64,000 nt of DNA from assembly GCF_030409795.1 (NCBI RefSeq), contig NZ_JAUFQN010000019.1, positions 1,674,001-1,738,000 of the forward strand. Direction: 5' to 3'. This DNA is from Flavobacterium paronense (GTDB taxonomy: Bacteria > Bacteroidota > Bacteroidia > Flavobacteriales > Flavobacteriaceae). Positions 1-64,000 of the stretch are shown here, piece by piece (within the stretch, counting starts at the first letter, position 1; every line of letters starts with the position of its first letter). The notes under the pieces were generated by a model. The model saw only the letters and a list, made by a program, of their open reading frames with translations, made no database searches and was not told the origin of the DNA. The position numbers and the translations under genes were made by a program.

Positions 1-1
1 G

Positions 2-550
2 GAGATAAATCCATACATAGAAAAAGCTAAAAAAGGCGACCAAGTTGCCTTTACCTATTTACTTGACCATTACTGGAATGAAGTATATGGCTTTATGCTA
101 AAACGTACCGAAAACGAAACCGATGCTGAAGATATTGCCATAGAAACTTTTTCAAAAGCTTTTGATAAAATTGCCACTTATAATCCCGAATTTCAGTTCA
201 ACACTTGGTTGATTGCCATTGCCAAAAATGTACATATCGATATGCTTCGCAAAAAAAAATCTACAGTTTTTGTTGAAATTACAGATGAAGAAGACCAGCT
301 GGCCTATAATATAGCCGATACTACGCCATCCGTTGAAGATGCTTTGATAACCGAACAAAACTTATCTAGATTACTGCAATTTATCAAAGAATTAAAACCT
401 CATTATCAAGAAGTAATACAGCTTCGTTATTTTCAAGAAATGAGTTACCAAGAAATTTCAGAACAACTCAACGAACCTTTGAGCAATGTTAAAATAAAAT
501 TACTTCGTGCCAAAAAATTACTGGCAGAAATTATTGAAAACAAGCAATAA
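2..550 (+). CDS. ECF-type RNA polymerase sigma factor (5' end outside window)
   Basis: Sigma-70 family factor of the extracytoplasmic-function class, which directs core RNA polymerase to alternative promoters. The frame is open from the first base, so the start codon is upstream; an ATG at 95 is internal, since the preceding codons (K-A-K-K-G-D-Q-V-A-F) already look like sigma region 2. Visible parts: region 2 with the acidic stretch T-D-A-E-D-I-A and the aromatic motif FNTWLIAIAKN, then region 4 helix-turn-helix (YQEISEQL ... NVKIKLLRAKKLL). No anti-sigma gene follows; a TonB gene lies 140 bases downstream. The regulon cannot be told from the sequence. Confidence 0.93.
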   Translation, partial: EINPYIEKAKKGDQVAFTYLLDHYWNEVYGFMLKRTENETDAEDIAIETFSKAFDKIATYNPEFQFNTWLIAIAKNVHIDMLRKKKSTVFVEITDEEDQLAYNIADTTPSVEDALITEQNLSRLLQFIKELKPHYQEVIQLRYFQEMSYQEISEQLNEPLSNVKIKLLRAKKLLAEIIENKQ

Positions 551-690
551 TCTTTTTTGCCTGACAATTCATTTTCTACTCTGTAAAAAACTATTTAACA
601 AGTCACACAATATTTTGCTGTACTTCTGCGTTATATAATAAATTCACTCGCTTATGTAACATAGATACTTAACCTTAAAATCATTTAATT

Positions 691-1494
691 ATGTCAAACG
701 TTAGTATCTATGAAAAAAACTGGATTGATCTGGTTTTTGAAGACAAAAACAAAGCTTATGGTGCCTACCAATTGCGTCAGGAAAATCAAAAAACTACTTT
801 ATTTGCATTGCTTGGCGGAGTACTATTCGTTCTCGCTGCTATTGGTTTGTGGCTATTTTTCTCTTCATTTATCAGTGATTCCATTGTAAAACCTATTGGA
901 GAGACAGGCACAGTCATAACTTTATCTGACTTTCATCCTCCAAAAACTGAGACTGCCAAACCGAAAAAGGTTCAGACGCATACTCAAAGTCCTGCTGAAC
1001 CAACAAATAATCTAAACTTCTTAGTAGCATCTAATCCACTTGTAACAGACAACGTTCAGACGAACAACAATCTGCCAACAAATCAAAATACGATACCTGG
1101 TACTGGCGGTGGAATTGACACACCGACAATTGGCGATAGTGCTCCAACAACAGCTACTATTCCAGTGGTGGATAATAACCCTAAAATAACTAGCGAACTG
1201 GACAGACTTCCAGAATTTCCGGGTGGAATAAAAAAGTTCTATGATTATGTAGGCTACAATTTTGAAAAACCAAATGTTGATGAAAATGTAAGTTCAATGA
1301 ATGTTATTATGTCTTTTGTAATCGAAAAAGATGGCTCTATGACTGATATTAAAGCCTTGAGAAGTTCTGATAAATCAATTGAAAGGGAAGCAATCCGTGT
1401 ATTGAAATCGCTAAAAATAAAATGGTCTCCAGGTTTTAAGGACGGAGAAAAAGTAAGAGTCCTTTATACACTTCCAATAAAAGTTGCTCTTTAG
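691..1494 (+). CDS. Energy transducer TonB
   Basis: Inner-membrane protein that spans the periplasm and passes proton-motive force to TonB-dependent outer-membrane receptors. A cytoplasmic N-terminus with the Bacteroidetes-type motif NKAYGAYQLR is followed by one transmembrane helix (about residues 37-60), a Pro/Thr/Asn-rich periplasmic linker and a C-terminal TonB domain that starts near PEFPGG (about residue 175) and ends with a VRVLYTLPIKV strand. The linker lacks the strong Lys-Pro/Glu-Pro repeats of proteobacterial TonB. ATG at 691 is the natural start. It is monocistronic, with a hairpin terminator behind it and no ExbB/ExbD nearby, so those partners must be elsewhere. Confidence 0.92.
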   Translation: MSNVSIYEKNWIDLVFEDKNKAYGAYQLRQENQKTTLFALLGGVLFVLAAIGLWLFFSSFISDSIVKPIGETGTVITLSDFHPPKTETAKPKKVQTHTQSPAEPTNNLNFLVASNPLVTDNVQTNNNLPTNQNTIPGTGGGIDTPTIGDSAPTTATIPVVDNNPKITSELDRLPEFPGGIKKFYDYVGYNFEKPNVDENVSSMNVIMSFVIEKDGSMTDIKALRSSDKSIEREAIRVLKSLKIKWSPGFKDGEKVRVLYTLPIKVAL

Positions 1495-1530
1495 AAAAAT
1501 TAGTTAGTTGTTTTTTGCTTTTTGCCCTTG

Positions 1531-1562
1531 AACCTGACTTGGATTAAAATACTTGTCAGGTT
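1531..1562 (+). terminator. Rho-independent terminator of the tonB gene
   Basis: Perfect arms AACCTGAC (1531-1538) and GTCAGGTT (1555-1562) with a 16-base loop, followed by TATTATTTTTT. It lies 37 bases after the TonB stop codon. Confidence 0.7.
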
Positions 1563-1609
1563 TATTATTTTTTAATAACTAGTGTAAAACTTTTAGAAAC
1601 TAAAGGTTT

Positions 1610-1617
1610 TATTTTTG
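1610..1617 (+). promoter_or_regulatory. -7 promoter box for the 1644 hydrolase gene
   Basis: TATTTTTG fits the Bacteroidetes -7 consensus TAnnTTTG and lies 26 bases before the ATG. No TTG is seen at the expected -33 distance, so this is only half supported. Confidence 0.5.
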
Positions 1618-1643
1618 ACTAAATATTGGTAATATTGTAGTCT

Positions 1644-2867
1644 ATGAAGATTACATTAATTACCTTTTTTTTATCGATATTATTCTACTTTTCCAATCCA
1701 AAAACTGGCGGTAATTTTGTGAATTTATATCATAAAAATCCTGGGGATAGTTTGCATATAAGTTCACCATTTCCAATAAAAATGGGAAACGTGTCAGAGG
1801 AATACGTTGCTGAAAAAACACATTATATAGATTCATTTTATAATAAAAACATTAATTCTCCTTTTTACAGCGGTGGATTTATTGTAGTCAAAAATGGTCG
1901 AGTACTTTATGAAGATTATAAAGGATATGCGAATGCCCGAACTGGCGAAAAAATTACTGCTTCTACACCTATTCATTTGGCATCCGTTAGTAAAGTTTTG
2001 ACTTGTATGGCTGTTTTGAGATTAGTTCAGCAAGATAATATTATGTTAGACCAAAAAGTAACTGATTGGCTTCCAAAATTTCCATATAAAGAAACAACTA
2101 TTAGAACGCTTCTCAATCATAGAAGTGGTTTGCAACATTATGCGAACTTTCCAGGATTGATGAAGAAGAGATGGAACAAAAAGAAAATCCTTTCCAATCA
2201 GGATATTTTGGATTTGTTAGTCCAAAATAAATTCAGATTAAAAACTCCGAATGATACACATTTTGATTATTGCAATACAAATTATGTAATCTTGGCTTTA
2301 ATTATTGAAAAAGCAACAGGTTTAAATTATCGTAAAGCAATGCAGGAATTAGTTTTTAAGCCATTAGGAATGACTAATACTTTTGTTTTCAATTACGAAA
2401 CCGATAGAGAAACTGCTTCAAAATCGTATAGAGGAAACACTATTTTTCCTTGGGATCAATTTGATGCTTTGTATGGTGATAAAAATATTTATTCGACACC
2501 AAGAGATTTAGTAAAGTTTGATATGGGAACATATTCTCCTAATTTCATAAACTCTGAACTTTTGCAGGAAGCTTATTTTGGCTATAGTGCTGGTCATGTG
2601 GCAAAACCGATTAAAGATTATGGCTTGGGAATGCGTATGCGATTTTTACCACCAAACAATGAAAAAATGATATACCACAACGGTTGGTGGCACGGCAACA
2701 ATACTTCATTTGTTCCTGTTAAAAAAGACACTGTAACTGTAATATGTTTGGGAAATAAATATTCAAACAGGCCTTATTCAACTCTGAGTATGGTAAGTAG
2801 CCTTTTTTATAAGAAGAAAACCGAAATAGAAAAGCCACTTCCGTTTGAAACCGAATGCCAAGAATAA
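1644..2867 (+). CDS. Exported serine hydrolase, beta-lactamase/CubicO family
   Basis: Member of the serine beta-lactamase-like superfamily (class C, penicillin-binding protein and esterase fold). The N-terminus is a signal peptide (K-I-T-L then a hydrophobic run to about residue 17). Catalytic motifs: SxxK as S114-V-S-K117, YxN as Y209-C-N211, and a late HNGWWHG segment (near residue 345) that fits the third active-site motif. The length of 407 aa is normal for one catalytic domain. Substrate unknown; peptidase, esterase or lactamase activity are all possible in this family. The stop codon directly abuts the stop codon of the convergent CvfB-like gene, leaving no room for a terminator between them. 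Confidence 0.88.
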   Translation: MKITLITFFLSILFYFSNPKTGGNFVNLYHKNPGDSLHISSPFPIKMGNVSEEYVAEKTHYIDSFYNKNINSPFYSGGFIVVKNGRVLYEDYKGYANARTGEKITASTPIHLASVSKVLTCMAVLRLVQQDNIMLDQKVTDWLPKFPYKETTIRTLLNHRSGLQHYANFPGLMKKRWNKKKILSNQDILDLLVQNKFRLKTPNDTHFDYCNTNYVILALIIEKATGLNYRKAMQELVFKPLGMTNTFVFNYETDRETASKSYRGNTIFPWDQFDALYGDKNIYSTPRDLVKFDMGTYSPNFINSELLQEAYFGYSAGHVAKPIKDYGLGMRMRFLPPNNEKMIYHNGWWHGNNTSFVPVKKDTVTVICLGNKYSNRPYSTLSMVSSLFYKKKTEIEKPLPFETECQE

Positions 2868-3698
2868 TTATTCCTTTATAAGATAAATTCCGTCGTCTTT
2901 AATTTCGATAAGTTTGTCTTTGTAAAGTGAACCGATGGCTTTCTTAAATGTCTTTTTACTCATCTTCAATACTGTTTTTATATCTTCCGGATGGCTGTTG
3001 TCATTCAATCGCAAAAAACCTCTGCTTGCTCTTAGTTCGTCCAGAATTTTCTCCGCATTAGGTTCAATATTTTGATACCCTATTTTTTGCAGCGAAACAT
3101 CAATTTTATTATCAGGTCGAATGGTTTTTATATAACCTGTCATTCTATCACCTGTTCGGATATCGTCATATACTTGATCTTTGTATAGTAATCCTTTATG
3201 GATTTCATTGATGATAACGTTTATTCCTAATTCGGTAATATGTGAAATAATTAAGTCTACTTCATCGCCTTCAGCAACAGTTAAATTTTCATTATTCAAA
3301 AACTGGTTGGTTTTGCTTGAAGCTACAATTCGATTTGTTTTTTCATCCATGTAAGCAAAGACTAAATAACGCTTTCCTTTTTCCATTGGTCTTGCTTGTT
3401 CTTTGAATGGAACCAATATATCTTTCTCTAAACCCCAATCTAAAAAAGCACCAATATTATTAACATAATTTACGCGAAGTAATCCAAATTCATCCAACAA
3501 AATATAAGGCTCTAATGTCGTAGCAACAGGTCTTTCTTCATGGTCAAGATAAAGAAAAACAATTAGCTCATCGCCTATTGCATATTCTTTAGGAACATAT
3601 TTTACTGGTAATAAAACGTCGTCTTTTCCATCGGTTAAAAAAAGTCCGACTTTGGTTTCTCGTGCTATTTTGAGTGTATTATAATGTCCTATTTTCAT
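2868..3698 (-). CDS. CvfB-like S1-domain RNA-binding protein
   Basis: Resembles the CvfB/YitL family: tandem S1-like OB folds followed by a small winged-helix domain, RNA-binding proteins of the cytoplasm with a regulatory role in other bacteria. Visible here: an N-terminal domain (MKIGHYNTLKIAR ...), a second S1-like domain with the phrase NNIGAFLDWGLEKDILVPF (about residues 78-97), a third around INVIINEIHKGLLY, and a C-terminal winged helix with KTFKKAIGSLYK. 276 aa is usual for the family. It is transcribed alone from a perfect -7 box, divergently from the ECF sigma gene at 3817. Confidence 0.85.
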   Translation of the reverse strand: MKIGHYNTLKIARETKVGLFLTDGKDDVLLPVKYVPKEYAIGDELIVFLYLDHEERPVATTLEPYILLDEFGLLRVNYVNNIGAFLDWGLEKDILVPFKEQARPMEKGKRYLVFAYMDEKTNRIVASSKTNQFLNNENLTVAEGDEVDLIISHITELGINVIINEIHKGLLYKDQVYDDIRTGDRMTGYIKTIRPDNKIDVSLQKIGYQNIEPNAEKILDELRASRGFLRLNDNSHPEDIKTVLKMSKKTFKKAIGSLYKDKLIEIKDDGIYLIKE

Positions 3699-3723
3699 CT
3701 TGAAAGCTTATAATTTTGTTCGG

Positions 3724-3731
3724 CAAAGATA
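3724..3731 (-). promoter_or_regulatory. -7 box for the CvfB-like gene
   Basis: On the minus strand the bases read TATCTTTG, a perfect TAnnTTTG, 26 bases before the start codon. It is one half of a divergent promoter pair with 3746-3776. Confidence 0.6.
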
Positions 3732-3745
3732 AGGAAATTAGAAGC

Positions 3746-3776
3746 TTGAAATTGCATTTTAAAATGTGTAGTTTTG
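3746..3776 (+). promoter_or_regulatory. Promoter of the ECF sigma/membrane protein operon
   Basis: TTG at 3746-3748, a 20-base spacer and TAGTTTTG at 3769-3776: both elements of the Bacteroidetes housekeeping promoter at the expected spacing, 40 bases before the ATG at 3817. Confidence 0.7.
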
Positions 3777-3816
3777 CGAATGTAACAAAACCTATGCTTT
3801 CTATACTAACTCGACT

Positions 3817-4311
3817 ATGAGTGACAACTTGGAACAAATATTTGTAAAACAATTAAAGGACAATCAGAACATTATCCACAAGATATGTAGGTTATATACC
3901 AATAATGAAGATGCACATAAGGATTTGTTTCAGGAAGTAACTATTCAGCTTTGGAAAGCATTCCCTAAATTTAGAGGCGAATCTAAATTCTCAACTTGGG
4001 CCTATCGTGTGGCGCTAAACACTGCCATTACACTTTATAGAAAAAGTACACGTGCCGTTGCAACTACTCCTTACGAAGCACAAAAGCATTTCTTATCACA
4101 AGAAGATTACAACTTTGAAGAAGAAGAGCAAATTAAATTGATGTATCAAGCGGTACAGCAGTTAAATGATATTGAAAAAGCTCTTGTATTTCTGTATTTA
4201 GAAGATAAAGATTATACTGAAATATCAGAGACACTTGGAATTAGCGAAGTAAATGCTCGAGTAAAAATGAACAGAATTAAAGGTAAATTAAAAAAAATAT
4301 TAAATCCCTAA
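3817..4311 (+). CDS. ECF-type RNA polymerase sigma factor
   Basis: 164-aa sigma-70 family factor with region 2 (DLFQEVTIQLWKAF, then KFSTWAYRVALNTA at about 62-75) and region 4 (EKALVFLYLEDKDYTEISE ... VNARVKMNRIKGKLKK). It is complete and begins at ATG 3817 behind a good promoter. The membrane protein gene at 4317 starts five bases after its stop codon, so the two are co-transcribed and probably translationally coupled. A sigma factor paired with a membrane protein suggests control by a membrane-held anti-sigma partner, but this is inference from arrangement. Confidence 0.93.
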   Translation: MSDNLEQIFVKQLKDNQNIIHKICRLYTNNEDAHKDLFQEVTIQLWKAFPKFRGESKFSTWAYRVALNTAITLYRKSTRAVATTPYEAQKHFLSQEDYNFEEEEQIKLMYQAVQQLNDIEKALVFLYLEDKDYTEISETLGISEVNARVKMNRIKGKLKKILNP

Positions 4312-4316
4312 GGATT

Positions 4317-4955
4317 ATGGAAGAGTTGGATTTATTAAAAAAAGCTTGGCAAAAAGACAGCCATTCTTACGAGCAAATTTCGGAAGTCGAAATTTATAAA
4401 ATGCTGCACAAAAAATCATCCTCTATTGTAAAATGGATTTTGATTATCAGTATTATTGAAGTTCTGTCTTGGACACTAATTAGTGTGGTTTGGAATACAG
4501 ATGATTATATTAGAAAAATGCATGCCGAGAGTACAATTGTGTATTTTAAGATATTGAATTTTATTAATTACATAGTGATTCTTTGGTTCATCTATCATTT
4601 TTATAAAAACTATATCAAAATTTCAACCACTGCATCGGCCAAACAATTAATGCACGACATTTTGAAGACACGTAAAGTAGTACAATACTATGTGTATTAT
4701 AATCTTGCAATGGCAGTAGTAAGCCTTACTGCAGGCTTTGTTATTCAGTTCCTTTTTAATCCAAAAATGGAATTGCTAAAAAACAAAATTGCTCATGAAG
4801 ATAATTATCATACATTATGCATCACATTAGGTGTTATCCTTTTAACCTTTGTTATTATTGTTGGCTTGTTTTGGTTGTTCTACCGATTATTATATGGTAT
4901 CTTACTACGAAAACTCAATACCAATTATAAAGAATTAAAGAAAATAGATTTGTAA
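4317..4955 (+). CDS. Four-helix membrane protein, possible partner of the upstream sigma factor
   Basis: Not recognised as a named family. A short cytoplasmic N-terminus of about 34 residues (MEELDLLKKAWQKDS ...) is followed by four hydrophobic segments near residues 37-58, 75-97, 121-147 and 166-195, and a basic C-terminus. The spacing of five bases after the ECF sigma gene argues for a functional pair. It has no zinc anti-sigma motif (HxxxCxxC), so if it restrains the sigma factor it would do so through the N-terminal tail. A convergent acyltransferase gene ends 18 bases downstream, with a shared terminator. Confidence 0.8.
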   Translation: MEELDLLKKAWQKDSHSYEQISEVEIYKMLHKKSSSIVKWILIISIIEVLSWTLISVVWNTDDYIRKMHAESTIVYFKILNFINYIVILWFIYHFYKNYIKISTTASAKQLMHDILKTRKVVQYYVYYNLAMAVVSLTAGFVIQFLFNPKMELLKNKIAHEDNYHTLCITLGVILLTFVIIVGLFWLFYRLLYGILLRKLNTNYKELKKIDL

Positions 4956-4962
4956 ATAAAAA

Positions 4963-4986
4963 AAATCCCGTTTTATGACGGGATTT
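4963..4986. terminator. Bidirectional terminator overlapping a coding end
   Basis: AAATCCCG (4963-4970), loop TTTTATGA, CGGGATTT (4979-4986), with an A-tract on the left and a T-tract on the right, so it can act on both strands. The stop codon of the minus-strand acyltransferase (4973-4975) lies in the loop, so the last codons of that gene form one arm. Confidence 0.85.
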
Positions 4987-5803
4987 CTTTTTTATCAACA
5001 TTCCATTTCCTAAGATTATTTAAACGCTCTTGTTCTTCAATTTCTTCAGCTGGAATTACTTTTAAAAACGAAGGATGTTGCTCGATAGCAAATTCTACTT
5101 TTTCTACAATCTGCTCAATTGTTTCATTTTCGTAATCAATAACCAATGGCTCTTTGATAATGAAGGATTGCAGTATATTTTTCTTTTTCAGACGTAACCC
5201 TTTTTTGTCAAATGAACGTCGGAAACCATCAATGACGATAGGAACTACTATTGGTTTATATTGTTTGATAATATGTGCTGTTCCTTTACGAACTGGTTTA
5301 AACGACTTTGTAGTTCCTTGTGGAAACGTAATTACCCAACCATCTTCGAGTGCAATTCTGATGTTTTCAGTATCGTTTGGATTTACTTCGCGTTTTTCGG
5401 TTACATCTTTTCCTCCGGCACGCCATGTACGTTCTACTGAAATAGAACCTACATAAGACAAAATTCTTGGTAATAAGCCAGATTTCATAGTTTCACTAGC
5501 AGCAACATAATAGATATTCATTTTGGGCTGCCACAAATAACCTACGTTTTTTATATTGTCATGTCTTCCGGAAAGACTGGCATTAAAAACATGAAACATA
5601 GCAACTACGTCGGCAAAATAAGTCTGATGGTTTGAAATAAACAATACGTTTTTATCCGGTAAAGAGGCAATAATTTCGGAACCTTCGATATGCAATTCGT
5701 TAAAACCTCTGTATCTTCTGTGAGTTATGACACCAAAAATACGGATTAACCATTTTTTGATAAAAAGTATATGACCAAAAGGATTTCTTTTTAATAAACC
5801 CAT
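4973..5803 (-). CDS. 1-acyl-sn-glycerol-3-phosphate acyltransferase family protein
   Basis: PlsC-like lysophospholipid acyltransferase of the inner membrane, expected to transfer an acyl group to a lysophospholipid or related acceptor. The catalytic block is present (ISNHQTYFADV, about residues 57-67), but H and D are separated by five residues instead of the usual four of HX4D. The second motif appears as SISVERTWRAGG and the third as TFPQGTTKSFKPVRKGTA (about residues 159-176), which matches the FPEGT motif with E replaced by Q. Because of these changes, the enzyme may use an unusual acceptor. 276 aa; ATG at 5803. Its promoter lies in the end of the upstream Nudix gene. Confidence 0.83.
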   Translation of the reverse strand: MGLLKRNPFGHILFIKKWLIRIFGVITHRRYRGFNELHIEGSEIIASLPDKNVLFISNHQTYFADVVAMFHVFNASLSGRHDNIKNVGYLWQPKMNIYYVAASETMKSGLLPRILSYVGSISVERTWRAGGKDVTEKREVNPNDTENIRIALEDGWVITFPQGTTKSFKPVRKGTAHIIKQYKPIVVPIVIDGFRRSFDKKGLRLKKKNILQSFIIKEPLVIDYENETIEQIVEKVEFAIEQHPSFLKVIPAEEIEEQERLNNLRKWNVDKKEIPS

Positions 5804-5824
5804 AATTTAATTTTATTAGCAAAG

Positions 5825-5858
5825 CAAATCTACAAAAACTAAAACTTTATAAAACCAA
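5825..5858 (-). promoter_or_regulatory. Promoter of the acyltransferase gene
   Basis: Minus strand: TTG (5856-5858), 23-base spacer, TAGATTTG (5825-5832). The upstream part lies inside the 3' end of the Nudix gene. Confidence 0.55.
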
Positions 5859-6485
5859 TTTTAGTGTTTCTTTTAATTCACTCAACATCATGGCTGTTGC
5901 TCCCCAAATGAAGTGCTCTTCAACCTGAAAACCTGGAACTTCAATACTGCCAGCATAAGAAGTATTCATAATATTGGTAACAATAATTTTATCATCCAAA
6001 AAATCTTTTAGTGGTAATTCAACCATTCCTGCCACTTCATCATACTGTAATTCGAATACTAATTCATCATGGCTGTAGCCAAAAAAAGGATAAACCATAT
6101 AATTACTCGGTGGAATATAAACTTCGGTAAAAGGTCGAATTACATTAATAGTATTGGGATGGACTCCTATTTCTTCGTGGGTTTCTCTTATGGCAGTTTG
6201 TTTTAAATCAATATCTCCAGGTTCAACTTTTCCACCAGGAAATGCTATTTGAGAGGAATGCACACCATTATAAGAAGTTCGAAGAATTAATGCCAAATGA
6301 GTTTGGCTATTTTTTGGATAAAAAAGCATCATGACTGCTGCTTTCTTTGGAATTATTTTAGTGAAATCGGTATTGTTTATTAATTCTTCTCTGTTAGGCG
6401 GAACCATTTTTTTGTGAGCTTTCATCGCTGGAAGCTCAACATTTAGTACTTTTGGCGCATATTTTAAAAACTCGTCGAAATACAT
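5847..6485 (-). CDS. Nudix hydrolase, CoA pyrophosphatase type
   Basis: Cytoplasmic Nudix enzyme of the NudL/PCD1 group, which cleaves coenzyme A or acyl-CoA to a phosphopantetheine compound and 3',5'-ADP. The Nudix box is visible as GGKVEPGD followed by AIRETHEEIGV (about residues 85-110), giving the metal-binding REXXEE core. Just before it the CoA-specific signature is recognisable (LILRTSYNGVHSSQIAFPGG). 212 aa matches the family. It is followed 43 bases later by the acyltransferase gene, which also belongs to lipid/acyl metabolism, though that gene has its own promoter. Confidence 0.88.
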   Translation of the reverse strand: MYFDEFLKYAPKVLNVELPAMKAHKKMVPPNREELINNTDFTKIIPKKAAVMMLFYPKNSQTHLALILRTSYNGVHSSQIAFPGGKVEPGDIDLKQTAIRETHEEIGVHPNTINVIRPFTEVYIPPSNYMVYPFFGYSHDELVFELQYDEVAGMVELPLKDFLDDKIIVTNIMNTSYAGSIEVPGFQVEEHFIWGATAMMLSELKETLKLVL

Positions 6486-6552
6486 CTTGATCAGTTTAGG
6501 AATATAAAGTTACCTTAAAATATCAAAGCACTCAAACTTTTATCATACTAAA

Positions 6553-6996
6553 ATGTATAGCAAAGAAGAAGCATTACTCATAAAAAAAGAATTTTGGACC
6601 GCTTTTGCTGAGGCTTACCCTAGAAAATGGCTACTGTATGACACCAAAATAAAGGATGTTACTTTTAAGTTTTACATCGATAATAAAAAAGCGCAAGTGC
6701 TATTAGATATTGAAAGCAAAGACGAAGAAAAGCGCAAAATTTATTTTGAAAAAATAGAGTCGTTAAAAACAATTTTACTCGAAGATTATCTTCCTGAAGC
6801 TATTTTAGAACGCAATTTCTATCTCGAAAGCGGTAAAATTATTAGCCGAATTTGGATAGAAAAATCAGGAGTAAGCTTGAACAATAAAAATAATTGGGAA
6901 GCCATTTTTGATTTTTTCAACGAGACAATGACGCAGTTCGAATATTTTTATTTTGAACATGAAGATTATATCAAAGATTTAGAAATCAATACTTAA
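6553..6996 (+). CDS. DUF4268 domain-containing protein
   Basis: 147-aa soluble protein that I match to DUF4268: N-terminal FWTAFAEAYPRKWLLYDTKI, then an alternating strand/helix pattern ending in an aromatic-acidic tail (QFEYFYFEHEDYIKD). No signal peptide or membrane helix. Relatives are sometimes found as domains of nuclease-like proteins, but no catalytic residues are obvious here and the function is unknown. Its stop codon shares the TTAA at 6993-6996 with the stop codon of the convergent DciA-like gene, a four-base overlap. Confidence 0.8.
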   Translation: MYSKEEALLIKKEFWTAFAEAYPRKWLLYDTKIKDVTFKFYIDNKKAQVLLDIESKDEEKRKIYFEKIESLKTILLEDYLPEAILERNFYLESGKIISRIWIEKSGVSLNNKNNWEAIFDFFNETMTQFEYFYFEHEDYIKDLEINT

Positions 6997-7289
6997 CGTA
7001 AGATTACATCTTTAATCACTTCTTTACCAAGTTCTTCATTAATCATTTTGATAATCTTCTGCTTACCATAACTCAATTCTTCACGCAATACTGCCGAAGT
7101 TAATGAAACATAAAGTGTTGTTCCCTTTAAAACAACTTCTTTAGTGTAACTATTAACACCATTTCCCATAAGCGATTTCCATGCAGTTGCAACGTCGATT
7201 TTGTCCATGCCAGACTGGAGTTTATTTTTTTCAATAAACTGTTTCAAAACGTCTCCGATAGAACCTTCGTTGCTAATTCGTCTTGCCAT
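6993..7289 (-). CDS. DUF721 / DciA-like protein
   Basis: 98-aa protein of the DUF721 family, related to DciA, the loader of replicative helicase DnaB in bacteria that lack DnaC. Features: N-terminal GSIGDVLKQFIEKNKLQ, a central VATAWKSLMGNGVNSYT and TLYVSLTSAVLREELSYGK, a KH-like arrangement expected to bind nucleic acid. The start overlaps the stop of the upstream lipoprotein gene (TAATG), so the two are translationally coupled, although no functional link is evident. Confidence 0.85.
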   Translation of the reverse strand: MARRISNEGSIGDVLKQFIEKNKLQSGMDKIDVATAWKSLMGNGVNSYTKEVVLKGTTLYVSLTSAVLREELSYGKQKIIKMINEELGKEVIKDVILR

Positions 7290-7705
7290 TATTTAAATGA
7301 AAATGGTTTAAATTTTTTATAAGTGTATTCTAAATTTTCTTTATTTTTCAAAACTAAAGTTGAATCTTGAATAGTTATAATTTCTTCTTTCCAATTACCA
7401 AATTTTGTATTGTATTCGATAAAGAAAGCATTATCCTTAACTACCACTTTGATGCCTTCTTTAATACCATTGGTTCGAAATTTTCCGTCGAACTGTGGCA
7501 TTACTTTTTGGCGAAAGCCTTGATTATCTTTTAACTCAAAATAATCGATAGTTTCATTTATTTTATACTCTTTCGTTTTCCCAGTTGAGAATTTCACTTG
7601 TTTGATTTCCCAGTAACCATTAAGTTTTTTGATGTCTTCATTTTTTACATTAGAATGACACGAAATCAGTAGCAATACAAAAAGAAACAAACCTATTTTT
7701 TTCAT
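7289..7705 (-). CDS. Lipocalin-like lipoprotein
   Basis: 138-aa predicted lipoprotein. The signal peptide ends in the lipobox LLISC (Cys near residue 16), after which the mature protein has LNGYWEIKQVKF and a series of short strands typical of small lipocalin-like lipoproteins of Bacteroidetes. Probably anchored in the inner or outer membrane facing the periplasm. Ligand unknown. It precedes the DciA-like gene with a one-base stop/start overlap. Confidence 0.75.
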   Translation of the reverse strand: MKKIGLFLFVLLLISCHSNVKNEDIKKLNGYWEIKQVKFSTGKTKEYKINETIDYFELKDNQGFRQKVMPQFDGKFRTNGIKEGIKVVVKDNAFFIEYNTKFGNWKEEIITIQDSTLVLKNKENLEYTYKKFKPFSFK

Positions 7706-7730
7706 GGATTAAAATCGAATTGATGAATGA

Positions 7731-7738
7731 CAAATTTA
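7731..7738 (-). promoter_or_regulatory. -7 box for the lipoprotein/DciA-like operon
   Basis: Minus strand TAAATTTG, a perfect TAnnTTTG, 26 bases before the lipoprotein start. No well-spaced TTG upstream. Confidence 0.45.
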
Positions 7739-7833
7739 ATTTTAAAATTTACAAAGTCACAGGAAATATAAATTAATATTTTGCACATTAAACTATTTTA
7801 TATCTTTAAAGTCGAAAGTCAAAATTCTTCAAA

Positions 7834-9186
7834 ATGAAAAAAATAATACTACTTCCATTTATTTTACTTTTCCTTTTTAGTTGCAGTTCTGACTCAGGTT
7901 CAGATTCAGGTTCATTAGCTGCTGTAACAACAACTTCAATTAGCGAAACAACTTCAATATCGGCTACAAGCGGTGGAACCATCACTTCAGATGGAGGATC
8001 AGCAATTACACTGCGTGGTGTTTGCTGGAGCATCAATCACAATCCAACAATTGCTGACAGTAAAACAACAGACGGAACAGGTTTGGGAACGTTTACATCT
8101 AATATTACCGGACTTACAGCAAACACCATTTATTATATACGAGCATATGCCACAAATAGTGCTGGGACTGCTTACGGGAATGAAGTTACCACTACCACAG
8201 ATGAGACCATGTATTTTCCTCCTAATGACGGAAGTGCCACTTGGACAACAAAATCTATTGCAGATTTAGGTTGGAATCAAAGTGCCGTACAACCTCTATT
8301 GGATTATTTAGAATTAAAACATTCCAAATCTTTTATCATTTTAATTAACGGAAGAATTGTTATGGAGAATTATTTCAATGGACATACTGCTACAACTCCA
8401 TGGTATTGGGCAAGTGCAGGAAAAACATTAACATCAACCATGACCGGAATTGCACAGCAGGAAGGATTGCTGAACATAAATGACAAAGTATCTGACTATT
8501 TAGGAACAGGATGGACAAGCGCACCATTAGCTAAAGAAAACCTAATTACCTGCAAAAATTTATTGTCAATGAGTTCTGGATTGAATGATGCTTTAGGAGA
8601 TGATGTATCGCCTGCAAATCTTCAGTATGTTGCCGATGCCGGAACGCGATGGGCATATCACAATGTATATGTAAAATTACAAGATGTTATTGCTAATGCT
8701 TCAGGGCAAACTTGGACAAATTATTTTAATACGAAATTAAGGGATAAACTGGGAATGACAGGAACTTGGAATCCAAATGGTGGTTTAAGTGTTTATTATA
8801 GTAATACCCGAAGTATGGCTCGATTTGGATTAATGGCATTGAACAAAGGAAAATGGAATGGGACACAAATTATTGACGAAACCTATATTAATCAGGCAAC
8901 AACTACTTCACAAAATATTAATCTTGCTTATGGTTATTTATGGTGGCTAAACGGAAAAGCAAGTTATCATTTACCACAAAGTCAGTTACAACTTAACGGA
9001 AGCATTATTCCTAGCGGACCAAACGATATGTTTATGGCATTAGGTAAAAATGATCAGAAAATCTATGTGATTCCAAGTAAAAAGATGGTAGTCATCAGAA
9101 TGGGTGATGCTGCAGATACGGTAAACTTAGCTTTATCTGATTTTGACGCAACGCTATGGACAAAAATTAGTGCATTGTATCAGTAA
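7834..9186 (+). CDS. Lipoprotein serine hydrolase with N-terminal Ig-like module
   Basis: 450-aa lipoprotein: the signal peptide ends in a lipobox (LFSC, Cys17) followed by a Ser/Asp/Gly linker. Residues about 30-122 form an Ig/fibronectin-like module with RGVCWSINHNPTIADS and YYIRAYATNSAGTAYGNEV. The rest is a class C beta-lactamase-like catalytic domain with SxxK as S194-A-G-K197 and a YHN motif near residue 275. It probably acts at the cell surface or in the periplasm; substrate unknown. The same Ig-like module occurs in the lipoprotein at 20080-21258. It is a second member of this hydrolase superfamily in the window (see 1644). Confidence 0.87.
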   Translation: MKKIILLPFILLFLFSCSSDSGSDSGSLAAVTTTSISETTSISATSGGTITSDGGSAITLRGVCWSINHNPTIADSKTTDGTGLGTFTSNITGLTANTIYYIRAYATNSAGTAYGNEVTTTTDETMYFPPNDGSATWTTKSIADLGWNQSAVQPLLDYLELKHSKSFIILINGRIVMENYFNGHTATTPWYWASAGKTLTSTMTGIAQQEGLLNINDKVSDYLGTGWTSAPLAKENLITCKNLLSMSSGLNDALGDDVSPANLQYVADAGTRWAYHNVYVKLQDVIANASGQTWTNYFNTKLRDKLGMTGTWNPNGGLSVYYSNTRSMARFGLMALNKGKWNGTQIIDETYINQATTTSQNINLAYGYLWWLNGKASYHLPQSQLQLNGSIIPSGPNDMFMALGKNDQKIYVIPSKKMVVIRMGDAADTVNLALSDFDATLWTKISALYQ

Positions 9187-9188
9187 AC

Positions 9189-9692
9189 TTACTTCCTAAA
9201 TCTGATTACAGCATAAACAAATAATACAAAAGCAAACAGTCGCAACCCAAGGAAAATACTTGGTAATGGTTTTTCTATAAAATAACTCAATGCCACAATT
9301 CCGATACTAATGGCTATTAATTTTAATGAGGATGATTCCTTAAAAAATCTCAAAATCTTATTATTAATTATTGTTTTTTGAACATCTTTCCTTTTAGGAG
9401 AACTAGAATCTTGAGGATTATTAGTTTCTGATTTAGATTGGGTATTTTTTTCAGCTTCCTTATCAGCTTCATTTTTTTTAGTAAATCCGAATTTTAAATC
9501 ATATTCTTTTCTACTATCAATATTTGAAAGAATTTCATAAGCTTCTAATATTTCTTTAAATTTTTCTTCAAAAAAAACATCTCCTTTATGTTTATCTGGA
9601 TGAAGTTTTGAAGATTGAAATTTGTAAGCCTTTTTGATTTCTTCTAAAGATGCCAAGTAATCAATTCCTAATATCTGATAATAATTTTTCAT
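9189..9692 (-). CDS. Membrane-anchored J-domain protein
   Basis: 167-aa protein with an N-terminal J domain (NYYQILGIDYLASLEEIKKA, catalytic HPD at about residues 32-34, KEYDLKFG end), a charged Lys/Glu/Ser linker, and a hydrophobic C-terminus of about 50 residues that probably forms one or two membrane helices. J domains stimulate the ATPase of DnaK-type chaperones; here the chaperone would be recruited to the membrane. It follows ftsY by only two bases, so it is co-transcribed with the SRP receptor, consistent with a role in membrane protein biogenesis (inference). Confidence 0.87.
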   Translation of the reverse strand: MKNYYQILGIDYLASLEEIKKAYKFQSSKLHPDKHKGDVFFEEKFKEILEAYEILSNIDSRKEYDLKFGFTKKNEADKEAEKNTQSKSETNNPQDSSSPKRKDVQKTIINNKILRFFKESSSLKLIAISIGIVALSYFIEKPLPSIFLGLRLFAFVLFVYAVIRFRK

Positions 9693-9694
9693 AT

Positions 9695-10648
9695 TTATTT
9701 AAAAAACGAATCTACGAATTCAAATTTATTAAAAACTTGTAAATCTTCAATACCTTCACCTACTCCAATATATTTTACTGGTATTTGAAACTGGTCTGAA
9801 ATTCCAATAACAACTCCTCCTTTTGCAGTTCCGTCCAATTTTGTAACTGTTAGACACGAAACTTCTGTAGCTGCTGTAAATTGAGTTGCTTGTTCAAAAG
9901 CATTTTGTCCTGTTGAACCATCCAAAACTAATAACACATCGTGTGGTGCGTCTTCTACCACTTTTTGCATTACACGTTTTACTTTGGTTAACTCATTCAT
10001 CAAATTTACTTTATTGTGCAAACGACCTGCGGTATCAATAATAACAACATCGGCATTTTGGGTAACCGCACTTTGTAACGTATCAAAAGCTACCGAAGCA
10101 GGATCACTTCCCATTTGCTGTTTTACAATCGGCACACCCACTCTATCAGCCCAAATTTGCAATTGGTCAATAGCAGCAGCACGAAACGTATCGGCAGCAC
10201 CAAGAACAACTTTGTAACCCGCTTTTTTGAATTGATAGGCTAACTTTCCAATGGTTGTAGTTTTTCCAACACCATTAACGCCAACGACCATGATTACATA
10301 TGGTTTTTTATTGGATGGAACTGTAAATTCCGTTTCTTCACCAGATTTAGTTTCCGATAAAAGCCCGGCTATTTCTTCACGGAGAATTTGGTTGAGTTCG
10401 TCTGTTCCCATATACTTATCATTAGAAACACGCTTTTCAATTCGCTTAATGATTTTTAGTGTAGTAGCAACGCCGACATCTGAAGAAACTAAAATTTCCT
10501 CAAGATTGTCCAGAACTTCATCATCAACTTTTGATTTTCCGGCAACAGCTTTGGTTAGTTTGGAAAAGAAAGTGGTTTTAGTTTGTTCTAAACCTTTATC
10601 TAGGGTTTCTTTCTTTTCGGAGGAAAATATTCTTTTAAAAAAACTCAT
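9695..10648 (-). CDS. ftsY: Signal recognition particle receptor FtsY
   Basis: SRP-type GTPase that docks ribosome-nascent chain-SRP complexes at the membrane. All motifs are present: NG-domain helices at the N-terminus, P-loop GVNGVGKTTTIGKLA (about residues 124-138), DTFRAAA, DTAGRLHN, and TKLDGTAKGG near the C-terminus. At 317 aa it has only a very short acidic A-domain, as is common in Bacteroidetes. ATG at 10648. Downstream is the J-domain gene; upstream the ribosomal-protein operon ends in a terminator, so ftsY has its own transcription start. Confidence 0.97.
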   Translation of the reverse strand: MSFFKRIFSSEKKETLDKGLEQTKTTFFSKLTKAVAGKSKVDDEVLDNLEEILVSSDVGVATTLKIIKRIEKRVSNDKYMGTDELNQILREEIAGLLSETKSGEETEFTVPSNKKPYVIMVVGVNGVGKTTTIGKLAYQFKKAGYKVVLGAADTFRAAAIDQLQIWADRVGVPIVKQQMGSDPASVAFDTLQSAVTQNADVVIIDTAGRLHNKVNLMNELTKVKRVMQKVVEDAPHDVLLVLDGSTGQNAFEQATQFTAATEVSCLTVTKLDGTAKGGVVIGISDQFQIPVKYIGVGEGIEDLQVFNKFEFVDSFFK

Positions 10649-10696
10649 TTTTGTTTATTGAAAGTACAGAAATTATGGCGTAAATATAAAAATAAA

Positions 10697-10724
10697 AAAG
10701 CTACTTCCGAGTGAAAGTAGCTTT
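10697..10724 (-). terminator. Terminator of the L28-L33-DUF4295 operon
   Basis: AAAGCTACTT (10697-10706) and AAGTAGCTTT (10715-10724) with an eight-base loop; on the minus strand the hairpin is followed by TTTATTTTT. It lies just after the DUF4295 stop codon. Confidence 0.8.
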
Positions 10725-10744
10725 GATATATAATTTTATTGGAA

Positions 10745-10897
10745 TTATTTCTTTGCTAAGAAACTATCCACTTCTTCTGGTGTCATAATGCTTTCAACAA
10801 AAGTATAAGCTCCTGTTTTTGGAGATTTTACCATTTTGATTGCTTTTGATAATCTTTTAGAAGCTGTTTGCAGGGTTGCTACGGTTTTCTTTGCCAT
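10745..10897 (-). CDS. DUF4295 family small protein
   Basis: 50-aa basic protein, MAKKTVATLQTASKRLSKAI at the N-terminus and VDSFLAKK at the end, matching DUF4295, a small protein conserved in Bacteroidetes and encoded after rpmG. It lies 34 bases downstream of the L33 gene in the same orientation and ends at a terminator, completing the order L28-L33-DUF4295. The conserved place and Lys-rich composition suggest a ribosome-associated protein, but function is not established. Confidence 0.88.
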   Translation of the reverse strand: MAKKTVATLQTASKRLSKAIKMVKSPKTGAYTFVESIMTPEEVDSFLAKK

Positions 10898-10931
10898 GAT
10901 TTATTTCTTTAAAATCCTTTTTTTGAGGATA

Positions 10932-11114
10932 TTATTTAATTTCTTTATGAACAGTCATTCTCTTCAAGATTGGATTAAATTTTTTAATCTCTAACCTATC
11001 CGGAGTATTTTTTTTGTTTTTGTTTGTAATGTAACGAGACGTTCCCGGAAGACCTGTTCCTTTGTGCTCTGTACACTCTAAAATAACTTGTATTCTATTA
11101 CCTTTCTTTGCCAT
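10932..11114 (-). CDS. rpmG: 50S ribosomal protein L33
   Basis: 60-aa large-subunit protein with the L33 pattern [38 protein letters not shown] and a C-terminal [14 protein letters not shown]. It has only one cysteine, so it is the zinc-free (C-minus) type rather than the four-Cys form. It sits between rpmB and the DUF4295 gene with gaps of 27 and 34 bases. Confidence 0.97.
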
Positions 11115-11141
11115 CTTACTTTATTTTTATTGGATATGGAA

Positions 11142-11378
11142 TTATTTAATAAATCCTTCAACTTTTGCTTTTTTCAAAACAGCCGCCAATCCATTTTTAT
11201 TGATTGTTTTAATTGTAGACGCAGCTACTCTTAGAGTAATCCATCTGTCTTCTTCAGCAAGATAGAAACGTTTTTTAACTAAGTTAACAGAAAATTTTCT
11301 CTTAGTTTTGTTCATAGCGTGAGAAACATTATTTCCTACCATCGCTCTTTTACCTGTAAGGTCACAAACTCTTGACAT
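11142..11378 (-). CDS. rpmB: 50S ribosomal protein L28
   Basis: 78-aa large-subunit protein: [20 protein letters not shown] at the start, then [17 protein letters not shown] and a hydrophobic C-terminal helix. It is the first gene of the rpmB-rpmG-DUF4295 operon, with a textbook promoter 37 bases upstream. Confidence 0.97.
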
Positions 11379-11414
11379 TATACTTATCTTTTATCGTTAT
11401 TCAATTCGAGGGTG

Positions 11415-11445
11415 CAAACTTAAGAAAAATATATTGTAGTAGCAA
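11415..11445 (-). promoter_or_regulatory. Promoter of the rpmB operon
   Basis: Minus strand: TTG (11443-11445), 20-base spacer, TAAGTTTG (11415-11422). Both elements and spacing fit the Bacteroidetes consensus. Confidence 0.75.
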
Positions 11446-11538
11446 AAATATTATTGCAGATTTTTTCCTTTTTTTTTATTTGTTTTTTATTGGCTAAAAA
11501 GAATGTCTTTTTTGAACAAATTTATTAACAACGGTGCT

Positions 11539-12792
11539 TTAGTTAAAAGCATTTTTTAAAATTGCTTTCTGTAATATTTCCAATGCTTTATTTACCGATC
11601 TATCTATCACTTTTTCACGTGGTTGTCCAAAATTAAAATCTTCAACAAAAACCGCTATAGGTGTTGCCAATGCAATAAAAACAGTTCCAACTTCAGCATC
11701 GGCATCACCTTTTGTTGGTCCAGCATTTCCTGTTGTAGCAATTGCGTAATCCGTTTTCATTAGTTTTTGAATTCCCAATGCCATTTCCGAAGCTACTTCT
11801 TTACTTACAACGGTATATTTTTCAATAGTTTTAGCATCAACACCAAGCACTGAAATTTTAGTATCCGTGGCATAACTTACCACGCTTCCTCGAAAATAAT
11901 CTGAAGCACCGGAAACTGATGTTAGCATTTGGGCAATTTTCCCACCTGTACAACTTTCCGCTGTTGAAATAGTCTTTCCCTGTTGACGTAATAATCTTCC
12001 AATTATAACTTCTATCGTTTCATCTTCATCAAAACCAACGATGATATCTCCGATGATTTTGGTTAAGGATTGTACATTTTCCTGAATAGCTTTTTCTAAA
12101 ACTTCCTTATTTTCTCCACGAGCAGTTAAGCGCAAACGCACTCTTCCGGGACTAGGCAAATAGGCAAGCTTTATAAATTCTGGTAAATTGTTTTCCCAAT
12201 ATTCAATTCGTTCTGCTACTAAACTTTCACCTTGTCCGTATGTTAGAATAGTTTTGTGGATAATATATGGTCTTTTGAATTCGGCTACAATTTTCGGGAT
12301 GAGTTGTTCGTTTACAATCCCTTTCATTTCATAAGGAACACCTGGCATAGATACAAAAACGGTTTTGCCTTTTTGCATCCACATACCAGAAGCGGTGCCA
12401 TAATTGTTTTTTAAAACCTGAGCTTTTGAAGGCAATAAGGCTTGGTCTTTGTTAATTTGTGTCGGATTGAAATTAAGTTTGGCAAACAACGCCACGATAT
12501 GGTCTTCAACCTCCTGATTTCTATCTAAAGTATCGTCAAAATATTCACAGAAAGTATACTTAGTAATATCATCCTTTGTTGGTCCGAGGCCGCCGGTTAT
12601 GATTACTAAATCGACCTGATTTTGTAATGTCGAAAATGTGTTTAGAATTTGCTGTTTATCATCGGAAATGGAAAGCATTTCGATAGTTTGTACGCCAATT
12701 TTATCTAACGCTTTGGCGATGTAACCCGAGTTGGTATCAACAATTTGACCGATTAGAATTTCGTCGCCAATGGTTACTATGGTTGCTTTCAT
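11539..12792 (-). CDS. cinA: CinA family protein (nicotinamide-nucleotide amidohydrolase)
   Basis: Two-domain CinA: an N-terminal molybdopterin-binding-like domain ([20 protein letters not shown], about residues 8-27, and [11 protein letters not shown] near 66), linked to a C-terminal NMN deamidase domain with [14 protein letters not shown] (about residues 279-292) and [12 protein letters not shown]. The family cleans ADP-ribose and nicotinamide mononucleotide; in competent bacteria it is linked to DNA uptake. 417 aa is full length. It is transcribed alone; the gap to the upstream Hpt gene holds a structured repeat (12848-13013). Confidence 0.95.
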
Positions 12793-12847
12793 TTTATAGT
12801 TGCTGAGTGACTGAGTTTTGTTTACAAAGAAAATAAGGTAGCCTGAC

Positions 12848-13013
12848 TAGCCCCGATTACTTCACTGAGTTAATATTTGTTGGCGGTGTTCAGTGAATGT
12901 TCGCATTTGAAGTGAAAATAATCTTTCTCAAAGATATTGTAACGAAAAGCGGGAATTGCCATTACTGATAATTAGCTACGCTGAATCTGCGATTTCCCAA
13001 GCCGTTCGCTTCT
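12848..13013. repeat. Structured intergenic element, copy A
   Basis: Begins TAGCCCCGATT (12848-12858), contains a small perfect hairpin ATCTTT-CTC-AAAGAT (12921-12935) running into ATTGTAACGAAAAGCGGGAA, and ends TTCGCTTCT (13005-13013), five bases from the stop codon of the minus-strand Hpt gene. The same three landmarks in the same order appear at 42017-42127. The left part also has the arms TTCACTG and CAGTGAA. No coding potential. Confidence 0.75.
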
Positions 13014-13017
13014 TATA

Positions 13018-13362
13018 TTATAAATCGAAATCTTTTTTGATTTCTTTTACTGCTTTTTCCACCTGACTTTGGATGCTTGCGAAAGTGTCAACTATTTCTT
13101 TGCGTTTTCCTTCAGCTTTTGTCCAGGCTTCTACTTGCAGAATCTCTTCAAAAGCTACGGTCATTCCCAACAAATCCAAACTAGGTTTTATTTTGTGTGC
13201 ATAACTATAAGCTAATTTATGGTCTTTTGTTTTGATACCTAAATCAATTTGTTTTAAGTCTTCAGGAACTTCTGTTACAAACAGAGTTATAATTTGCATT
13301 ACGAATTCAGGATCATTGTCTGAAAGAGCGTAAACTTTTGCGAGGTTGTAGTTTATTGCCAT
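13018..13362 (-). CDS. Hpt domain-containing protein
   Basis: 114-aa stand-alone histidine phosphotransfer protein, which would relay phosphoryl groups between a hybrid kinase and a response regulator. The phosphoacceptor is the His of AYSYAHKIKPSLDLLG (about residues 47-62); the usual HxxKG has P in place of G. The rest is predicted as a helical bundle. No kinase or response regulator is nearby. It overlaps the stop of the upstream fumarylacetoacetase-like gene by one base, so the two are coupled. Confidence 0.82.
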   Translation of the reverse strand: MAINYNLAKVYALSDNDPEFVMQIITLFVTEVPEDLKQIDLGIKTKDHKLAYSYAHKIKPSLDLLGMTVAFEEILQVEAWTKAEGKRKEIVDTFASIQSQVEKAVKEIKKDFDL

Positions 13363-13973
13363 TATTTAATATGTAATCTTAATACTTTTTTATTTTCTAT
13401 AAATCCTTCCAGGATATCGTTTGGTGCTACTTTAGCAACGCCTTCGGGTGTGCCGGTAAAAATAATGTCACCTTTTTTGAGCGTAAAATACTTCGAAACA
13501 TATGAAATTATTTCGTCGATTTTCCATAGCATATAACTTGTATTTGCTTTTTGAACGGATTTACCGTTATTCTTCAATTCAAAAGTAATGTTTTCCATTG
13601 AATTAAAATTATTTTTCGGTTGAAAGTCACCAATAATCGCTGAACCATCAAAAGCTTTTGCTTTTTCCCATGGTAACCCTTTATCTTTCAATTTATCTTG
13701 GATATCTCTAGCCGTAAAATCGATACCTAAACCTATTTCGTCATAGTATTTATGTGCAAACTTGGTTTCGATATATTTTCCGACTTTTGATATTTTTACC
13801 AAAACCTCTATTTCATGGTGAACGTCATTGCTGAATTCAGGAATTGTAAAAGGTGTTTTCTTTGGTAAAATTGCAGTATCAGGTTTCATGAAAATTATCG
13901 GTTCATCCGGACGCTCATTATTGAGTTCGGCAATGTGATTTACGTAATTTCTTCCGATGCAGATTATTTTCAT
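13362..13973 (-). CDS. Fumarylacetoacetate hydrolase family protein
   Basis: 203-aa single-domain enzyme of the FAH superfamily, whose members hydrolyse or decarboxylate 2-oxo acids such as acylpyruvates and oxaloacetate. Visible signatures: IICIGRNYVNHIAEL at the N-terminus, the metal ligands in HHEIEVLVKI (about residues 52-61) and GLGIDFTARDIQ (about 81-92), the catalytic Lys region KAKAFDGSAIIG, and the closing DIIFTGTPEGVAKV. Probable fumarylpyruvate- or acylpyruvate-type hydrolase, exact substrate unknown. It is coupled by a one-base overlap to the Hpt gene. Confidence 0.9.
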   Translation of the reverse strand: MKIICIGRNYVNHIAELNNERPDEPIIFMKPDTAILPKKTPFTIPEFSNDVHHEIEVLVKISKVGKYIETKFAHKYYDEIGLGIDFTARDIQDKLKDKGLPWEKAKAFDGSAIIGDFQPKNNFNSMENITFELKNNGKSVQKANTSYMLWKIDEIISYVSKYFTLKKGDIIFTGTPEGVAKVAPNDILEGFIENKKVLRLHIK

Positions 13974-13975
13974 TT

Positions 13976-14003
13976 TCTGTTATCTATTGTCTGTTGTCAG
14001 CTT
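13976..14003. repeat. GATAAC/GACAAC dispersed repeat, copy 1
   Basis: On the minus strand the bases read GCTGACAACAGACAATAGA then TAACAGA, one of several copies in the window (22018-22074, 34829-34860, 34899-34928, 58095-58141, 58151-58184). Here it fills the gap between the exonuclease and FAH-like genes. Confidence 0.6.
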
Positions 14004-14029
14004 TTGTTGTTTATAAATACAACCGAAAA

Positions 14030-14800
14030 CTATTTAGTGTTTAACTTCCTTAATTTGATTCCGGTTAAAACCTTCTTTGTATATAAGGGAAATTCCGCGT
14101 TTTGAATCCAACCAAAATAGCCTGGTTCTTTATCTAAGACCTCATCAACTAATGCTCCTTTGTGTTTTCCGAAAGTGAAAATCTCTTGTCCTTCATTATT
14201 TAACGCAATGAAACCTGCAAAATCAACTGATTTTTTTCTCGTAGTAAATTCAGAAAGTGTTTTCATATCGTTTTCCAAATCTTCGTATCGGTCTAATTGT
14301 GCTTTTAGAATTTCGTATGTCGCCATGGTGTCTGCTTCGGCACTGTGCGCATTTTCTAGACTTTGACTGCAATAAAATTTATAAGCAGCGCTTAGTGTTC
14401 TTTCTTCTTTTTTGTGAAAGATAGTTTGCACATCAACTGATACTCGGTTTTTCATATCAAAATCAACTTCAGCGCGCAATAATTCTTCGGCTAATAGCGG
14501 AATATCAAATCGGTCTGAATTAAATCCGGCCAAATCAGAATCCTTAATCATATTGTGTACTTGCGTTGCCAGTTCTTTGAATGTTGGTTCGTTGGCTACT
14601 TTTTCATTTGTAATTCCATGTACAGCTGTAGCAAATGCGGGAATTGGAATAGTTGGATTTACTAACCAGGTTTTGCTTTCTTTATTTCCGTTGGGAAATA
14701 CTTTAAATATTGAGATTTCCACAATTCTGTCTTTAGCGACTTCGATACCTGTGGTTTCTAAATCAAAAAAACAAATAGGACGCGTGAGTTTTAATTCCAT
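14030..14800 (-). CDS. 3'-5' exonuclease, DnaQ/epsilon-like
   Basis: 256-aa DEDDh exonuclease. Exo I: CFFDLETTGIEVAKDRIVEIS (Asp and Glu about residues 12 and 14); Exo II: DSDLAGFNSDRFDIPLL (about 94-110); Exo III: HSAEADTMATYEIL (His and Asp about 151-156). A C-terminal extension of about 80 residues (FGKHKGALVDEVLDKEPGYF) is a small domain often attached to such exonucleases in Bacteroidetes. It may proofread or trim DNA or RNA. Monocistronic or head of a run with the FAH-like gene; a -7 box lies upstream. Confidence 0.92.
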   Translation of the reverse strand: MELKLTRPICFFDLETTGIEVAKDRIVEISIFKVFPNGNKESKTWLVNPTIPIPAFATAVHGITNEKVANEPTFKELATQVHNMIKDSDLAGFNSDRFDIPLLAEELLRAEVDFDMKNRVSVDVQTIFHKKEERTLSAAYKFYCSQSLENAHSAEADTMATYEILKAQLDRYEDLENDMKTLSEFTTRKKSVDFAGFIALNNEGQEIFTFGKHKGALVDEVLDKEPGYFGWIQNAEFPLYTKKVLTGIKLRKLNTK

Positions 14801-14817
14801 TTTAAAAAGTTAGTCGA

Positions 14818-14825
14818 CAAATATA
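14818..14825 (-). promoter_or_regulatory. -7 box for the exonuclease gene
   Basis: Minus strand TATATTTG, 18 bases before the start codon; no clear -33 TTG. Confidence 0.5.
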
Positions 14826-15452
14826 AAATATTGCAGTTACCGTTGGTCGATTATTTAATTTTTTTACTGTTAAAATTACCTATTTTTAAAACCTAAACTG
14901 AAATGCAATAAGATAGTAACAAAAACTATTTTGCTTCTCCAAATCGATTGATGATAAAATCCATTCTTTTATTTAAGTCATCGAACAAATGATTAGGTGC
15001 TTTAATTGTTATCTCAAAATTATTTCGATTGATTCATAGTTTGATTCTATTTTAAAAAAAAAGGAGAATACAAGTTTAATGATAAAACCGTTATTGCTAT
15101 CAATAAAGATTAAAACAAAACTTCGATTTTAAAAACATTTTTTATTTTGGAACTTCTTCAAAAAGTACACTTTTAGTATACCAAAAAATGAATCCTACTT
15201 TTTACATTTACAAAATCATAACAATTTAACTCTTTTCTATGGTAAAAAGGTGGCTTACCTCCACAAAGTGATACTATACAAAAAATGGTTTTCTGGCTTT
15301 TTGTATTGCATATAAACAGAAAATACTATTTGGTTTATAAGGTTGGTTATTAAATAGTATAATGATAAACTGACCACAAATAAACATTCCTACTGTATAA
15401 TGTTTTGACGACCTAAGTTGGAATGTAAATAATTAAAATTATATACAAGATT
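14826..15452. other. Intergenic region of about 630 bases
   Basis: No intact gene is seen. Minus strand 14926-15036 holds a 36-codon open stretch that reads like the end of a protein and may be a gene remnant. A hairpin with arms ATACTATTT and AAATAGTAT sits at about 15323-15360. The rest is very AT-rich, without a convincing promoter for the gene at 15453. Confidence 0.6.
14926..15036 (-). pseudogene. Possible C-terminal gene remnant
   Basis: Between an in-frame TGA and a final TAG the minus strand encodes NNFEITIKAPNHLFDDLNKR followed by MDFIINRFGEAK. The residue mix and codon use look like real coding sequence, but there is no start codon or domain, and the family is not recognised. It may be the tail of a gene lost by deletion, or chance. 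Confidence 0.3.
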
Positions 15453-16040
15453 ATGAAAAATTTATTATTCGGTGTAATTGCCTTATTTGCTTTTGCAAAC
15501 ATTTGTAACGGACAAAAAAACAATCCTTACAACAAAGTTGGAGATGATTTTATCAATGCTTATAAAATAATCTCTAAGGATTATAAAGAAGGAAAAATTA
15601 AAGACTTAAATCAGGAAACATTAGATTATTATTCTAAAAGATTATCTTTAAATTACAATATAAAGTTAGAAGAATTTGCTAAAATTTTAAATTCTATTAA
15701 AAGTACAACTGTAGAAACAGCTATTAATAATTCGAATTTGGCAACTTTTTCTAAAGCCATTTTACTAAAATCATTAAAAAGCACCAACATAACTGGGCTA
15801 GTTGATGATGTCAATAAGAGTACTATTTCAAGTTCGGAAAAGCAAATGGTTTTATCAACACTATCCATAGTTAATACCTTTAACACAAACGGAACTGTTT
15901 TTCCAACTCAAGCTAATCGTTGTTGGATTTGCTGGGTAACCTTAGGAGCAGTAACCGGAAATGCTATTTGCGGACCTGTTTGTGGGTTAATTGGTGGTGT
16001 TGCGGGTGCTATTTTGGGTGAGAGTGAAAAACAAAAATAA
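15453..16040 (+). CDS. Exported protein with Cys/Gly-rich C-terminal hydrophobic tail
   Basis: 195-aa protein not assigned to a family. A signal peptide (MKNLLFGVIALFAFANICNG) is followed by a helical, Lys/Ser/Thr-rich middle (residues 25-145) and a distinct C-terminal segment, residues 157-189, with four cysteines (C157, C160, C173, C177) and GxxxG-like glycine spacing (ICGPVCGLIGGVAGAILGE). Such glycine-zipper tails insert in membranes; the pattern also resembles class II bacteriocin-like peptides. It is the first gene of an operon with the DUF5686 protein (24-base gap) and a permuted NlpC/P60-like hydrolase, so a role in the cell envelope is likely, but the activity is unknown. Confidence 0.8.
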   Translation: MKNLLFGVIALFAFANICNGQKNNPYNKVGDDFINAYKIISKDYKEGKIKDLNQETLDYYSKRLSLNYNIKLEEFAKILNSIKSTTVETAINNSNLATFSKAILLKSLKSTNITGLVDDVNKSTISSSEKQMVLSTLSIVNTFNTNGTVFPTQANRCWICWVTLGAVTGNAICGPVCGLIGGVAGAILGESEKQK

Positions 16041-16064
16041 TAGACCTTTAATAAAATATTTAAA

Positions 16065-18449
16065 ATGAAGTGCAGACTTTGCGCTATATTACTACTAGTC
16101 TTGACCATTTCATATGGTCAAGACTTGATTCATGGAGTTGTGATAGATAGTGAAACTAAAGAACGACTTGCCTTTGCCAATATTCTTATCAATAAAAACA
16201 TTCAGATAATTACAGATATTAATGGTGCGTTTTCATTTAAGTCATTTTCTGATACTATTCCAATAAGTTGTAGTTATGTTGGTTATCAAAAGAAAGAAAT
16301 CCTAATAGAAGGAAAAAACTATGCGAAAATTTTAATTGAGTTAACTCCGCTACAAAATACACTTGACGAAATTGTCATACTAACCAAAGAGAATCCAGCC
16401 AATGCAATCATTCGAAAAGTAATTGCAAATAAAGAAAAAAATAATCCTGAAAATTTACATTCGTTTCAATATACATCGTACAACAAAATAATATGCGATT
16501 ATAAATCAAATAGTATAGATAAAACCGATAGTATAAATATTCGGAAACAAATTAAGGGAATTCATTTTTTCATGATGGAATCAGTTACCCAGAAAAAGTT
16601 TGTGAAACCTAACAATAATGAAGAAGTTGTTTTGGCAACTAAAGTTTCGGGGTTTCAGAATCCTTCTTTTGCTTCAATTGCAACTGATTTTCAACCCTTT
16701 TCATTTTATAACGACAATATAAAACTCTTTGATATTAATTACCTAAATCCGATAAGTAAAGGAAGTTTGACTAAATATAAATTTCATATTGAAGATACTA
16801 TTGAAGAAGAAAAAGACACCATTTATATTATATCATACAAACCAAAGAAGGATAAAAACTTTGAAGGATTAAAAGGATTATTGTATATCAATACTAATAA
16901 ATATGCCGTTCAAAATGTAATTGCTTCTCCTTTTGAAAAAGGGAAAATTGACATTAAAATCCAGCAACGCTACACCTTTATAAATAATGAATATTGGTTT
17001 CCGGAACAATTAAATTTTGCGTTGGTTTTTAATGAGTTACCCAATAAAAAAACGCCTATCACACTCGATGGGAAAAGTTACATTAATATCATCAGTATAA
17101 ATGCACCTCTGGATAAGAAAAAATTCTCTTTAGAGGAAGTTAGATTAGATGAAAATGCAACTAATAGAGATAGTATCTTTTGGAAAAAATATCGAAACGA
17201 AAAACTAAATACTACAGAATTAAAAACCTATCGGGTGATTGATAGCATTGGTAAAAAAAACAACTTAGATTCCTATTTGTCCGTTATTGAAAAGATTACT
17301 CAAAACAGACTTCCTATAAATGCTGTTGATATTGATTTGTCTAAGACATTTATATACAATAAGTATGAGAACCTCAGAATTGGTTCTGGTCTTTTTACTA
17401 ACGATAAAATTTCAAAAAAAATCAGTTTTGGAGGGTTTTTGGGTTATGGTATCAAAGATGAAGCTTTAAAATATGGAGGTGAAATACGTTATAAAATTTC
17501 TCAAAAAAACGAATTTAATATTGGTGTCAAATACCAAAACAACTTAATTGAGACTGGCAGTTACGGATTAGACTCTTTTGAAGAAAATTTATTAAGTTAT
17601 AGAAAATTTATTGGTTATCAATATGATCAAATAAAGCAAAATACATTCAGCATTCATTTAAGAAGCCTGAGGTATTTCGTTTGGGATATTATGTTGCATC
17701 AAACCAGTACAAATCCAAAATATAAATACGAATTTGCACACAACATACAATCTTTTACGAACTACAAAAACACTACTTTAAATGTAAATTTAAGATTTGC
17801 CTACAAAGAAAAGTATGTAGCATCATTTCATCAAAAAGTTAGTTATGGAACAAAATATCCAGTACTACTTCTTTCTTTTTCTAAAGGACTAAAAAATATT
17901 ATTAATGGTGATTTCAATTATACAAAAATAGAAGCCGCGATTGAGCAATCTATATTTACTAGGAATTTAGGAACTACAAAATACACACTCGAAACTGGCT
18001 ACATAAATAGTTCTTTGCCCTATGGATTGCTATTTACCGGAGAAGGAAGTTATGATACTGACACGCCATTTATCATGAAGAATACTTTTCAAACTATGAA
18101 ACCTTATGAGTTTTTATCTGATAAATATGTAACGCTCTTTTTGTCACATAACTTTGGTGGCTTACTCTTTAAGTCAAGTAAATTTCAACCAAGTATTTCT
18201 TTACATAATAATATTGGATGGGGAAACCTTTCCGATAGCGACTTCCATAAATTTATTGCATTTAAAACAAAAGATAAGATTTACTTCGAGACTGGTATTC
18301 AATTTGACAACTTAGTCAAAATGAATTATCTGAATGTTGCCAATATCGGATTTGGTTTTGGAACTTTTTATAGATATGGCGCTTACACAAATCCAGAATT
18401 TAAAGACAATGTAGCTTTTAAGTTTACTTTAAATGTAACTATAAAATAG
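16065..18449 (+). CDS. DUF5686 outer-membrane protein with carboxypeptidase-regulatory-like domain
   Basis: 794-aa exported protein. A signal peptide (LLLVLTISYG-Q) leads into a CarbopepD_reg-like domain (residues about 20-105: GVVIDSETKERLAFANILI ... ISCSYVGYQKKEI), the module found at the start of many TonB-dependent receptors. The remaining part matches the DUF5686 pattern and its last 350 residues form alternating amphipathic strands ending in FKFTLNVTIK, as expected of an outer-membrane barrel. There is no TonB-dependent plug domain. It is the middle gene of the operon 15453-19112. Confidence 0.85.
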   Translation: MKCRLCAILLLVLTISYGQDLIHGVVIDSETKERLAFANILINKNIQIITDINGAFSFKSFSDTIPISCSYVGYQKKEILIEGKNYAKILIELTPLQNTLDEIVILTKENPANAIIRKVIANKEKNNPENLHSFQYTSYNKIICDYKSNSIDKTDSINIRKQIKGIHFFMMESVTQKKFVKPNNNEEVVLATKVSGFQNPSFASIATDFQPFSFYNDNIKLFDINYLNPISKGSLTKYKFHIEDTIEEEKDTIYIISYKPKKDKNFEGLKGLLYINTNKYAVQNVIASPFEKGKIDIKIQQRYTFINNEYWFPEQLNFALVFNELPNKKTPITLDGKSYINIISINAPLDKKKFSLEEVRLDENATNRDSIFWKKYRNEKLNTTELKTYRVIDSIGKKNNLDSYLSVIEKITQNRLPINAVDIDLSKTFIYNKYENLRIGSGLFTNDKISKKISFGGFLGYGIKDEALKYGGEIRYKISQKNEFNIGVKYQNNLIETGSYGLDSFEENLLSYRKFIGYQYDQIKQNTFSIHLRSLRYFVWDIMLHQTSTNPKYKYEFAHNIQSFTNYKNTTLNVNLRFAYKEKYVASFHQKVSYGTKYPVLLLSFSKGLKNIINGDFNYTKIEAAIEQSIFTRNLGTTKYTLETGYINSSLPYGLLFTGEGSYDTDTPFIMKNTFQTMKPYEFLSDKYVTLFLSHNFGGLLFKSSKFQPSISLHNNIGWGNLSDSDFHKFIAFKTKDKIYFETGIQFDNLVKMNYLNVANIGFGFGTFYRYGAYTNPEFKDNVAFKFTLNVTIK

Positions 18450-18458
18450 GCCGTTATT

Positions 18459-19112
18459 ATGTATCGAATTATTTCTAAAGCAATACTTATTGTTTGCCAT
18501 TTTACTTCTTTGATTTTTGCAATAAACGTTTATTCTCAGGATAAAATTGCCAATTTAAAATTGGAAAAGAACACGATTTATATTTTTAGTCGAGGAACCC
18601 AAACAAAATCGGGGATAATAGCAGAAAAATTTAATAGTCACGACCGTAAAATTACTCATGTAGGCATAGGTTTTTGGGAGCATAATGACATAAGAATTTA
18701 TCATGTTGTAGATATTGATTCGAGTCAAACGGCACTTGTAATTACTGATTTAAAAAGTTTTATAAATGAAAGTGTTTATTATTTAAGTATATGGAAATGT
18801 GATAACAATACTATTGATTTTAAAAACTTGAAAAAAATATGCAAGAGATATAGTTCCAAAAAGATTTATTTTGATTTCTCTTTTAATTTAAATGATGGAA
18901 ATACGCTTTATTGTTCCGAATTCTGTGCTACTGTTCTTAATGAAACTAACTCTGATATATTTAATTTTAAGCCCAAGGTGATGCAACTTGATACTTTTTA
19001 CAAAACCGTTTTAGAGAGAGATGAACTACTATATTATCCTGTAGACTTTTTTGAGGATGATAATTGTTTTACTAAAATATATGAAAGCGACTTTAGTTTT
19101 ACAACAGATTAA
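18459..19112 (+). CDS. Exported YiiX-like permuted NlpC/P60 cysteine hydrolase
   Basis: 217-aa protein with an N-terminal signal sequence (hydrophobic residues about 7-25). It has the circularly permuted papain-like order of the YaeF/YiiX and LRAT group: the active-site His comes first (ITHVGIGFW, H67) and the nucleophile Cys late (TLYCSEFC, C152). Family members cut amide or ester bonds in peptidoglycan or lipids; the substrate here is unknown. It begins nine bases after the DUF5686 gene and is the last gene of the operon. Probably periplasmic. Confidence 0.75.
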   Translation: MYRIISKAILIVCHFTSLIFAINVYSQDKIANLKLEKNTIYIFSRGTQTKSGIIAEKFNSHDRKITHVGIGFWEHNDIRIYHVVDIDSSQTALVITDLKSFINESVYYLSIWKCDNNTIDFKNLKKICKRYSSKKIYFDFSFNLNDGNTLYCSEFCATVLNETNSDIFNFKPKVMQLDTFYKTVLERDELLYYPVDFFEDDNCFTKIYESDFSFTTD

Positions 19113-19150
19113 GTTTGAAAAGTAGTTAACAGTATCAGAAATGTTAACGG

Positions 19151-19199
19151 CAATATTGAAACCGCCGACGACAATATTGAAATTGCGGACGACAATATT
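19151..19199 (+). repeat. 21-base tandem repeat
   Basis: CAATATTGAAACCGCCGACG-A, then CAATATTGAAATTGCGGACG-A, then CAATATT: starts at 19151, 19172 and 19193, an exact 21-base period. In one frame it reads N-I-E-(T/I)-A-D-D repeated. It lies after the hydrolase stop and before the shared terminator and belongs to no gene I can define. Confidence 0.7.
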
Positions 19200-19283
19200 A
19201 AAAACAACTAATGCTTAATTACTTTTTCTAACTTAAAACATAAAAATGAAGCTGTAATGAGAAACACAAAAGCACAAAAAAGC

Positions 19284-19311
19284 AAAAGCCCGATATTTGT
19301 ATCGGGCTTTT
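19284..19311. terminator. Bidirectional terminator
   Basis: Perfect 12-base arms AAAAGCCCGATA (19284-19295) and TATCGGGCTTTT (19300-19311) with loop TTTG. It separates the 15453-19112 operon from the convergent gene at 19348. Confidence 0.92.
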
Positions 19312-19347
19312 ATCAACTTATTACAGGAAAGTAATCAAAATTTTTAT

Positions 19348-19872
19348 TTACTCCTTTATTAAATTTGAAATGTCTTCTTCAATTTTTCTGACATCTAATT
19401 GTTTTTTTGTGATTTTAACTTCAAACTTACTACTTTCTACTGCAGACAGATTTCCGGCAGCTTTTTTCTTTTCATATTTTTCTTGAAGTTTAACCAAATC
19501 TTTGTTTGCGTTTATTAATCTTTGATTTAGCTTAATTTCTCTTTTTTTAGCATCATTTAATTTATCATTATTATTAGCAATCACTCTGTTTTCTTTTTGC
19601 GCTTGTTTTTGCTCTTTTTTAAGTTTTTTTTGAGCTTTGGCTAATTCTCTTTGTTCGTCGTTTGCCTTATCCTCTTTTTTTCTTTGTTCTCTACTGATTA
19701 TATTTTGATTATAAATGTCGGATTTGAGTTCCGATTTTTTTTCATCGATGGTAGCTTTACTGGATTCGATTTTTACTTGAGCAGAATCTACAACAATTGT
19801 CGTCTCTATTTCTTGTGCAAATGAATTACAAAATGTAAAAATGAGGATTGCACAACTAGTTAGTTTTTTCAT
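19348..19872 (-). CDS. Exported coiled-coil protein
   Basis: 174-aa protein with a signal peptide (MKKLTSCAILIFTFCNSFAQ) and an almost entirely Lys/Glu/Gln/Ala-rich mature part with heptad-like spacing (residues about 55-170: REQRKKEDKANDEQRELAKA ...). It should form a long coiled coil in the periplasm. No enzymatic motif. Similar small periplasmic coiled-coil proteins are common in Flavobacteria without known function. Monocistronic, bounded by terminators on both sides. Confidence 0.8.
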   Translation of the reverse strand: MKKLTSCAILIFTFCNSFAQEIETTIVVDSAQVKIESSKATIDEKKSELKSDIYNQNIISREQRKKEDKANDEQRELAKAQKKLKKEQKQAQKENRVIANNNDKLNDAKKREIKLNQRLINANKDLVKLQEKYEKKKAAGNLSAVESSKFEVKITKKQLDVRKIEEDISNLIKE

Positions 19873-19895
19873 ATTAATGAGATTTAATTTTACTA

Positions 19896-19903
19896 CAAAA
19901 GTA
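19896..19903 (-). promoter_or_regulatory. -7 box for the coiled-coil protein gene
   Basis: Minus strand TACTTTTG 24 bases before the start; a TTG lies 25 bases farther upstream, slightly beyond the usual spacing. Confidence 0.5.
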
Positions 19904-20028
19904 CATCTGTTATAGTCTTAAAATATTACAAAAAATCTATACTGATTTACATCTTTAACGGTTTTTTGTTTAATAAATCTTAGATTTAAATATGGAAAAG
20001 TTATGAAATTCATTAGCTTTATAAAACA

Positions 20029-20057
20029 AAAAAACCTTTCAAATAGAAAGGTTTTTT
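20029..20057. terminator. Terminator of the DUF1566 lipoprotein gene
   Basis: AAAAAACCTTTC (20029-20040), loop AAATA, GAAAGGTTTTTT (20046-20057). It works on both strands but lies just after the minus-strand stop codon at 20080. Confidence 0.85.
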
Positions 20058-20079
20058 ATTTATGATATATTTTATTGGC

Positions 20080-21258
20080 TTAAAATCTTCTTACTTGCCA
20101 TATTCTTCCATAATCACTTTTAAACATTGTAACTTGGTTACCATTAGAATAATTAATTCCAAAATTACTATTATTTGATAACTGAGAAGAACTGATTATT
20201 GGGTAAGCACTACCAAATACTGGATAGACATTTTCTGCTCTCAACGTATAAAGTTTCTTTAATTCTTCGATAGAAGGTAAAAACCAATCTGATTTGCCAT
20301 TTAAACTTGTAGAGGAAGCCATTGCTGCAGCATTGTCAGTAAAGTTGCAGGTAGCTCTAATTATAGCTGTATTTTCTAATCCCGTTCCGATATCATTAGA
20401 TATACCATTTAAAAATGTAGTACTATTGCAACCATTCCAATTAAATAGCCAGTTAACATTGTTGTTATAGACTAAGTTGCTTGGCGCTGCTTCTAAATAC
20501 CTCCAGCCATTAGTTGTTTCTCCTTTGTCAAAGAAAACATAACCGCCTGAACCACCAATATAACCGGGCACTTTAAAGCTAACTTCATTACCATAATAGT
20601 AGACACCTGAAAATTTAACATAACTCTTTAAATAATAAGTAGTATTAGGAAAAACAAAATCATGAATTGACAGATTAGTTATTGTCATTGCAAAAGTTCC
20701 TTCACCAGCGGTAGAATTAGAAAAAGATTGGTTGTCAATCGTTGGGTTATGACTTGTACTATAGCAAATACCTCTTTCGGTATTAGCTGATAAACTACTT
20801 GCAACAGTAACATCTACACTAAAACCGGAACACGAAATATTTTTTACTATATCTGTTGTGATAGAGTTAGGTATTGTTATTGAAATTTCATTTCCATATT
20901 TTACTTCTCCTGTGGTAAAATTTCTTATGAAAGCCTTTATGTAATAAGTTTCTCCAAAAACAACGTCTCCAAACGAACAAGTAAAATCTAAATTTAATAC
21001 TGTATTAACTACTTGATTTAAAACAGTTGGATTTGGAACAGTACTATAACATATCCCCGCTTCGCAATCATTTGAATTAGAAAAAGAGGAAGACAGAGTC
21101 CCACCGCATGAAACTACTAAATTGTTGTTCGTTAATACTGCCGGTTTTGTTGTCAAAACAACTGTGCTAAAAGTTTCTCCACCTCCAGAATCTGAACTAC
21201 AACCAACAAAAGCTGATGTCAATAAAAATAATACTAAAATAATTTTAATGTTTCTCAT
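20080..21258 (-). CDS. DUF1566 (Lcl C-terminal-like) lipoprotein with Ig-like modules
   Basis: 392-aa lipoprotein: lipobox FVGC near residue 20 followed by SSDSGGG. Two Ig/fibronectin-like modules follow, with the phrases EAGICYSTVPNPTV and ERGICYSTSHNPTIDNQ, each ending in YGNE(I/V)S. The C-terminal 150 residues match the DUF1566/Lcl_C domain (GGYVFFDKGETTNGWRYLEA, DWFLPSIEELKKLYTLR, WQVRRF end), a C-type-lectin-like fold found in surface proteins. It is probably surface-exposed and may bind a ligand or matrix. The modules resemble the one in the hydrolase at 7834. It lies 27 bases after the E2 gene but ends at its own terminator. Confidence 0.83.
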   Translation of the reverse strand: MRNIKIILVLFLLTSAFVGCSSDSGGGETFSTVVLTTKPAVLTNNNLVVSCGGTLSSSFSNSNDCEAGICYSTVPNPTVLNQVVNTVLNLDFTCSFGDVVFGETYYIKAFIRNFTTGEVKYGNEISITIPNSITTDIVKNISCSGFSVDVTVASSLSANTERGICYSTSHNPTIDNQSFSNSTAGEGTFAMTITNLSIHDFVFPNTTYYLKSYVKFSGVYYYGNEVSFKVPGYIGGSGGYVFFDKGETTNGWRYLEAAPSNLVYNNNVNWLFNWNGCNSTTFLNGISNDIGTGLENTAIIRATCNFTDNAAAMASSTSLNGKSDWFLPSIEELKKLYTLRAENVYPVFGSAYPIISSSQLSNNSNFGINYSNGNQVTMFKSDYGRIWQVRRF

Positions 21259-21285
21259 AAATAAAGTTTTTCCTTTTTTAAATTT

Positions 21286-22620
21286 TTAATATTCTCTGTT
21301 TACATCAAATGCTTCTAAATAATCGGCTACCCGTTTTACAAAACTTCCTCCTAGTGCGCCATCTACAACCCTGTGGTCGTAGGAGTGAGACAAGAACATT
21401 TTTTGACGGATTCCGATAAAATCTCCTTCCGGAGTTTCGATAACTGCCGGTACTTTTCTGATGGCACCCAGTGCCAAGATACCGACTTGTGGTTGATTGA
21501 TGATTGGAGTTCCGAACACAGAGCCGAAAGTTCCAACATTAGTCACCGTATAAGTTCCGCCTTGCGTATCGTCTGGTTTTAGTTTTCCGGCTTTGGCACG
21601 GTTTCCTAAATCGTTTACCGCTTTTGCCATTCCAACAAGGTTTAACTGGTCAGCATTTTTAATAACAGGGACGATTAGGTTTCCATTTGGTAAAGCTGCT
21701 GCCATTCCAAGATTGATATTTTTTCTTTTGATAATGTAATCACCATCAACAGAAATATTCAAGCCAGGGAAATCCTTTAATGCTTTCGCGACAGCTTCCA
21801 TGAAAATTGGTGTGAAGGTAAGTTTTTCACCTTCGCGTTTTTCGAATGCTGTTTTAACTCGGTCTCTCCATTTAACAATGTTTGTAACATCGACTTCAAT
21901 AAACGATTGTACGTGCGCTGAAGTTTGTACAGAAGCGACCATATAACCTGCAATCAGCTTACGCATTCTATCCATTTCAATAATTTCATCACCGCCGTTT
22001 ACTGAAACGGGAACTGCTTGAGTTATCGATTGTCGGTTCTCTGTTATCGGTTGTTGGTTTTCAGTTTTCGGTTTAACTGCTGATTGACTTCCTCTATTTT
22101 GAATATAATTTAAGATGTCTTCTTTAGCTACTCTTCCATCTTTTCCTGAACCAGTAATTGTTTCCAATTCAGCTAATGAAATTCCTTCTGCAGTAGCAAT
22201 ATTTTTTACTAAAGGTGAATAGAATTTGTCTGATGATTTGAAGTCGACTGGAGCAACAGCTTCTTTAGCTACTTCAACTGTTTTAGCAACTTCTGCAACC
22301 GCAACAGGAGTTGGTAGTGCTTCCGAAACTGGTTCTGGAGCAACACTTTGCTTCGCCAGTTCGCTTACGCTCGTGTCACCTTCTGTTTCAATAATAGCTA
22401 TAGTTTGACCTACTTTTACCACATCATTCACCTGGAATAAAATTTCGGTTAAAGTTCCTGAAACTTCGCTTGGCACTTCGCTATCTACTTTATCGGTAGC
22501 GATTTCAAGTACAGCTTCGTCAGCTTCTATTTTTTCGCCTACGTTTTTTAACCAATTGGTAATGGTTGCTTCCGCAACACTTTCACCCATTTTTGGTAAT
22601 TTCAATTCAAACTTTGCCAT
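21286..22620 (-). CDS. 2-oxo acid dehydrogenase E2 (dihydrolipoamide acyltransferase)
   Basis: 444-aa E2 subunit of a 2-oxoacid dehydrogenase complex. One lipoyl domain (lipoylated Lys44 in IATDKVDSEVPS), an Ala/Pro/Val-rich linker, an E3/E1-binding domain (residues about 135-173: SPLVKNIATAEGI ... GSGKDGRVAKEDIL), a second linker, and the catalytic domain with the active-site SHSYDHRVVDGA (about residues 411-422). Branched-chain or pyruvate specificity cannot be fixed from sequence alone; no E1 or E3 gene is adjacent. Oddity: linker residues 183-201 (PKTENQQPITENRQSITQ) are encoded by a copy of an intergenic repeat family. Confidence 0.93.
   Translation of the reverse strand: MAKFELKLPKMGESVAEATITNWLKNVGEKIEADEAVLEIATDKVDSEVPSEVSGTLTEILFQVNDVVKVGQTIAIIETEGDTSVSELAKQSVAPEPVSEALPTPVAVAEVAKTVEVAKEAVAPVDFKSSDKFYSPLVKNIATAEGISLAELETITGSGKDGRVAKEDILNYIQNRGSQSAVKPKTENQQPITENRQSITQAVPVSVNGGDEIIEMDRMRKLIAGYMVASVQTSAHVQSFIEVDVTNIVKWRDRVKTAFEKREGEKLTFTPIFMEAVAKALKDFPGLNISVDGDYIIKRKNINLGMAAALPNGNLIVPVIKNADQLNLVGMAKAVNDLGNRAKAGKLKPDDTQGGTYTVTNVGTFGSVFGTPIINQPQVGILALGAIRKVPAVIETPEGDFIGIRQKMFLSHSYDHRVVDGALGGSFVKRVADYLEAFDVNREY
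22018..22074. repeat. GATAAC/GACAAC repeat inside the E2 coding region
   Basis: Minus strand contains ACCGATAACAGAGAACCGAC and neighbours, the same motif as the intergenic copies at 13976, 34829, 34899, 58095 and 58151. It is read in frame as TENQQPITENRQSITQ in the E2 linker. Confidence 0.7.
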
Positions 22621-22652
22621 ATGTGTAAACTAAAGTTGTGTTTTCAATTTTA

Positions 22653-22684
22653 CTTCGTAACAGTTCGGCCTTTGGCCTTGAGTC
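22653..22684. repeat. CAGTTCGGC-type repeat upstream of E2
   Basis: CTTCGTAACAGTTCGGCC followed by TTTGGCCTTGAGTC; similar to 22351-22378 inside the E2 gene (CTTCGCCAGTTCGCTTACGC then TCGTGTC). Contains the small palindrome GGCCTTTGGCC. Confidence 0.5.
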
Positions 22685-22689
22685 TGCTG

Positions 22690-22697
22690 CAAAAATA
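22690..22697 (-). promoter_or_regulatory. -7 box for the E2 gene
   Basis: Minus strand TATTTTTG, 69 bases before the E2 start; no matched -33 TTG. Confidence 0.45.
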
Positions 22698-22726
22698 CTA
22701 AAAGAATAAGCGATAATTTTGCTTTT

Positions 22727-23887
22727 CTATAAATTAATTACTTCGCCTCTATCGTTACTGCTGTTACTTCCAATGATGAAATTACTTTGGATTGGTAACA
22801 GTTTAAAAGTAAACGACTTATTTTTATTTGTTTCGAAAAAAGAGATAGCTTCTGTAAAACTCAAATAGTTTGTATCCAAAATTATCTCACTATTTTTCTT
22901 CTCCGAAATCGATTGCGAAAATACTATTTTTCCGTTTTCAAAAACTGTTCTTTCGGTATTTTTTTGAAGTTTGTTTTCTAATTTTTCTTTTGTAGTTTCA
23001 TTATCAGAAACTAACAGATAATTTTCTGGACTTAGTTTTGGTTTGGCTCTTCCCTGAAACAATTTAACAAAAGAAAAGAAGACAATTCCGATTTTCATAA
23101 ATAGCGAAAAGAAAAAGGAAACATTGAAATGCTTTTTATAAAAGAAATTCATTGCTTGCTGAAAACGATTCATATAAGTTCCATCTTTTACTGTGCTTTC
23201 GCCTTTGTAATGAATCACGGTTGTTTCATGGAAATAATAATTGCTTTTCCCTTTCTGCAAGACCCTATAACTCAAATCAATATCATCTGAATACATAAAA
23301 CAATTTTCATCAAAACCGCCAAGCTCATTATACAAATCGCGCTTCAAGACCATAAAAGCACCGACAAGAATATCCACTTTCCCAGTTTGGTTTTCACCTA
23401 AATGCCAAGCGTAATATTTATTAAATAACGATGATTTCGGAAACAACTTATACAACCCAAAAATCTTGGTAAAAGCTACCCAAGGTGTCGGAATGCCGCG
23501 TTTGCTTTCAGGCAGAAAGTTTCCGGTTCCGTCAATAAGTTTGCAGCCTACGATTCCTAAATCTGATTTGCTTTTGGCGAAAGCCAGCACTTTTTCAAAC
23601 GTATCTTCAGCAACGACAGTATCCGGATTTAAAATACAAATGTATTCGCCTTTAGCTTGTTTAACCGCAATATTATTCCCTTTTGGAAAACCCGAATTCT
23701 CTTTGTTTTCAATTAGTTTGATATTTGGAAAACGTTGTTTCATCATGGCACAACTATCATCAGAAGAATTGTTATCAATCACAATGATTTCAGCATCCAG
23801 ATTTTGAATGGCTTTTTGCACACTTAATACGCACAACTCCAAAAAGTAGCGCACGTTATAATTAAGGATGATGATTGATAGTTGCAT
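22727..23887 (-). CDS. Glycosyltransferase family 2 protein
   Basis: 386-aa GT-A fold glycosyltransferase of the rhamnosyltransferase-like subgroup. It starts with SIIILNYNVRYFLELCVLSV, then IIVIDNNSSDDS (about 35-46), the NPD equivalent of the DxD motif in CILNPDTVV (about 89-97), and GGFDENCFMYSDDIDLSYR (about 190-209), whose acidic residues are the likely base. A hydrophobic stretch near residues 253-275 may contact the membrane, and the last 100 residues are a poorly conserved tail. It probably adds a sugar to a surface polysaccharide or glycolipid. Not in a polysaccharide cluster. Confidence 0.9.
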   Translation of the reverse strand: MQLSIIILNYNVRYFLELCVLSVQKAIQNLDAEIIVIDNNSSDDSCAMMKQRFPNIKLIENKENSGFPKGNNIAVKQAKGEYICILNPDTVVAEDTFEKVLAFAKSKSDLGIVGCKLIDGTGNFLPESKRGIPTPWVAFTKIFGLYKLFPKSSLFNKYYAWHLGENQTGKVDILVGAFMVLKRDLYNELGGFDENCFMYSDDIDLSYRVLQKGKSNYYFHETTVIHYKGESTVKDGTYMNRFQQAMNFFYKKHFNVSFFFSLFMKIGIVFFSFVKLFQGRAKPKLSPENYLLVSDNETTKEKLENKLQKNTERTVFENGKIVFSQSISEKKNSEIILDTNYLSFTEAISFFETNKNKSFTFKLLPIQSNFIIGSNSSNDRGEVINL

Positions 23888-23891
23888 TGGG

Positions 23892-23899
23892 CAAATATA
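23892..23899 (-). promoter_or_regulatory. -7 box for the glycosyltransferase gene
   Basis: Minus strand TATATTTG only four bases before the start codon. If used, the transcript would be nearly leaderless or begin inside the gene, so the true start could be an internal codon. Confidence 0.4.
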
Positions 23900-23963
23900 A
23901 TAGATTGTTAGATTTTTAGACTGTTAGATTTTTAGATTTCGGCGTTTTCCTTAAAAACAAAGA

Positions 23964-23994
23964 TTGTTTTGTCCCTCGCAATGACTTACTTTTG
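23964..23994 (+). promoter_or_regulatory. Promoter of the Uup-type ABC-F gene
   Basis: TTG (23964-23966), 20-base spacer, TACTTTTG (23987-23994). It lies downstream of a possible ATG at 23981 and so decides in favour of the GTG start at 24011. Confidence 0.65.
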
Positions 23995-24010
23995 CAAAAA
24001 ATTGTTACTT

Positions 24011-25873
24011 GTGAATTACCTTTCTGTAGAAAATATATCGAAATCGTTTGGCGAAAGAACGTTGTTTAAAGACATTTCTTTTGGCATCAACAAAGACCAA
24101 AAAATTGCTTTCATTGCCAAAAATGGTTCAGGAAAAACCTGTATCATGAACATTATCAATGGCGAAGACGAACCTGATACGGGACAAGTTGTGATTCGAA
24201 AAGGATTGAAAATGGCATTTCTTTCCCAAAAAAGTAATCTGCAAGACGAGTTGACGATTGAGGAAAGTATTTTTGCTTCGGATAATGAAGTGCTACATGT
24301 AATTGAACGCTATGAAAAAGCGCTTGAGAATCCGGAAGACGAGGAAAAATACCAATTGGCTTTTGATGAAATGGACCGATACAATGCTTGGGATTTTGAA
24401 ACGCAATTCAAACAAATTTTGTCCAAATTAAAACTCGAGGATTTAAAACTGAAAGTGAAATCGCTTTCCGGTGGACAAAAGAAACGCTTGTCATTGGCTA
24501 TCATTTTAATTAATCGTCCTGATTTATTGATTTTAGATGAACCTACGAATCACTTAGATTTAGAGATGATTGAGTGGTTAGAAAGTTATTTCGCCAAAGA
24601 AAATATTACGTTGTTTATGGTGACACACGATCGTTTCTTTTTGGAGCGTGTTTGTAATGAAATCATCGAATTAGACAACGGTAAATTATACCAATACAAA
24701 GGCAATTACTCCTATTATCTTCAAAAGAAAGAAGAGCGCATTGCCATGGAAAACTCAACGATTGATAAGGCGCAGAATCTTTTCGTAAAAGAATTGGCCT
24801 GGATGCGTCGCCAACCAAAAGCTAGAACAACCAAATCGAAATCGAGACAAGATGATTTTTATCAAATTAAATCCGTTGCCGAAAGCCGTAGAAAAGAAAA
24901 TGTTGTCGAGCTTGAAATCAACATGGAACGCATGGGCAGCAAGATTATTGAACTTCATAAACTCTACAAAAAATTCAAGGACAAAACCATATTGGATAAT
25001 TTTACTTATGATTTTCAACGTGGAGAACGCATTGGCATTATTGGAAAAAATGGAACTGGAAAATCGACATTTTTAAATATTCTGACCAAAACTTTGCTTC
25101 CTGATGCTGGTAAAGTAGTGATTGGTGATACGATTAAAGTGGGTTATTACACACAAAGCGGTATTAATCCAAAACCGGGACAAAAGGTTATTGATATTAT
25201 TAAAGAATATGGCGAATATATTCCGTTAACAAAAGGGAAAATTATTTCGGCTTCGCAGTTGTTAGAACGCTTTTTATTTGATGCCAAAAAGCAATATGAC
25301 TTTGTAGAAAAATTGAGCGGTGGTGAGTTAAAACGCTTGTATTTGTGTACAGTACTTATTCAGAATCCAAACTTTTTGATTTTGGATGAGCCTACAAATG
25401 ATTTGGATATTGTGACTTTGAATGTGTTGGAAAGTTTCTTATTGGATTATCCAGGATGTTTATTGGTGGTTTCTCATGATCGCTATTTTATGGATAAAAT
25501 TGTGGACCACTTATTCATCTTTAGAGGCGAAGGACAAATTGAAGATTTCCCGGGAAATTATTCCGATTTCAGAGCTTATGAAGATTCGGCTGAGCCAAAA
25601 AACTTATCGAGTGTAAGTACTGAAAAAGTCAATTGGAAAGAAAAAAATAATACTTCTGTCGGACTGAATTTTAATGAACAAAAGGAATTCAACAAAATTG
25701 AACGCGAAATTAAAGACTTGGAATACGAGAAAAAACAAATTGAAAAGTTATTTTCGGAAGGTAAAGTGACTGATGCTGATATTACAGCTAAAGCCAAAGA
25801 GCTGGAAGTTATTATTAAGAAAATGGAATTAAAAGAAGAACGTTGGTTTGAGCTTTCTTCAAAAATGGAATAA
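24011..25873 (+). CDS. ABC-F family ATPase, Uup type
   Basis: About 620-aa soluble protein with two ABC domains and no membrane part. ABC-F proteins act on ribosomes; Uup types also bind DNA. Domain 1: P-loop FIAKNGSGKTC (Ala in place of the first Gly), signature SLSGGQKKRLSLA, Walker B LLILDEPTNHLD. Linker with the basic RRQPKARTTKSKSRQDDF. Domain 2: GIIGKNGTGKST, KLSGGELKRLYLC, LILDEPTNDLD. A C-terminal coiled coil (last 60 residues, NKIEREIKDLEYEKKQIEK) is typical of Uup. I choose GTG at 24011 (MNYLSVENISKSFG) because it starts at the conserved domain and follows the promoter; longer starts at 23969 or 23981 overlap the promoter. Confidence 0.92.
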   Translation: MNYLSVENISKSFGERTLFKDISFGINKDQKIAFIAKNGSGKTCIMNIINGEDEPDTGQVVIRKGLKMAFLSQKSNLQDELTIEESIFASDNEVLHVIERYEKALENPEDEEKYQLAFDEMDRYNAWDFETQFKQILSKLKLEDLKLKVKSLSGGQKKRLSLAIILINRPDLLILDEPTNHLDLEMIEWLESYFAKENITLFMVTHDRFFLERVCNEIIELDNGKLYQYKGNYSYYLQKKEERIAMENSTIDKAQNLFVKELAWMRRQPKARTTKSKSRQDDFYQIKSVAESRRKENVVELEINMERMGSKIIELHKLYKKFKDKTILDNFTYDFQRGERIGIIGKNGTGKSTFLNILTKTLLPDAGKVVIGDTIKVGYYTQSGINPKPGQKVIDIIKEYGEYIPLTKGKIISASQLLERFLFDAKKQYDFVEKLSGGELKRLYLCTVLIQNPNFLILDEPTNDLDIVTLNVLESFLLDYPGCLLVVSHDRYFMDKIVDHLFIFRGEGQIEDFPGNYSDFRAYEDSAEPKNLSSVSTEKVNWKEKNNTSVGLNFNEQKEFNKIEREIKDLEYEKKQIEKLFSEGKVTDADITAKAKELEVIIKKMELKEERWFELSSKME

Positions 25874-25894
25874 GGGTTCACAATGTTACACTAA

Positions 25895-25985
25895 GTCAAA
25901 CACTATGTCAAACACTATGTTTCGCTAAGTTTTTTTATTGTATATACTTTGTGTTACTTTGTGCCAAACATTGAGATACTTTGTG
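25895..25985. repeat. Direct repeats GTCAAACACTAT and ACTTTGTG
   Basis: Two tandem 12-base units GTCAAACACTAT (25895-25906, 25907-25918), then three ACTTTGTG (25946-25953, 25956-25963, 25978-25985). The third overlaps the GTG start proposed for the methyltransferase. The repeats resemble low-complexity intergenic repeats seen elsewhere in the window. Confidence 0.6.
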
Positions 25986-26762
25986 CTACAAACATTAAAA
26001 TCATATCTAAACTTCTTCTGGAACTCAAAAAACGAACACGGAGTGCACTCGCCGTTTGTGTTTAATTTGGTTACCAAATGTTTTTATGATAAGAAAAGCT
26101 ATGCCGAATATTCCATTCTGAAAAGCTATAAAAAAACACTTTTAGAAAACCATAGCACTATTGAAGTTACTGATTTTGGTGCGGGTTCAAAAGTTTTTAA
26201 AAGCAATACAAGAGCAATAAACCAAATTGCAAAAAATGCCGGAATTTCTAGTAAAAGAGCAGAACTGCTTTTCAGGATTACAAAATATTTCCAACCGGAA
26301 AATATTCTGGAAATCGGAACTTCATTAGGATTGGCGACTTCAGCGTTATCTCTTGGAAATTCTAAAGCAAAAATTACCACGTTAGAAGGTTGTGATACTA
26401 CTTTGGCTAAAGCCAAAAAGCAATTTGAAGAATTTGGGCTAGCAAATATCAATTCAGTTGCAACCGAGTTTAATTCATTCTTAACAAGCTGCAAACTAAA
26501 AACTGAATATTGCCAACTTATTTACTTCGATGGCAATCATTCTAAACTTGCAACCTTAAACTATTTCGAATTGTTATTGCCAACAGTGACTAATGAAAGC
26601 GTTTGGATTTTTGATGATATTCATTGGTCGCATGATATGGAAGAGGCTTGGGAGATTATAAAAATTCATCCGAAAGTTACTGTTACTATTGATACTTTTC
26701 AATGGGGATTAGTATTCTTTAGAAAAGAACAACCGAAGGAAGATTTTGTGATTAGAGTTTAG
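25983..26762 (+). CDS. Class I SAM-dependent methyltransferase
   Basis: About 259-aa methyltransferase with a Rossmann fold: motif I ILEIGTSLGLATSALSLG, then KITTLEGCDTTLAKAKKQF (motif II with acidic Glu), LIYFDGNHSKLATLNYFELL and VWIFDDIHWSHDMEEAWE, a pattern close to O-methyltransferases. The N-terminal NEHGVHSPFVFNLVTKCFY is characteristic of a Bacteroidetes group. The substrate is unknown. I prefer GTG at 25983 (MLQTLKSYLNFFW); a longer reading from TTG 25938 would translate repeat sequence. Its stop codon overlaps the stop of the convergent RCC1 gene by three bases. Confidence 0.88.
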   Translation: MLQTLKSYLNFFWNSKNEHGVHSPFVFNLVTKCFYDKKSYAEYSILKSYKKTLLENHSTIEVTDFGAGSKVFKSNTRAINQIAKNAGISSKRAELLFRITKYFQPENILEIGTSLGLATSALSLGNSKAKITTLEGCDTTLAKAKKQFEEFGLANINSVATEFNSFLTSCKLKTEYCQLIYFDGNHSKLATLNYFELLLPTVTNESVWIFDDIHWSHDMEEAWEIIKIHPKVTVTIDTFQWGLVFFRKEQPKEDFVIRV

Positions 26763-28129
26763 TTTTTAATAAACTTTTGATTGATTACTTTTTCGTTAGT
26801 TACTACTGAAATGATGTATGATCCTTGCGCCAGATTTTGAACGTTAATTCGATTAGCATTGCCATTTTGTTCCAAAACTTTTTTCCCTGTCATATCAACT
26901 ATTAAAATTCTATAAATGTCCGTAACAGTTGAAAACTGAATATTTAAAATAGATTTTGTTGGATTGGGATAAATTGAATAAGATAAGTTATTTTGCTCTT
27001 CTAATGCTAAGATGGCTGAACAAGTAATTGTTGACGGAGAAAGCGAAAAAGTACTCATGCCATCATTACCCAACTGACCGTACATATTATCTCCCCAAAT
27101 CAAAAAAGTATCATCTTTTTTTAGTGCTACCGTATGATATTCACCTGTTTGAGCTGTCTTCCAATTAGTAGCTGTACCAATTTGAGTTAATACATGTCTT
27201 TCTGTTGAAGTACCATCGCCTAACAAACCATGATAATTCATTCCGCAAGTCCACAAAGTGCCATTGTTTTTAATTCCAATGGAATTATATTTTCCAATTC
27301 CAATACTTTGCCAATCATCAGCAGTCCCAACTTGTAGAAGTAAATTTCTCGCGCTTATAGTTCCATCACCAAGTCTTCCGTCAGAGTTTAATCCTGTAGA
27401 CCAAATTGTACCATTAGTCTTCAAAGCTAATGTGTGATATTCTCCGGCTAAAGCTTCAACCCAATCGGAATCTGTTCCAATTTGTATTGGTACAAGAGAA
27501 TTGATATTATTACCATTTCCAAATTGTCCATAAACATTATTACCCCAAGCCCATAAAGTCCCATTCGTTTTTAGGGCAACTGTATGTGCTGGTCCGGCAG
27601 AAACTTTAAGCCAGTCCGTTTCGTTTCCTATTTGAACAGGAGTATTTCTATTAATTTTAGTGCCGTCTCCTAATTGTCCATAATCAAAATTAAAGCCCCA
27701 ACCCCATAATGTTCCATCTTTCTTTATTGCCATATTTGACCAATAAGTTGCGGATACTATTTCCCAATCAGTTCCAGTTCCTATTTGTGTTGGCACTATT
27801 TTATCAACATTGGTACCATCACCTAATTCGCCATAACCATTGTATCCCCATGACCACAGAGAGCCATCATTTTTAATTGCCATTGAATGACTTTCACCGG
27901 CAGAAACTATTTTCCAATCGGTTGCTGTACCTATTTGCGTTGGTGTATTTTTATCGATAAGCGTTCCGTCTCCTACCATTCCATGAAAATTGCCACCCCA
28001 AGCCCATAAAGTACCATCATTCTTTATCGCCATTGTAGTATATATACTTGCTGAAACTGATTTCCAACATTGTGTATAACCTTGAAAATTCATAGAAAGT
28101 AAGAATAAAAAAAGGATTGTTTTTTTCAT
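26759..28129 (-). CDS. RCC1-repeat propeller protein with T9SS type A sorting domain
   Basis: 456-aa secreted protein. After the signal peptide (MKKTILFLFLLSMNFQGYTQ) come seven RCC1-type repeats with the pattern AIKNDGTLWAWG ... GQLGDGT ... PTQIGTATDW, enough for one seven-bladed beta-propeller. The last 70 residues are a type IX secretion C-terminal sorting domain, type A (YSIYPNPTKSILNIQF ... VDMTGKKVLEQ ... LAQGSYIISV ... QKFIKN). It should be exported by T9SS and bound to the cell surface or released. Binding partner unknown. Confidence 0.92.
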   Translation of the reverse strand: MKKTILFLFLLSMNFQGYTQCWKSVSASIYTTMAIKNDGTLWAWGGNFHGMVGDGTLIDKNTPTQIGTATDWKIVSAGESHSMAIKNDGSLWSWGYNGYGELGDGTNVDKIVPTQIGTGTDWEIVSATYWSNMAIKKDGTLWGWGFNFDYGQLGDGTKINRNTPVQIGNETDWLKVSAGPAHTVALKTNGTLWAWGNNVYGQFGNGNNINSLVPIQIGTDSDWVEALAGEYHTLALKTNGTIWSTGLNSDGRLGDGTISARNLLLQVGTADDWQSIGIGKYNSIGIKNNGTLWTCGMNYHGLLGDGTSTERHVLTQIGTATNWKTAQTGEYHTVALKKDDTFLIWGDNMYGQLGNDGMSTFSLSPSTITCSAILALEEQNNLSYSIYPNPTKSILNIQFSTVTDIYRILIVDMTGKKVLEQNGNANRINVQNLAQGSYIISVVTNEKVINQKFIKN

Positions 28130-28206
28130 GATTTTTTATTTGAGTTAGATAATACTTACAATAAATATAACGCTAAAAAAGGTTTTTTATTATAAACATA
28201 TATAAA

Positions 28207-28234
28207 AAATGGCAAACATCCCTGCTTGCCATTT
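28207..28234 (-). terminator. Terminator of the 28262-28936 lipoprotein gene
   Basis: AAATGGCAA (28207-28215) and TTGCCATTT (28226-28234), loop of ten; on the minus strand followed by TTTATA. It lies after the lipoprotein stop codon. Confidence 0.8.
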
Positions 28235-28261
28235 CTTTCATTAAAAAACCAACCTTATTTT

Positions 28262-28936
28262 TTATTCTTTTGCTTTTTCCATTTCTCTTGTTTTAGCGCC
28301 AATTCTGTTTATTTTAAACATAGGTGCAAACTTGAATTTTATAGAAGCTATTTTAGTGTTGTCTTCAGAAGACAAACCTTCTTTTTCAACTGTATTTTTT
28401 CTGCTGTCTAATGCTTCATATATCAGTTTAGTTTCATCATAATCTTCTCTTGAAAAATCACCTTTATTGTCTTTATATGATTGGAAAAATTGATCATATA
28501 CTTTTAAAATATTGTCTTTGTTTACCCAAGAAAAATTCATGTCTTCACCCACTTTTCCTTCTCCAAAAAATCTATCTCTCAACAATTGATTTGGCGTTTT
28601 AACAACTACTACTTTTTTAGCATCCAATTCTGCTTGATACTTTGCTTTCAAAGACTCATATTTTGCTTTACTAACCGCTAATTTTTCTCTTAATGCTTCT
28701 GCATCCTTTGCTTCAGCTAAAGACATTTCTGCTTCAGAAACTTTTGCTTGATAACCAGCATCTATATCAGACCAATTTGCTTTGGCATCGTCAGAGGTAA
28801 CATTTCCAACTGAGTCGACATAAGTTACATAATTAGTAACTGTTTTTTCGGCCTCGGCCTGTTTTTCATCTTTACAAGATGCGAAAGCTAAAATTATAGT
28901 AGCCAAAATTCCGATTGTTAATGCACTTTTTTTCAT
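28262..28936 (-). CDS. Coiled-coil lipoprotein of unknown function
   Basis: 224-aa lipoprotein: the signal peptide ends in FASC (Cys about residue 21), then an Asp/Glu/Lys-rich N-terminal region, a helical coiled-coil segment (KVSEAEMSLAEAKDAEALRE to about residue 110) and a C-terminal half with NQLLRDRFFGEGKVGEDM and DNILKVYDQFFQSYKDN. I do not recognise the family with confidence. Probably anchored in the outer membrane facing the periplasm. Monocistronic with its own terminator. Confidence 0.78.
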   Translation of the reverse strand: MKKSALTIGILATIILAFASCKDEKQAEAEKTVTNYVTYVDSVGNVTSDDAKANWSDIDAGYQAKVSEAEMSLAEAKDAEALREKLAVSKAKYESLKAKYQAELDAKKVVVVKTPNQLLRDRFFGEGKVGEDMNFSWVNKDNILKVYDQFFQSYKDNKGDFSREDYDETKLIYEALDSRKNTVEKEGLSSEDNTKIASIKFKFAPMFKINRIGAKTREMEKAKE

Positions 28937-29091
28937 AATACTATTATTGTTAATTGTTTGATGTAAAACTACTTGCTTTTATATAGTAAGCCGTTACACA
29001 TTTATAAAAACGATTTACACAATTACAACATTACTAACTGTAACAATTTGAAGGTAGCGTCTACCTATAGCTGAACTTAAAATTTAAAATA

Positions 29092-29223
29092 ATGGAAACT
29101 CAAAAATTTTTAAAATCAAAACAATTTAAAATTCTATTGCCGTTTGTTGTTATTTTAGGAATTATAATTTTAGTAAGAGCTGGCTATGATTTTGGACAAT
29201 GGTTACATCACTTCATAAATTAA
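29092..29223 (+). CDS. Small single-helix membrane protein
   Basis: 43-aa protein, METQKFLKSKQFKILLPFVV at the start: a basic N-terminus, one transmembrane helix (about residues 13-30) and a short C-terminus with GYDFGQWLHHFIN. It lies 40 bases before the LolD-like ATPase gene in the same orientation. A basic head, one helix and an aromatic tail suggest a real small protein. It might be a subunit or regulator of the neighbouring transporter, but that is inference. Confidence 0.65.
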   Translation: METQKFLKSKQFKILLPFVVILGIIILVRAGYDFGQWLHHFIN

Positions 29224-29263
29224 CTTAGTTTTTATAACTTTAATACAAATTCAGAATTAAAAA

Positions 29264-29950
29264 ATGGCAAATCCATTAATAAACATCAAGAAATTAACGC
29301 GTGATTTCCAACTCGGAAATGAAACAATCAACGTTTTAAAAGGCATCGATTTACAAATCAACAAAGGAGAATATGTTGCTTTAATGGGACCATCAGGTTC
29401 TGGAAAATCTACACTAATGAATCTTTTGGGATGTTTAGATACACCAACATCGGGGACATATATACTCAATGGGAAAGATATCAGCCAAATGCACGATGAC
29501 GATTTAGCCGAAATCAGAAACAAAGAAATTGGTTTTGTATTTCAAACCTTTAACCTATTGCCAAGAACAACCGCTTTAGATAATGTAGCATTACCAATGA
29601 TTTATGCTGGTTTTTCTAAATCAGAAAGAAACGAGCGTGCCACGGAAGTTTTGAAACAAGTAGCTCTTTCTGACAGAATGGATCACCAACCCAACCAGCT
29701 TTCGGGTGGACAGCGCCAACGTGTGGCTATCGCCAGAGCATTGGTTAATAAACCTTCAATCATTTTGGCTGATGAGCCTACTGGAAATTTAGATAGTAAA
29801 ACATCGATTGAAATTATGAATCTTTTCAACGATATTCACAAAAACGGCAATACAGTTATAGTTGTTACACACGAAGAGGACATAGCCAAATATGCTCACA
29901 GAGTTATTAGGATGAAAGACGGCATGATTGAAAGTGATACTTCAAAATAA
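29264..29950 (+). CDS. ABC transporter ATP-binding protein, LolD/MacB type
   Basis: 228-aa ATPase subunit with all motifs: Walker [12 protein letters not shown] (about residues 43-53), Q-loop [11 protein letters not shown], signature [16 protein letters not shown] (about 143-158), Walker [14 protein letters not shown] and switch His in VVTHEEDIA. The N-loop and the [14 protein letters not shown] phrase place it in the LolD/FtsE/MacB family, which drives lipoprotein release or mechanotransmission-type export. The membrane subunits are not adjacent. It converges with the carotenoid operon. Confidence 0.93.
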
Positions 29951-29965
29951 AAAAAACTCTCTATA

Positions 29966-30415
29966 TTAAATAGAAAAATATTTTCTTGGTACGTACAACA
30001 TTCCAAAACATTCTCCTTCTTCTTTGCCAAGATGTTTGTGGTGTATTTTGTGCGCTTTTCTTAACCCAACAAAATATTTAATCTTGGTTCTGGTAAACAT
30101 TTTTATCCGCTGGTGTATTATAATTTCGTGAATAAAAAAATAAGCCATTCCGTATAGTAAAATACCTAATCCAATAAAAAACAAATAGTTTAATTGTGGA
30201 TTAACTCCAAAATAAAAAAGCAAAATACTTGGTATAGCGAAAATGATAAAAAACAAATCGTTCTTTTCAAAAAAAGATAAATATTTTGGTTGGTGATGGT
30301 CTTCATGTAAATACCACAAAAAACCATGCATAACATATTTGTGTGTAAGCCATGTTACACATTCCATAATAAGAAAGGTAATTAAAGTAATTACAAAGTA
30401 TTGTAATGCTATCAT
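29966..30415 (-). CDS. crtZ: Beta-carotene hydroxylase, CrtZ type
   Basis: 149-aa integral membrane di-iron hydroxylase of the fatty-acid hydroxylase superfamily, expected to add 3- and 3'-hydroxyls to beta-carotene giving zeaxanthin. The His clusters are HKYVMH (about residues 25-30), HEDHH (about 37-41), HEIIIH and HKIHHKH near the C-terminus; four hydrophobic stretches lie between. It overlaps the crtB stop by four bases and is the last gene of the operon. No lycopene cyclase gene is present in the window, though one is needed to make its substrate. Confidence 0.9.
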   Translation of the reverse strand: MIALQYFVITLITFLIMECVTWLTHKYVMHGFLWYLHEDHHQPKYLSFFEKNDLFFIIFAIPSILLFYFGVNPQLNYLFFIGLGILLYGMAYFFIHEIIIHQRIKMFTRTKIKYFVGLRKAHKIHHKHLGKEEGECFGMLYVPRKYFSI

Positions 30416-31251
30416 AACATATAATTTAATTGGTACTTAACGTACGATTTTCCAACAATAAACAACTTACTAACATCATCGACTCTTATCCTTTTGCTTA
30501 AAATTTCTTCAGGTTGGGTTTTAGCTATTCTTTTTAACAAACTCATATAATATTTATAAGCGGTATAGACTCCAAATTTAGCTTCTTTAGGTAGATTTCT
30601 AATTCCAGTTAAAGCAATTTTAAAATCGTCTTCAATTTCTTTAATAATCTTATATTTATCTTCATTAGATAAAGTTAACAAATTTATTTCTGGAAAATAA
30701 ACCCTTCCTAAAGTTTCATAATCGTGTTTTAAATCTCGTAAAAAATTTACTTTTTGAAAGGCAGAACCTAGTTTCATAGCGCTATCTTTCAATTCGTTAT
30801 ATTTTTTTTCATCTCCATTCACGAAAACTTTCAAACACATCAATCCTACTACATCAGCAGAGCCAAATATATATTCTTCATATTCACTTATGGTCAAGTA
30901 TTCTTTTTTATTTAAATCCATTCGCATACTCTTTAAAAAAGGAACAACTAAATCCATAATGTCATACCTGTGCACTACATCTTGGAAGGCATTTAAAAGT
31001 GGATTAACACTTATCTTTCTGTCATATGCTTTGTAAAAATCGATTTCAAATTCTGTCAATAATTCTTCTTGGTTAAAATCATTGAAAGTATCAACAATTT
31101 CATCTGCACACCTTACAAAACCATATATAGCATATATATCATCTTGAATTTTTGATGAAAGTAATTTTATTGCCAGAGAAAATGATGTACTATAATTTTT
31201 AGTAATTATTTTACTGCAATCCAATGAAGATTTATCAAATAATTTTTTCAT
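30412..31251 (-). CDS. crtB: Phytoene synthase
   Basis: 279-aa trans-isoprenyl diphosphate synthase (phytoene/squalene synthase family) that joins two geranylgeranyl diphosphates to phytoene. The first Asp-rich motif is in CADEIVDTF (about residues 49-57), the second is represented by VNFLRDLKHDYETLGRVYFP (about 169-188). Start and stop overlap with crtI (TAATG at 31249-31253) and with crtZ (4 bases), so translation is coupled along the operon. A family alternative would be squalene synthase, but crtI and crtZ neighbours decide for phytoene synthase. Confidence 0.93.
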   Translation of the reverse strand: MKKLFDKSSLDCSKIITKNYSTSFSLAIKLLSSKIQDDIYAIYGFVRCADEIVDTFNDFNQEELLTEFEIDFYKAYDRKISVNPLLNAFQDVVHRYDIMDLVVPFLKSMRMDLNKKEYLTISEYEEYIFGSADVVGLMCLKVFVNGDEKKYNELKDSAMKLGSAFQKVNFLRDLKHDYETLGRVYFPEINLLTLSNEDKYKIIKEIEDDFKIALTGIRNLPKEAKFGVYTAYKYYMSLLKRIAKTQPEEILSKRIRVDDVSKLFIVGKSYVKYQLNYML

Positions 31252-32708
31252 TATTTATATGTTTTAATTATTTTATCACTTGCAATTTTTCCGGAAATTA
31301 AGGCCGGTGGAACACCTGGACCGGGAACAGTAAGTTGCCCTGTGAAATATAAATTAGCTACTTTTTTACTTTTTATTTTTGGTCTTAAAAAAGCAGTTTG
31401 AGTTAATATATTCGCTAATCCGTATGCATTACCTTTATATGAATTGTACTCTTTTTTAAAATCGTTGACACAAAATGATTCTTTAAAGATAATGTTTTCT
31501 TTTACCGATTGATTCGTTAATTTTTCAAATCGTTCGATAATTTTATTGAAATATTTTTCTCTAATCTCAGGAGTATCTTCTAAATCAATTGCTAATGGAA
31601 TTAAGAAAATACCAGCTTCAAAATCAGCAGGAGCACAAGAATCATCTGTTTTGGATGGAAAACTAGCATAAAACAAAGGATTTTGAGGCCATTGTTTTGT
31701 ATCATAAATTTCTATTGCATGTTGCTCAAATGGCGCATCAAAAAATAAAGTATGATGATTTACATTTTTTATTTTTTTATCAAACCCTACATAAAACAAG
31801 AGAGAAGATGGTGCAAATGTTTTTTTGTCCCAATATTTTTCTGAGTATTGACGATACGGTTTTTCTAATAAAGTTTCAGTGAAATGATAGTCAGCTCCAC
31901 TTAAAATGACATCAGTTTGAATAGTTTTACCATTCACTTGAATCCCAACAACAGTATTGTTTTCAATATTAATTTTTTCAACATTCGCGTCTACATGAAA
32001 TTTTACGCCTAGTTCTTTTGCTAAACTCTCCATGGCTTCCACAACTTTATACATACCTCCTTTAGGATGCCAAGTTCCCAAACCAAAATCGGCATAATTC
32101 ATAAAATTGTAAAAACCTGGTGTATTTGATGGTTTAGCTCCAAGAAACAAAACTGGAAATTCCAAAATTTGTTGCAAACGAAAATCTTTAAATTTAGATT
32201 TTACTGTTTTACTTATAGTAGAAAAAAACTGAGTAACGCGCAAAGCCGTTTGAGGAGTAATCAATTCAACTATAGAATCACCCGGTCTGTAAACTAAATC
32301 TTTGATTGCAATATCATAGTTCGTTTTAGCTTCCTCTATAAAGCTTTCTAATTTCTTTCCGCTTCCTTTTTCAATTGACTCAAAAGTTGATACAATTGAT
32401 TTTAGATTATCTGCAATTTCTATACTGTCATTTTCATTAAAGAACACTTTGTATGCTGGAGATAATTTTTCTAACAAATAATAATCAGATGCTTTTTTAT
32501 CAAAATCATTAAAAAATTTTTCAAATACATCAGGCATCCAATACCATGTTGGCCCAATGTCAAAAGTAAATCCATTCTTTTTTAGTTGTCTGGCTCTGCC
32601 TCCAATAGTGCTGTTTTTTTCGTAAACATCAACTTCACAACCTGCTTTAGCTAAATAACAAGAAGCTGCCAAAGAAGAAAAACCTGACCCAATTATTGTG
32701 ATTTTCAT
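31251..32708 (-). CDS. crtI: Phytoene desaturase
   Basis: 485-aa FAD-dependent CrtI-type desaturase that converts phytoene to lycopene by successive desaturations. N-terminal dinucleotide-binding motif IIGSGFSSLAASCYLAKAGC with acidic end VDVYEKN, then IGGRARQLKKNGFTFDIGPT (about 37-56); near the C-terminus the carotenoid desaturase signature LYFTGQLTVPGPGVPPALIS (about 452-471). Membrane-associated. It follows the MerR-type regulator gene by 57 bases, with a -7 box in the gap. Confidence 0.95.
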   Translation of the reverse strand: MKITIIGSGFSSLAASCYLAKAGCEVDVYEKNSTIGGRARQLKKNGFTFDIGPTWYWMPDVFEKFFNDFDKKASDYYLLEKLSPAYKVFFNENDSIEIADNLKSIVSTFESIEKGSGKKLESFIEEAKTNYDIAIKDLVYRPGDSIVELITPQTALRVTQFFSTISKTVKSKFKDFRLQQILEFPVLFLGAKPSNTPGFYNFMNYADFGLGTWHPKGGMYKVVEAMESLAKELGVKFHVDANVEKINIENNTVVGIQVNGKTIQTDVILSGADYHFTETLLEKPYRQYSEKYWDKKTFAPSSLLFYVGFDKKIKNVNHHTLFFDAPFEQHAIEIYDTKQWPQNPLFYASFPSKTDDSCAPADFEAGIFLIPLAIDLEDTPEIREKYFNKIIERFEKLTNQSVKENIIFKESFCVNDFKKEYNSYKGNAYGLANILTQTAFLRPKIKSKKVANLYFTGQLTVPGPGVPPALISGKIASDKIIKTYK

Positions 32709-32728
32709 TTTTTTAAAATAACGTTGAA

Positions 32729-32736
32729 CAAATATA
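32729..32736 (-). promoter_or_regulatory. -7 box for crtI
   Basis: Minus strand TATATTTG, 20 bases before the crtI start. The nearest TTG is 13 bases upstream, too close, so this promoter looks activator-dependent or weak. The same box with the same flank (AACAAATATA on the plus strand) lies upstream of the regulator gene. Confidence 0.5.
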
Positions 32737-32765
32737 CAATATAATTAAACAAAATAAATATAATT

Positions 32766-33662
32766 TTACAAAGCATCTATTAATTTTTCTGCAGAATTAT
32801 ATTGAAATACTGAAGGGACATTTAATTTTAAAGAAGAAGATTGGCGACCAGAAATATGTAGTTTACTTGAATTTTCTTTTAAAATTTTATTATAAAAATT
32901 CAAAATGTAATCATCTATTTCATCTGCTGTAGGCATAACAGTAAAGTGAGAAACATATTCGACATTATCATAAAATTTATTAATTTCTAATAAGTCTATA
33001 AAAGGAATGCTAGACCCAAAGTAAATGGTTTTATATCCTTTATTTATAAGGAGATAGTTAATAAACATCAAAGAAATTTCATGTGCTTCGTTTTCTGGAA
33101 GGAAAAGCACAAAAGTCTTTTCAGAGTCAATAAGTTTATTTTTAATTTGAATTGAACAGATATTTTCAACAAGTTTTTGATAAATCAAATTACTTATAAA
33201 GTGTTCGTGAATTGGTTTAATTGAATTAGTTTGCCATAACATCCCTATTTCACTGAGAAAAGGAATGTATATTTCTATAAAGATAGATGAAAAACTCTTG
33301 GTTTTCGTTAATTCATTGTGTGTTTCATTAAACAAAACGGCATCAAAATTAAGCATTGCTATTTTTAAAATATTTATTGCAAAGACAGAATTTGTTTTAT
33401 CAGAATAAACTTCTTTGACTAAATTATTTAATTCTAAGTCTGATAATTTAGCAATCCTAGAAATCTTATAACCGTAATTATTTAAAAAAGAAACATTCAG
33501 AAGTTTTTGAAATTCATCTAAAGAGTAATAACGAATATTTGTTTCGGTTCTACTGGGCTTAAATAACTGGTATCGTTTTTCCCAAATTCTAATAGTATGA
33601 GATTTTATCCCTGATAGATTTTCTAAATCCTTTATACTAAATTGAGATTTAATTTTGTTCAT
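32766..33662 (-). CDS. MerR-family regulator with B12-binding-type domain (CarH/LitR-like)
   Basis: About 298-aa regulator. MerR-type winged helix at the N-terminus (FSIKDLENLSGIKSHTIRIW, EKRYQLFKPSRTETNIRYYS), then a helical bundle and a Rossmann B12-binding-type domain. Motifs of adenosylcobalamin photoreceptors are kept: W143 followed after nine residues by E153-H154 (W-x9-EH) and a lower-ligand candidate H194 in ENEAHEIS (E-x-H). In CarH-type repressors, light breaks the cobalt-carbon bond and frees carotenoid promoters. The gene is immediately upstream of crtI and divergent from the adenosylcobalamin-forming enzyme. ATG at 33662 is chosen because a full promoter overlaps the longer TTG start at 33713. 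Confidence 0.9.
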   Translation of the reverse strand: MNKIKSQFSIKDLENLSGIKSHTIRIWEKRYQLFKPSRTETNIRYYSLDEFQKLLNVSFLNNYGYKISRIAKLSDLELNNLVKEVYSDKTNSVFAINILKIAMLNFDAVLFNETHNELTKTKSFSSIFIEIYIPFLSEIGMLWQTNSIKPIHEHFISNLIYQKLVENICSIQIKNKLIDSEKTFVLFLPENEAHEISLMFINYLLINKGYKTIYFGSSIPFIDLLEINKFYDNVEYVSHFTVMPTADEIDDYILNFYNKILKENSSKLHISGRQSSSLKLNVPSVFQYNSAEKLIDAL

Positions 33663-33683
33663 TAAATTATACTTTATTTTAAA

Positions 33684-33713
33684 CAAATATATGAATTGAA
33701 TATGATTAAGCAA
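33684..33713 (-). promoter_or_regulatory. Promoter of the MerR/B12-type regulator gene
   Basis: Minus strand: TTG (33711-33713), 19-base spacer, TATATTTG (33684-33691), 22 bases before the ATG at 33662. Both elements are perfect. Confidence 0.75.
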
Positions 33714-33773
33714 AATACTTCAGTTATTAATTGATTTAAATTAGTAATAATCCATTAAAACTTTAATTTTTGC

Positions 33774-33781
33774 TATTTTTG
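33774..33781 (+). promoter_or_regulatory. -7 box for the cobalamin adenosyltransferase gene
   Basis: TATTTTTG, 22 bases before the ATG at 33804; no TTG at the right spacing. It lies about 80 bases from the divergent regulator promoter, so a regulator bound between them could affect both. Confidence 0.55.
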
Positions 33782-33803
33782 AAATGAAATATTAAAATTC
33801 ATA

Positions 33804-34373
33804 ATGAAAGTATATACCAAAACAGGTGACTTAGGAAACACATCATTATTTGGTGGAACTCGTGTTCCAAAACACCATATACGTATTGAAAGTTACGGAA
33901 CTGTTGACGAACTAAACTCACACATTGGTTTAATTCGCGATCAGGAAATCAATCAATTATACAAAAATGTTCTGATTGAAATACAAGACCGCTTGTTTAC
34001 AGTTGGCGCAATTCTGGCAACTCCACCAGAAAAAGAAACACTAAAAAATGGACAACCTAGATTACAAAATCTAGGAATAACAGAAAGTGATATTGAATTT
34101 CTAGAAAAGGAAATAGACACCATGGAAGATTCCTTACCGCAAATGACACACTTTATTTTGCCTGGTGGACATACTACTGTGTCATATTGTCACATTTCAC
34201 GCTGCGTTTGCCGTAGAGCGGAACGTTTAGCTGTGCATTTACATGAATTAGAGCCTACCGATGAACTTGTAATAAAGTACCTAAACCGACTTTCTGACTA
34301 CCTTTTTGTATTGGCACGAAAGTTGTCCAAAGATTTGTCTGCAGATGAAGTACAATGGATTCCGAGGAAATAG
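33804..34373 (+). CDS. Cob(I)alamin adenosyltransferase, PduO type
   Basis: 189-aa ATP:corrinoid adenosyltransferase that transfers the adenosyl group of ATP to cob(I)alamin, making adenosylcobalamin. The PduO signature is complete: VYTKTGDLGNTSLFGGTRV (residues 3-21), SYGTVDELNSHIGL (about 31-44) and, near the C-terminus, RCVCRRAERLAVHL with the conserved Arg/Glu and LNRLSDYLFVLAR. Trimeric cytoplasmic enzyme. It stands divergently next to the B12-binding MerR regulator, a likely functional link. A long inverted repeat follows the stop codon. Confidence 0.95.
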   Translation: MKVYTKTGDLGNTSLFGGTRVPKHHIRIESYGTVDELNSHIGLIRDQEINQLYKNVLIEIQDRLFTVGAILATPPEKETLKNGQPRLQNLGITESDIEFLEKEIDTMEDSLPQMTHFILPGGHTTVSYCHISRCVCRRAERLAVHLHELEPTDELVIKYLNRLSDYLFVLARKLSKDLSADEVQWIPRK

Positions 34374-34431
34374 TGTTCAGTAAACAGTATTGAAAAAACT
34401 GTGGTTTACAGATCTCTAAAAACTGAACACT
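34372..34431. repeat. Long inverted repeat after the adenosyltransferase gene
   Basis: Outer arms AGTGTTCAGT (34372-34381) and ACTGAACACT (34422-34431) are perfect, with nested arms GTAAAC/GTTTAC and CAGT/ACTG inside. The stop codon (34371-34373) overlaps the left arm. No T-tract follows, so it is not a standard terminator; it could stabilise the mRNA end. Confidence 0.65.
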
Positions 34432-34485
34432 GACCACTTGCAAAACAACGTTCTTAAACATATTTAAAAATAAATCAAAAAAAAC

Positions 34486-34515
34486 TTGACTTTTTCAGTA
34501 ATAAATTTATTTTTG
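34486..34515 (+). promoter_or_regulatory. Promoter of the DUF2795 gene
   Basis: TTG (34486-34488), 19-base spacer, TATTTTTG (34508-34515), 23 bases before the ATG at 34539. Confidence 0.75.
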
Positions 34516-34538
34516 CATTAAATTAAAATCGATAGAAG

Positions 34539-34760
34539 ATGTATTGGACGTTAGAATTAGCATCGTATTTAAGTGATGCGCCTTGGCCAGCAACCAAAGA
34601 TGAACTTATAGATTACGCCATCAGAACAGGTGCTCCTCTTGAAGTAGTTGAGAATTTACAATCTATAGAAGATGAAGGAGAAATCTACGAATCTATGGAA
34701 GAAATTTGGCCTGATTATCCAACCGACGAAGATTACCTTTGGAATGAGGATGAATATTAA
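34539..34760 (+). CDS. DUF2795 domain-containing small acidic protein
   Basis: 73-aa acidic protein: MYWTLELASYLSDAPWPATK at the start, KDELIDYAIRTGAPLEVVEN, then an Asp/Glu/Tyr-rich tail (WPDYPTDEDYLWNEDEY). Matches DUF2795, found in many bacteria without known function. It has its own good promoter and a terminator, and precedes secA, but is probably transcribed separately. Confidence 0.88.
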   Translation: MYWTLELASYLSDAPWPATKDELIDYAIRTGAPLEVVENLQSIEDEGEIYESMEEIWPDYPTDEDYLWNEDEY

Positions 34761-34782
34761 AAAATAAAAAATCACAAAAGAG

Positions 34783-34808
34783 AAAAGTCCGTTTAGGGCT
34801 TTTTTTTT
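34783..34808 (+). terminator. Terminator of the DUF2795 gene
   Basis: AAAAGTCC (34783-34790), loop GTTTA, GGGCTTTT with a run of T; one G-U pair in the stem. Confidence 0.8.
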
Positions 34809-34811
34809 GTT

Positions 34812-34819
34812 TAAATTTG
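34812..34819 (+). promoter_or_regulatory. -7 box for secA
   Basis: TAAATTTG right after the preceding terminator, about 135 bases before the secA start. The leader it would create contains two copies of the GATAAC/GACAAC repeat. No -33 TTG at normal spacing. Confidence 0.45.
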
Positions 34820-34828
34820 CACACCATA

Positions 34829-34928
34829 ATCGGTTGTCTGTTCTCTGTTTTAAAAGTTTTTCAATAAGCTAAATTTATTAAAATCTTTTTTACCAACGAA
34901 CAATACTGATAACCGAAAACTGATAACA
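34829..34928. repeat. GATAAC/GACAAC repeats in the secA leader
   Basis: Two copies in opposite orientation: 34829-34860 (CGGTTGTCTGTTCTCTGTTT) and 34899-34928 (ACTGATAACCGAAAACTGAT). Being inverted, they could pair in the RNA. Confidence 0.6.
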
Positions 34929-34953
34929 TTAAAATATAAATACCAACCCAATT

Positions 34954-37900
34954 ATGAGTTTCATAAATAGCATTATCAAAGCTTTTGTAGGCGACAAATC
35001 TCAAAAAGATGTCAAAGCTACACAACCTTATATAACCAAAATAAAAGCATTAGAACCTGTATTAGCAGCACTTTCTCACGATGAGTTAAGAGCTAAAACA
35101 GCAGAGTTCAAAGAAAAAATCAAACAAGCACGCGCCAAACAAGACGCCGATATTGAAGCTAAAAAAATAGAAGCCGAAAATACGGCTGATATCGATTTAA
35201 GAGAAGATATCTACAATGCCATTGACGCTTTAGAAAAAGAAGCTTACGAAATCTCAGAAAAAGTATTGATGGAAATCCTTCCTGAAGCTTTCGCCGTAAT
35301 TAAAGAAACGGCTAAACGTTTTAAAGAAAATTCAACTATTACTGTTACTTCAACTGAAAAAGACAGAGAACTTTCGGCTACAAAACCTTATATTACTTTA
35401 GTTGGAGACCAAACCAATTGGTCAAACCAATGGAATGCTGCCGGAAAAGAAATCACTTGGGACATGATTCACTACGATGTCCAGCTGATTGGAGGTATCG
35501 TATTACACGAAGGAAAAATTGCCGAAATGCAAACAGGTGAAGGAAAAACTTTGGTGGCTACACTTCCACTCTACTTAAATGCTTTAACAGGAAATGGGGT
35601 TCACTTAGTAACCGTGAATGATTACTTAGCAAAACGGGATAGTACATGGAAAGCTCCACTATTTGAATTTCATGGTTTAACAGTCGATTGTATTGATAAT
35701 CACTCACCAAATTCAGATGCACGTAGAAAAGCTTACGAAGCCGATATTACTTATGGTACTAATAACGAATTTGGTTTTGATTACCTGCGTGATAATATGG
35801 CGCATTCGCCGGAAGATTTGGTGCAAAGAAAACACAACTACGCGATTGTCGATGAGGTAGATTCTGTATTGATTGATGATGCCAGAACACCATTGATTAT
35901 TTCTGGCCCGGTGCCAGATGGTGACCGTCACGAATTCAACGAATTGAAACCAAAAATCGAAAACCTATACAACTTACAACGTCAATTGGCAAACGGATTT
36001 CTAACCGAAGCTAAACGTTTCTTCAAAGAAGGAAACATGAAAGATGCTGGTTTTCAACTGTTGAGAGCTTATAGAGCATTACCAAAAAATAAAGCACTTA
36101 TCAAATTCTTGAGTGAAGAAGGTGTTAAACAATTATTGCAAAAAACCGAAAACGAATACATGTCAGACAACAACCGTAAAATGCCGGAAGTTGACGAAGC
36201 AATGTATTTTGTAATAGAAGAAAAAAACAATCAAGTAGAATTATCAGATAACGGAATCCAATTTCTTTCGAAAGATACTGATGATAAGTTCTTTGTTTTA
36301 CCAGATATAGGAACCGAAATTGCCAACATCGAAAAACAAAATCTTGATAAAGACAAAGAAGCGGAAGCCAAAGAAAAATTATTCCAGGATTTTGGAATCA
36401 AATCAGAAAGAATTCACACTCTTACTCAACTATTAAAAGCCTATACGCTGTTTGAAAAAGATGTAGAATATGTTATCATGGACAATAAAATTTTAATTGT
36501 CGATGAGCAAACAGGTCGTATCATGGATGGTCGTCGTTATTCTGACGGATTACACCAAGCCATTGAAGCCAAAGAACAAGTTACCATTGAAGCTGCAACA
36601 CAAACATTTGCTACCATTACACTACAGAATTATTTCCGTATGTACAGCAAATTAGCCGGAATGACTGGAACAGCAGTAACAGAAGCGGGTGAACTTTGGG
36701 AAATCTATAAATTAGATGTTGTCGAAATTCCAACTAACCGAGGAATGTCAAGAATTGATAAAGAAGATTTAATTTACCGTTCGGTTCGTGAAAAATTCAA
36801 TGCTGTTATTGAAGATGTTACTCAATTATCTCAAGCCGGAAGACCAGTTCTTATTGGAACAACATCTGTAGAGATTTCAGAATTATTGAGCCGAATGTTG
36901 AAAATACGTGGTGTAAATCACAATGTATTGAATGCGAAAATGCATAAACAAGAAGCACAAATTGTAGAAGAAGCGGGTAAACCTGGAGTGGTAACAATCG
37001 CTACAAACATGGCTGGTCGTGGAACCGATATCAAGCTAACTCCAGAAGTAAAAGCTGCTGGTGGCTTAGCAATTATTGGAACTGAACGTCACGATTCACG
37101 TCGTGTTGACCGTCAGTTGCGTGGTCGTGCTGGTCGTCAAGGTGATCCGGGAAGTTCTCAGTTCTATGTTTCTCTTGAAGATAATTTGATGCGTTTATTC
37201 GGTTCAGACAGAGTAGCCAAAATCATGGACAGAATGGGATTGAAAGAAGGTGAAGTAATCCAACATTCAATGATGACTAAATCTATTGAACGTGCTCAGA
37301 AAAAAGTCGAGGAAAACAACTTCGGAACCCGTAAACGTTTGCTTGAATATGATGATGTTATGAATGCACAACGTGAAGTGGTTTACAAACGTCGCCGCCA
37401 TGCATTGCACGGAGAACGTCTGAAACTTGACATTGCCAATATGATGTATGATACTTGCGAATTAATCGTAAGTGAAAATAAAAGCAAAAACGATTTCAAA
37501 AACTTCGAATTTGAGTTGATTAGATACTTCTCTATAACTTCTCCAATTTCACAAAGTGATTTTGAGAAATTATCAGAAATGGAAATCACTGGTAAAGTAT
37601 ATAAAGCTGCAATGGCTTATTATGTTGAGAAAACGGAAAGAAGTGCTCGTGAAGCATTGCCGATTATTACAGATGTATACAAAAAAGAAGGAAATACATT
37701 TGAGAGAATTATTGTTCCGTTTTCAGATGGAATCAAAACGCTGAATGTAGTAACCGATTTGAAAAAAGCATACGATACTCATGGAGCACAATTAGTGGCT
37801 GACTTCGAAAAAAATATAACATTAGCTATTGTAGATGAAGCTTGGAAAAAACATTTACGCAAAATGGACGAGTTGAAACAATCGGTTCAATTGGCGGTTC

Positions 37901-38301
37901 ATGAACAAAAAGATCCATTGCTAATCTATAAATTAGAAGCTTTCAACTTATTCAGAACAATGCTTGATGGCGTTAATAAAGAAGTGATATCATTCTTGTT
38001 TAAAGGTGATTTACCACAGCAAAACAATAGCATTCAAGAAGCTCGTCAGGTTCGTGAAAAACAAAATTACATCGAAAGTAAAGATGAAATTCAAAGCAGT
38101 GAAAGTTCAAACCGTGAAGCTAGTCAAGCTGCTTCGCAACGACCTCAAGTAACTGAGACAATTGTTAGAGAAACTCCAAAAATTAACCGTAACGACACTG
38201 TCACGATTAAACACGTAATGAGCGGCAAAACCGAAAACATGAAATTCAAAAAAGCAGAAAGTATGTTGGCTTCGGGTGAATGGGTTTTGGTTCACGAATA
38301 A
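34954..38301 (+). CDS. secA: Preprotein translocase ATPase SecA
   Basis: 1115-aa motor ATPase that drives proteins through SecYEG. Visible: Walker A MQTGEGKTLVATLPLYL, motif II VDEVDSVLIDDARTPLIIS, helicase motifs TNMAGRGTDIKL and QLRGRAGRQGDPGSSQF, and the helical scaffold. It is longer than E. coli SecA through an insertion after residue about 320 (NLQRQLANGFLTEAKRFFKE ...) usual for Bacteroidetes. The C-terminus (KHVMSGKTENMKFKKAE ... SGEWVLVHE) lacks the zinc-binding CxCxSG motif, as I recall is normal for Flavobacteria. It starts at ATG 34954; the GLDR/Q-linker near residue 1050 is low complexity. Confidence 0.98.
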   Translation: MSFINSIIKAFVGDKSQKDVKATQPYITKIKALEPVLAALSHDELRAKTAEFKEKIKQARAKQDADIEAKKIEAENTADIDLREDIYNAIDALEKEAYEISEKVLMEILPEAFAVIKETAKRFKENSTITVTSTEKDRELSATKPYITLVGDQTNWSNQWNAAGKEITWDMIHYDVQLIGGIVLHEGKIAEMQTGEGKTLVATLPLYLNALTGNGVHLVTVNDYLAKRDSTWKAPLFEFHGLTVDCIDNHSPNSDARRKAYEADITYGTNNEFGFDYLRDNMAHSPEDLVQRKHNYAIVDEVDSVLIDDARTPLIISGPVPDGDRHEFNELKPKIENLYNLQRQLANGFLTEAKRFFKEGNMKDAGFQLLRAYRALPKNKALIKFLSEEGVKQLLQKTENEYMSDNNRKMPEVDEAMYFVIEEKNNQVELSDNGIQFLSKDTDDKFFVLPDIGTEIANIEKQNLDKDKEAEAKEKLFQDFGIKSERIHTLTQLLKAYTLFEKDVEYVIMDNKILIVDEQTGRIMDGRRYSDGLHQAIEAKEQVTIEAATQTFATITLQNYFRMYSKLAGMTGTAVTEAGELWEIYKLDVVEIPTNRGMSRIDKEDLIYRSVREKFNAVIEDVTQLSQAGRPVLIGTTSVEISELLSRMLKIRGVNHNVLNAKMHKQEAQIVEEAGKPGVVTIATNMAGRGTDIKLTPEVKAAGGLAIIGTERHDSRRVDRQLRGRAGRQGDPGSSQFYVSLEDNLMRLFGSDRVAKIMDRMGLKEGEVIQHSMMTKSIERAQKKVEENNFGTRKRLLEYDDVMNAQREVVYKRRRHALHGERLKLDIANMMYDTCELIVSENKSKNDFKNFEFELIRYFSITSPISQSDFEKLSEMEITGKVYKAAMAYYVEKTERSAREALPIITDVYKKEGNTFERIIVPFSDGIKTLNVVTDLKKAYDTHGAQLVADFEKNITLAIVDEAWKKHLRKMDELKQSVQLAVHEQKDPLLIYKLEAFNLFRTMLDGVNKEVISFLFKGDLPQQNNSIQEARQVREKQNYIESKDEIQSSESSNREASQAASQRPQVTETIVRETPKINRNDTVTIKHVMSGKTENMKFKKAESMLASGEWVLVHE

Positions 38302-38342
38302 GATTTTAGAAAACAATTTGCAGAAGGCATACTTAAGAATTT

Positions 38343-38380
38343 AATCCTCAACAGTGAAAATTGTTGGGGATTTTTTTTAC
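38343..38380 (+). terminator. Terminator of secA
   Basis: AATCCTCAACA (38343-38353) and TGTTGGGGATT (38362-38372), 11 pairs with one G-U, loop of eight, followed by TTTTTTT. Confidence 0.88.
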
Positions 38381-38552
38381 CTGATTCAAAAACTGTGAAA
38401 TATATAAATTAAATCATAAATTATATAAAACCTTTTCTATGAAGTAAAATACCTTCGCGCCGTCAAATAGAGTACCTTTACAGGAATCCGAAACATAAAT
38501 AACTATTGGATTTCAAAAGTTACTTCCTTTTATAACGCAATTCCCATTTACA

Positions 38553-39116
38553 TTGAAAATACACATTAAATACATGGTTTCGCTTCGTTGCAAAATAGCA
38601 GTGAAAGAGGAATTAGACAAATTGAAATTAGCACATTCAACTATTGATTTGGGAGAAGTGGTGCTTAAAAAAAATATTCATGCCGAGGATAGAGAATTAC
38701 TCCGCAAAGGATTGCTAAAAAAAGGATTGGAATTGATGGATGATAAAAAATCAATGCTAATCGAAAAGACTAAAAATGCCATTATAGAACTGGTACATTA
38801 CTCCGAAAAATATCCCAAAGTAAATTTTTCTGAATATCTGAGTAAGGAATTAGACTATAACTACACACATCTTGCGAATCTTTTTTCCGAAGTTACCGGA
38901 ACTACCATTGTAAATTACATCATTTTAAATAAAATAGAGCGTGTAAAAGAATTGCTTCTTTACGATGAGTTATCACTTACTGAAATAGGTCACTTAATGG
39001 AATATAGTAGTGTTGCCCACTTATCTAACCAATTTAAAAAAGTAACTGGACTGACGCCTACCTATTTTAAAAAAATCAAACAATACAAAAAAAGGATTCA
39101 ACTGGAAGAATTGTAA
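38553..39116 (+). CDS. AraC-family transcriptional regulator
   Basis: About 187-aa regulator whose C-terminal half is an AraC/XylS double helix-turn-helix: NYTHLANLFSEVTGTTIVNY (first HTH), then LTEIGHLMEYSSVAHLSNQF and KKVTGLTPTYFKK (second HTH and family signature). The N-terminal 80 residues (CKIAVKEELDKLKLAHSTI ...) are a small domain seen in a flavobacterial group, without ligand motif known to me. The start is either TTG 38553 or ATG 38574; homologues as I recall them begin with I-K-Y-M-V-S-x-R-C, favouring the TTG. Regulon unknown. Confidence 0.85.
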   Translation: MKIHIKYMVSLRCKIAVKEELDKLKLAHSTIDLGEVVLKKNIHAEDRELLRKGLLKKGLELMDDKKSMLIEKTKNAIIELVHYSEKYPKVNFSEYLSKELDYNYTHLANLFSEVTGTTIVNYIILNKIERVKELLLYDELSLTEIGHLMEYSSVAHLSNQFKKVTGLTPTYFKKIKQYKKRIQLEEL

Positions 39117-39143
39117 AATTAAGTTGGTATCCATAAATATAAT

Positions 39144-39175
39144 TCCCAATAGCATAAACTATTGGGATTTTTTTA
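39144..39175 (+). terminator. Terminator of the AraC-family gene
   Basis: TCCCAATAG (39144-39152), loop CATAAA, CTATTGGGA (39159-39167), then a run of eight T. Confidence 0.88.
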
Positions 39176-39181
39176 TATTTG
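39174..39181 (+). promoter_or_regulatory. -7 box for the 39201 gene
   Basis: TATATTTG, 19 bases before the ATG at 39201. It starts inside the T-tract of the preceding terminator; no -33 TTG at normal spacing. Confidence 0.5.
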
Positions 39182-39200
39182 AAATATAATTAAATTGTAA

Positions 39201-39779
39201 ATGAAAAATAAACTTCTTTTTGTTTTCCTTTTCCTAAGTATTTCAACTTTCTCACAAACTACAGAAAGTTTGAAAATAGCTACCAAAAATTTATATGAGG
39301 CTAATTATCTGATGGATTTTGAAACTATTGTTTCCTTTTCTTATCCAAATATGGTAATAACTTTAGGTAAAGATGTTATGCTGGAAAAGCTTGAGAAATA
39401 TTATGAAAATGATGAATACCGCTTGCGTGAACAATTAGAAACTTTAGCTTTTCAGTATGGCACAATAAAGAAACTAGAAGGCAAATCATTTTGTGTGATT
39501 ACATTTCGAAATCCGATGCGCTACTTTTTTGAAACCAAATTAAACACAGAAACTGCTTCTGAAAAAGCTACTTGGTTAAAGCAAATTAACAAAACAAATG
39601 AAGTTACTTTTGAGCCAAAAAGAAACAGTTTCAACGTAAGAAGAATTTCGACTTATATTGCAATTATGGACGAAACGACCAATAATACTTGGAGATTTTT
39701 CAACTTAGATGATGCCAATCAGTTAGCTTCATTTGAAACAATTTTTGGTGAAAGAGTAAAAAAAGAATTGGGTTTATAA
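39201..39779 (+). CDS. Exported protein of unknown function
   Basis: 192-aa protein with a clear signal peptide (MKNKLLFVFLFLSISTFSQ) and a mature part of alternating helices and strands: ATKNLYEANYLMDFETIVSF, DEYRLREQLETLAFQYGTIK and a C-terminal TWRFFNLDDANQLASFETIF. The size and pattern fit the SnoaL/NTF2-like exported proteins, but no residue proves it. Periplasmic or secreted. Monocistronic behind its own -7 box. Confidence 0.75.
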   Translation: MKNKLLFVFLFLSISTFSQTTESLKIATKNLYEANYLMDFETIVSFSYPNMVITLGKDVMLEKLEKYYENDEYRLREQLETLAFQYGTIKKLEGKSFCVITFRNPMRYFFETKLNTETASEKATWLKQINKTNEVTFEPKRNSFNVRRISTYIAIMDETTNNTWRFFNLDDANQLASFETIFGERVKKELGL

Positions 39780-39829
39780 AAAATAGTATTTACCTTTATC
39801 TTACTATTAGTAACTAATTAAAATATACC

Positions 39830-39940
39830 ATGGCAAAAGGAAAAGACGTTCAGAAAGCCGCTAAGAAAGAACCTCTAAAGACGGCAAAAGAAAAAAAAGC
39901 TGAAAAACGCGATAAGAAAAATTCTCCTAAAAGAGATTAA
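39830..39940 (+). CDS. Small lysine-rich protein
   Basis: 36 codons, MAKGKDVQKAAKKEPLKTAK then EKKAEKRDKKNSPKRD. It is extremely basic with no hydrophobic residues, so intrinsically disordered and a candidate nucleic-acid or ribosome binder. It is followed at once by a strong terminator, supporting it as a transcribed gene. Similar Lys-rich mini-proteins are common in Flavobacteria, as I recall. Function unknown. Confidence 0.6.
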   Translation: MAKGKDVQKAAKKEPLKTAKEKKAEKRDKKNSPKRD

Positions 39941-39979
39941 AATGAAAAACCATCCGCCGCGGCAGATGGTTTTTTCATT
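39941..39979. terminator. Strong bidirectional terminator
   Basis: AATGAAAAACCATC (39941-39954) pairs with GATGGTTTTTTCATT (39965-39979, one extra T), with a GC-rich inner loop CGCCGCGGCA. It separates the small Lys-rich gene from the convergent gene at 39998. Confidence 0.9.
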
Positions 39980-39997
39980 ATAATAACTAACTAAAAT

Positions 39998-40477
39998 TTA
40001 AAACTTGTAACCTGCTCCAATAAAGATTCCGTTTACAGCTACATCTCCAAAACCTAAAGAATACTTAGCATTTACGTCAATTTCTTCTGTAACATCATAG
40101 GTTGCCCCTAAATCAATATTTACTTTTAATTTGTCTTCAGTTGCATCTGAAAAATAGTTAAAACTTGGTCCAACTAAAGCACTGAACTTTTCAGCAAAAG
40201 TATATTTCGCCAAAACCGGAACGCTAAAAAAGTTAGAATCTGAAATAGCAACATACAATACCTCAGGTTGCACAGCAAATTTTTCTGAAACACCAATTGT
40301 AGCAAAACCTCCTAAAAAGAATCCTGTTTCCGAGGCAGTAGCAGTACTCCCGGCTACTTTTACTTTAATGGAAGCTAAATCAACTCCAGCTTTTACTCCG
40401 AATTTTGTGTCTTTTTGTGCTTGTACTGTAAGTGAACCGGCAAGTAATACTGCAACGATTAGTAATTTTTTCATCAT
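39998..40477 (-). CDS. Outer-membrane beta-barrel protein (porin-like)
   Basis: 159-aa exported protein: signal peptide (KLLIVAVLLAGSLTVQAQ), then KFGVKAGVDLASIKVKV and alternating amphipathic strands (GFFLGGFATIGVSEKFAVQP, EVLYVAISD, LGATYDVTEEIDVNAKYSLG) to a C-terminal aromatic end AGYKF. Typical of the small OMP_b-brl barrel family in Bacteroidetes. Role not known; may be a structural or narrow-pore protein. Two adjacent Met codons allow a start at 40477 or 40474. Confidence 0.85.
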   Translation of the reverse strand: MMKKLLIVAVLLAGSLTVQAQKDTKFGVKAGVDLASIKVKVAGSTATASETGFFLGGFATIGVSEKFAVQPEVLYVAISDSNFFSVPVLAKYTFAEKFSALVGPSFNYFSDATEDKLKVNIDLGATYDVTEEIDVNAKYSLGFGDVAVNGIFIGAGYKF

Positions 40478-40555
40478 TTTTATTGTTTAGATTAATAATG
40501 ATGTAAAAATACCTGCAGTCTCAAAAAGTAGCAATACGGCAAATAACGTATTTTA

Positions 40556-41959
40556 TTAAAGTTCGTCTGGGAATATTTTTCCGGGATTTAGAATATTATT
40601 GTGGTCAAAGACACGCTTAATACTTTCCATCAACTCCAAATGCGCTTTGGAAAAAGCTATATCCATAAAATTCTTTTGAACATAACCAATGCCGTGTTCG
40701 CCTGAAAGTGTACCTTTTAAGGAAACTGTCAGTTCAAATATTTGACGAATTCCTATCGGAACCTGAGTTTCCCAATTGTCATCGGTCATATCGCCTTTAA
40801 TGATGTTAACATGTAGATTCCCATCGCCGGCATGACCATAACAAACCGATTTGAAGCCATACTTCTCTCCTATTTTCTTGATTCCGGTGAGTAATTCAGG
40901 CAACATATATCTTGGGACTACGGTGTCTTCTTCTTTATAAATCGAATTTGATTTAACGGCTTCAGCAACGGAACGACGCATCTTCCACAAAGCAGCTTTT
41001 TGGTCTTCGGTATCGGCAAACAAAACCTCATCGATGTCAAATTTCTCAACAACCGTCATGATTTTCTCAGCTTCGAGCATCAAAATTTCAGGATAATTCC
41101 CATCCACTTCAATCAGCAAATGCGCTTGGTGTTCAGGTTTAACATTTACACTTATGCCTTCTACCAACCGCAATGTCCAATCAATAGCATCACGTTCCAT
41201 AAACTCTAATGCACTTGGAACGATTCCGGCACGGAAAATAGCCGAAACCGCTTCGCAAGCTTCGTTAGCTTTATAAAACGGAACCAACATCAAAACATTA
41301 TGGGTGTTTTTTGGCAAGAGTTTCAACACTGCTTTTGTAATAACTCCGAGTGTTCCTTCACTACCAACCATTAATTGCGTTAGGTTATAACCAGTAGAAT
41401 TTTTTAAAGTATTGGCTCCTGTCCAAATGATTTCACCATTAGGTAAAACCACTTCTAAGTTAAGAACATAATCTTTGGTCACACCATATTTTACAGCTCT
41501 CGCGCCACCAGCATTTTCAGCAATATTTCCGCCAATCCAACAACTTCCCATGCTGCTTGGATCAACAGGATAGAACAATCCTTTTTCGGCAACAGCTTCC
41601 CGCAATACTTGATTGATAACGGCTGGCTCAACAGTGACTTGCAGATTCTGTTCATCAATTTCCAGAATTTTATTCAAGCGCTCCATTGATAATCCAATGC
41701 CTTCATATACTGATAAAGCACCTCCGCTCAAACCTGTTCTGGCTCCAATGGGTGTCGTCGGAATTTTATATTCATTGGCCACTTTCAATATGGCTGAAAT
41801 TTCATGTGCATTGGCAGGTTTCAACACAACGTTTGGCGGAAAAACATAATCTTCCGTTTCGTCATGACCGTAATGATTTAGGGTTTCATTGTCAGTGAAC
41901 AGATAGTTAACACCAACTATATTCGATAATTTTTGAAGAATTTCGGGACTGAGTGACAT
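40556..41959 (-). CDS. FAD-linked oxidase, GlcD/D-lactate dehydrogenase type
   Basis: 467-aa flavoprotein of the vanillyl-alcohol oxidase superfamily. The FAD-binding domain shows PTTPIGARTGLSGGALSVYE (about residues 70-89) and VDPSSMGSCWIGGNIAENAG (about 136-155), and the C-terminal cap has CYGHAGDGNLHVNII and LSGEHGIGYVQK. It oxidises a 2-hydroxy acid such as glycolate or D-lactate to the 2-oxo acid. The iron-sulphur partner (GlcF/LldE type) is not nearby, so the electron acceptor is uncertain. Upstream, across a structured element, are MFS and AEC transporter genes that could import an organic acid. Confidence 0.92.
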   Translation of the reverse strand: MSLSPEILQKLSNIVGVNYLFTDNETLNHYGHDETEDYVFPPNVVLKPANAHEISAILKVANEYKIPTTPIGARTGLSGGALSVYEGIGLSMERLNKILEIDEQNLQVTVEPAVINQVLREAVAEKGLFYPVDPSSMGSCWIGGNIAENAGGARAVKYGVTKDYVLNLEVVLPNGEIIWTGANTLKNSTGYNLTQLMVGSEGTLGVITKAVLKLLPKNTHNVLMLVPFYKANEACEAVSAIFRAGIVPSALEFMERDAIDWTLRLVEGISVNVKPEHQAHLLIEVDGNYPEILMLEAEKIMTVVEKFDIDEVLFADTEDQKAALWKMRRSVAEAVKSNSIYKEEDTVVPRYMLPELLTGIKKIGEKYGFKSVCYGHAGDGNLHVNIIKGDMTDDNWETQVPIGIRQIFELTVSLKGTLSGEHGIGYVQKNFMDIAFSKAHLELMESIKRVFDHNNILNPGKIFPDEL

Positions 41960-42016
41960 TAGGTTAAATTAGAAAGGTAAAAGTAACGATAACAAAAGAA
42001 AAAGACAAATTATTTT

Positions 42017-42127
42017 TAGCCCCGATTGTAGTGGAAATCATCTTTGACAAAGTTTAAAACTTTGTCAAAGATATTGAAACGGAAAGCGGGAAAATAGTCG
42101 ATTGATAAGCCCAAAACATTCGCTTCT
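42017..42127. repeat. Structured intergenic element, copy B
   Basis: TAGCCCCGATT (42017-42027), then a 15-base perfect stem ATCTTTGACAAAGTT (42040-42054) / AACTTTGTCAAAGAT (42058-42072) with a three-base loop, then ATTGAAACGGAAAGCGGGAA and final TTCGCTTCT (42119-42127), which overlaps the MFS stop codon. Same landmarks as 12848-13013. Confidence 0.8.
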
Positions 42128-43334
42128 ATTTTTTCTTCAAATTAGGAAGGAAATAACAAATAATTCCAATCAAAGGCAGAAACGAACAAACGTGATACAC
42201 ATATTGAATAGAAGTATAATCCGCTAATTTACCCAGCAAAGCCGAACCTAAAGCGCCCATTCCGAAGGCAAAACCGTAGAACAATCCGGAAACCATTCCG
42301 AGTTTTTTCGGAACCAATTCCTGTGCATAAACTAATATGGCCGGGAAAGCAGATGACATTATAATTCCGATGGTAATCATTAAAACATCTGTCCAAAATA
42401 AGTTAACATAAGGCAGCATTAATGCAAATGGTGTAGCTCCAAAAACAGAAAGCCAAATCACGTGTTTGCGTCCGATTTTATCTCCTAACGGCCCGCCAAG
42501 TATGGTTCCAAGCGCATACGCGATTAAGTAAATGAACATGTGAAACTGTGCTTGTTTTATACTAAGATGAAACTTATCCATAAGGAAAAAAGTATAATAC
42601 GTCGACAAACTTGCTGTGTAAAAGAACTTAGAGAAAATGACGATTAACAACACCGCTATCGCCCATTTCACTTTGCTTTTAGACAAATTGTGATAATCGA
42701 TAAATACTGTCTTTTTATTCTTTCTAAAAATCAAATGGTCTCGGTACCAAAAGGCAATTTTGCTAATAATTCCGAGTGCAATAACCACAGCAATTACAAA
42801 CCAAAGAATGTATTTTTGTGAATTTGGAACTACAATTAACGCTACCAAAAGTGGTCCGAGTGCTGTCCCAAAATTGCCGCCAACCTGAAATATAGATTGT
42901 GCCAAACCTCGTTTCCCGCCTGAAGCCATATTAGAAATTCGTGCCGATTCCGGATGAAAAATAGAAGAACCAATTCCAATCAAAACCACTGAAAGTAAAA
43001 TCCAATAAAAATTATCAGCAAACGATAACGAAACAATTCCCGCCAAAGAAAACAGCATTCCATAAATCTGTGAAAAAGGCTTTGGATGTTTATCTGTATA
43101 ATAACCCACAAAAGGCTGAAGCAGTGAGGCTGCTAGTTGAAAAGCAAAGGTTATCAATCCGATTTGGGAAAATGATAAGTGGTAATTTTGCTTTAAAATT
43201 GGGTAAACCGATGGAATTATCGCCTGAATTAAATCGTTTAACAAATGAGCAAAACTGATGGAAAACAGGATAGAATAAATTGTTTTATGCAATAATTCCT
43301 TATTTTCAGTAGATATATTACTAGTAGTTTCCAT
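42126..43334 (-). CDS. MFS transporter, fosmidomycin-resistance-like
   Basis: 402-aa major facilitator with 12 hydrophobic segments. The N-terminal half (SFAHLLNDLIQAIIPSVYPI, QNYHLSFSQIGLITFAFQLA) and the loop YYTDKHPKPFSQIYG resemble the Fsr group. The signature after helix 2 and the repeat GPLGDKIGRKHVIWLSVFG between helices 8 and 9 are present. Substrate unknown: the family includes drug exporters, but the gene starts one base after the AEC transporter stop, so both probably serve one transported compound. Confidence 0.9.
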   Translation of the reverse strand: METTSNISTENKELLHKTIYSILFSISFAHLLNDLIQAIIPSVYPILKQNYHLSFSQIGLITFAFQLAASLLQPFVGYYTDKHPKPFSQIYGMLFSLAGIVSLSFADNFYWILLSVVLIGIGSSIFHPESARISNMASGGKRGLAQSIFQVGGNFGTALGPLLVALIVVPNSQKYILWFVIAVVIALGIISKIAFWYRDHLIFRKNKKTVFIDYHNLSKSKVKWAIAVLLIVIFSKFFYTASLSTYYTFFLMDKFHLSIKQAQFHMFIYLIAYALGTILGGPLGDKIGRKHVIWLSVFGATPFALMLPYVNLFWTDVLMITIGIIMSSAFPAILVYAQELVPKKLGMVSGLFYGFAFGMGALGSALLGKLADYTSIQYVYHVCSFLPLIGIICYFLPNLKKK

Positions 43335-44246
43335 TTAAAATGTGTTTAAAATAAAATACCAAAACGCAAGCGTGGCAAAGGATAATGGAATTCCGATTCC
43401 AACCATCATGCTGCTTAATTTTGGTTTCAAGCCATAATTTGAGGCTAAAATTACTCCTGTTATCATTGGCGCCATTGCTGATTCCATCACCGAAACATCA
43501 ACAGCTATCCCTTTGCCTTTCAATATAATTTTATAGAGTAAAAAGAAAATCGCTGGTGTAATAATTAATTTAAAAAGCAATCCCAGCCTCAGAAATTTCC
43601 AATGCTGACTTCTTTTGTCAATTTTTAATTGCAATCCGACGGAAACCAAAGCAACAGGTGTTACTGTTGCACCCAATTTTTGAAAAACAGTTTCTAAATG
43701 TTCATTAAAATCAAACTTTAAAACATTCATCACAACCGCAATGACAAAAGCGATAAATGGCGGAAACAGTAGTATTTTTTTTAGTATATCACCCGAACTT
43801 GAACTGCCTTTAGCAAAAATTCCGGCCGTAATAATTCCGAGTGTTGCCATGACTACAAACGAACCAGGCTGATCAACAATGATCGCGGTCTTTAAACCTT
43901 CTTCTCCATAAAGTGCCTGAATAATTGGAAAGCCAACAAATGAAGTATTCCCTAAACCAGCCGTAATTATCAAACAACCGATAAGTCGATTGGGCCAACC
44001 TAATTTTTTTCCGATGGCATAGAAAAAAGCAAAAGATAAGAGAAATCCAATCCAGGCAACTCCTAATGGATATAACAAATCCGTAGAAATCGAAACTTTA
44101 GGAATATAGTACAAAGCCAATGCTGGTAAAGCAACATAAATAACAAACTGATTAAGTGCTAAGTGTCCGTTTTTGGGAAAGGCTGCGAGTCGTTGCATTC
44201 CCAAACCCATAAGTAAACAGAGAAAAATCAACAGAATGTTATCCAT
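43335..44246 (-). CDS. AEC family transporter
   Basis: 303-aa membrane protein of the auxin efflux carrier family, with about ten hydrophobic helices. Recognisable parts: FVIYVALPALALYYIPK near residue 32-48, GNTSFVGFPIIQALYGEEGL (about 97-116) and the second-half repeat EHLETVFQKLGATVTPVALV. In bacteria such carriers often transport malonate, malate or related organic acids. Its stop codon abuts the MFS start, so the two genes form one transcription unit. The promoter region upstream shows no consensus box. Confidence 0.9.
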   Translation of the reverse strand: MDNILLIFLCLLMGLGMQRLAAFPKNGHLALNQFVIYVALPALALYYIPKVSISTDLLYPLGVAWIGFLLSFAFFYAIGKKLGWPNRLIGCLIITAGLGNTSFVGFPIIQALYGEEGLKTAIIVDQPGSFVVMATLGIITAGIFAKGSSSSGDILKKILLFPPFIAFVIAVVMNVLKFDFNEHLETVFQKLGATVTPVALVSVGLQLKIDKRSQHWKFLRLGLLFKLIITPAIFFLLYKIILKGKGIAVDVSVMESAMAPMITGVILASNYGLKPKLSSMMVGIGIPLSFATLAFWYFILNTF

Positions 44247-44291
44247 TCGAAATACTTAAATTAGTTTGCAAAGGTCGGAAAGTTTGTTTTA

Positions 44292-44388
44292 TTACACAGA
44301 GATACACAGAGAAAAAATAAAAAGATTCACTGAGTTTTAAAAAGCTTCTTTGTGAGTCTCTTTAAAATCTCTGTGAATCTCTGTGTAA
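44292..44388. repeat. Long inverted repeat (ACACAGAGA type)
   Basis: Left arm TTACACAGAGATACACAGAG (44292-44311) and right arm CTCTGTGAATCTCTGTGTAA (44369-44388) pair at all but one position; a second pairing GATTCAC/GTGAGTC lies inside. The whole could fold into one hairpin of almost 100 bases in the divergent gap between the AEC and meaB genes. Confidence 0.75.
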
Positions 44389-44430
44389 CAGGAAGTAATA
44401 TTTTACTAAATTTACCCAAACGATTTCCCA

Positions 44431-45519
44431 TTGAACCAAAAGCAAAACACAAAATCAGCGTTACATGAAAAAGAAGGTATTCCGCAACCTGAAACTTTCA
44501 GCGCATCTTCCTTAGAGAAAATTTCCCAAAGCAGAAAAGTACAACCTTCAGCAGCAGAACTTATTTCCGGAATTTTAGCGCATGATAAAGTGGCTTTAAG
44601 TCGGGCCATTACTTTGGTAGAAAGTACAAGTGTTACGCATTTGGCGAAAGCTAACGAAATAATAAATGGCTGTTTGCCTTATGCTAACAAATCAGTTCGA
44701 ATAGGAATTACCGGCGTTCCCGGAGTTGGAAAATCAACTTTTATTGAAGCATTTGGTAAATATCTTACGTCGTTAGGTAAAAAAGTCGCGGTCTTAACTA
44801 TTGACCCAAGCAGTACAATTTCGCACGGAAGCATTTTGGGAGATAAAACCCGAATGGAGGAATTAGTAAAAGATGAAAATGCTTATATACGTCCTTCCGC
44901 CTCGGGAGAAACATTGGGTGGCGTTGCCCGAAAAACTAGAGAAACGATTATCCTTTGTGAAGCCGCTGGATTTGATACCATAATTATAGAAACGGTTGGT
45001 GTAGGTCAAAGTGAAACCGCAGTTCACTCGATGGTTGATTTCTTTTTATTGCTAAAGATTTCTGGAGCTGGCGATGAACTACAGGGTATCAAAAGAGGCA
45101 TAATGGAAATGGCGGATGCGATTGTCATTAACAAAGCTGACGGCGATAATATCAATAAAGCTAAATTAGCGAAGACCGAATTCAATCGTGCTTTGCATTT
45201 GTTTCCTGCGAAAAAATCAGGTTGGATTCCGACCGTAGCGACTTGTAGTTCAATTACAAAAGACGGAATTGACAGTGTTTGGGAAACGATATCTAACTAT
45301 TTTGAATTAGTCAAAGCCAATCATTATTTTGAAGAAAAACGCAAAGAGCAAAACCAATATTGGATGATGGAAACTATTAACGAGCAGTTAAAAAATAACT
45401 TTTATAATCATCCTGAAATTGCCAAACTTATCACTTCTTCACAACAAGCGGTGCTTGCTAATGAACTTTCCCCTTTTGCCGCAGCGCAAAAACTACTAGA
45501 ATTTTATTTCAAGAAGTAA
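44431..45519 (+). CDS. meaB: MeaB/ArgK-type GTPase, methylmalonyl-CoA mutase chaperone
   Basis: 362-aa G3E-family GTPase that protects and loads adenosylcobalamin-dependent methylmalonyl-CoA mutase. P-loop GITGVPGVGKSTFIEAFG (about residues 92-109), DPSSTISHGSILGDKTRM (about 128-145), ETVGVGQSETAVHSMVDFF (about 189-207) with the switch regions, and NKADGDN. The only in-frame start near the N-terminus is TTG at 44431; no ATG exists upstream. The mutase itself is not in the window. Its C-terminus NELSPFAAAQKLLEFYFKK recurs in two degenerate fragments (46134-46238, 55262-55339). Confidence 0.95.
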   Translation: MNQKQNTKSALHEKEGIPQPETFSASSLEKISQSRKVQPSAAELISGILAHDKVALSRAITLVESTSVTHLAKANEIINGCLPYANKSVRIGITGVPGVGKSTFIEAFGKYLTSLGKKVAVLTIDPSSTISHGSILGDKTRMEELVKDENAYIRPSASGETLGGVARKTRETIILCEAAGFDTIIIETVGVGQSETAVHSMVDFFLLLKISGAGDELQGIKRGIMEMADAIVINKADGDNINKAKLAKTEFNRALHLFPAKKSGWIPTVATCSSITKDGIDSVWETISNYFELVKANHYFEEKRKEQNQYWMMETINEQLKNNFYNHPEIAKLITSSQQAVLANELSPFAAAQKLLEFYFKK

Positions 45520-45547
45520 AAGAGAACGTTTTGTACTCATCTCTTTT
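45518..45547 (+). terminator. Terminator of meaB
   Basis: AAAAGAGA (45518-45525, overlapping the stop codon) and TCTCTTTT (45540-45547), loop of 14, followed by more T. Confidence 0.75.
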
Positions 45548-45597
45548 TTAATCATAATTAGTATTATTTTATAAAGTAAGCGCTATTTTCTTTAAAC

Positions 45598-45671
45598 ATG
45601 TACATCTTTGTAGAAAAAGATGTACATGTTTACACAAAAAGATGTACATGTTTTGAGTAAAAGATGTACAT
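45598..45671. promoter_or_regulatory. Array of four ATGTACAT palindromes, 22-base period
   Basis: ATGTACAT occurs at 45598-45605, 45620-45627, 45642-45649 and 45664-45671, starts exactly 22 bases apart. The flank AAAAGATGTACATG is conserved in the middle copies. The fourth copy lies between the -33 and -7 elements of the HU-like gene, so a bound repressor would block RNA polymerase. Confidence 0.85.
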
Positions 45672-45686
45672 CTTTTATTAAATTTG
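45653..45686 (+). promoter_or_regulatory. Promoter of the HU-like gene
   Basis: TTG (45653-45655), 23-base spacer, TAAATTTG (45679-45686), 42 bases before the ATG. Confidence 0.65.
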
Positions 45687-45728
45687 TACTTATGATTTAA
45701 TTGTATCACACTACTAAAATAAAAAAGT

Positions 45729-46112
45729 ATGGCTATTCACTTTAAAATGGTTCCCAAAAAAAACATGCAGACTTCTCCGCCAGAAGTTAAATATTACCCT
45801 TGTGCGGTGAGTCAGGGCAAAGTAGACTTAGAAGATTTAGCGCGTAAGGTAGCCATGCAGTCTACTATGAGCGCTGCGGATTGTTACGGAGTTATTGTGG
45901 GTTTAACCACGGTAATCGCAGAAGAATTGACTGATGGAAATATTGTAGCTATTGATCATTTAGGAACCCTAAAACTAACATTGCAGGGAACTGCTGCCGA
46001 CACACAGGAGGAATTGGGCAAATCATCGATTACCAAAGTGAAAGTGATTTATAAACCTTCTGCGAAATTAATGGATAGATTAAGGGAAATTACTTTTAAG
46101 AGAATACGTTAG
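45729..46112 (+). CDS. HU-related DNA-binding protein
   Basis: 127-aa protein of the HU-related group found in Bacteroidetes, with an N-terminal extension (MAIHFKMVPKKN ... PCAVSQGKVDLEDLARKVA), the HU helical part (STMSAADCYGVIVGLTTVIA) and the beta-arm and closing region (LGTLKLTLQGTAADTQEELG, VIYKPSAKLMDRLREITFKR). It should dimerise and bend or bind DNA. Its expression appears tightly regulated by the ATGTACAT array upstream. Confidence 0.88.
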   Translation: MAIHFKMVPKKNMQTSPPEVKYYPCAVSQGKVDLEDLARKVAMQSTMSAADCYGVIVGLTTVIAEELTDGNIVAIDHLGTLKLTLQGTAADTQEELGKSSITKVKVIYKPSAKLMDRLREITFKRIR

Positions 46113-46133
46113 GAAATTAAAATCTTAAATTAA

Positions 46134-46238
46134 ATTTTTGTTATAAAGCCAATACAACAGAACAACAAAGCCGCGCAAAATAATGAATTATCACCTTTTG
46201 CAGCGGCTATGAATTTGTTAGGGAAGTATTTTAAGTAG
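46134..46238 (+). pseudogene. MeaB-like C-terminal gene fragment 1
   Basis: 34 codons without start, ending in TAG: IFVIKPIQQNNKAAQNN followed by ELSPFAAAMNLLGKYFK. The end matches the MeaB C-terminus (ELSPFAAAQKLLEFYFKK) encoded 700 bases upstream. It is the remnant of a duplicated or displaced 3' end. Confidence 0.5.
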
Positions 46239-46275
46239 AAATTTTCTAGTATTTGTTTTAGTGAGCTAATTCAAA

Positions 46276-46911
46276 CTACATCTCAAAAATGAGATCGATA
46301 TAGGGAATTCCGATATTAGAATCTGGACCGGGTGTTCCTAAACTATAAAAGTTGGATGAAGTAATAGTCATTCCATTTGAAGTAACCGGAAAAGGATTTC
46401 CAGTAGTAAAGGATAACATTCTTCCTGTAGTATTGATTACATTACCAAGATAATTAGAAACAATTCTTCTTATTGAATATGACTTTCCTGCAAGCAAAGA
46501 AATACCATTAACCGAATGATAATCTGTTGAGTTAGAATTAAAAATAATATTCCCTGAGTATACCATTGTAGCATCAGTATTGTTATAAATCTCAATAGTA
46601 TAAGGAACACTAGCAGTATATAAATTGGCATTTCCTTGATAACCAATAGAACAAACTGTTTGATTGGCGTTTAGTGTAAATGTATATTCATGAACATCCA
46701 AATCCATTGTATTGGAATCGGTATAGGCTGGATGGGCTGTAACGACATCACTCCAAAGCGTTTTAAATGGAGATAGTCCCGTATTACATCCTGCTGGTGC
46801 TGATGCTTGAGGCGAGGTACAACTTGGACCAATTACTAAGGTTGCAGTGATTAACAATACAGTAACAACAGCTGTTGACACTAAATAAGTTTTGATTTTT
46901 TTAATTTTCAT
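46276..46911 (-). CDS. Exported protein of unknown function
   Basis: 211-aa protein with a strong N-terminal signal/anchor (residues about 12-29, VSTAVVTVLLITATLVIG) followed by P-S-C-T-S, which resembles but does not satisfy a lipobox. The mature part is beta-rich and Asn/Thr/Ser-rich, with YTIEIYNNTDATMVYSGNI and ISLLAGKSYSIRR, similar in style to DUF4082-like sandwich domains. Its start overlaps the end of the Lgt-like gene by 11 bases, so it is coupled to it. It is the last gene of the cluster 46276-55038 and could be the protein that the Lgt-like enzyme modifies (inference). Confidence 0.75.
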   Translation of the reverse strand: MKIKKIKTYLVSTAVVTVLLITATLVIGPSCTSPQASAPAGCNTGLSPFKTLWSDVVTAHPAYTDSNTMDLDVHEYTFTLNANQTVCSIGYQGNANLYTASVPYTIEIYNNTDATMVYSGNIIFNSNSTDYHSVNGISLLAGKSYSIRRIVSNYLGNVINTTGRMLSFTTGNPFPVTSNGMTITSSNFYSLGTPGPDSNIGIPYIDLIFEM

Positions 46912-47698
46912 ATAATTTAAAGTTTTGGATTAGTAATTTTTTATAATAAATAACAGCAATAATGATAATAACTAATGCTATGCATTGCGAATGAGAAAGA
47001 AAACCATCAATGACATACCCTCTTTCATCACCTCTAAATAATTCTAAAAATATTCTGCAAAAGCCATATAAAATAATATAGGTTAAGAACTGTTGCCCGT
47101 CAAATTGTTTGTTTTGTTTAACAGAAAGGATAAGTAGCAGGATCATCAATAATAGAAAGGCTTCATAAAGTTGGGTTGGATGTACACCAATGCCATTAGA
47201 GTTTGGAAAAACAACACCCATGAAACTATTAGTAGGCAACCCATAGCAACAACCTCCTAGAAAGCAACCTATTCTTCCGAAAAAATGCGCTATTAAGGTA
47301 GTGGTGGCAAAAATATCTAGCATGGATAAAACCGGTATTTTGTGTTTTTTTAAATACCAAACCACAAATGGAACTATCGTTACAAACGAACCATAAAACA
47401 CAAAGCCACCCGAAAAATTATCTAAAATAAGTTTTGGATTATTTAGATAATACAAGGGTTTCTCTAAGTAATAAAACAATTTACCACCCACAAAGCCCAT
47501 AATAAAAATGAGATAGAAGAAAGAATTGGGCAATGCTGTAATGCCCAATTCTTTTTTAGCACGCCACTTGGTATAAACCGTCGCCAATAAAGCACCTAAG
47601 ACAATACAAAACGCATACGAATAAATCGTAAACTCAACCATACCCAAAAGATTGGATAAAAAAACAGGTAATTGAATATGGAAAAGTTCTTTGTGCAT
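46901..47698 (-). CDS. Lgt-like prolipoprotein diacylglyceryl transferase family protein
   Basis: 265-aa membrane protein with seven hydrophobic helices of the Lgt fold. Lgt transfers diacylglyceryl to the lipobox Cys of prolipoproteins. The signature Arg is kept in HFFGRIGCFLGGCCYG (about residues 139-154), and LELFRGDERGYV resembles the Lgt end loop. But the essential His of the Lgt HG motif is replaced by Tyr (SGGFVFYGSF, about 90-99), and the Glu after the Arg motif is missing; instead there is a C-x(4)-CC cluster. It is therefore probably a specialised paralogue, not the housekeeping Lgt. It is coupled to the 46276 gene. Confidence 0.82.
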   Translation of the reverse strand: MHKELFHIQLPVFLSNLLGMVEFTIYSYAFCIVLGALLATVYTKWRAKKELGITALPNSFFYLIFIMGFVGGKLFYYLEKPLYYLNNPKLILDNFSGGFVFYGSFVTIVPFVVWYLKKHKIPVLSMLDIFATTTLIAHFFGRIGCFLGGCCYGLPTNSFMGVVFPNSNGIGVHPTQLYEAFLLLMILLLILSVKQNKQFDGQQFLTYIILYGFCRIFLELFRGDERGYVIDGFLSHSQCIALVIIIIAVIYYKKLLIQNFKLYEN

Positions 47699-47733
47699 GT
47701 GCTAACTTTAATTGAGTTTATATAACTTTTCTG

Positions 47734-49332
47734 TTATTGACATTCCTTGAAAACAATATCATCAATACCAAATTTCCACAGTCTAGTCCACCTGTTTTGC
47801 CAATCTCTAATTTTAATTTCAATATTAGCTGTTGTAGAATTTGAAGTCCATATCGCATCTTTTTTAACCCATCCTGAAGATTGATATTGTTTTGAATTAT
47901 AGTTATAAGTGTAAATCCCCCCAACTATTGCTCTATTTATTATTAATTGCCCATTTATATATACATCAATTATAATGCTTGGATTGCCAGCTAAATTGTT
48001 TCCATAGGAATCTCGTTCATAAGTATCCTGAAAATAAGTTAGCATTTCGAAACAGAAGTGATATTTTTTATCTTTTTCAACTGTAATGGGAACGCCTCGC
48101 CAAAGTGATCTCCCTGTTAGAATAATTCCGTTACCCATTCCGTCATTTTTTGCCTGTATTTCTAAACACTTACTATTTCCTAAAGATCCAACAAAAAATT
48201 TATCGTCATTAACGTATCCAGGATTAGAAAACGATGGTGTAAAAAAACTTACATAACCTAATCCATTATTCCAATTTTCAAAATCACCATTTATAACTAA
48301 GTTTTTTATTGCATCACAGTTATCACATGGGTTATTTTCGCCTCCACCTTTACCCGCGCCGACATTTTTCTTATTACTTTCTGTAGTAAGTATTAATGGA
48401 ACACCGCAAACTTTACCGCCACACATAGCGTAAACAAATACTTTTTGCTTGTAAGATTGATCGTAAATTGAAGTACTTACTTGATTTAAGGGTAATGTGT
48501 CATTGGCGATAATCATTGACGGATTATCTAAATTGATGCGCTTAATAAAAAATTGTTTGGCACATGTAGCATCTGCACAACGGTATTTAAGGTTTTCAAT
48601 ATTCACCGCTAATTCTGCGCTGAGAGAATTGGGAGTCAAATTTCCACCAGATGGAGGAACAGTTGTAAAGGGTTGTATAGCTCCATATATAATATTAGCC
48701 TCACTACCTGCTACCAATTGATAGCTTGCGCCTTCCCAACCACTTCCACTGCAACAGTCTTTAGGTAGCTCATTGACACTAATATAATGAGAACAGGTCT
48801 TACAGGGTTCCTCAGTTTTGTTGTCACAATAACCTTCATATTTAATTTCGTACAAGCCCAGCTCATCAAAGCTATAAGTACCACTTAGTATTGTCCATGC
48901 GCCAGTAGGTGTTTTTATTTTAATCACAACTCGGCTTTGACAACCTTCTTTTCCTGAATTACAATAAAAGTTTCCGCTAAAACTTAAAATACTTCCAACA
49001 CTTTGTGTGATAGTTTCTCCACAAGTTTCTTTGTTAAACTCTTTACATCCTTTTAATGCTTCACTTAATTGACCTGAACCTTTTATTGCTATGCTATTTC
49101 CTGAAGCAATTATTCTTTTGTTTTGTTGAGTTACTTTTGTGTAATCCCAACAATAGGTTTGGCTTATAAAATAAGATCCCGAGCAACATTCATTAGTAAC
49201 ATCTTTAGTTACTTCTGATTTTATCGGAATCATAGTTCTAACTCCGGCTTTACTTTTTACCTGTGATTGTAGCATAAATGGTGTTAAAACCAAAAACAAA
49301 CAATACATCGAAACCTTTATAACTATTCTCAT
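47734..49332 (-). CDS. Large cysteine-rich secreted protein with lectin-like end
   Basis: 532-aa protein with a signal peptide (MRIVIKVSMYCLFLVLTPFM ... QSQ). The first 330 residues hold many Cys pairs (KDVTNECCSGSY, CGGKVCGVP, CDNCD) and look like small Ig or adhesive modules. The C-terminal 190 residues fit a carbohydrate-binding, galactose-binding-like jelly roll (LVINGDFENWNNGLGYVSFF ... FGIDDIVFKEC). No T9SS sorting domain is visible. It lies between the barrel protein and the Lgt-like gene. It is likely cell-surface or secreted; the ligand is unknown. Confidence 0.8.
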   Translation of the reverse strand: MRIVIKVSMYCLFLVLTPFMLQSQVKSKAGVRTMIPIKSEVTKDVTNECCSGSYFISQTYCWDYTKVTQQNKRIIASGNSIAIKGSGQLSEALKGCKEFNKETCGETITQSVGSILSFSGNFYCNSGKEGCQSRVVIKIKTPTGAWTILSGTYSFDELGLYEIKYEGYCDNKTEEPCKTCSHYISVNELPKDCCSGSGWEGASYQLVAGSEANIIYGAIQPFTTVPPSGGNLTPNSLSAELAVNIENLKYRCADATCAKQFFIKRINLDNPSMIIANDTLPLNQVSTSIYDQSYKQKVFVYAMCGGKVCGVPLILTTESNKKNVGAGKGGGENNPCDNCDAIKNLVINGDFENWNNGLGYVSFFTPSFSNPGYVNDDKFFVGSLGNSKCLEIQAKNDGMGNGIILTGRSLWRGVPITVEKDKKYHFCFEMLTYFQDTYERDSYGNNLAGNPSIIIDVYINGQLIINRAIVGGIYTYNYNSKQYQSSGWVKKDAIWTSNSTTANIEIKIRDWQNRWTRLWKFGIDDIVFKECQ

Positions 49333-49360
49333 AATTGAAATTTTAATTAGATTTTATTTA

Positions 49361-51433
49361 TTAAAAACCTTGTTGTTTTGGAGAGCCAGATCCTCTACCA
49401 CTTGTTGTGATTACTGTTACATTATATTCTTTGCCATCAATATTGATTTTGGTTTTTTCATTTATTTGAATTACCTGCACGTCTTTCCCTTCATTAGTGG
49501 TATTCATTACTTCGTAAGTAATATTTTCTTTACCGAATGTAATAGGTTGTTTAGGTTCAGGAAGACCGATACTTTTATACAATGAAGAAAGTAATGACAA
49601 AGGAAGAACAGTGGGTTGCACATCTACTTTTTTATCAATAAACTTTTGAAGCGTTTTAGCAGTTAATTTGTTTTTGAGACCTAAGTTGTATATCACAATA
49701 TTGTTTGTGCCAACAAGTTTTATGGCACTAGCGGTCATTATTTCGTCTTCATTCAATACGTAATTTGGCTCACTAAATGAAGGCGAATTTGCTTTGCAAT
49801 AAATTCCACCTGCACCACAACCAGGCTCTAACTGGCAAGCACTTCCTCCTGAAATAAACCATGGTGTTCCGGCTGCTACCAATGATTTCCATTCCCCTAC
49901 AATATCTGAAGTAGCGATAACTTTTCCGGTAGCAGCATAAGAAGCTGCGGCTGCGCCACCACCACTATTTTCTTTCTTCCCCAAACTAATCACAACCCCA
50001 CCACTTATACCCATATCACTGTATTTAGTATCCGTTTTAGTAGTAATATATTGCCCTTCGTTAAAATGCCCTAGGTTATAACTATTGCTAGGAATGGTTG
50101 GGTCTAGTACAAAACGGGTACTTTCTGTACTAATTGTTGAACCCATAGTGTAGCTGCCTTCTACCCATATACCTATAGTTGGTGTAATGTTATAAGCCAA
50201 TCTTACTTTTGGAATTACACCCAAACCACTGGTTTTAGTTGCTTTTTGGGCTAGTAAAACATACGGATAGTCCACCGTGTTTTCTTGTACGGTTTCGGTA
50301 ACGGTAAATTCCTTTTGCGAGATACTTAAATAAGCAGCATTCAAGATTGGTGAAACTGTTACATCGCCTAAATGAATATTCATTTGTGGCCCTGCTTCAA
50401 ATTTGAAACCTTGCGCTTTTGGGCTTCCATTTCCTTTTGCCACTACCGTTGGTGGTGCGCTTTGTCCTTGCAATTGATATACAGTGTAGCGACTGTCTAA
50501 AGCATAATCACTATTGCCCATGGTGTAGCCACCACCAGCGTTTATCCCTAATGAGGTATTGCCCCACTCCCATATAGGTTTGTACAAACTAACGTTTATA
50601 TCTATACCGTTTACAATACCTGCTTCTTTAGTAGTTGCGGATGGGTTTGAAATACCACCGCCAACATAAATTTGCGGCTTAGAAAAACGCAATAAGGTTA
50701 CATGACCGGTTCGTTTTACTTTATGAGTACCGCCTTTAATAATATATGGTGGATGAGGCCCACCTTCTGTTTCTGCTACTTTCATGGAGCTACCATACTT
50801 TTTCAATAAGGTTACATGTCCTATACGATCTTCTGATTTGCCTTGTGGTGAATTTTCAAACTCTTTTATAGGCACACATTTACCATTTAAACCTAGGGTG
50901 CCTAATGGGCAAAACACTTGCAGGCTTTGCGAAGCGTTTCGTCTTAGTAAGGTTACATGACCTACACGATCTTCTGTTTTTGCTTGCGGTTGATTAACAA
51001 CGGTACTATCCCAAAGCAAACTTCCTTGCAAGGTGGTAGGTTTTAGTGCGGTAATCAGCAATAAATCGGAACCTGCATCGCCTTCTAATTGCGACATAAT
51101 GATGTTTTCGTTTTCGGCAATAACCAGTTGTGTGCCATCGCCATTAAATACGTAAGTACTTTTTGGGTTTAAGTTTGTTACTAGATCTTGTCCTGCTTTG
51201 AGCAGTTGGTCTTTGTCTAGAGACACCAAATACGACCCTTTGACTAACTCTAAACTAAAGCTGCCGTCTTTGCCTGTAGTGGCTTTGCTGGCTCCGCCAC
51301 CGGGGTTTTTCTTTACTACAACTCCAATACCAGTAACAGGTGGATTTTGTGGAGCACTTGCCAACGCACTTATACTAAAGGCTAAAAAGCAGCAAAGCGT
51401 AAGGATAATTTTGAGTGATTTGTTTTGTTTCAT
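49361..51433 (-). CDS. Surface protein with GHVTLL repeats and outer-membrane barrel
   Basis: 690-aa protein; signal peptide (SLKIILTLCCFLAFSISALA). Domains: a carboxypeptidase-regulatory-like start (GIGVVVKKNPGGGASKATTG, GSFSLELVKGSYLV), three copies of a short repeat (EDRVGHVTLLRR, EDRIGHVTLLKK, VKRTGHVTLLRF, about residues 155-250), a 12-stranded-like barrel segment beginning QIYVGGGIS and ending SGGVVISLGKK (about 255-495), and a C-terminal domain of about 190 residues with NIVIYNLGLKNKLTAKTLQK and a Gly/Ser-rich tail. ATG at 51433 fits the signal peptide better than the more upstream start. A dyad resembling the response-regulator operator is upstream. Confidence 0.82.
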   Translation of the reverse strand: MKQNKSLKIILTLCCFLAFSISALASAPQNPPVTGIGVVVKKNPGGGASKATTGKDGSFSLELVKGSYLVSLDKDQLLKAGQDLVTNLNPKSTYVFNGDGTQLVIAENENIIMSQLEGDAGSDLLLITALKPTTLQGSLLWDSTVVNQPQAKTEDRVGHVTLLRRNASQSLQVFCPLGTLGLNGKCVPIKEFENSPQGKSEDRIGHVTLLKKYGSSMKVAETEGGPHPPYIIKGGTHKVKRTGHVTLLRFSKPQIYVGGGISNPSATTKEAGIVNGIDINVSLYKPIWEWGNTSLGINAGGGYTMGNSDYALDSRYTVYQLQGQSAPPTVVAKGNGSPKAQGFKFEAGPQMNIHLGDVTVSPILNAAYLSISQKEFTVTETVQENTVDYPYVLLAQKATKTSGLGVIPKVRLAYNITPTIGIWVEGSYTMGSTISTESTRFVLDPTIPSNSYNLGHFNEGQYITTKTDTKYSDMGISGGVVISLGKKENSGGGAAAASYAATGKVIATSDIVGEWKSLVAAGTPWFISGGSACQLEPGCGAGGIYCKANSPSFSEPNYVLNEDEIMTASAIKLVGTNNIVIYNLGLKNKLTAKTLQKFIDKKVDVQPTVLPLSLLSSLYKSIGLPEPKQPITFGKENITYEVMNTTNEGKDVQVIQINEKTKINIDGKEYNVTVITTSGRGSGSPKQQGF

Positions 51434-51483
51434 GGTTATATAATTTTGCTTAACAAATATTACCAATTCCTACAAACAAAAAA

Positions 51484-51507
51484 TCCCTTAATCAAGTGAT
51501 AAAGGGA
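51484..51507. promoter_or_regulatory. TCCCTTAATCA dyad: operator candidate or terminator
   Basis: TCCCTTAATCA-AG-TGATAAAGGGA (one mismatch). It is 22-23 bases upstream of the -7-like box of the 51433 gene (51454-51461), but on the minus strand it is also followed by TTTTTT and could end the response regulator transcript. Confidence 0.5.
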
Positions 51508-51531
51508 CTTCTATGTTTTAAAAATGGGAAG

Positions 51532-52155
51532 CTAATTTTTAAGATTTTTGTAATAATAAGCTATGGCTTCACCTAAAGATGAGATGTGAAGTTTTTCGTA
51601 TATGCGTTTGGCATGAGTATTCACCGTAGCATAACTGATGCCCATCTTATCGGCAACCATTTTATAAGATAGACCTTCGGCGAGGTATGCTAGGACTTGG
51701 TTTTCTTTTGGCGAAAGCGGATTATTGATTGCTTTTGGAATAAAATAATCTAAAACTTTCTGGGCAATGGCCGGATTCATAGCTGCACCACCTTGATTCA
51801 CTTCTTCAATGGCTTGAAGTATGCGTTGCGGTTTGTCGTTTTTAAGGATATAACCGCTTGCTCCGTTTTTGATACAAATAAATATCTTTTCACTATCATC
51901 AAAAGCAGTTTGCATTAGTACTTTCACTTCAGGATGATGCATTTTTATTTGGCGCAAACCTTCTATACCATCAACTTCGGGCATATTGATGTCCATTAAA
52001 ACTACATCGGGATAATAGGTTTCTATTTCTGAAAGTACATTAACACAATTCACTGCTTCGCCTACAAACTTAAGTTCGTCATTGAAACTAAGCAACGCCT
52101 TAAGACTATCGCGTCTCTCGGTGCTATCATCATAAATAAAAATTCGTATTGGCAT
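51532..52155 (-). CDS. NarL/FixJ-type response regulator
   Basis: 207-aa two-component regulator. Receiver domain: IRIFIYDDSTERRDSLKALL, with the phosphoacceptor Asp in VVLMDINMPEVDG (about residue 54), and Lys in GYILKNDKP (about 104). LuxR-type helix-turn-helix at the C-terminus: LSPKENQVLAYLAEGLSYKM, ADKMGISYATVNTHAKRIYE. It is the partner of the sensor kinase encoded just upstream (52195). It has its own -7 box (52160-52167) behind a perfect palindrome, suggesting autoregulation. Confidence 0.93.
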   Translation of the reverse strand: MPIRIFIYDDSTERRDSLKALLSFNDELKFVGEAVNCVNVLSEIETYYPDVVLMDINMPEVDGIEGLRQIKMHHPEVKVLMQTAFDDSEKIFICIKNGASGYILKNDKPQRILQAIEEVNQGGAAMNPAIAQKVLDYFIPKAINNPLSPKENQVLAYLAEGLSYKMVADKMGISYATVNTHAKRIYEKLHISSLGEAIAYYYKNLKN

Positions 52156-52159
52156 AGCT

Positions 52160-52208
52160 CAAATGTAACGATGATTTTCTTATGGATTTATCCCTTAATT
52201 AAGGGATA
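52160..52208 (-). promoter_or_regulatory. Promoter and perfect palindrome upstream of the response regulator
   Basis: -7 box TACATTTG (minus strand, 52160-52167). At the -33 position, 52189-52208, lies the perfect 20-base palindrome TATCCCTTAATTAAGGGATA, which also contains the kinase stop codon. Half-site shared with 51484-51507. Confidence 0.65.
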
Positions 52209-55038
52209 GCGGAATTAATGCTTTGATGGTTGTGCCATTATTAATTGTAGAATTTACTTTAAACTTTCCGTTTAATTCTTCAACTCTTTTACGCATATTG
52301 GTCATTCCGTTTCCTTTTATTTGATTGGTATCAAAGCCAATACCATTGTCTTTAAGTTCTAAAACGATATTGTTTTCTATAATAGAAAGGCTAATTTGAA
52401 CTTTTGTCGCTTTACTATATTTGACAGAATTATTAATAGCTTCTTTGATAATAAGCACTATGTTTTTCCTAGTACTAATGTCTTTAATTATGGTGTCAAT
52501 AGAGGTATCTATTTTTATTTCATATTCGATGGTCGTAGCTCCCAAAATATCGTTAGCAAAGTTTTTAATACGAGTACTAATACTCATAAATTCATCTTTC
52601 CCCGGTTTCATACTCCAAATAATATCACCTATTTTATCAGCTATATTTTGAGATTGGTCTTCAATTTTATTTAATATTAGTTGGGCTTCCTCTGGATTTT
52701 TAGTTATTAATCTATTAGCGACAGCACTATTGATTTGTAAACTACTTAGTGTTGCTCCGATATCATCGTGTAAATCGGCAGTAATTTTATTTCGTTGTTG
52801 TTCTAGCGCAAGTTGTTGCTTAAACTCTATTTCTTGTTTGGCAAGACGTCTTCTGTAAACTAAATACAATATTACAACAAGTGCATATCCTAAAATAAGC
52901 AACCAAAACCAAACTTTTTTATAGATTGGAAAATCAATAGCAATAGTAATTGTTTTTTGAATTATAACTTTATTTTGAAATTTATCATAAACACCCAACT
53001 CTAGTTTATAAGTATCGGGAGCAAGATTGGCCAAATCAATAGTACAATCACTGTTTTTGTATATCCATTTATTATTGTTTATTCTGTAAACTATAGGAGA
53101 TTGTTTTCCTTTATAGATATTGCACACTATAGCGTGAATAGTGATATTGTTTTGATTATAATCTAAATTTAATTTACGGATGAAATCGTTATTCGTGTTT
53201 GAATGTAGTTTTTCTTGATTAACCAAAATTTCATCTATATATACTTTAGATTTATATATAGCATTATCATATTTTAATGGTGGTTTAAAATAATTAAAGC
53301 CTTTCATGCCACCAAAAAAAAGCGTGCCATCAGTTGATTTATAATAAGCTCTGTTATTAAAATCCCAATCTTGAATCCCATCTTCTTTGGTAAAATTGAT
53401 TATATTATAATTGTCGCCATTAATATAACTTAAACCTCGTTGATGACTTGCCCAGCAATTTCCCTTTTCGTCTAAAAGAATTCCATATATATAAGTTCCT
53501 GACAAGTTATTATTAGCATCAATTTTTTTAATAATCTTAAAATTAGAGTTTAAAACTAAAATACCATTATTCGTTCCTACCCAAACTCTATTTTTGTTGG
53601 TATCTTCTTGAAAATAAAAAGGCTGAAGTCCGTTTAGTATATTTTGTGAATGCACTATATTATATGATTCATTCAATTGGTATAATGTGGCTTCCTGATT
53701 AAGATAGGAAACTACTATCCTGTTTTTTGAAATGGGGTTGATTTTAAAAGGGTTTTTCTTTGTTTGATTGGCTAGCTTATTTAGCTTTTTTTCTTTTGTA
53801 TCTATTATGTATAATCCGCTTTGAAAGGAACATACTAATTGATTCTCTAATAGTACTATATCTTGTAATAACCCTATTTGTTGGATGTTAGAAAGTGTGC
53901 CATAAAACTTTAGTTGCTTATTTTCATCTATTTGAAATAAATCAATTGTTAGATCATTATTTTGAACTAGTTGCCAAATGATTTTATGTTTTAAATCGGT
54001 TACTTCCTTTATAATTAAAGCAGGGTTAACATTTGCATTAATTTTTTTTAAATGTCTTTCTTCTTTATCAAAAACGACGTTGTCTTGCACTAAAAATGAA
54101 CCGTCAGTGAATTCCGAAAAATTGCCAACACCAGATTTAAACAACTCATTGGTACTGGAAACTTTATTTAGCAATGGTGGATTAAAATCTAAAATCATTT
54201 GTCCAAAACCATCACGACACATCCATAATCTATTCATTTTATCAAATGAATAGCAGTAGGTAGTTGCAAAATTTTCATTTAATTTTTGATTATATATTTT
54301 TTCAAAGTCTTTTTTATATATGTCAAATCTTTCTTTATCTTTTACAACAATTATACTTTTATTAACTGCAATTCCTTCTATTCTCGTGTTATATTCATTT
54401 TTTTTGAAAATACTGCGTGAATTACAATCAAAAAGTAACAAATAAGTATTGGTTCCAATTAAAATTGTGTTAGTGTATTTATCATAACTTGACGAAATAA
54501 TTTTAAACTCATTATCAGTCAAATATTTTTCTAAATAACGATGCGATTTTTTGGTCTTTGTATCAAAAAACAGCAACCCATTAGGATTAAGTATCCATAA
54601 GTTATCATTAGCATCAATAAAAGGAATACGAGTAAAAATTGGGTTTTGAGAATTATCATAAACATGAAAAGAAGCAACTTTATAGCTGCTTGAAGTATTA
54701 TAAAATTTAGCCGTATTTGATTTTATGTCATAGGCAATGATATCAAAATCTTTATTATGACACCATACTTTACCATTAGCAAATCCAATAGAAAAAACTG
54801 TCTGATCTTTTCCCTTTGGAAATAAAAACTTTACATTAAATCGATCTTTTCTTCTTACGTAAACATACAATCCAGTTGTACTGCCAATATAAATATTATG
54901 ACTATCGTCTTCAGCAAAACCATAACCTTGTTGCAGATTTTTGCAGTTTTCAAAATACTGGTCTTTTTTATAGACTTTGACATAATTTCCGTCATATCTA
55001 TTTACAGCATCATTTCCTGTTATCCATACAAAACCCAA
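52195..55038 (-). CDS. Two-component sensor kinase with periplasmic propeller repeats
   Basis: Sensor of the Reg_prop/HisKA_3 type: N-terminal half of propeller repeats (GFVWITGNDAVNRYDG, LWMCRDGFGQ, RVWVGTNNGILVLN, NRAYYKSTDGTLFFGG), a Y_Y_Y-like domain (NITIHAIVCNI ... APDTYKLELGVYD), one transmembrane helix (VWFWLLILGYALVVILYLVY), then HisKA_3 (RNKITADLHDDIGATLSSLQ) and an ATPase domain (EAINNSVKYSKATKVQIS, NGIGFDTNQIKGNG, GNGMTNMRKR). The coordinates use TTG 55038, but the frame runs back to 55209 and encodes a signal peptide; no ATG, GTG or TTG is found there (see findings). It phosphorylates the downstream regulator. Confidence 0.9.
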   Translation of the reverse strand: MGFVWITGNDAVNRYDGNYVKVYKKDQYFENCKNLQQGYGFAEDDSHNIYIGSTTGLYVYVRRKDRFNVKFLFPKGKDQTVFSIGFANGKVWCHNKDFDIIAYDIKSNTAKFYNTSSSYKVASFHVYDNSQNPIFTRIPFIDANDNLWILNPNGLLFFDTKTKKSHRYLEKYLTDNEFKIISSSYDKYTNTILIGTNTYLLLFDCNSRSIFKKNEYNTRIEGIAVNKSIIVVKDKERFDIYKKDFEKIYNQKLNENFATTYCYSFDKMNRLWMCRDGFGQMILDFNPPLLNKVSSTNELFKSGVGNFSEFTDGSFLVQDNVVFDKEERHLKKINANVNPALIIKEVTDLKHKIIWQLVQNNDLTIDLFQIDENKQLKFYGTLSNIQQIGLLQDIVLLENQLVCSFQSGLYIIDTKEKKLNKLANQTKKNPFKINPISKNRIVVSYLNQEATLYQLNESYNIVHSQNILNGLQPFYFQEDTNKNRVWVGTNNGILVLNSNFKIIKKIDANNNLSGTYIYGILLDEKGNCWASHQRGLSYINGDNYNIINFTKEDGIQDWDFNNRAYYKSTDGTLFFGGMKGFNYFKPPLKYDNAIYKSKVYIDEILVNQEKLHSNTNNDFIRKLNLDYNQNNITIHAIVCNIYKGKQSPIVYRINNNKWIYKNSDCTIDLANLAPDTYKLELGVYDKFQNKVIIQKTITIAIDFPIYKKVWFWLLILGYALVVILYLVYRRRLAKQEIEFKQQLALEQQRNKITADLHDDIGATLSSLQINSAVANRLITKNPEEAQLILNKIEDQSQNIADKIGDIIWSMKPGKDEFMSISTRIKNFANDILGATTIEYEIKIDTSIDTIIKDISTRKNIVLIIKEAINNSVKYSKATKVQISLSIIENNIVLELKDNGIGFDTNQIKGNGMTNMRKRVEELNGKFKVNSTINNGTTIKALIPLSLN

Positions 55039-55209
55039 ACTGTCTTCATATCTATAGTAATTAGAACCTTGTGAAAGTCCTTCATCTAGAGTAAGCGTTG
55101 AAATTGAAAAATTTAAAAAAGAAGATTGTGCTTTTGAAGTATTCCAAAGCAGCAGAAAAAAAAGAGTAAATATTAGATGGCGTTTAATAATATTCTTGTG
55201 TTTTAAAGT
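55039..55209 (-). other. N-terminal extension of the sensor kinase, without canonical start
   Basis: The same reading frame continues upstream of 55038 to an in-frame TGA at 55210. It encodes KNIIKRHLIFTLFFLLLWNT-SKAQ, a classical signal peptide, then STLTLDEGLSQGSNYYRYED, the typical start of the propeller. The only possible initiators are ATT codons at 55186-55191, ATA 55171-55173 or CTG 55150-55155. It is likely part of the gene. Confidence 0.6.
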
Positions 55210-55261
55210 TCAATAGGTAATTGATTTATAAAAATATTCTTTATTTCGAAATCATAAAAAT

Positions 55262-55339
55262 TTATTTTCTGAAATACTGTATAAAGATGAAATTTCACAT
55301 TTTGCTGCTATGAATTTGTTAAAAAAGTATTTTAAATAA
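55262..55339 (+). pseudogene. MeaB-like C-terminal gene fragment 2
   Basis: Frame without start ending in TAA: SEILYKDEISHFAAMNLLKK then YFK. It resembles fragment 1 (FAAAMNLLGKYFK) and the MeaB C-terminus. A short palindromic hairpin follows. Confidence 0.4.
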
Positions 55340-55342
55340 AAA

Positions 55343-55363
55343 TCCCGAGTGATGAGTTCGGGA
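55343..55363 (+). terminator. Weak hairpin after fragment 2
   Basis: TCCCGA (55343-55348) and TCGGGA (55358-55363), loop of nine, followed by CTTTT. Possibly the old terminator of the lost gene. Confidence 0.4.
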
Positions 55364-55758
55364 CTTTTCGGAATAAACTAACTAACTTTTTACTATTATT
55401 TTATTTCTATAAAAGGGCAATTTAATTCTCACTTATTGCCCTAAAAGCCAGCGGGCAAACGCAACTGGCCTCAGGAGCAACTCAAATAAACCACAATTAT
55501 TTATTTTTCTTTAAGGTTATTAACTCAAAGTCAGCGACTATTAAAAAGTGTTTGGGTTACTTTTACTAACACATTATTTTGAGTAGTAGATTTAAGTATG
55601 CTAAATATAAATCTCTATTACAAAATTGAATTAATTCGTTATAGGAATTGATGAGTAAAAAACTATATTTACTATGTTGGATGAACCTAAAAAAATACCG
55701 TCGTTTAACGGATATAAATAGGGTTGTCTGGCGGAATTCATTTATTTATAGTTAGCGT

Positions 55759-55766
55759 TACTTTTG
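55759..55766 (+). promoter_or_regulatory. -7 box for the sensor kinase/response regulator pair
   Basis: TACTTTTG, 69 bases before the ATG at 55835; no correctly spaced TTG. Confidence 0.5.
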
Positions 55767-55834
55767 TAAGTTCCTAATTATTGAATCATTCACTACCGAG
55801 TGATTTGTATTTGATTGAATATAAAAAACGCTGC

Positions 55835-57160
55835 ATGATTTTAAATGACCCCTTTTTTATTGGTATTTGTTTTTTCACCATAGGTTTTTTATCGCTGGTT
55901 GGTTTTACTAGTGCCTATCTGAATTACTTTTTTAAATCTAAAATTTATAGGTATTACAGTTTGTATATCTTGACACTTTTGTTATTTGTTATAACTGTTT
56001 ATATAAAAGATACTGGCGACTTCCCTATTAAAACAGTTCGCCGTAATGTTATGCAGCTCCTAGTTGATGGCTTGCAAATGCTAAGTGCTTTATTGTTTTG
56101 TTCTTTTATTTATCATGCAATGGTATTTCAAGATGTGAAATATGAAAAGCTCAAAAAGACGTATCATGCTTTTATTGGTTTTATTGGTATCTACTTTTTA
56201 ATAATGTTTATTTTTCCGCATTTTGTCAGAGTGAGCTTTGAATTCTTTGTGATAACACGATTGATTATTTATCTGATTGCAATACTATTTTATTATCACC
56301 TTGGAAAAGGGTTAAAGATTGTGTTCTTCCGATATTTATTTATAGGAACAACCTTTTTATTTGTTTCCGGGATTTTAGCTCTTTGGGATTCTATAACTAA
56401 TGCAAGTATTTATACCGGTTTTCACTATTTATGTTACGGTTATTTCTTTGAAAATATTTGCTTTATCGGTGCTTTCATCTATAAATATTTTATTGTAGAC
56501 AAAGAAAAACAGGAAGTTGAGCATCGGTATGAAGTGCAACTATTTACAACCAAAATCGAAATGCAACAACAAACCATGGAATACATTGGTAAAGAAATTC
56601 ATGATAATATTGGACAGAAACTAACCTTAGCCAGTTTATACACTCAACAATTAGGGCATGAAAATAAAGCACCTAACATAACGGACAACATTTACAACAT
56701 TAGTGCTTTAATTAATGAGTCTTTGGATGAAATGAGAGAATTAAGCAAATCGCTTACTGACAATTCTATAGAAAAAAACAACATCTACAAACTGATTGAG
56801 AACGAATCCGAACGAGTGCGAAAACTCAATTCATATAAAGTAAAATTTATCAGCAATAATAAAAATATTGATTTAAACTATCAGTCGAAAGCAGTTTTGA
56901 CACGCATTGTACAAGAGTTTTTTCAAAATAGCATCAAACATGCTGATTGCCAAAACTTAACTTTAGTATTGACCACTGTTAAAAATTCTGTTGAACTTGT
57001 ATTGGTTGATGATGGCAAAGGATTTGACAAGGATAAAACCTACTCAAACGGAATTGGCCTCAGAAACATGAAGAAAAGAACCGAAATGCTTAATGGCGAA
57101 TTTAAACTGGAAAGTAAACTAGCTATTGGAACAAAGATAACCGTAACTATACCGTTTTAA
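55835..57160 (+). CDS. Seven-helix membrane sensor histidine kinase
   Basis: About 441-aa kinase: seven hydrophobic helices fill the first 225 residues (FFIGICFFTIGFLSLVGFTS, YYSLYILTLLLFVITVYI, ... FENICFIGAFIYKYFIV), like the 7TMR-DISM sensors, followed by a short coiled coil and HisKA_3 (MEYIGKEIHDNIGQKLTLAS, phospho-His in the KEIHDNIGQ motif) and an ATPase domain (VQEFFQNSIKHADCQN, LVDDGKGFDKDK, GIGLRNMKKR). ATG at 55835 directly precedes helix 1; a TTG at 55781 would add 18 residues unlike the family. Adjacent regulator gene starts with no gap. Signal not known; no periplasmic sensing domain. Confidence 0.9.
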   Translation: MILNDPFFIGICFFTIGFLSLVGFTSAYLNYFFKSKIYRYYSLYILTLLLFVITVYIKDTGDFPIKTVRRNVMQLLVDGLQMLSALLFCSFIYHAMVFQDVKYEKLKKTYHAFIGFIGIYFLIMFIFPHFVRVSFEFFVITRLIIYLIAILFYYHLGKGLKIVFFRYLFIGTTFLFVSGILALWDSITNASIYTGFHYLCYGYFFENICFIGAFIYKYFIVDKEKQEVEHRYEVQLFTTKIEMQQQTMEYIGKEIHDNIGQKLTLASLYTQQLGHENKAPNITDNIYNISALINESLDEMRELSKSLTDNSIEKNNIYKLIENESERVRKLNSYKVKFISNNKNIDLNYQSKAVLTRIVQEFFQNSIKHADCQNLTLVLTTVKNSVELVLVDDGKGFDKDKTYSNGIGLRNMKKRTEMLNGEFKLESKLAIGTKITVTIPF

Positions 57161-57796
57161 ATGAAAAACACCATTGCCATAGTTGATGATCATATACTCA
57201 TAGCACAAGCTTTGAAAGGTATTATTTCAAAATTTGAAAACTTTGAAGTCATTTTTGAATGTGAAAATGGTAAAGAACTTATTCATAAAATAAAAGCCTT
57301 GAAAACCGTTCCCAATATCGTAATGCTCGATATTAGTATGCCGGAAATGAATGGTTTTGAAACTGCACTATGGTTAAAAGAAAGTTATCCTGAAATAAAA
57401 ATAATGGTGTTAAGTATGCAAAACGATGAACAGAGTGTTATCAAAATGATACGAAATGGAGCCAAAAGTTATCTGCTAAAAAATACGCATCCACGTGATC
57501 TTGAAATGGCGCTAAACAAATTGGTTCAAGACGGATTTTTCTATCCTGATTGGGCTTCTAAAATTATTTATTCTAATATGAACGGCACTACCAGCAGTTC
57601 GATATCAAAGCTTACCGAAAGAGAAAAAGAGTTTTTGAAATATACTATTACCGAAATGAGTTACAAGGAAATAGCAGAGCTAATGTGCTGCAGTCCAAGA
57701 ACCGTAGAAAGCTATCGTGATAATCTGTTTGAAAAACTAGAGCTAAAAACACGTGTAGGCTTGGCGGTTTATGCGCTTAAAAATGGATTCTCTTAA
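57161..57796 (+). CDS. NarL/FixJ-type response regulator
   Basis: 211-aa regulator paired with the kinase before it: its ATG directly follows the kinase stop codon. Receiver: TIAIVDDHILIAQALKGIIS, phosphoacceptor in IVMLDISMPEMNGF (about residue 58), conserved Lys in SYLLKNTHP (about 109). LuxR-type DNA-binding end: KLTEREKEFLKYTITEMSYK, ELMCCSPRTVESYRDNLFEK. The targets may include nearby genes; no operator was found. Confidence 0.94.
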   Translation: MKNTIAIVDDHILIAQALKGIISKFENFEVIFECENGKELIHKIKALKTVPNIVMLDISMPEMNGFETALWLKESYPEIKIMVLSMQNDEQSVIKMIRNGAKSYLLKNTHPRDLEMALNKLVQDGFFYPDWASKIIYSNMNGTTSSSISKLTEREKEFLKYTITEMSYKEIAELMCCSPRTVESYRDNLFEKLELKTRVGLAVYALKNGFS

Positions 57797-57802
57797 AACA
57801 AA

Positions 57803-57840
57803 AACAGTTTTCAACTTGTTAATCCAAGTTAAAAACTGTT
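57803..57840. terminator. Hairpin between convergent genes
   Basis: AACAGTTTT-C-AACTTG (57803-57818), loop TTAATC, CAAGTT-A-AAAACTGTT (57825-57840): 15 pairs with one internal mismatch. No long T-tract, so it is a weak or non-canonical terminator for either side. Confidence 0.6.
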
Positions 57841-57859
57841 CTATACTAAAACTAAAAGA

Positions 57860-58090
57860 CTACTCTTCGTAGCGCTCCATTTCTCTATCATAGAATTCAC
57901 CAGCTAAAGTAATTAGATGTTCCATCTCGCTTTCTAATTCGGTTTCGTCTTCTCCTTCTAAATCTTCCAGAAATTCGACCTCATCATCTTTTAAATTGAT
58001 AATAAAGCGAGGGAAATCAAGGTGAATTATAAAAATATCATCTTCTGGTAAATCAGAGTTATCGGCTAGTAAAAATTTTGGTAATTCCAT
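57860..58090 (-). CDS. Small acidic conserved protein
   Basis: 76-aa protein starting MELPKFLLADNSDLPEDDIF, then IHLDFPRFIINLKDDEVEFL and an extremely acidic tail with LEGEDETELESEMEH. It looks like a single small domain common in Bacteroidetes, without known function. I choose the ATG at 58090; 13 residues more could be read from upstream, but these (MITENRQPITQIN) come from the GATAAC/GACAAC repeat and are not protein sequence. Confidence 0.85.
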   Translation of the reverse strand: MELPKFLLADNSDLPEDDIFIIHLDFPRFIINLKDDEVEFLEDLEGEDETELESEMEHLITLAGEFYDREMERYEE

Positions 58091-58094
58091 GTTT

Positions 58095-58184
58095 ATTTGT
58101 GTTATCGGTTGTCTGTTTTCTGTTATCAATAGTCTGTTGCAAAAATAGTTAAAACAGATAACTCATAACAGATAACCGACAACA
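58095..58184. repeat. GATAAC/GACAAC repeats, inverted pair
   Basis: 58095-58141 (GTGTTATCGGTTGTCTGTTT, TCTGTTATCAATAGTCTGTT) and 58151-58184 (AACAGATAACTCATAACAGA, TAACCGACAAC) are in opposite orientation and could fold together. They fill the gap between the small acidic gene and the prohibitin gene. Confidence 0.65.
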
Positions 58185-58188
58185 AAGA

Positions 58189-59094
58189 TTATTTATCAGA
58201 CAAAATTACCGGAGCACTTCCTTTGCCCATAAAAATGATTTTGGCATTAGACGAGGTTGCTATTTCTTTTTGCGCTTTGATTTGTTCGTATTGTAATTGT
58301 TTATCGGTCAAGCCGGATGAGATAATTCTTTGATAATCCGCAATACCTTGTGCTTCTACCCTTTTACGTTCGGCTTCTTGTTTTTCTTTTTGCAAAACGA
58401 ATGTCATTTTTTGAGCATCTTGCTCGGCATTAATTTTACTTTCGATAGAAGCTTTTACGGAAACCGGAAGATTGATATTTCTAATCAAAAGTTGTTCTAA
58501 AACCAAGCCTCTTTTTTTGAAATCATCTTCAATTGATTTAAAAATTCGTTGTTGAAATTCGTTTCTTTTAGTCGAATATAAAGCTACGGCATCATAATAA
58601 ACTGCGTTGTCACGAATGCGTGTTCGGGTTACCGGACGCACGATTTTATCCGTATAATCTTGACCAATTCCTTTTAAAATCTTTGGAGCTTCTGTTGGTA
58701 ACACTCTATACAAAACGGTTAAGTCAATTACGACTTCCAAACCATCATTAGATAAAACTCTGATGGCATCATCACCTTCTTGTGCTCCTTCTCCATGAAT
58801 AGCAGACATAGTGTAATTTTGAGTTTGAACATCAAAAATGGTAATGTCTAACAACGGATTAACAATATGCAAACCACTTTCTAAAACATCGGGTTGCACA
58901 TTTCCGTATAGCGATTTTACGCCCACTTTACCTGCGTCAATTTGTTTGAATACTGATGATAATAATCCGATAAGAATAATCACTAATCCAAAAATCCTAA
59001 AAAGATTAGCAAATTTTGAAAGTGGGTTTTCGTTGTTTTTTAATGTAAAGCTGATAACAATTAAGATAATACCAATAATGAGTGAGAAGATCAT
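58189..59094 (-). CDS. Prohibitin/SPFH-domain protein
   Basis: 301-aa membrane-anchored scaffold protein: N-terminal membrane helices (MIFSLIIGIILIVISF, IFGLVIILIGLLSSVFKQID), then the SPFH domain (GKVGVKSLYGNVQPDVLESG, DLTVLYRVLPTEAPKILKGI, RTRIRDNAVYYDAVALYST) and a C-terminal coiled coil (NAEQDAQKMTFVLQKEKQEA). Such proteins form ring or microdomain assemblies that regulate membrane proteases and quality control. Start ATG 59094. Monocistronic. Confidence 0.92.
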   Translation of the reverse strand: MIFSLIIGIILIVISFTLKNNENPLSKFANLFRIFGLVIILIGLLSSVFKQIDAGKVGVKSLYGNVQPDVLESGLHIVNPLLDITIFDVQTQNYTMSAIHGEGAQEGDDAIRVLSNDGLEVVIDLTVLYRVLPTEAPKILKGIGQDYTDKIVRPVTRTRIRDNAVYYDAVALYSTKRNEFQQRIFKSIEDDFKKRGLVLEQLLIRNINLPVSVKASIESKINAEQDAQKMTFVLQKEKQEAERKRVEAQGIADYQRIISSGLTDKQLQYEQIKAQKEIATSSNAKIIFMGKGSAPVILSDK

Positions 59095-59152
59095 TTTTTA
59101 AGTTTTTAAATTATACGGTGATTATACGCAACTGTTAAAAGTAAGTTACAAA

Positions 59153-60535
59153 TTATTTAGAAGTAGTTGTCGAAATCAATTTTTTTGTCAGATAATGGAA
59201 TCTAATAAACAGGAATACAGCAGCAGCAGTTAATCCAGCCAAAAGTCCAATCCAAACACCAACAGCTTTTAACGATGTATATTCTCCGAGATAAAACGAA
59301 ATCGGAAAACCAATAATCCAATAGGCAACAAAAGTTATGTACATCGGAATCTTAACATCCTGCAAACCACGTAACGCACCCAAAACAACCACTTGAATTC
59401 CATCTGAAATTTGAAATACAGCTGCAACCAAAAGTAATTTTGCCGCAATAGTAATTACTTCTTGATTGTCTACTAGTTGTGATTGATTATCCATATTTAA
59501 AAACAAATAAGGTAAGATTTGATGTAAAGCAACAAACATTACAGCAAACAAAATTTCGATAAGAATGGCTAATAAAAATATAGAACGTGCTACAATGACC
59601 AATTGCTTGTAATCGTTCAATCCTTTTTGGTTACTTATTCGAATCATAGAAACTACGCTAAGGCCCATAGCAAACATAAACGTCATCGATGCCAAACTCA
59701 AAGCAATTTGATTGGCAGCCTGACTGGTTTTTCCGATGTTGCCACAAAGCCAGATTCCGGCCGTAAAAAGTACTACTTCAAAAAGCATTTGCATGGCAGA
59801 TGGAAATCCAAGATTGACGATTTTTTTTATCATTTCTTTCTTGATTTCATCAAAACTAAAACCCTGGAAGTATTGTTTTAGCTGCTCTTTTCGTGATAAG
59901 ATGATGTGCATAAAAGTAACCATCGCAATACGGGAAATAACAGTTCCTAAACCTGCACCAAGGATTCCCATTTTTGGAAAAATCCAAACGCCATAAATTA
60001 AACAGTAATTAATAAATACATGTAAAATATTGGCCATAACAATCGCATACATTGAAACTTTAGTCATCGACAGACCATCGGCAAACTGTTTGTAACCTTG
60101 ATAAATAATAAGCGGAACTAACGAAAATGCAACCCAATCAACAAAAGGTTTTGCGAGTGCAATTACTTCTTTGGGTTGGTGTAATAATTCCATTATTGGC
60201 TTTGCCAAAACTACTAATCCAAAAAGTGCAAAACCTAAAATTACGCACAAAAACAAACCGTGGTGAAAAGCGGAACGGATTTTTGAAGTATCAGTTTCTG
60301 CATCAGCTTCGGCAACAATTGGTGTAATAGCCGTTGAAAATCCGATACCAAGCGACATGGCAATAAAAATCATACTGTTACCTAAAGAAACAGCAGCTAA
60401 CTCTGTGCTGCCTAATTTTCCAACCATGATATTATCAACAATACCTATTAGTGTATGACCAAGCATTCCAATGATTACCGGATAGGCTAATCTTAAATTA
60501 TAGGAGAACTCTTTGGTATATTGGGAGAAATTCAT
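59153..60535 (-). CDS. MATE family efflux transporter
   Basis: About 460-aa multidrug/toxin extrusion protein with 12 membrane helices. N-terminal NLRLAYPVIIGMLGHTLIGI, VDNIMVGKLGSTELAAVSLG (about 40-59) and the second half with LASMTFMFAMGLSVVSMIRI are characteristic; the pairs of helices are related, as expected for the MATE fold. It exports organic cations or drugs using Na+ or H+. ATG at 60535 is preferred over a start 15 codons upstream because MNFSQYTKEFSYNLRLAYP begins as in homologues. A perfect palindrome lies 14 bases upstream. Confidence 0.92.
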   Translation of the reverse strand: MNFSQYTKEFSYNLRLAYPVIIGMLGHTLIGIVDNIMVGKLGSTELAAVSLGNSMIFIAMSLGIGFSTAITPIVAEADAETDTSKIRSAFHHGLFLCVILGFALFGLVVLAKPIMELLHQPKEVIALAKPFVDWVAFSLVPLIIYQGYKQFADGLSMTKVSMYAIVMANILHVFINYCLIYGVWIFPKMGILGAGLGTVISRIAMVTFMHIILSRKEQLKQYFQGFSFDEIKKEMIKKIVNLGFPSAMQMLFEVVLFTAGIWLCGNIGKTSQAANQIALSLASMTFMFAMGLSVVSMIRISNQKGLNDYKQLVIVARSIFLLAILIEILFAVMFVALHQILPYLFLNMDNQSQLVDNQEVITIAAKLLLVAAVFQISDGIQVVVLGALRGLQDVKIPMYITFVAYWIIGFPISFYLGEYTSLKAVGVWIGLLAGLTAAAVFLFIRFHYLTKKLISTTTSK

Positions 60536-60548
60536 TTTGCAATTTTTT

Positions 60549-60566
60549 ATTCCTAAGTTTAGGAAT
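60549..60566. promoter_or_regulatory. Palindrome upstream of the MATE gene
   Basis: ATTCCTAA-GT-TTAGGAAT, 18 bases and perfect, 14 bases before the MATE start codon. It is placed as an operator for a dimeric repressor; no regulator gene is adjacent. Confidence 0.5.
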
Positions 60567-60664
60567 GCAAAGAGAAGCATTTTTTTTTATAAATATCTTT
60601 TTAAAACCGTGAATTATGTAATGAATTGAATATTTTTTGTAACATCTATTTTTTTGGAACCCAC

Positions 60665-60672
60665 TACTTTTG
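60665..60672 (+). promoter_or_regulatory. -7 box for the 60733 barrel gene
   Basis: TACTTTTG, with a TTG at 60637-60639 (25-base spacing, slightly long), and a 60-base leader. Confidence 0.55.
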
Positions 60673-60732
60673 CACCTGATTTTAAAGAAACCTTTTTAAA
60701 CTAATTAGGTATAAAATCAAAAAACAACAATT

Positions 60733-61275
60733 ATGAAAATTACAACAAAAATTAAATTAGTATCGGTATTTGCAGTTTCAATGTTTTTTACCAATGTTAT
60801 TGTAGCACAAGAAACCGAAGTAAAGAATTATGATCAAAAATTTAAATTAGGTTTTGGAATTAATGCAGGAACCGTATTTGATGATCCTTATGAGTACTCA
60901 CTTGGTGCTGACGCCAGATTGCAATACGATTTATCAAAAAGATATTCTGTTACTTTAACTTCTGGTTTTACAAATCTATTTGTAAATGGTGAAGACAATG
61001 ATTTAGGATTTATTCCTGTAAAAGCGGGTTTTAAAGCATTTATTTTTAAAGATACTTTTTATCTGATGGGTGAAATTGGTGCAGCATTTGCTGTTACAAA
61101 CGATTACAATAAGAATTCATTATTACTAGCGCCAAGCATTGGTTATGCTACAAAATACATTGATATTAGTTTGCGTTACGAACGTTATAATGATTTTCCG
61201 AATTATAATGATAACAAAATTGGTAAAGGCGTAGGTCAACTTGGACTTCGTTTAGCTTATGGTTTTGAATTGTAA
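60733..61275 (+). CDS. Outer-membrane beta-barrel protein
   Basis: 180-aa exported barrel: signal peptide (KLVSVFAVSMFFTNVIVAQ), then FKLGFGINAGTVFDDPYEYS, strands LGADARLQYDLSKRYSVTLT, VKAGFKAFIFKDTFYLMGEI, and a C-terminal aromatic strand LGLRLAYGFEL. Small 8-stranded-type barrel as in OmpW-like and OMP_b-brl proteins. Role unknown. It has a promoter and a bidirectional terminator, so it is monocistronic. Confidence 0.85.
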   Translation: MKITTKIKLVSVFAVSMFFTNVIVAQETEVKNYDQKFKLGFGINAGTVFDDPYEYSLGADARLQYDLSKRYSVTLTSGFTNLFVNGEDNDLGFIPVKAGFKAFIFKDTFYLMGEIGAAFAVTNDYNKNSLLLAPSIGYATKYIDISLRYERYNDFPNYNDNKIGKGVGQLGLRLAYGFEL

Positions 61276-61290
61276 TTCATAAGATATTTA

Positions 61291-61323
61291 AAAAAATGCT
61301 CTGAAACTATCAGAGCATTTTTT
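61291..61323. terminator. Bidirectional terminator
   Basis: Perfect 14-base arms AAAAAATGCTCTGA (61291-61304) and TCAGAGCATTTTTT (61310-61323), loop AACTA. It ends both the barrel gene and the convergent PPK2 gene. Confidence 0.92.
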
Positions 61324-62199
61324 TTATCCTTTCAATTGCGCTTTATATAAATCGATATTTGCTTTTACTTTTGGGTCTAATTCTGGTTCTTTTATATCGG
61401 TGAGTTTTTGCATTTCTTCCCAAATGATTTTAGCTACGATAACTCTAGCCATTTCTTTATCATCGGCCGGAATTACAAACCATGGTGCATGCACTTTCGC
61501 CGTTTTATTGATAGCTTCTTCGTAGTATTTCATATAATCATCCCAACGTTCGCGCTCTTTTAAATCTCCTGTAGAAAACTTCCAATTGTCTTCCGGATTT
61601 TCTAATCGCTTTAGCAATCTTTTACGTTGCTCTTCCTTGCTCATGTGAAAATAAAATTTCAAAACCAGCGTTCCGTTTTGCGTAATGTGCTTTTCAAAAT
61701 TATTGATTTGCTCCATTCTGTTTTCCCAAAAAATTGGAGTAATATCTTCCACCTTTTCAATTCCTGGAATGTTCTCAAACATAATGTATTCTGGATGAAC
61801 TCTAGTTACTAATACATTTTCGTAATGTGTCCTATTGAAAACCGCAAACTTCCCTTTTTCGGGCAAAGCCAAATAATGACGCCACAAATAATCATGTTCT
61901 AACTCGGTTGAATTGGGCGTTTTAAAACTATGCACCACAACGCCACGCGGATTGAACTCCTTAAAAACTTCTCGAATTAAACTGTCTTTTCCACTCGTGT
62001 CCATACCTTGGAGACAAATCAAAACGCCATATCGATTGTGCGCATACATAGCATCTTGACGTTTGCTCAGTTTTTGTTGAATTTTTAATAATTCTTCCCT
62101 TTTCTCATCATCATCGGCATCAATATTTAACTGGGTTGGAATTTTTGACAATTCGATTTTATCAATTACTCTAAAATCATCTGGATTTATGCTTTTCAT
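61324..62199 (-). CDS. Polyphosphate kinase 2 family protein
   Basis: About 291-aa PPK2-type phosphotransferase that uses polyphosphate to phosphorylate nucleotides. Walker A GMDTSGKDSLIREVFKEF (about residues 61-78), lid and Arg residues PNSTELEHDYLWRH, Walker B-like FAVFNRTHYENVLVTRVHP (about 118-136), and basic RKRLLKRLENPEDNWKFS. The sequence resembles the polyphosphate:nucleotide phosphotransferase subgroup rather than the short PPK2 kinases. The start at 62199 is preferred, since 14 residues upstream overlap the promoter and start of the divergent gene. Confidence 0.92.
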   Translation of the reverse strand: MKSINPDDFRVIDKIELSKIPTQLNIDADDDEKREELLKIQQKLSKRQDAMYAHNRYGVLICLQGMDTSGKDSLIREVFKEFNPRGVVVHSFKTPNSTELEHDYLWRHYLALPEKGKFAVFNRTHYENVLVTRVHPEYIMFENIPGIEKVEDITPIFWENRMEQINNFEKHITQNGTLVLKFYFHMSKEEQRKRLLKRLENPEDNWKFSTGDLKERERWDDYMKYYEEAINKTAKVHAPWFVIPADDKEMARVIVAKIIWEEMQKLTDIKEPELDPKVKANIDLYKAQLKG

Positions 62200-62211
62200 A
62201 ACGTAAGTATT

Positions 62212-62219
62212 TATATTTG
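62212..62219 (+). promoter_or_regulatory. -7 box for the 62227 gene
   Basis: TATATTTG only eight bases before the ATG at 62227, which would give a nearly leaderless mRNA. Confidence 0.5.
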
Positions 62220-62226
62220 TAAACTT

Positions 62227-63048
62227 ATGGAAAAATTTCAACTTTCAGCCTTCACAACCATCAAAGGAATTGGTGCTACATCAGGAATAGTATTTCAAGA
62301 CAATTCATTATTTATTGTTTCTGACAACAGCACATTTTTGTATCAATACAATATCAATGACAAAACACTTAAAAAACTAAAACTGTTTGAAAACAGTCAG
62401 GAAAACATTGCCAAAAAAGATAAAGCTGATTTTGAAGCGATAACTCTATTTGATAATAAACTCTATTTATTTGGATCAGGTTCAACCAAAAAAAGAGATG
62501 TCAGAGTTACTTTTACTCTTGAAAATAAAGAAGTCAAAGAAAAGAGTTTGGCTAAAATTTATAAACGACTTCGAGATACGATTTCATTAGCGGAAGATGA
62601 ATTGAATATTGAAGGTGCCATTATTACTAAAACTATCATTTATTATTTTCAACGTGGCAATGGCGTCAATGCCCAAAATGGTGTTTTTAGTTATGATAAA
62701 AAAAATAAAACGGTTGAATTTGTATTGACAACACTTCCAAAAATTAATAAAATTGAAGCTACTTTCACCGATGCAATCTTGATTGATGAAACCATTTACT
62801 TTTTGGCTGCAGCCGAAAACACAAGCTCTACTTATGATGATGGCGAAGTTATGGGAAGCATTATAGGAACCATTGATTTCAAAACAATGAAACTAAAAAA
62901 TTATATTCAAATCAGTGACAAACACAAATTTGAAGGATTGACATTATATAAAAAAACAGCAACTGAAATAGAATTGCTGCTTTGTGAAGATAATGATTCT
63001 GAAGAATTGGTATCGACAATCTATAAATTAGTGCTCAAAAATCAATAA
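62227..63048 (+). CDS. Beta-propeller-like protein of unknown function
   Basis: 273-aa protein without signal peptide. Repeating short motifs (ATSGIVFQDNSLFIVSDNST, FEAITLFDNKLYLFGSGSTK, IEGAIITKTIIYYFQRGNG, FTDAILIDETIYFLAAAENT, FEGLTLYKKTATEIELLLCE) at about 45-residue spacing indicate a five- or six-bladed propeller, possibly DUF6929 or a related family, which I am not sure of. Likely cytoplasmic. Divergent from the PPK2 gene with a very short shared upstream region. Confidence 0.75.
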   Translation: MEKFQLSAFTTIKGIGATSGIVFQDNSLFIVSDNSTFLYQYNINDKTLKKLKLFENSQENIAKKDKADFEAITLFDNKLYLFGSGSTKKRDVRVTFTLENKEVKEKSLAKIYKRLRDTISLAEDELNIEGAIITKTIIYYFQRGNGVNAQNGVFSYDKKNKTVEFVLTTLPKINKIEATFTDAILIDETIYFLAAAENTSSTYDDGEVMGSIIGTIDFKTMKLKNYIQISDKHKFEGLTLYKKTATEIELLLCEDNDSEELVSTIYKLVLKNQ

Positions 63049-63059
63049 CTTTTCTTTGC

Positions 63060-63109
63060 GTCTTCGCGTCTTTGCGAGAAATGAAAATCGCTCGCAAAGC
63101 CGCAAAGAC
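63060..63109. repeat. Long imperfect inverted repeat (TTTGCG type)
   Basis: GTCTTCGCGTCTTTGCGAG (63060-63078) and CTCGCAAAGCCGCAAAGAC (63091-63109), 17 of 19 pairs, with a 12-base loop. It lies between convergent genes at 63048 and 63139, and could terminate or protect both transcripts. Confidence 0.75.
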
Positions 63110-63138
63110 ACAAAGTTTAAAATAATTAAAAATGTCTG

Positions 63139-64000
63139 TTACTTTTCAATCTCACGCAGGCTTTCCATTTTCTTATGCGCCAAGAAACCTTTGATATCTT
63201 CAAAATGTTCTTTCACTCGTTTGTGTCCAAATTCGAAAACTTTGGTCGCCAATCCGTCAAGGAAATCCCTGTCGTGAGAAACCAAAATTAAGGTTCCGTC
63301 AAAGTCGCGTAAAGCATCTTTAATAATGTCTTTAGTTTTCATATCTAAGTGATTAGACGGCTCATCCAGAATTAATAAATTAACTGGTTCCAGCAATAAT
63401 TTTATCATTGCCAAACGAGTTTTTTCTCCACCCGAAAGTACTTTTACTTTTTTGGTAACATCATCGCCGTGAAACATAAAAGCACCCAAAATATCTTTAA
63501 TTTTAGTACGAACATCTCCAACTGCAATGTCATCAATAGTCGAAAATATAGTTGCGTTTTCGTCTAATAACGACGCCTGATTTTGGGCAAAATAGCCAAT
63601 CATCGCATTATGACCAATGTCAACGCTTCCACTATTAATTTCGATTTCTTTCATGATGGCTTTAATCATCGTTGATTTTCCTTCTCCGTTTTTTCCAACG
63701 AAAGCTACTTTATCACCACGTTCTATTACTATATTGGCATCTTTAAAAATCAGATGATTTCCATAAGATTTTTCTAAATCCTTAACAATTACCGGATATT
63801 GTCCGGAACGAATTGACGGTGGGAATTTCAATTTTAAAGCGGAAGTATCAATTTCATCAATTTCTACCTGAACAATCTTTTCCAGCATTTTTACACGAGA
63901 TTGTACCGACAAAGTCTTGGAGAAAGTTCCTTTAAAACGATCAATAAATTCCTGATTTTCAGCAATCATTTTTTGCTGCTCGTCATAGGCTTTTTGTTGG
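63139..64000 (-). CDS. ABC-F family ATPase (N-terminal part outside window)
   Basis: C-terminal about 287 residues of a duplicated ABC ATPase without membrane domain. The frame is open to the window edge (QQKAYDEQQKMIAENQEF is the inter-domain linker). Second ABC domain: Walker A VAFVGKNGEGKSTMIKAI, signature KVLSGGEKTRLAMI, Walker B LLILDEPSNHLDM, and switch His in ILVSHDRDFLDG. It fits the YheS/YdiF-like ABC-F ribosome-binding group and differs from the Uup-type protein at 24011, having no long C-terminal coiled coil. Confidence 0.92.
   Translation of the reverse strand, partial: QQKAYDEQQKMIAENQEFIDRFKGTFSKTLSVQSRVKMLEKIVQVEIDEIDTSALKLKFPPSIRSGQYPVIVKDLEKSYGNHLIFKDANIVIERGDKVAFVGKNGEGKSTMIKAIMKEIEINSGSVDIGHNAMIGYFAQNQASLLDENATIFSTIDDIAVGDVRTKIKDILGAFMFHGDDVTKKVKVLSGGEKTRLAMIKLLLEPVNLLILDEPSNHLDMKTKDIIKDALRDFDGTLILVSHDRDFLDGLATKVFEFGHKRVKEHFEDIKGFLAHKKMESLREIEK

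Follow-up and report, generated by a model that had tools for sequence, protein, structure and literature searches.

The window studied here, a 64-kb stretch of Flavobacterium DNA taken as a whole, includes a gene for a MerR/B12-type regulator that heads a crtI-crtB-crtZ operon and is divergent from a gene for a PduO-type cobalamin adenosyltransferase. This arrangement raises the questions of whether the regulator is a photoreceptor that uses adenosylcobalamin (AdoCbl), whether the adenosyltransferase belongs to the same system, and which genes are controlled. In an ORF check of the window, all ORFs lay where the initial annotation had placed them, and the order of regulator, crt genes and adenosyltransferase gene agreed with it.

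Gene content and neighbourhood of the regulator

The regulator gene (32766..33662, reverse strand) encodes a CarH-like protein of 298 aa with an HTH and four-helix and Rossmann cobalamin-binding domains, as assigned from profiles, pocket conservation and an AlphaFold model. The ATG at 33662 is preferred as the start because relatives begin at the same MNxIK; a longer ORF with a TTG start, reaching 33713, is less likely. The crtI gene (31251..32708, reverse strand) encodes a carotenoid desaturase, for which the best model is NF058655 CrtID (737 bits) and which scores best as the 3,4-desaturase type. It is overlapped by one base by crtB (30412..31251, reverse strand), a phytoene synthase gene whose product matches squalene/phytoene synthase PF00494, and crtB is overlapped by four bases by crtZ (29966..30415, reverse strand). 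The CrtZ protein has no Pfam match at E ≤ 0.1. It includes the His motifs HX4H and HX2HH and, from these and the synteny, is taken to be a CrtZ-like hydroxylase. Since the cassette lacks a lycopene cyclase and CrtI is 3,4-desaturase-like, zeaxanthin, originally put forward as the product, is not established.

The regulator is linked to crt genes in 115 of 118 loci (37 of the 118 CrtI rows were included in the CrtI tree). A divergent clade of regulators has fasciclin genes as neighbours in 9 of 11 loci. A photolyase adjoins one regulator paralogue.

The adenosyltransferase gene (33804..34373, forward strand) was identified by Pfam (Cob_adeno_trans, 208 bits) and NCBIfam (TIGR00636, above cut-off). 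It had been suggested that it forms an economical module with the regulator, and one may imagine a sensor that evolved together with a cofactor supply of its own, the 141-bp region between the two genes perhaps serving to co-regulate them. Divergent adjacency of the two genes is seen in the window and again in Flavobacterium aciduliphilum (L073), but the latter is the only case among the 118 loci, three of which have less than 600 nt upstream, where the adjacency could not appear. The initial annotation had proposed a check of the pair in other Flavobacteria, and it is not kept there: among 29 PduO loci, drawn from the 57 further genomes of the genus that gave a match, the regulator is adjacent in none, and an ABC ATPase takes its place in 23. 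No dyad facing PduO was found in the shared 141-bp region, the sole perfect half-site there being that of the regulator promoter, and the genome has other AdoCbl-type enzymes for PduO to serve. The module is therefore unsupported and considered highly improbable. Congeners keep an ABC-PduO-DUF2795-SecA block, within which the crt cassette sits here, between PduO and the ABC ATPase of the left flank (29264..29950, forward strand). Hence, the cassette appears to have been inserted into this block, PduO becoming a neighbour by accident, and PduO was not judged part of the system. A PduO-type adenosyltransferase is encoded in 157 of 161 regulator-bearing genomes and in 27 of 38 without the regulator, and two 99%-complete genomes have the regulator with neither PduO nor CobA/BtuR.

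Fold and cobalamin pocket of the regulator

PF13411 (MerR_1), PF00376 (MerR) and PF02607 (B12-binding_2) scored above cut-off in the regulator. No match to the Pfam Rossmann B12-binding family appeared at E ≤ 0.1; the Rossmann domain is visible in the AlphaFold model (pLDDT 88.9) and in the matches to Thermus thermophilus CarH (TtCarH), which span residues 91–298 with rmsd 2.3–2.4. The best PDB matches of the model are TtCarH, CtMerR and photocobilins (Z 16–18). Other corrinoid proteins are close behind in fold (methionine synthase, Z 15.5), and AppA SCHIC and AerR also resemble the model at lower Z of 13–14. The score against the NCBIfam CarH equivalog NF052513 is 56.3 bits, below the cut-off of 400.

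The regulator in the window has W143, Q144, E153, H154, E192, H194 and S197. The Wx9EH motif (W143-x9-E153-H154) and E-x-H194, first pointed out as CarH-type pocket residues, were confirmed and proved near-invariant among 155 sequences, with Trp and Glu in all 155, H154 in 153 and H194 in 154. Loss of Trp, Glu-His or the lower His in orthologues, named beforehand as counter-evidence, is confined to three relatives that each lack one residue. The Gln after Trp and an HxxS sequence had been listed as differences from CarH. Both are present, but Q144, at the upper-ligand position (TtCarH His132), is the norm in the family (152 of 155 sequences), and HxxS is an exception, position 197 being Ser in 5 and Gly in 150. 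N191xxH194 replaces GxxH, with Asn at position 191 in 143 and Gly in 6 of the 155. The SignatureFinder light-responsive features G140xxW143, E153H154 and G216xxxP220 are kept, and the GxxH feature is absent. The classic D/ExHx2G/P...SxT/V...GG motif is incomplete: ExH is present, the window has S197, SxT/V is mostly SxF, and [LS]G stands for GG.

Predicted operator and regulon

Before crtI, a dyad TTGTTTAAC-N14-GTTAAACAA (32722..32752, reverse strand) overlaps the Bacteroidetes -7 box. Dyad scoring makes it a predicted operator in which the -7 box TATATTTG is enclosed by an inverted repeat, TTGTTTAA-N16-TTCAACG, whose 8-mers are separated by 16 bp. The half-site holds a TnnACA core (as TAAACA), which is the published CarH recognition core, as far as the available part of that literature goes. 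The window copy has 2 mismatches in 20 scored positions. When scored by half-sites it has 4 in 18 and is weak, shuffles reaching ≤4 of 18 in 12 of 730. Across loci, 67 of 146 have a dyad with ≤3 of 18 mismatches at spacings of 14–16 in the region that separates regulator and crtI, as compared with 0 of 730 shuffles; a good dyad before crtI is missing in 74 of the 146. Promoter alignment showed that the regulator's own promoter (33679..33691, reverse strand) has a -7 box fused to a single operator half-site, TATATTTGTTTAA, the core being exactly at -25 from the ATG in 124 of 146 distinct loci; a conserved second half-site was sought at this promoter and none was found. The promoter counts use distinct proteins, as the locus sets L033–L072 and L073–L152 share species, and omit six regulator loci without a clear ATG.

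A search of the window's own genome with the half-site alone (TAnnTTTGTTYAA) was near background, giving 34 matches versus 28 for the reversed-pattern control, and the full dyad was therefore used. With ≤2 mismatches it is found 6 times in this genome (control 0); with ≤3 mismatches the 11 matches equal the 11 of the control, and hence the site before the TetR-ABC1 genes (3 mismatches) is weak. Across the family, the dyad recurs before fasciclin, GHMP-kinase, TetR-ABC1, photolyase-cluster, folE and proteorhodopsin genes. There are 393 sites in 150 genomes with the core regulator (control 50) versus 20 in 38 genomes without the regulator (control 12), 18 of the latter genomes being assigned by elimination. 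This gives 2.62 versus 0.53 sites per genome, the reversed-pattern control being about 0.3; p-values are overstated because relatives share descent and are not independent. The same gene families lie behind sites in different genera. Among 40 site loci hand-picked from the matches listed (low-mismatch and away from the regulator, not a random sample), a reference-family gene lies behind the site in 38, 5 of which match only a self-derived reference. Fasciclin (16), GLPGLI (5), GHMP kinase (4), TetR (4) and a DUF2805-adjacent gene (3) make up 32 of the 40. The GHMP kinase is probably mevalonate kinase.

Of 38 proteorhodopsin promoters, 32 contain the dyad; when no more than 2 mismatches in 15 positions are allowed, it is found in 26 of the 38 and in 0 of 508 other upstream regions. 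The proteorhodopsin count covers 47 of 53 matches, leaving out L348 and L349 (another rhodopsin type), L357 (46 nt upstream) and the G067, G104 and G045 matches. The L337 promoter was taken without a sure start, and G079 (81% complete) and G147 (73% complete) were counted as regulator-less in this comparison. The half-site spacing equals that at crtI promoters, and in some proteorhodopsin promoters the position of the -7 box differs by one base.

These findings bear on three further explanations. The regulator could bind cobalamin but sense AdoCbl supply, redox or oxygen, in the manner of AerR or AppA, a reading favoured by the resemblance of the model to these proteins and by the missing upper His for the bis-His ligation of T. 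thermophilus CarH. However, W-x9-EH and GxxxP are retained, the regulon content suits photoprotection, and SasPcob and CtMerR, with Gln and Arg at the upper position, are light-responsive in the available text of PMC11796333; sensing of a signal other than light is thus unlikely. A B12-independent, CarA-like regulator that answers to an antirepressor or partner photoreceptor would fit the degenerate SxT/V...GG tail and the absence of any known adenosyltransferase from two near-complete genomes that keep the regulator. It is nevertheless very unlikely, as the Trp of Wx9EH, lost in Myxococcus xanthus CarA (available part of PMC9304148), is invariant here and the lower His nearly so. Another factor might bind the dyad, or the dyad might mark a promoter class, with the regulator merely sharing the neighbourhood: the dyad does overlap the -7 box, and at least one site occurs in 14 of the 38 genomes without a detected regulator. 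Against this stand the drop of site numbers to near control without the core regulator, the inverted half-sites expected of a dimer, and the constant half-site spacing despite the one-base shift of the -7 box, and this explanation is regarded as quite unlikely.

Proposed mechanism and related systems

Fold, pocket conservation, synteny and the common operator bear out a CarH-like B12 regulator tied to carotenoid genes. It is likely that this regulator, which lacks the CarH upper His, is an AdoCbl photoreceptor-repressor that acts at an inverted-repeat operator and controls a regulon for photoprotection and phototrophy; its dependence on light and B12 is inferred. The frequent co-occurrence with a PduO-type adenosyltransferase is also in favour. 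Counting against it are the NF052513 score below cut-off, the absent GxxH and upper His, the closeness of other corrinoid proteins in fold, the two genomes with neither PduO nor CobA/BtuR, the inverted instead of direct repeats, the loci that lack a good dyad before crtI, the single half-site at the regulator promoter, the weakness of the window dyad and the constitutive proteorhodopsin of D. donghaensis PRO95. In the dark, as pocket and model suggest, it would bind AdoCbl, with H194 below and W143, E153 and H154 around the adenosyl group, and form an oligomer. The comparative genomics predicts that this oligomer sits on the inverted repeats at the crtI -7 box and, in relatives, on those before proteorhodopsin, GHMP kinase, photolyase-cluster, folE, TetR-ABC1 and fasciclin genes. 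Blue-green light would cleave the Co–C bond, the oligomer would loosen and the genes would be transcribed. As Gln replaces His132 of T. thermophilus CarH, bis-His ligation is not usable for release, which is probably similar to that in CtMerR or photocobilins. The adjacent adenosyltransferase would supply AdoCbl to the whole cell.

On balance, the evidence slightly favours such a photoreceptor being the switch of proteorhodopsin phototrophy and photoprotection across the Flavobacteriaceae, via the newly recognised inverted-repeat operator. Many flavobacteria are thought to scavenge B12. If the switch is as proposed, light-driven energy capture of marine flavobacteria is tied to vitamin B12 supply, and B12 is a point at which both phototrophy and photoprotection are controlled. 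The dyad provides a candidate regulator, its sites and a gene list for the control of proteorhodopsin. According to the available text of a 2012 paper (PMC3380642), proteorhodopsin expression is raised by light in some flavobacteria, not all, and is constitutive in one, D. donghaensis PRO95, and its regulators were not known beyond the paper's own Vibrio RpoS case. The available part of a study comparing flavobacteria that have proteorhodopsin with those that lack it (PMC5932025) has no MerR or cobalamin term. No description of the operator or of a CarH-proteorhodopsin link in flavobacteria was found in titles and abstract openings among the matches listed from the open-access literature, subscription literature being mostly outside. 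Light-induced carotenoid synthesis with no known car/lit gene found is described for Chryseobacterium lacus in the available part of PMC7064467. MliR, a MerR-like protein of Bizionia, was rejected as a published orthologue because, in the available description, it lacks an effector domain.

Among known systems, M. xanthus CarA and CarH and their relatives belong to the same family and repress carotenoid operons. Unlike the regulator described here, M. xanthus CarA is B12-independent, and the CarA/CarH operators are 11-bp direct repeats (available part of PMC9304148). The class II LitR proteins PplR1 and PmlR2 of Pseudomonas resemble it in a regulon of photolyase, cryptochrome and folE (available text of PMC9758184) but lack a Rossmann B12 domain, act with LOV proteins and have the operator TGTACA-N12-TGTACA; class II LitR is defined by a four-helix bundle alone, and the regulator model has a Rossmann domain. 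With T. thermophilus CarH and class I LitR (PDB 5c8d, 5c8e), the regulator shares the MerR HTH, the four-helix and Rossmann cobalamin domains, Wx9EH, the lower-ligand His, the tie to carotenoid genes and the TnnACA half-site core. It differs from T. thermophilus CarH in Gln for His132, Asn for Gly in GxxH, an identity of 18–20% in structural alignment and a wider predicted regulon, and its operator is inverted, as predicted rather than mapped, whereas the operators known for CarH consist of 11-bp direct repeats in tandem. CtMerR (PDB 8jbs, 8jbt) and SasPcob (8j2w), both among the best structural matches, differ in other parts, CtMerR having a divergent DNA-binding domain and SasPcob a bilin-binding region and no MerR HTH. 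Their cobalamin domains respond to light without the upper His, which, in the available text of the same study (PMC11796333), is not universal among proven photoreceptors.

Regulator and carotenoid genes

The MerR/B12 regulator gene (32766-33662, minus strand) was identified by ORF reading and domain profiles. crtI, crtB and crtZ lie downstream on the minus strand, with a gap of 57 bp between the regulator gene and crtI and overlaps of 1 base (crtI/crtB) and 4 bases (crtB/crtZ). The best model for CrtI (31251-32708) is NF058655, bifunctional phytoene desaturase/3,4-desaturase (737 bits, cut-off 640); hence, the pigment may not be zeaxanthin.

The closest solved relatives of the regulator by sequence are T. 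thermophilus CarH/LitR. Its AlphaFold model (pLDDT 88.9) best matches CarH, CtMerR and photocobilins (Z 16-18), followed by methionine synthase and other corrinoid proteins at Z 15.5 and below. The pocket residues listed in the initial annotation were correct on re-reading of the sequence. Among 155 distinct core regulators (orthologues, including the window protein), W143, E153 and E192 occur in 155/155, H194 in 154/155 and H154 in 153/155; the position after the Trp is Gln in 152/155, and Asn stands three residues ahead of the lower His in 143/155. This near-invariance indicates strong constraint on the pocket. Three relatives lack one pocket residue, with EH replaced by ER (L070) or EN (L090) and the lower His by Asn (L150), and are natural test cases for B12-independent versions of the regulator.

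Unlike CarH, the regulator has neither the upper His nor GxxH, yet PMC11796333 describes cobalamin domains that respond to light and carry Arg or Gln in place of the upper His. It is therefore named CarH-like and not filed as CarH, and on sequence and modelled fold it is a CarH-like variant. According to an excerpt of PMC10442372, which also mentions an earlier report of disassembly, TtCarH with the H132A exchange stays mostly tetrameric in light.

Placement of the cassette and the adenosyltransferase

The PduO-type adenosyltransferase gene (33804-34373) points away from the regulator gene. Synteny was read at 118 regulator loci, each of at least 5 kb, 3 of which have <600 nt upstream. The order regulator-crtI-crtB-crtZ is found in 115/118, and PduO lies alongside in only one, that of F. 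aciduliphilum; among the best-scoring 29 of 57 PduO loci from other congeneric genomes with a match, the regulator is next to PduO in 0/29. Thus, while the initial observation was sound and its CarH-like reading held, the proposed regulator-adenosyltransferase module did not, and the adjacency is best read as chance. In the same best 29 of 57, DUF2795 and SecA genes follow PduO in 28/29, and an ABC ATPase gene (ending at 29950 in the window) lies at most 1.5 kb upstream in 23/29. In the window, the crt cassette thus lies between the ABC ATPase and PduO genes. In a tree of 37 of the 118 CrtI rows, the window and F. aciduliphilum sequences are paired at 100/100, away from the seven further Flavobacterium sequences.

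Other clients for PduO are likely, given the methylmalonyl-CoA-mutase-type frames in the genome of the window, one of which, with 1177 residues, has the length of a fused IcmF, from which that name is inferred.

In 71/146 distinct loci, the 300 nt upstream of the regulator gene contain a tRNA gene, in most cases tRNA-Leu (anticodon GAG where read); tRNA thus flanks the cassette in about half of the loci. The flank is a possible insertion hot spot for the cassette.

Predicted operator and regulon

Of greater interest than the enzyme pairing are the operator and regulon predicted across the family, proteorhodopsin included. In 124/146 distinct loci, TAnnTTTG fused to TTTAA is found in the promoter of the regulator gene itself, at a distance of exactly 25 nt from the ATG. 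Between the regulator gene and crtI, the dyad TTGTTTAAC-N14-GTTAAACAA occurs in 67/146 loci at ≤3/18 mismatches (mostly 0-1) and spacings of 14-16, in 62/146 at spacing 14 alone and in 72/146 at ≤5/18; dinucleotide shuffles gave 0/730 at ≤3/18. None of the other spacings tried gave ≤3 mismatches in >8 loci, and a good dyad is missing from this region in the remaining 74/146 loci, in most of which the gap is short. At 32722-32752, the copy in the window is weak, with 2/20 mismatches in the genome-search pattern and 4/18 by half-site score, the latter matched by 12/730 shuffles.

A search of 199 family genomes from 198 genera at ≤2/20 mismatches gave 418 sites versus 68 for the reversed pattern used as control. 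Mean sites per genome were 2.62 with a core regulator (control 0.33), 0.53 without a regulator (0.32) and 0.45 with a divergent relative (0.55). The divergent clade (L336-L346) is not signal-free, since TTGTTTAA followed by TTAGAC is kept in 4/11 of its own promoters (L339, L340, L344 and L346) and 9/11 loci lie beside a fasciclin gene; only 4/11 lie beside crtI.

Remote targets were read at 40 fetched sites of core genomes, picked non-randomly from the low-mismatch matches listed. Fasciclin was the most frequent (16/40), followed by GLPGLI (5), GHMP kinase, probably mevalonate kinase (4), TetR-ABC1 (4) and a gene adjoining DUF2805 in a photolyase cluster (3/40); folE, msrA-folE, photolyase, a desaturase, a DUF2867/SDR gene and proteorhodopsin/blh were seen once. 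A second regulator copy in one genome (G166, L347) lies beside a photolyase gene, and another copy (L332) beside a DUF2867/SDR gene.

The genome of the window has sites at ≤2 mismatches at crtI, at folE, at one fasciclin gene and in the gap that separates a DUF2805-DUF2452-flavin-reductase group from a 3-dehydroquinate synthase gene; a site before TetR-ABC1 has 3 mismatches, at which the control is equally frequent. folE occurs there three times with an identical operator (C9:11308, C9:16160 and C19:1501276; L276, L277 and L279), two copies being inverted on one small contig of an assembly (3.64 Mb, 26 contigs) rated 9.66% contaminated.

A rhodopsin match was found in 51/199 genomes and none in that of the window. 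Among 47 usable promoters, TTGTTTAA-N16-TTAAACA occurs at ≤2/15 mismatches in 26/38 from regulator-bearing genomes and in 2/9 from genomes without the regulator, two of which are 73% and 81% complete; at ≤3/15 the counts are 32/38, mostly 45-60 nt before the ATG, and 3/9. Shuffled promoters reach ≤3/15 in 8%, and among 508 real sequences upstream of other genes 0 reach ≤2/15 and 11 reach ≤3/15. Fisher tests between the regulator groups gave 0.02 and 0.005 from few genomes, and nominal p-values are too small because the genomes are related. Half-site spacing is the same at proteorhodopsin and crtI promoters, but some of the former have their -7 box displaced by one base. This points to the dyad, rather than the promoter, as the unit that is conserved. 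Constitutive proteorhodopsin in the flavobacterium D. donghaensis PRO95, reported in a portion of PMC3380642, speaks against a general rule.

Inferred mechanism and comparison with known systems

Given that the dyad covers the -7 box, the likeliest logic is that the regulator would repress in the dark and release in light. AdoCbl as its putative ligand is supported by the pocket sequence and by co-occurrence, an adenosyltransferase being present in 157/161 regulator-bearing genomes versus 27/38 without the regulator. This reading is weakened by two near-complete regulator-bearing genomes (G008 and G064), in which neither a PduO-type nor a CobA/BtuR-type adenosyltransferase was found.

The predicted regulon content fits a light response, since photolyase, cryptochrome and folE are under class II LitR in Pseudomonas (PMC9758184, in part). 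The half-site core TAAACA of the predicted operator is compatible with TnnACA of the CarH repeats as given in a section of PMC9304148; however, those are tandem direct repeats, whereas the predicted operator is inverted.
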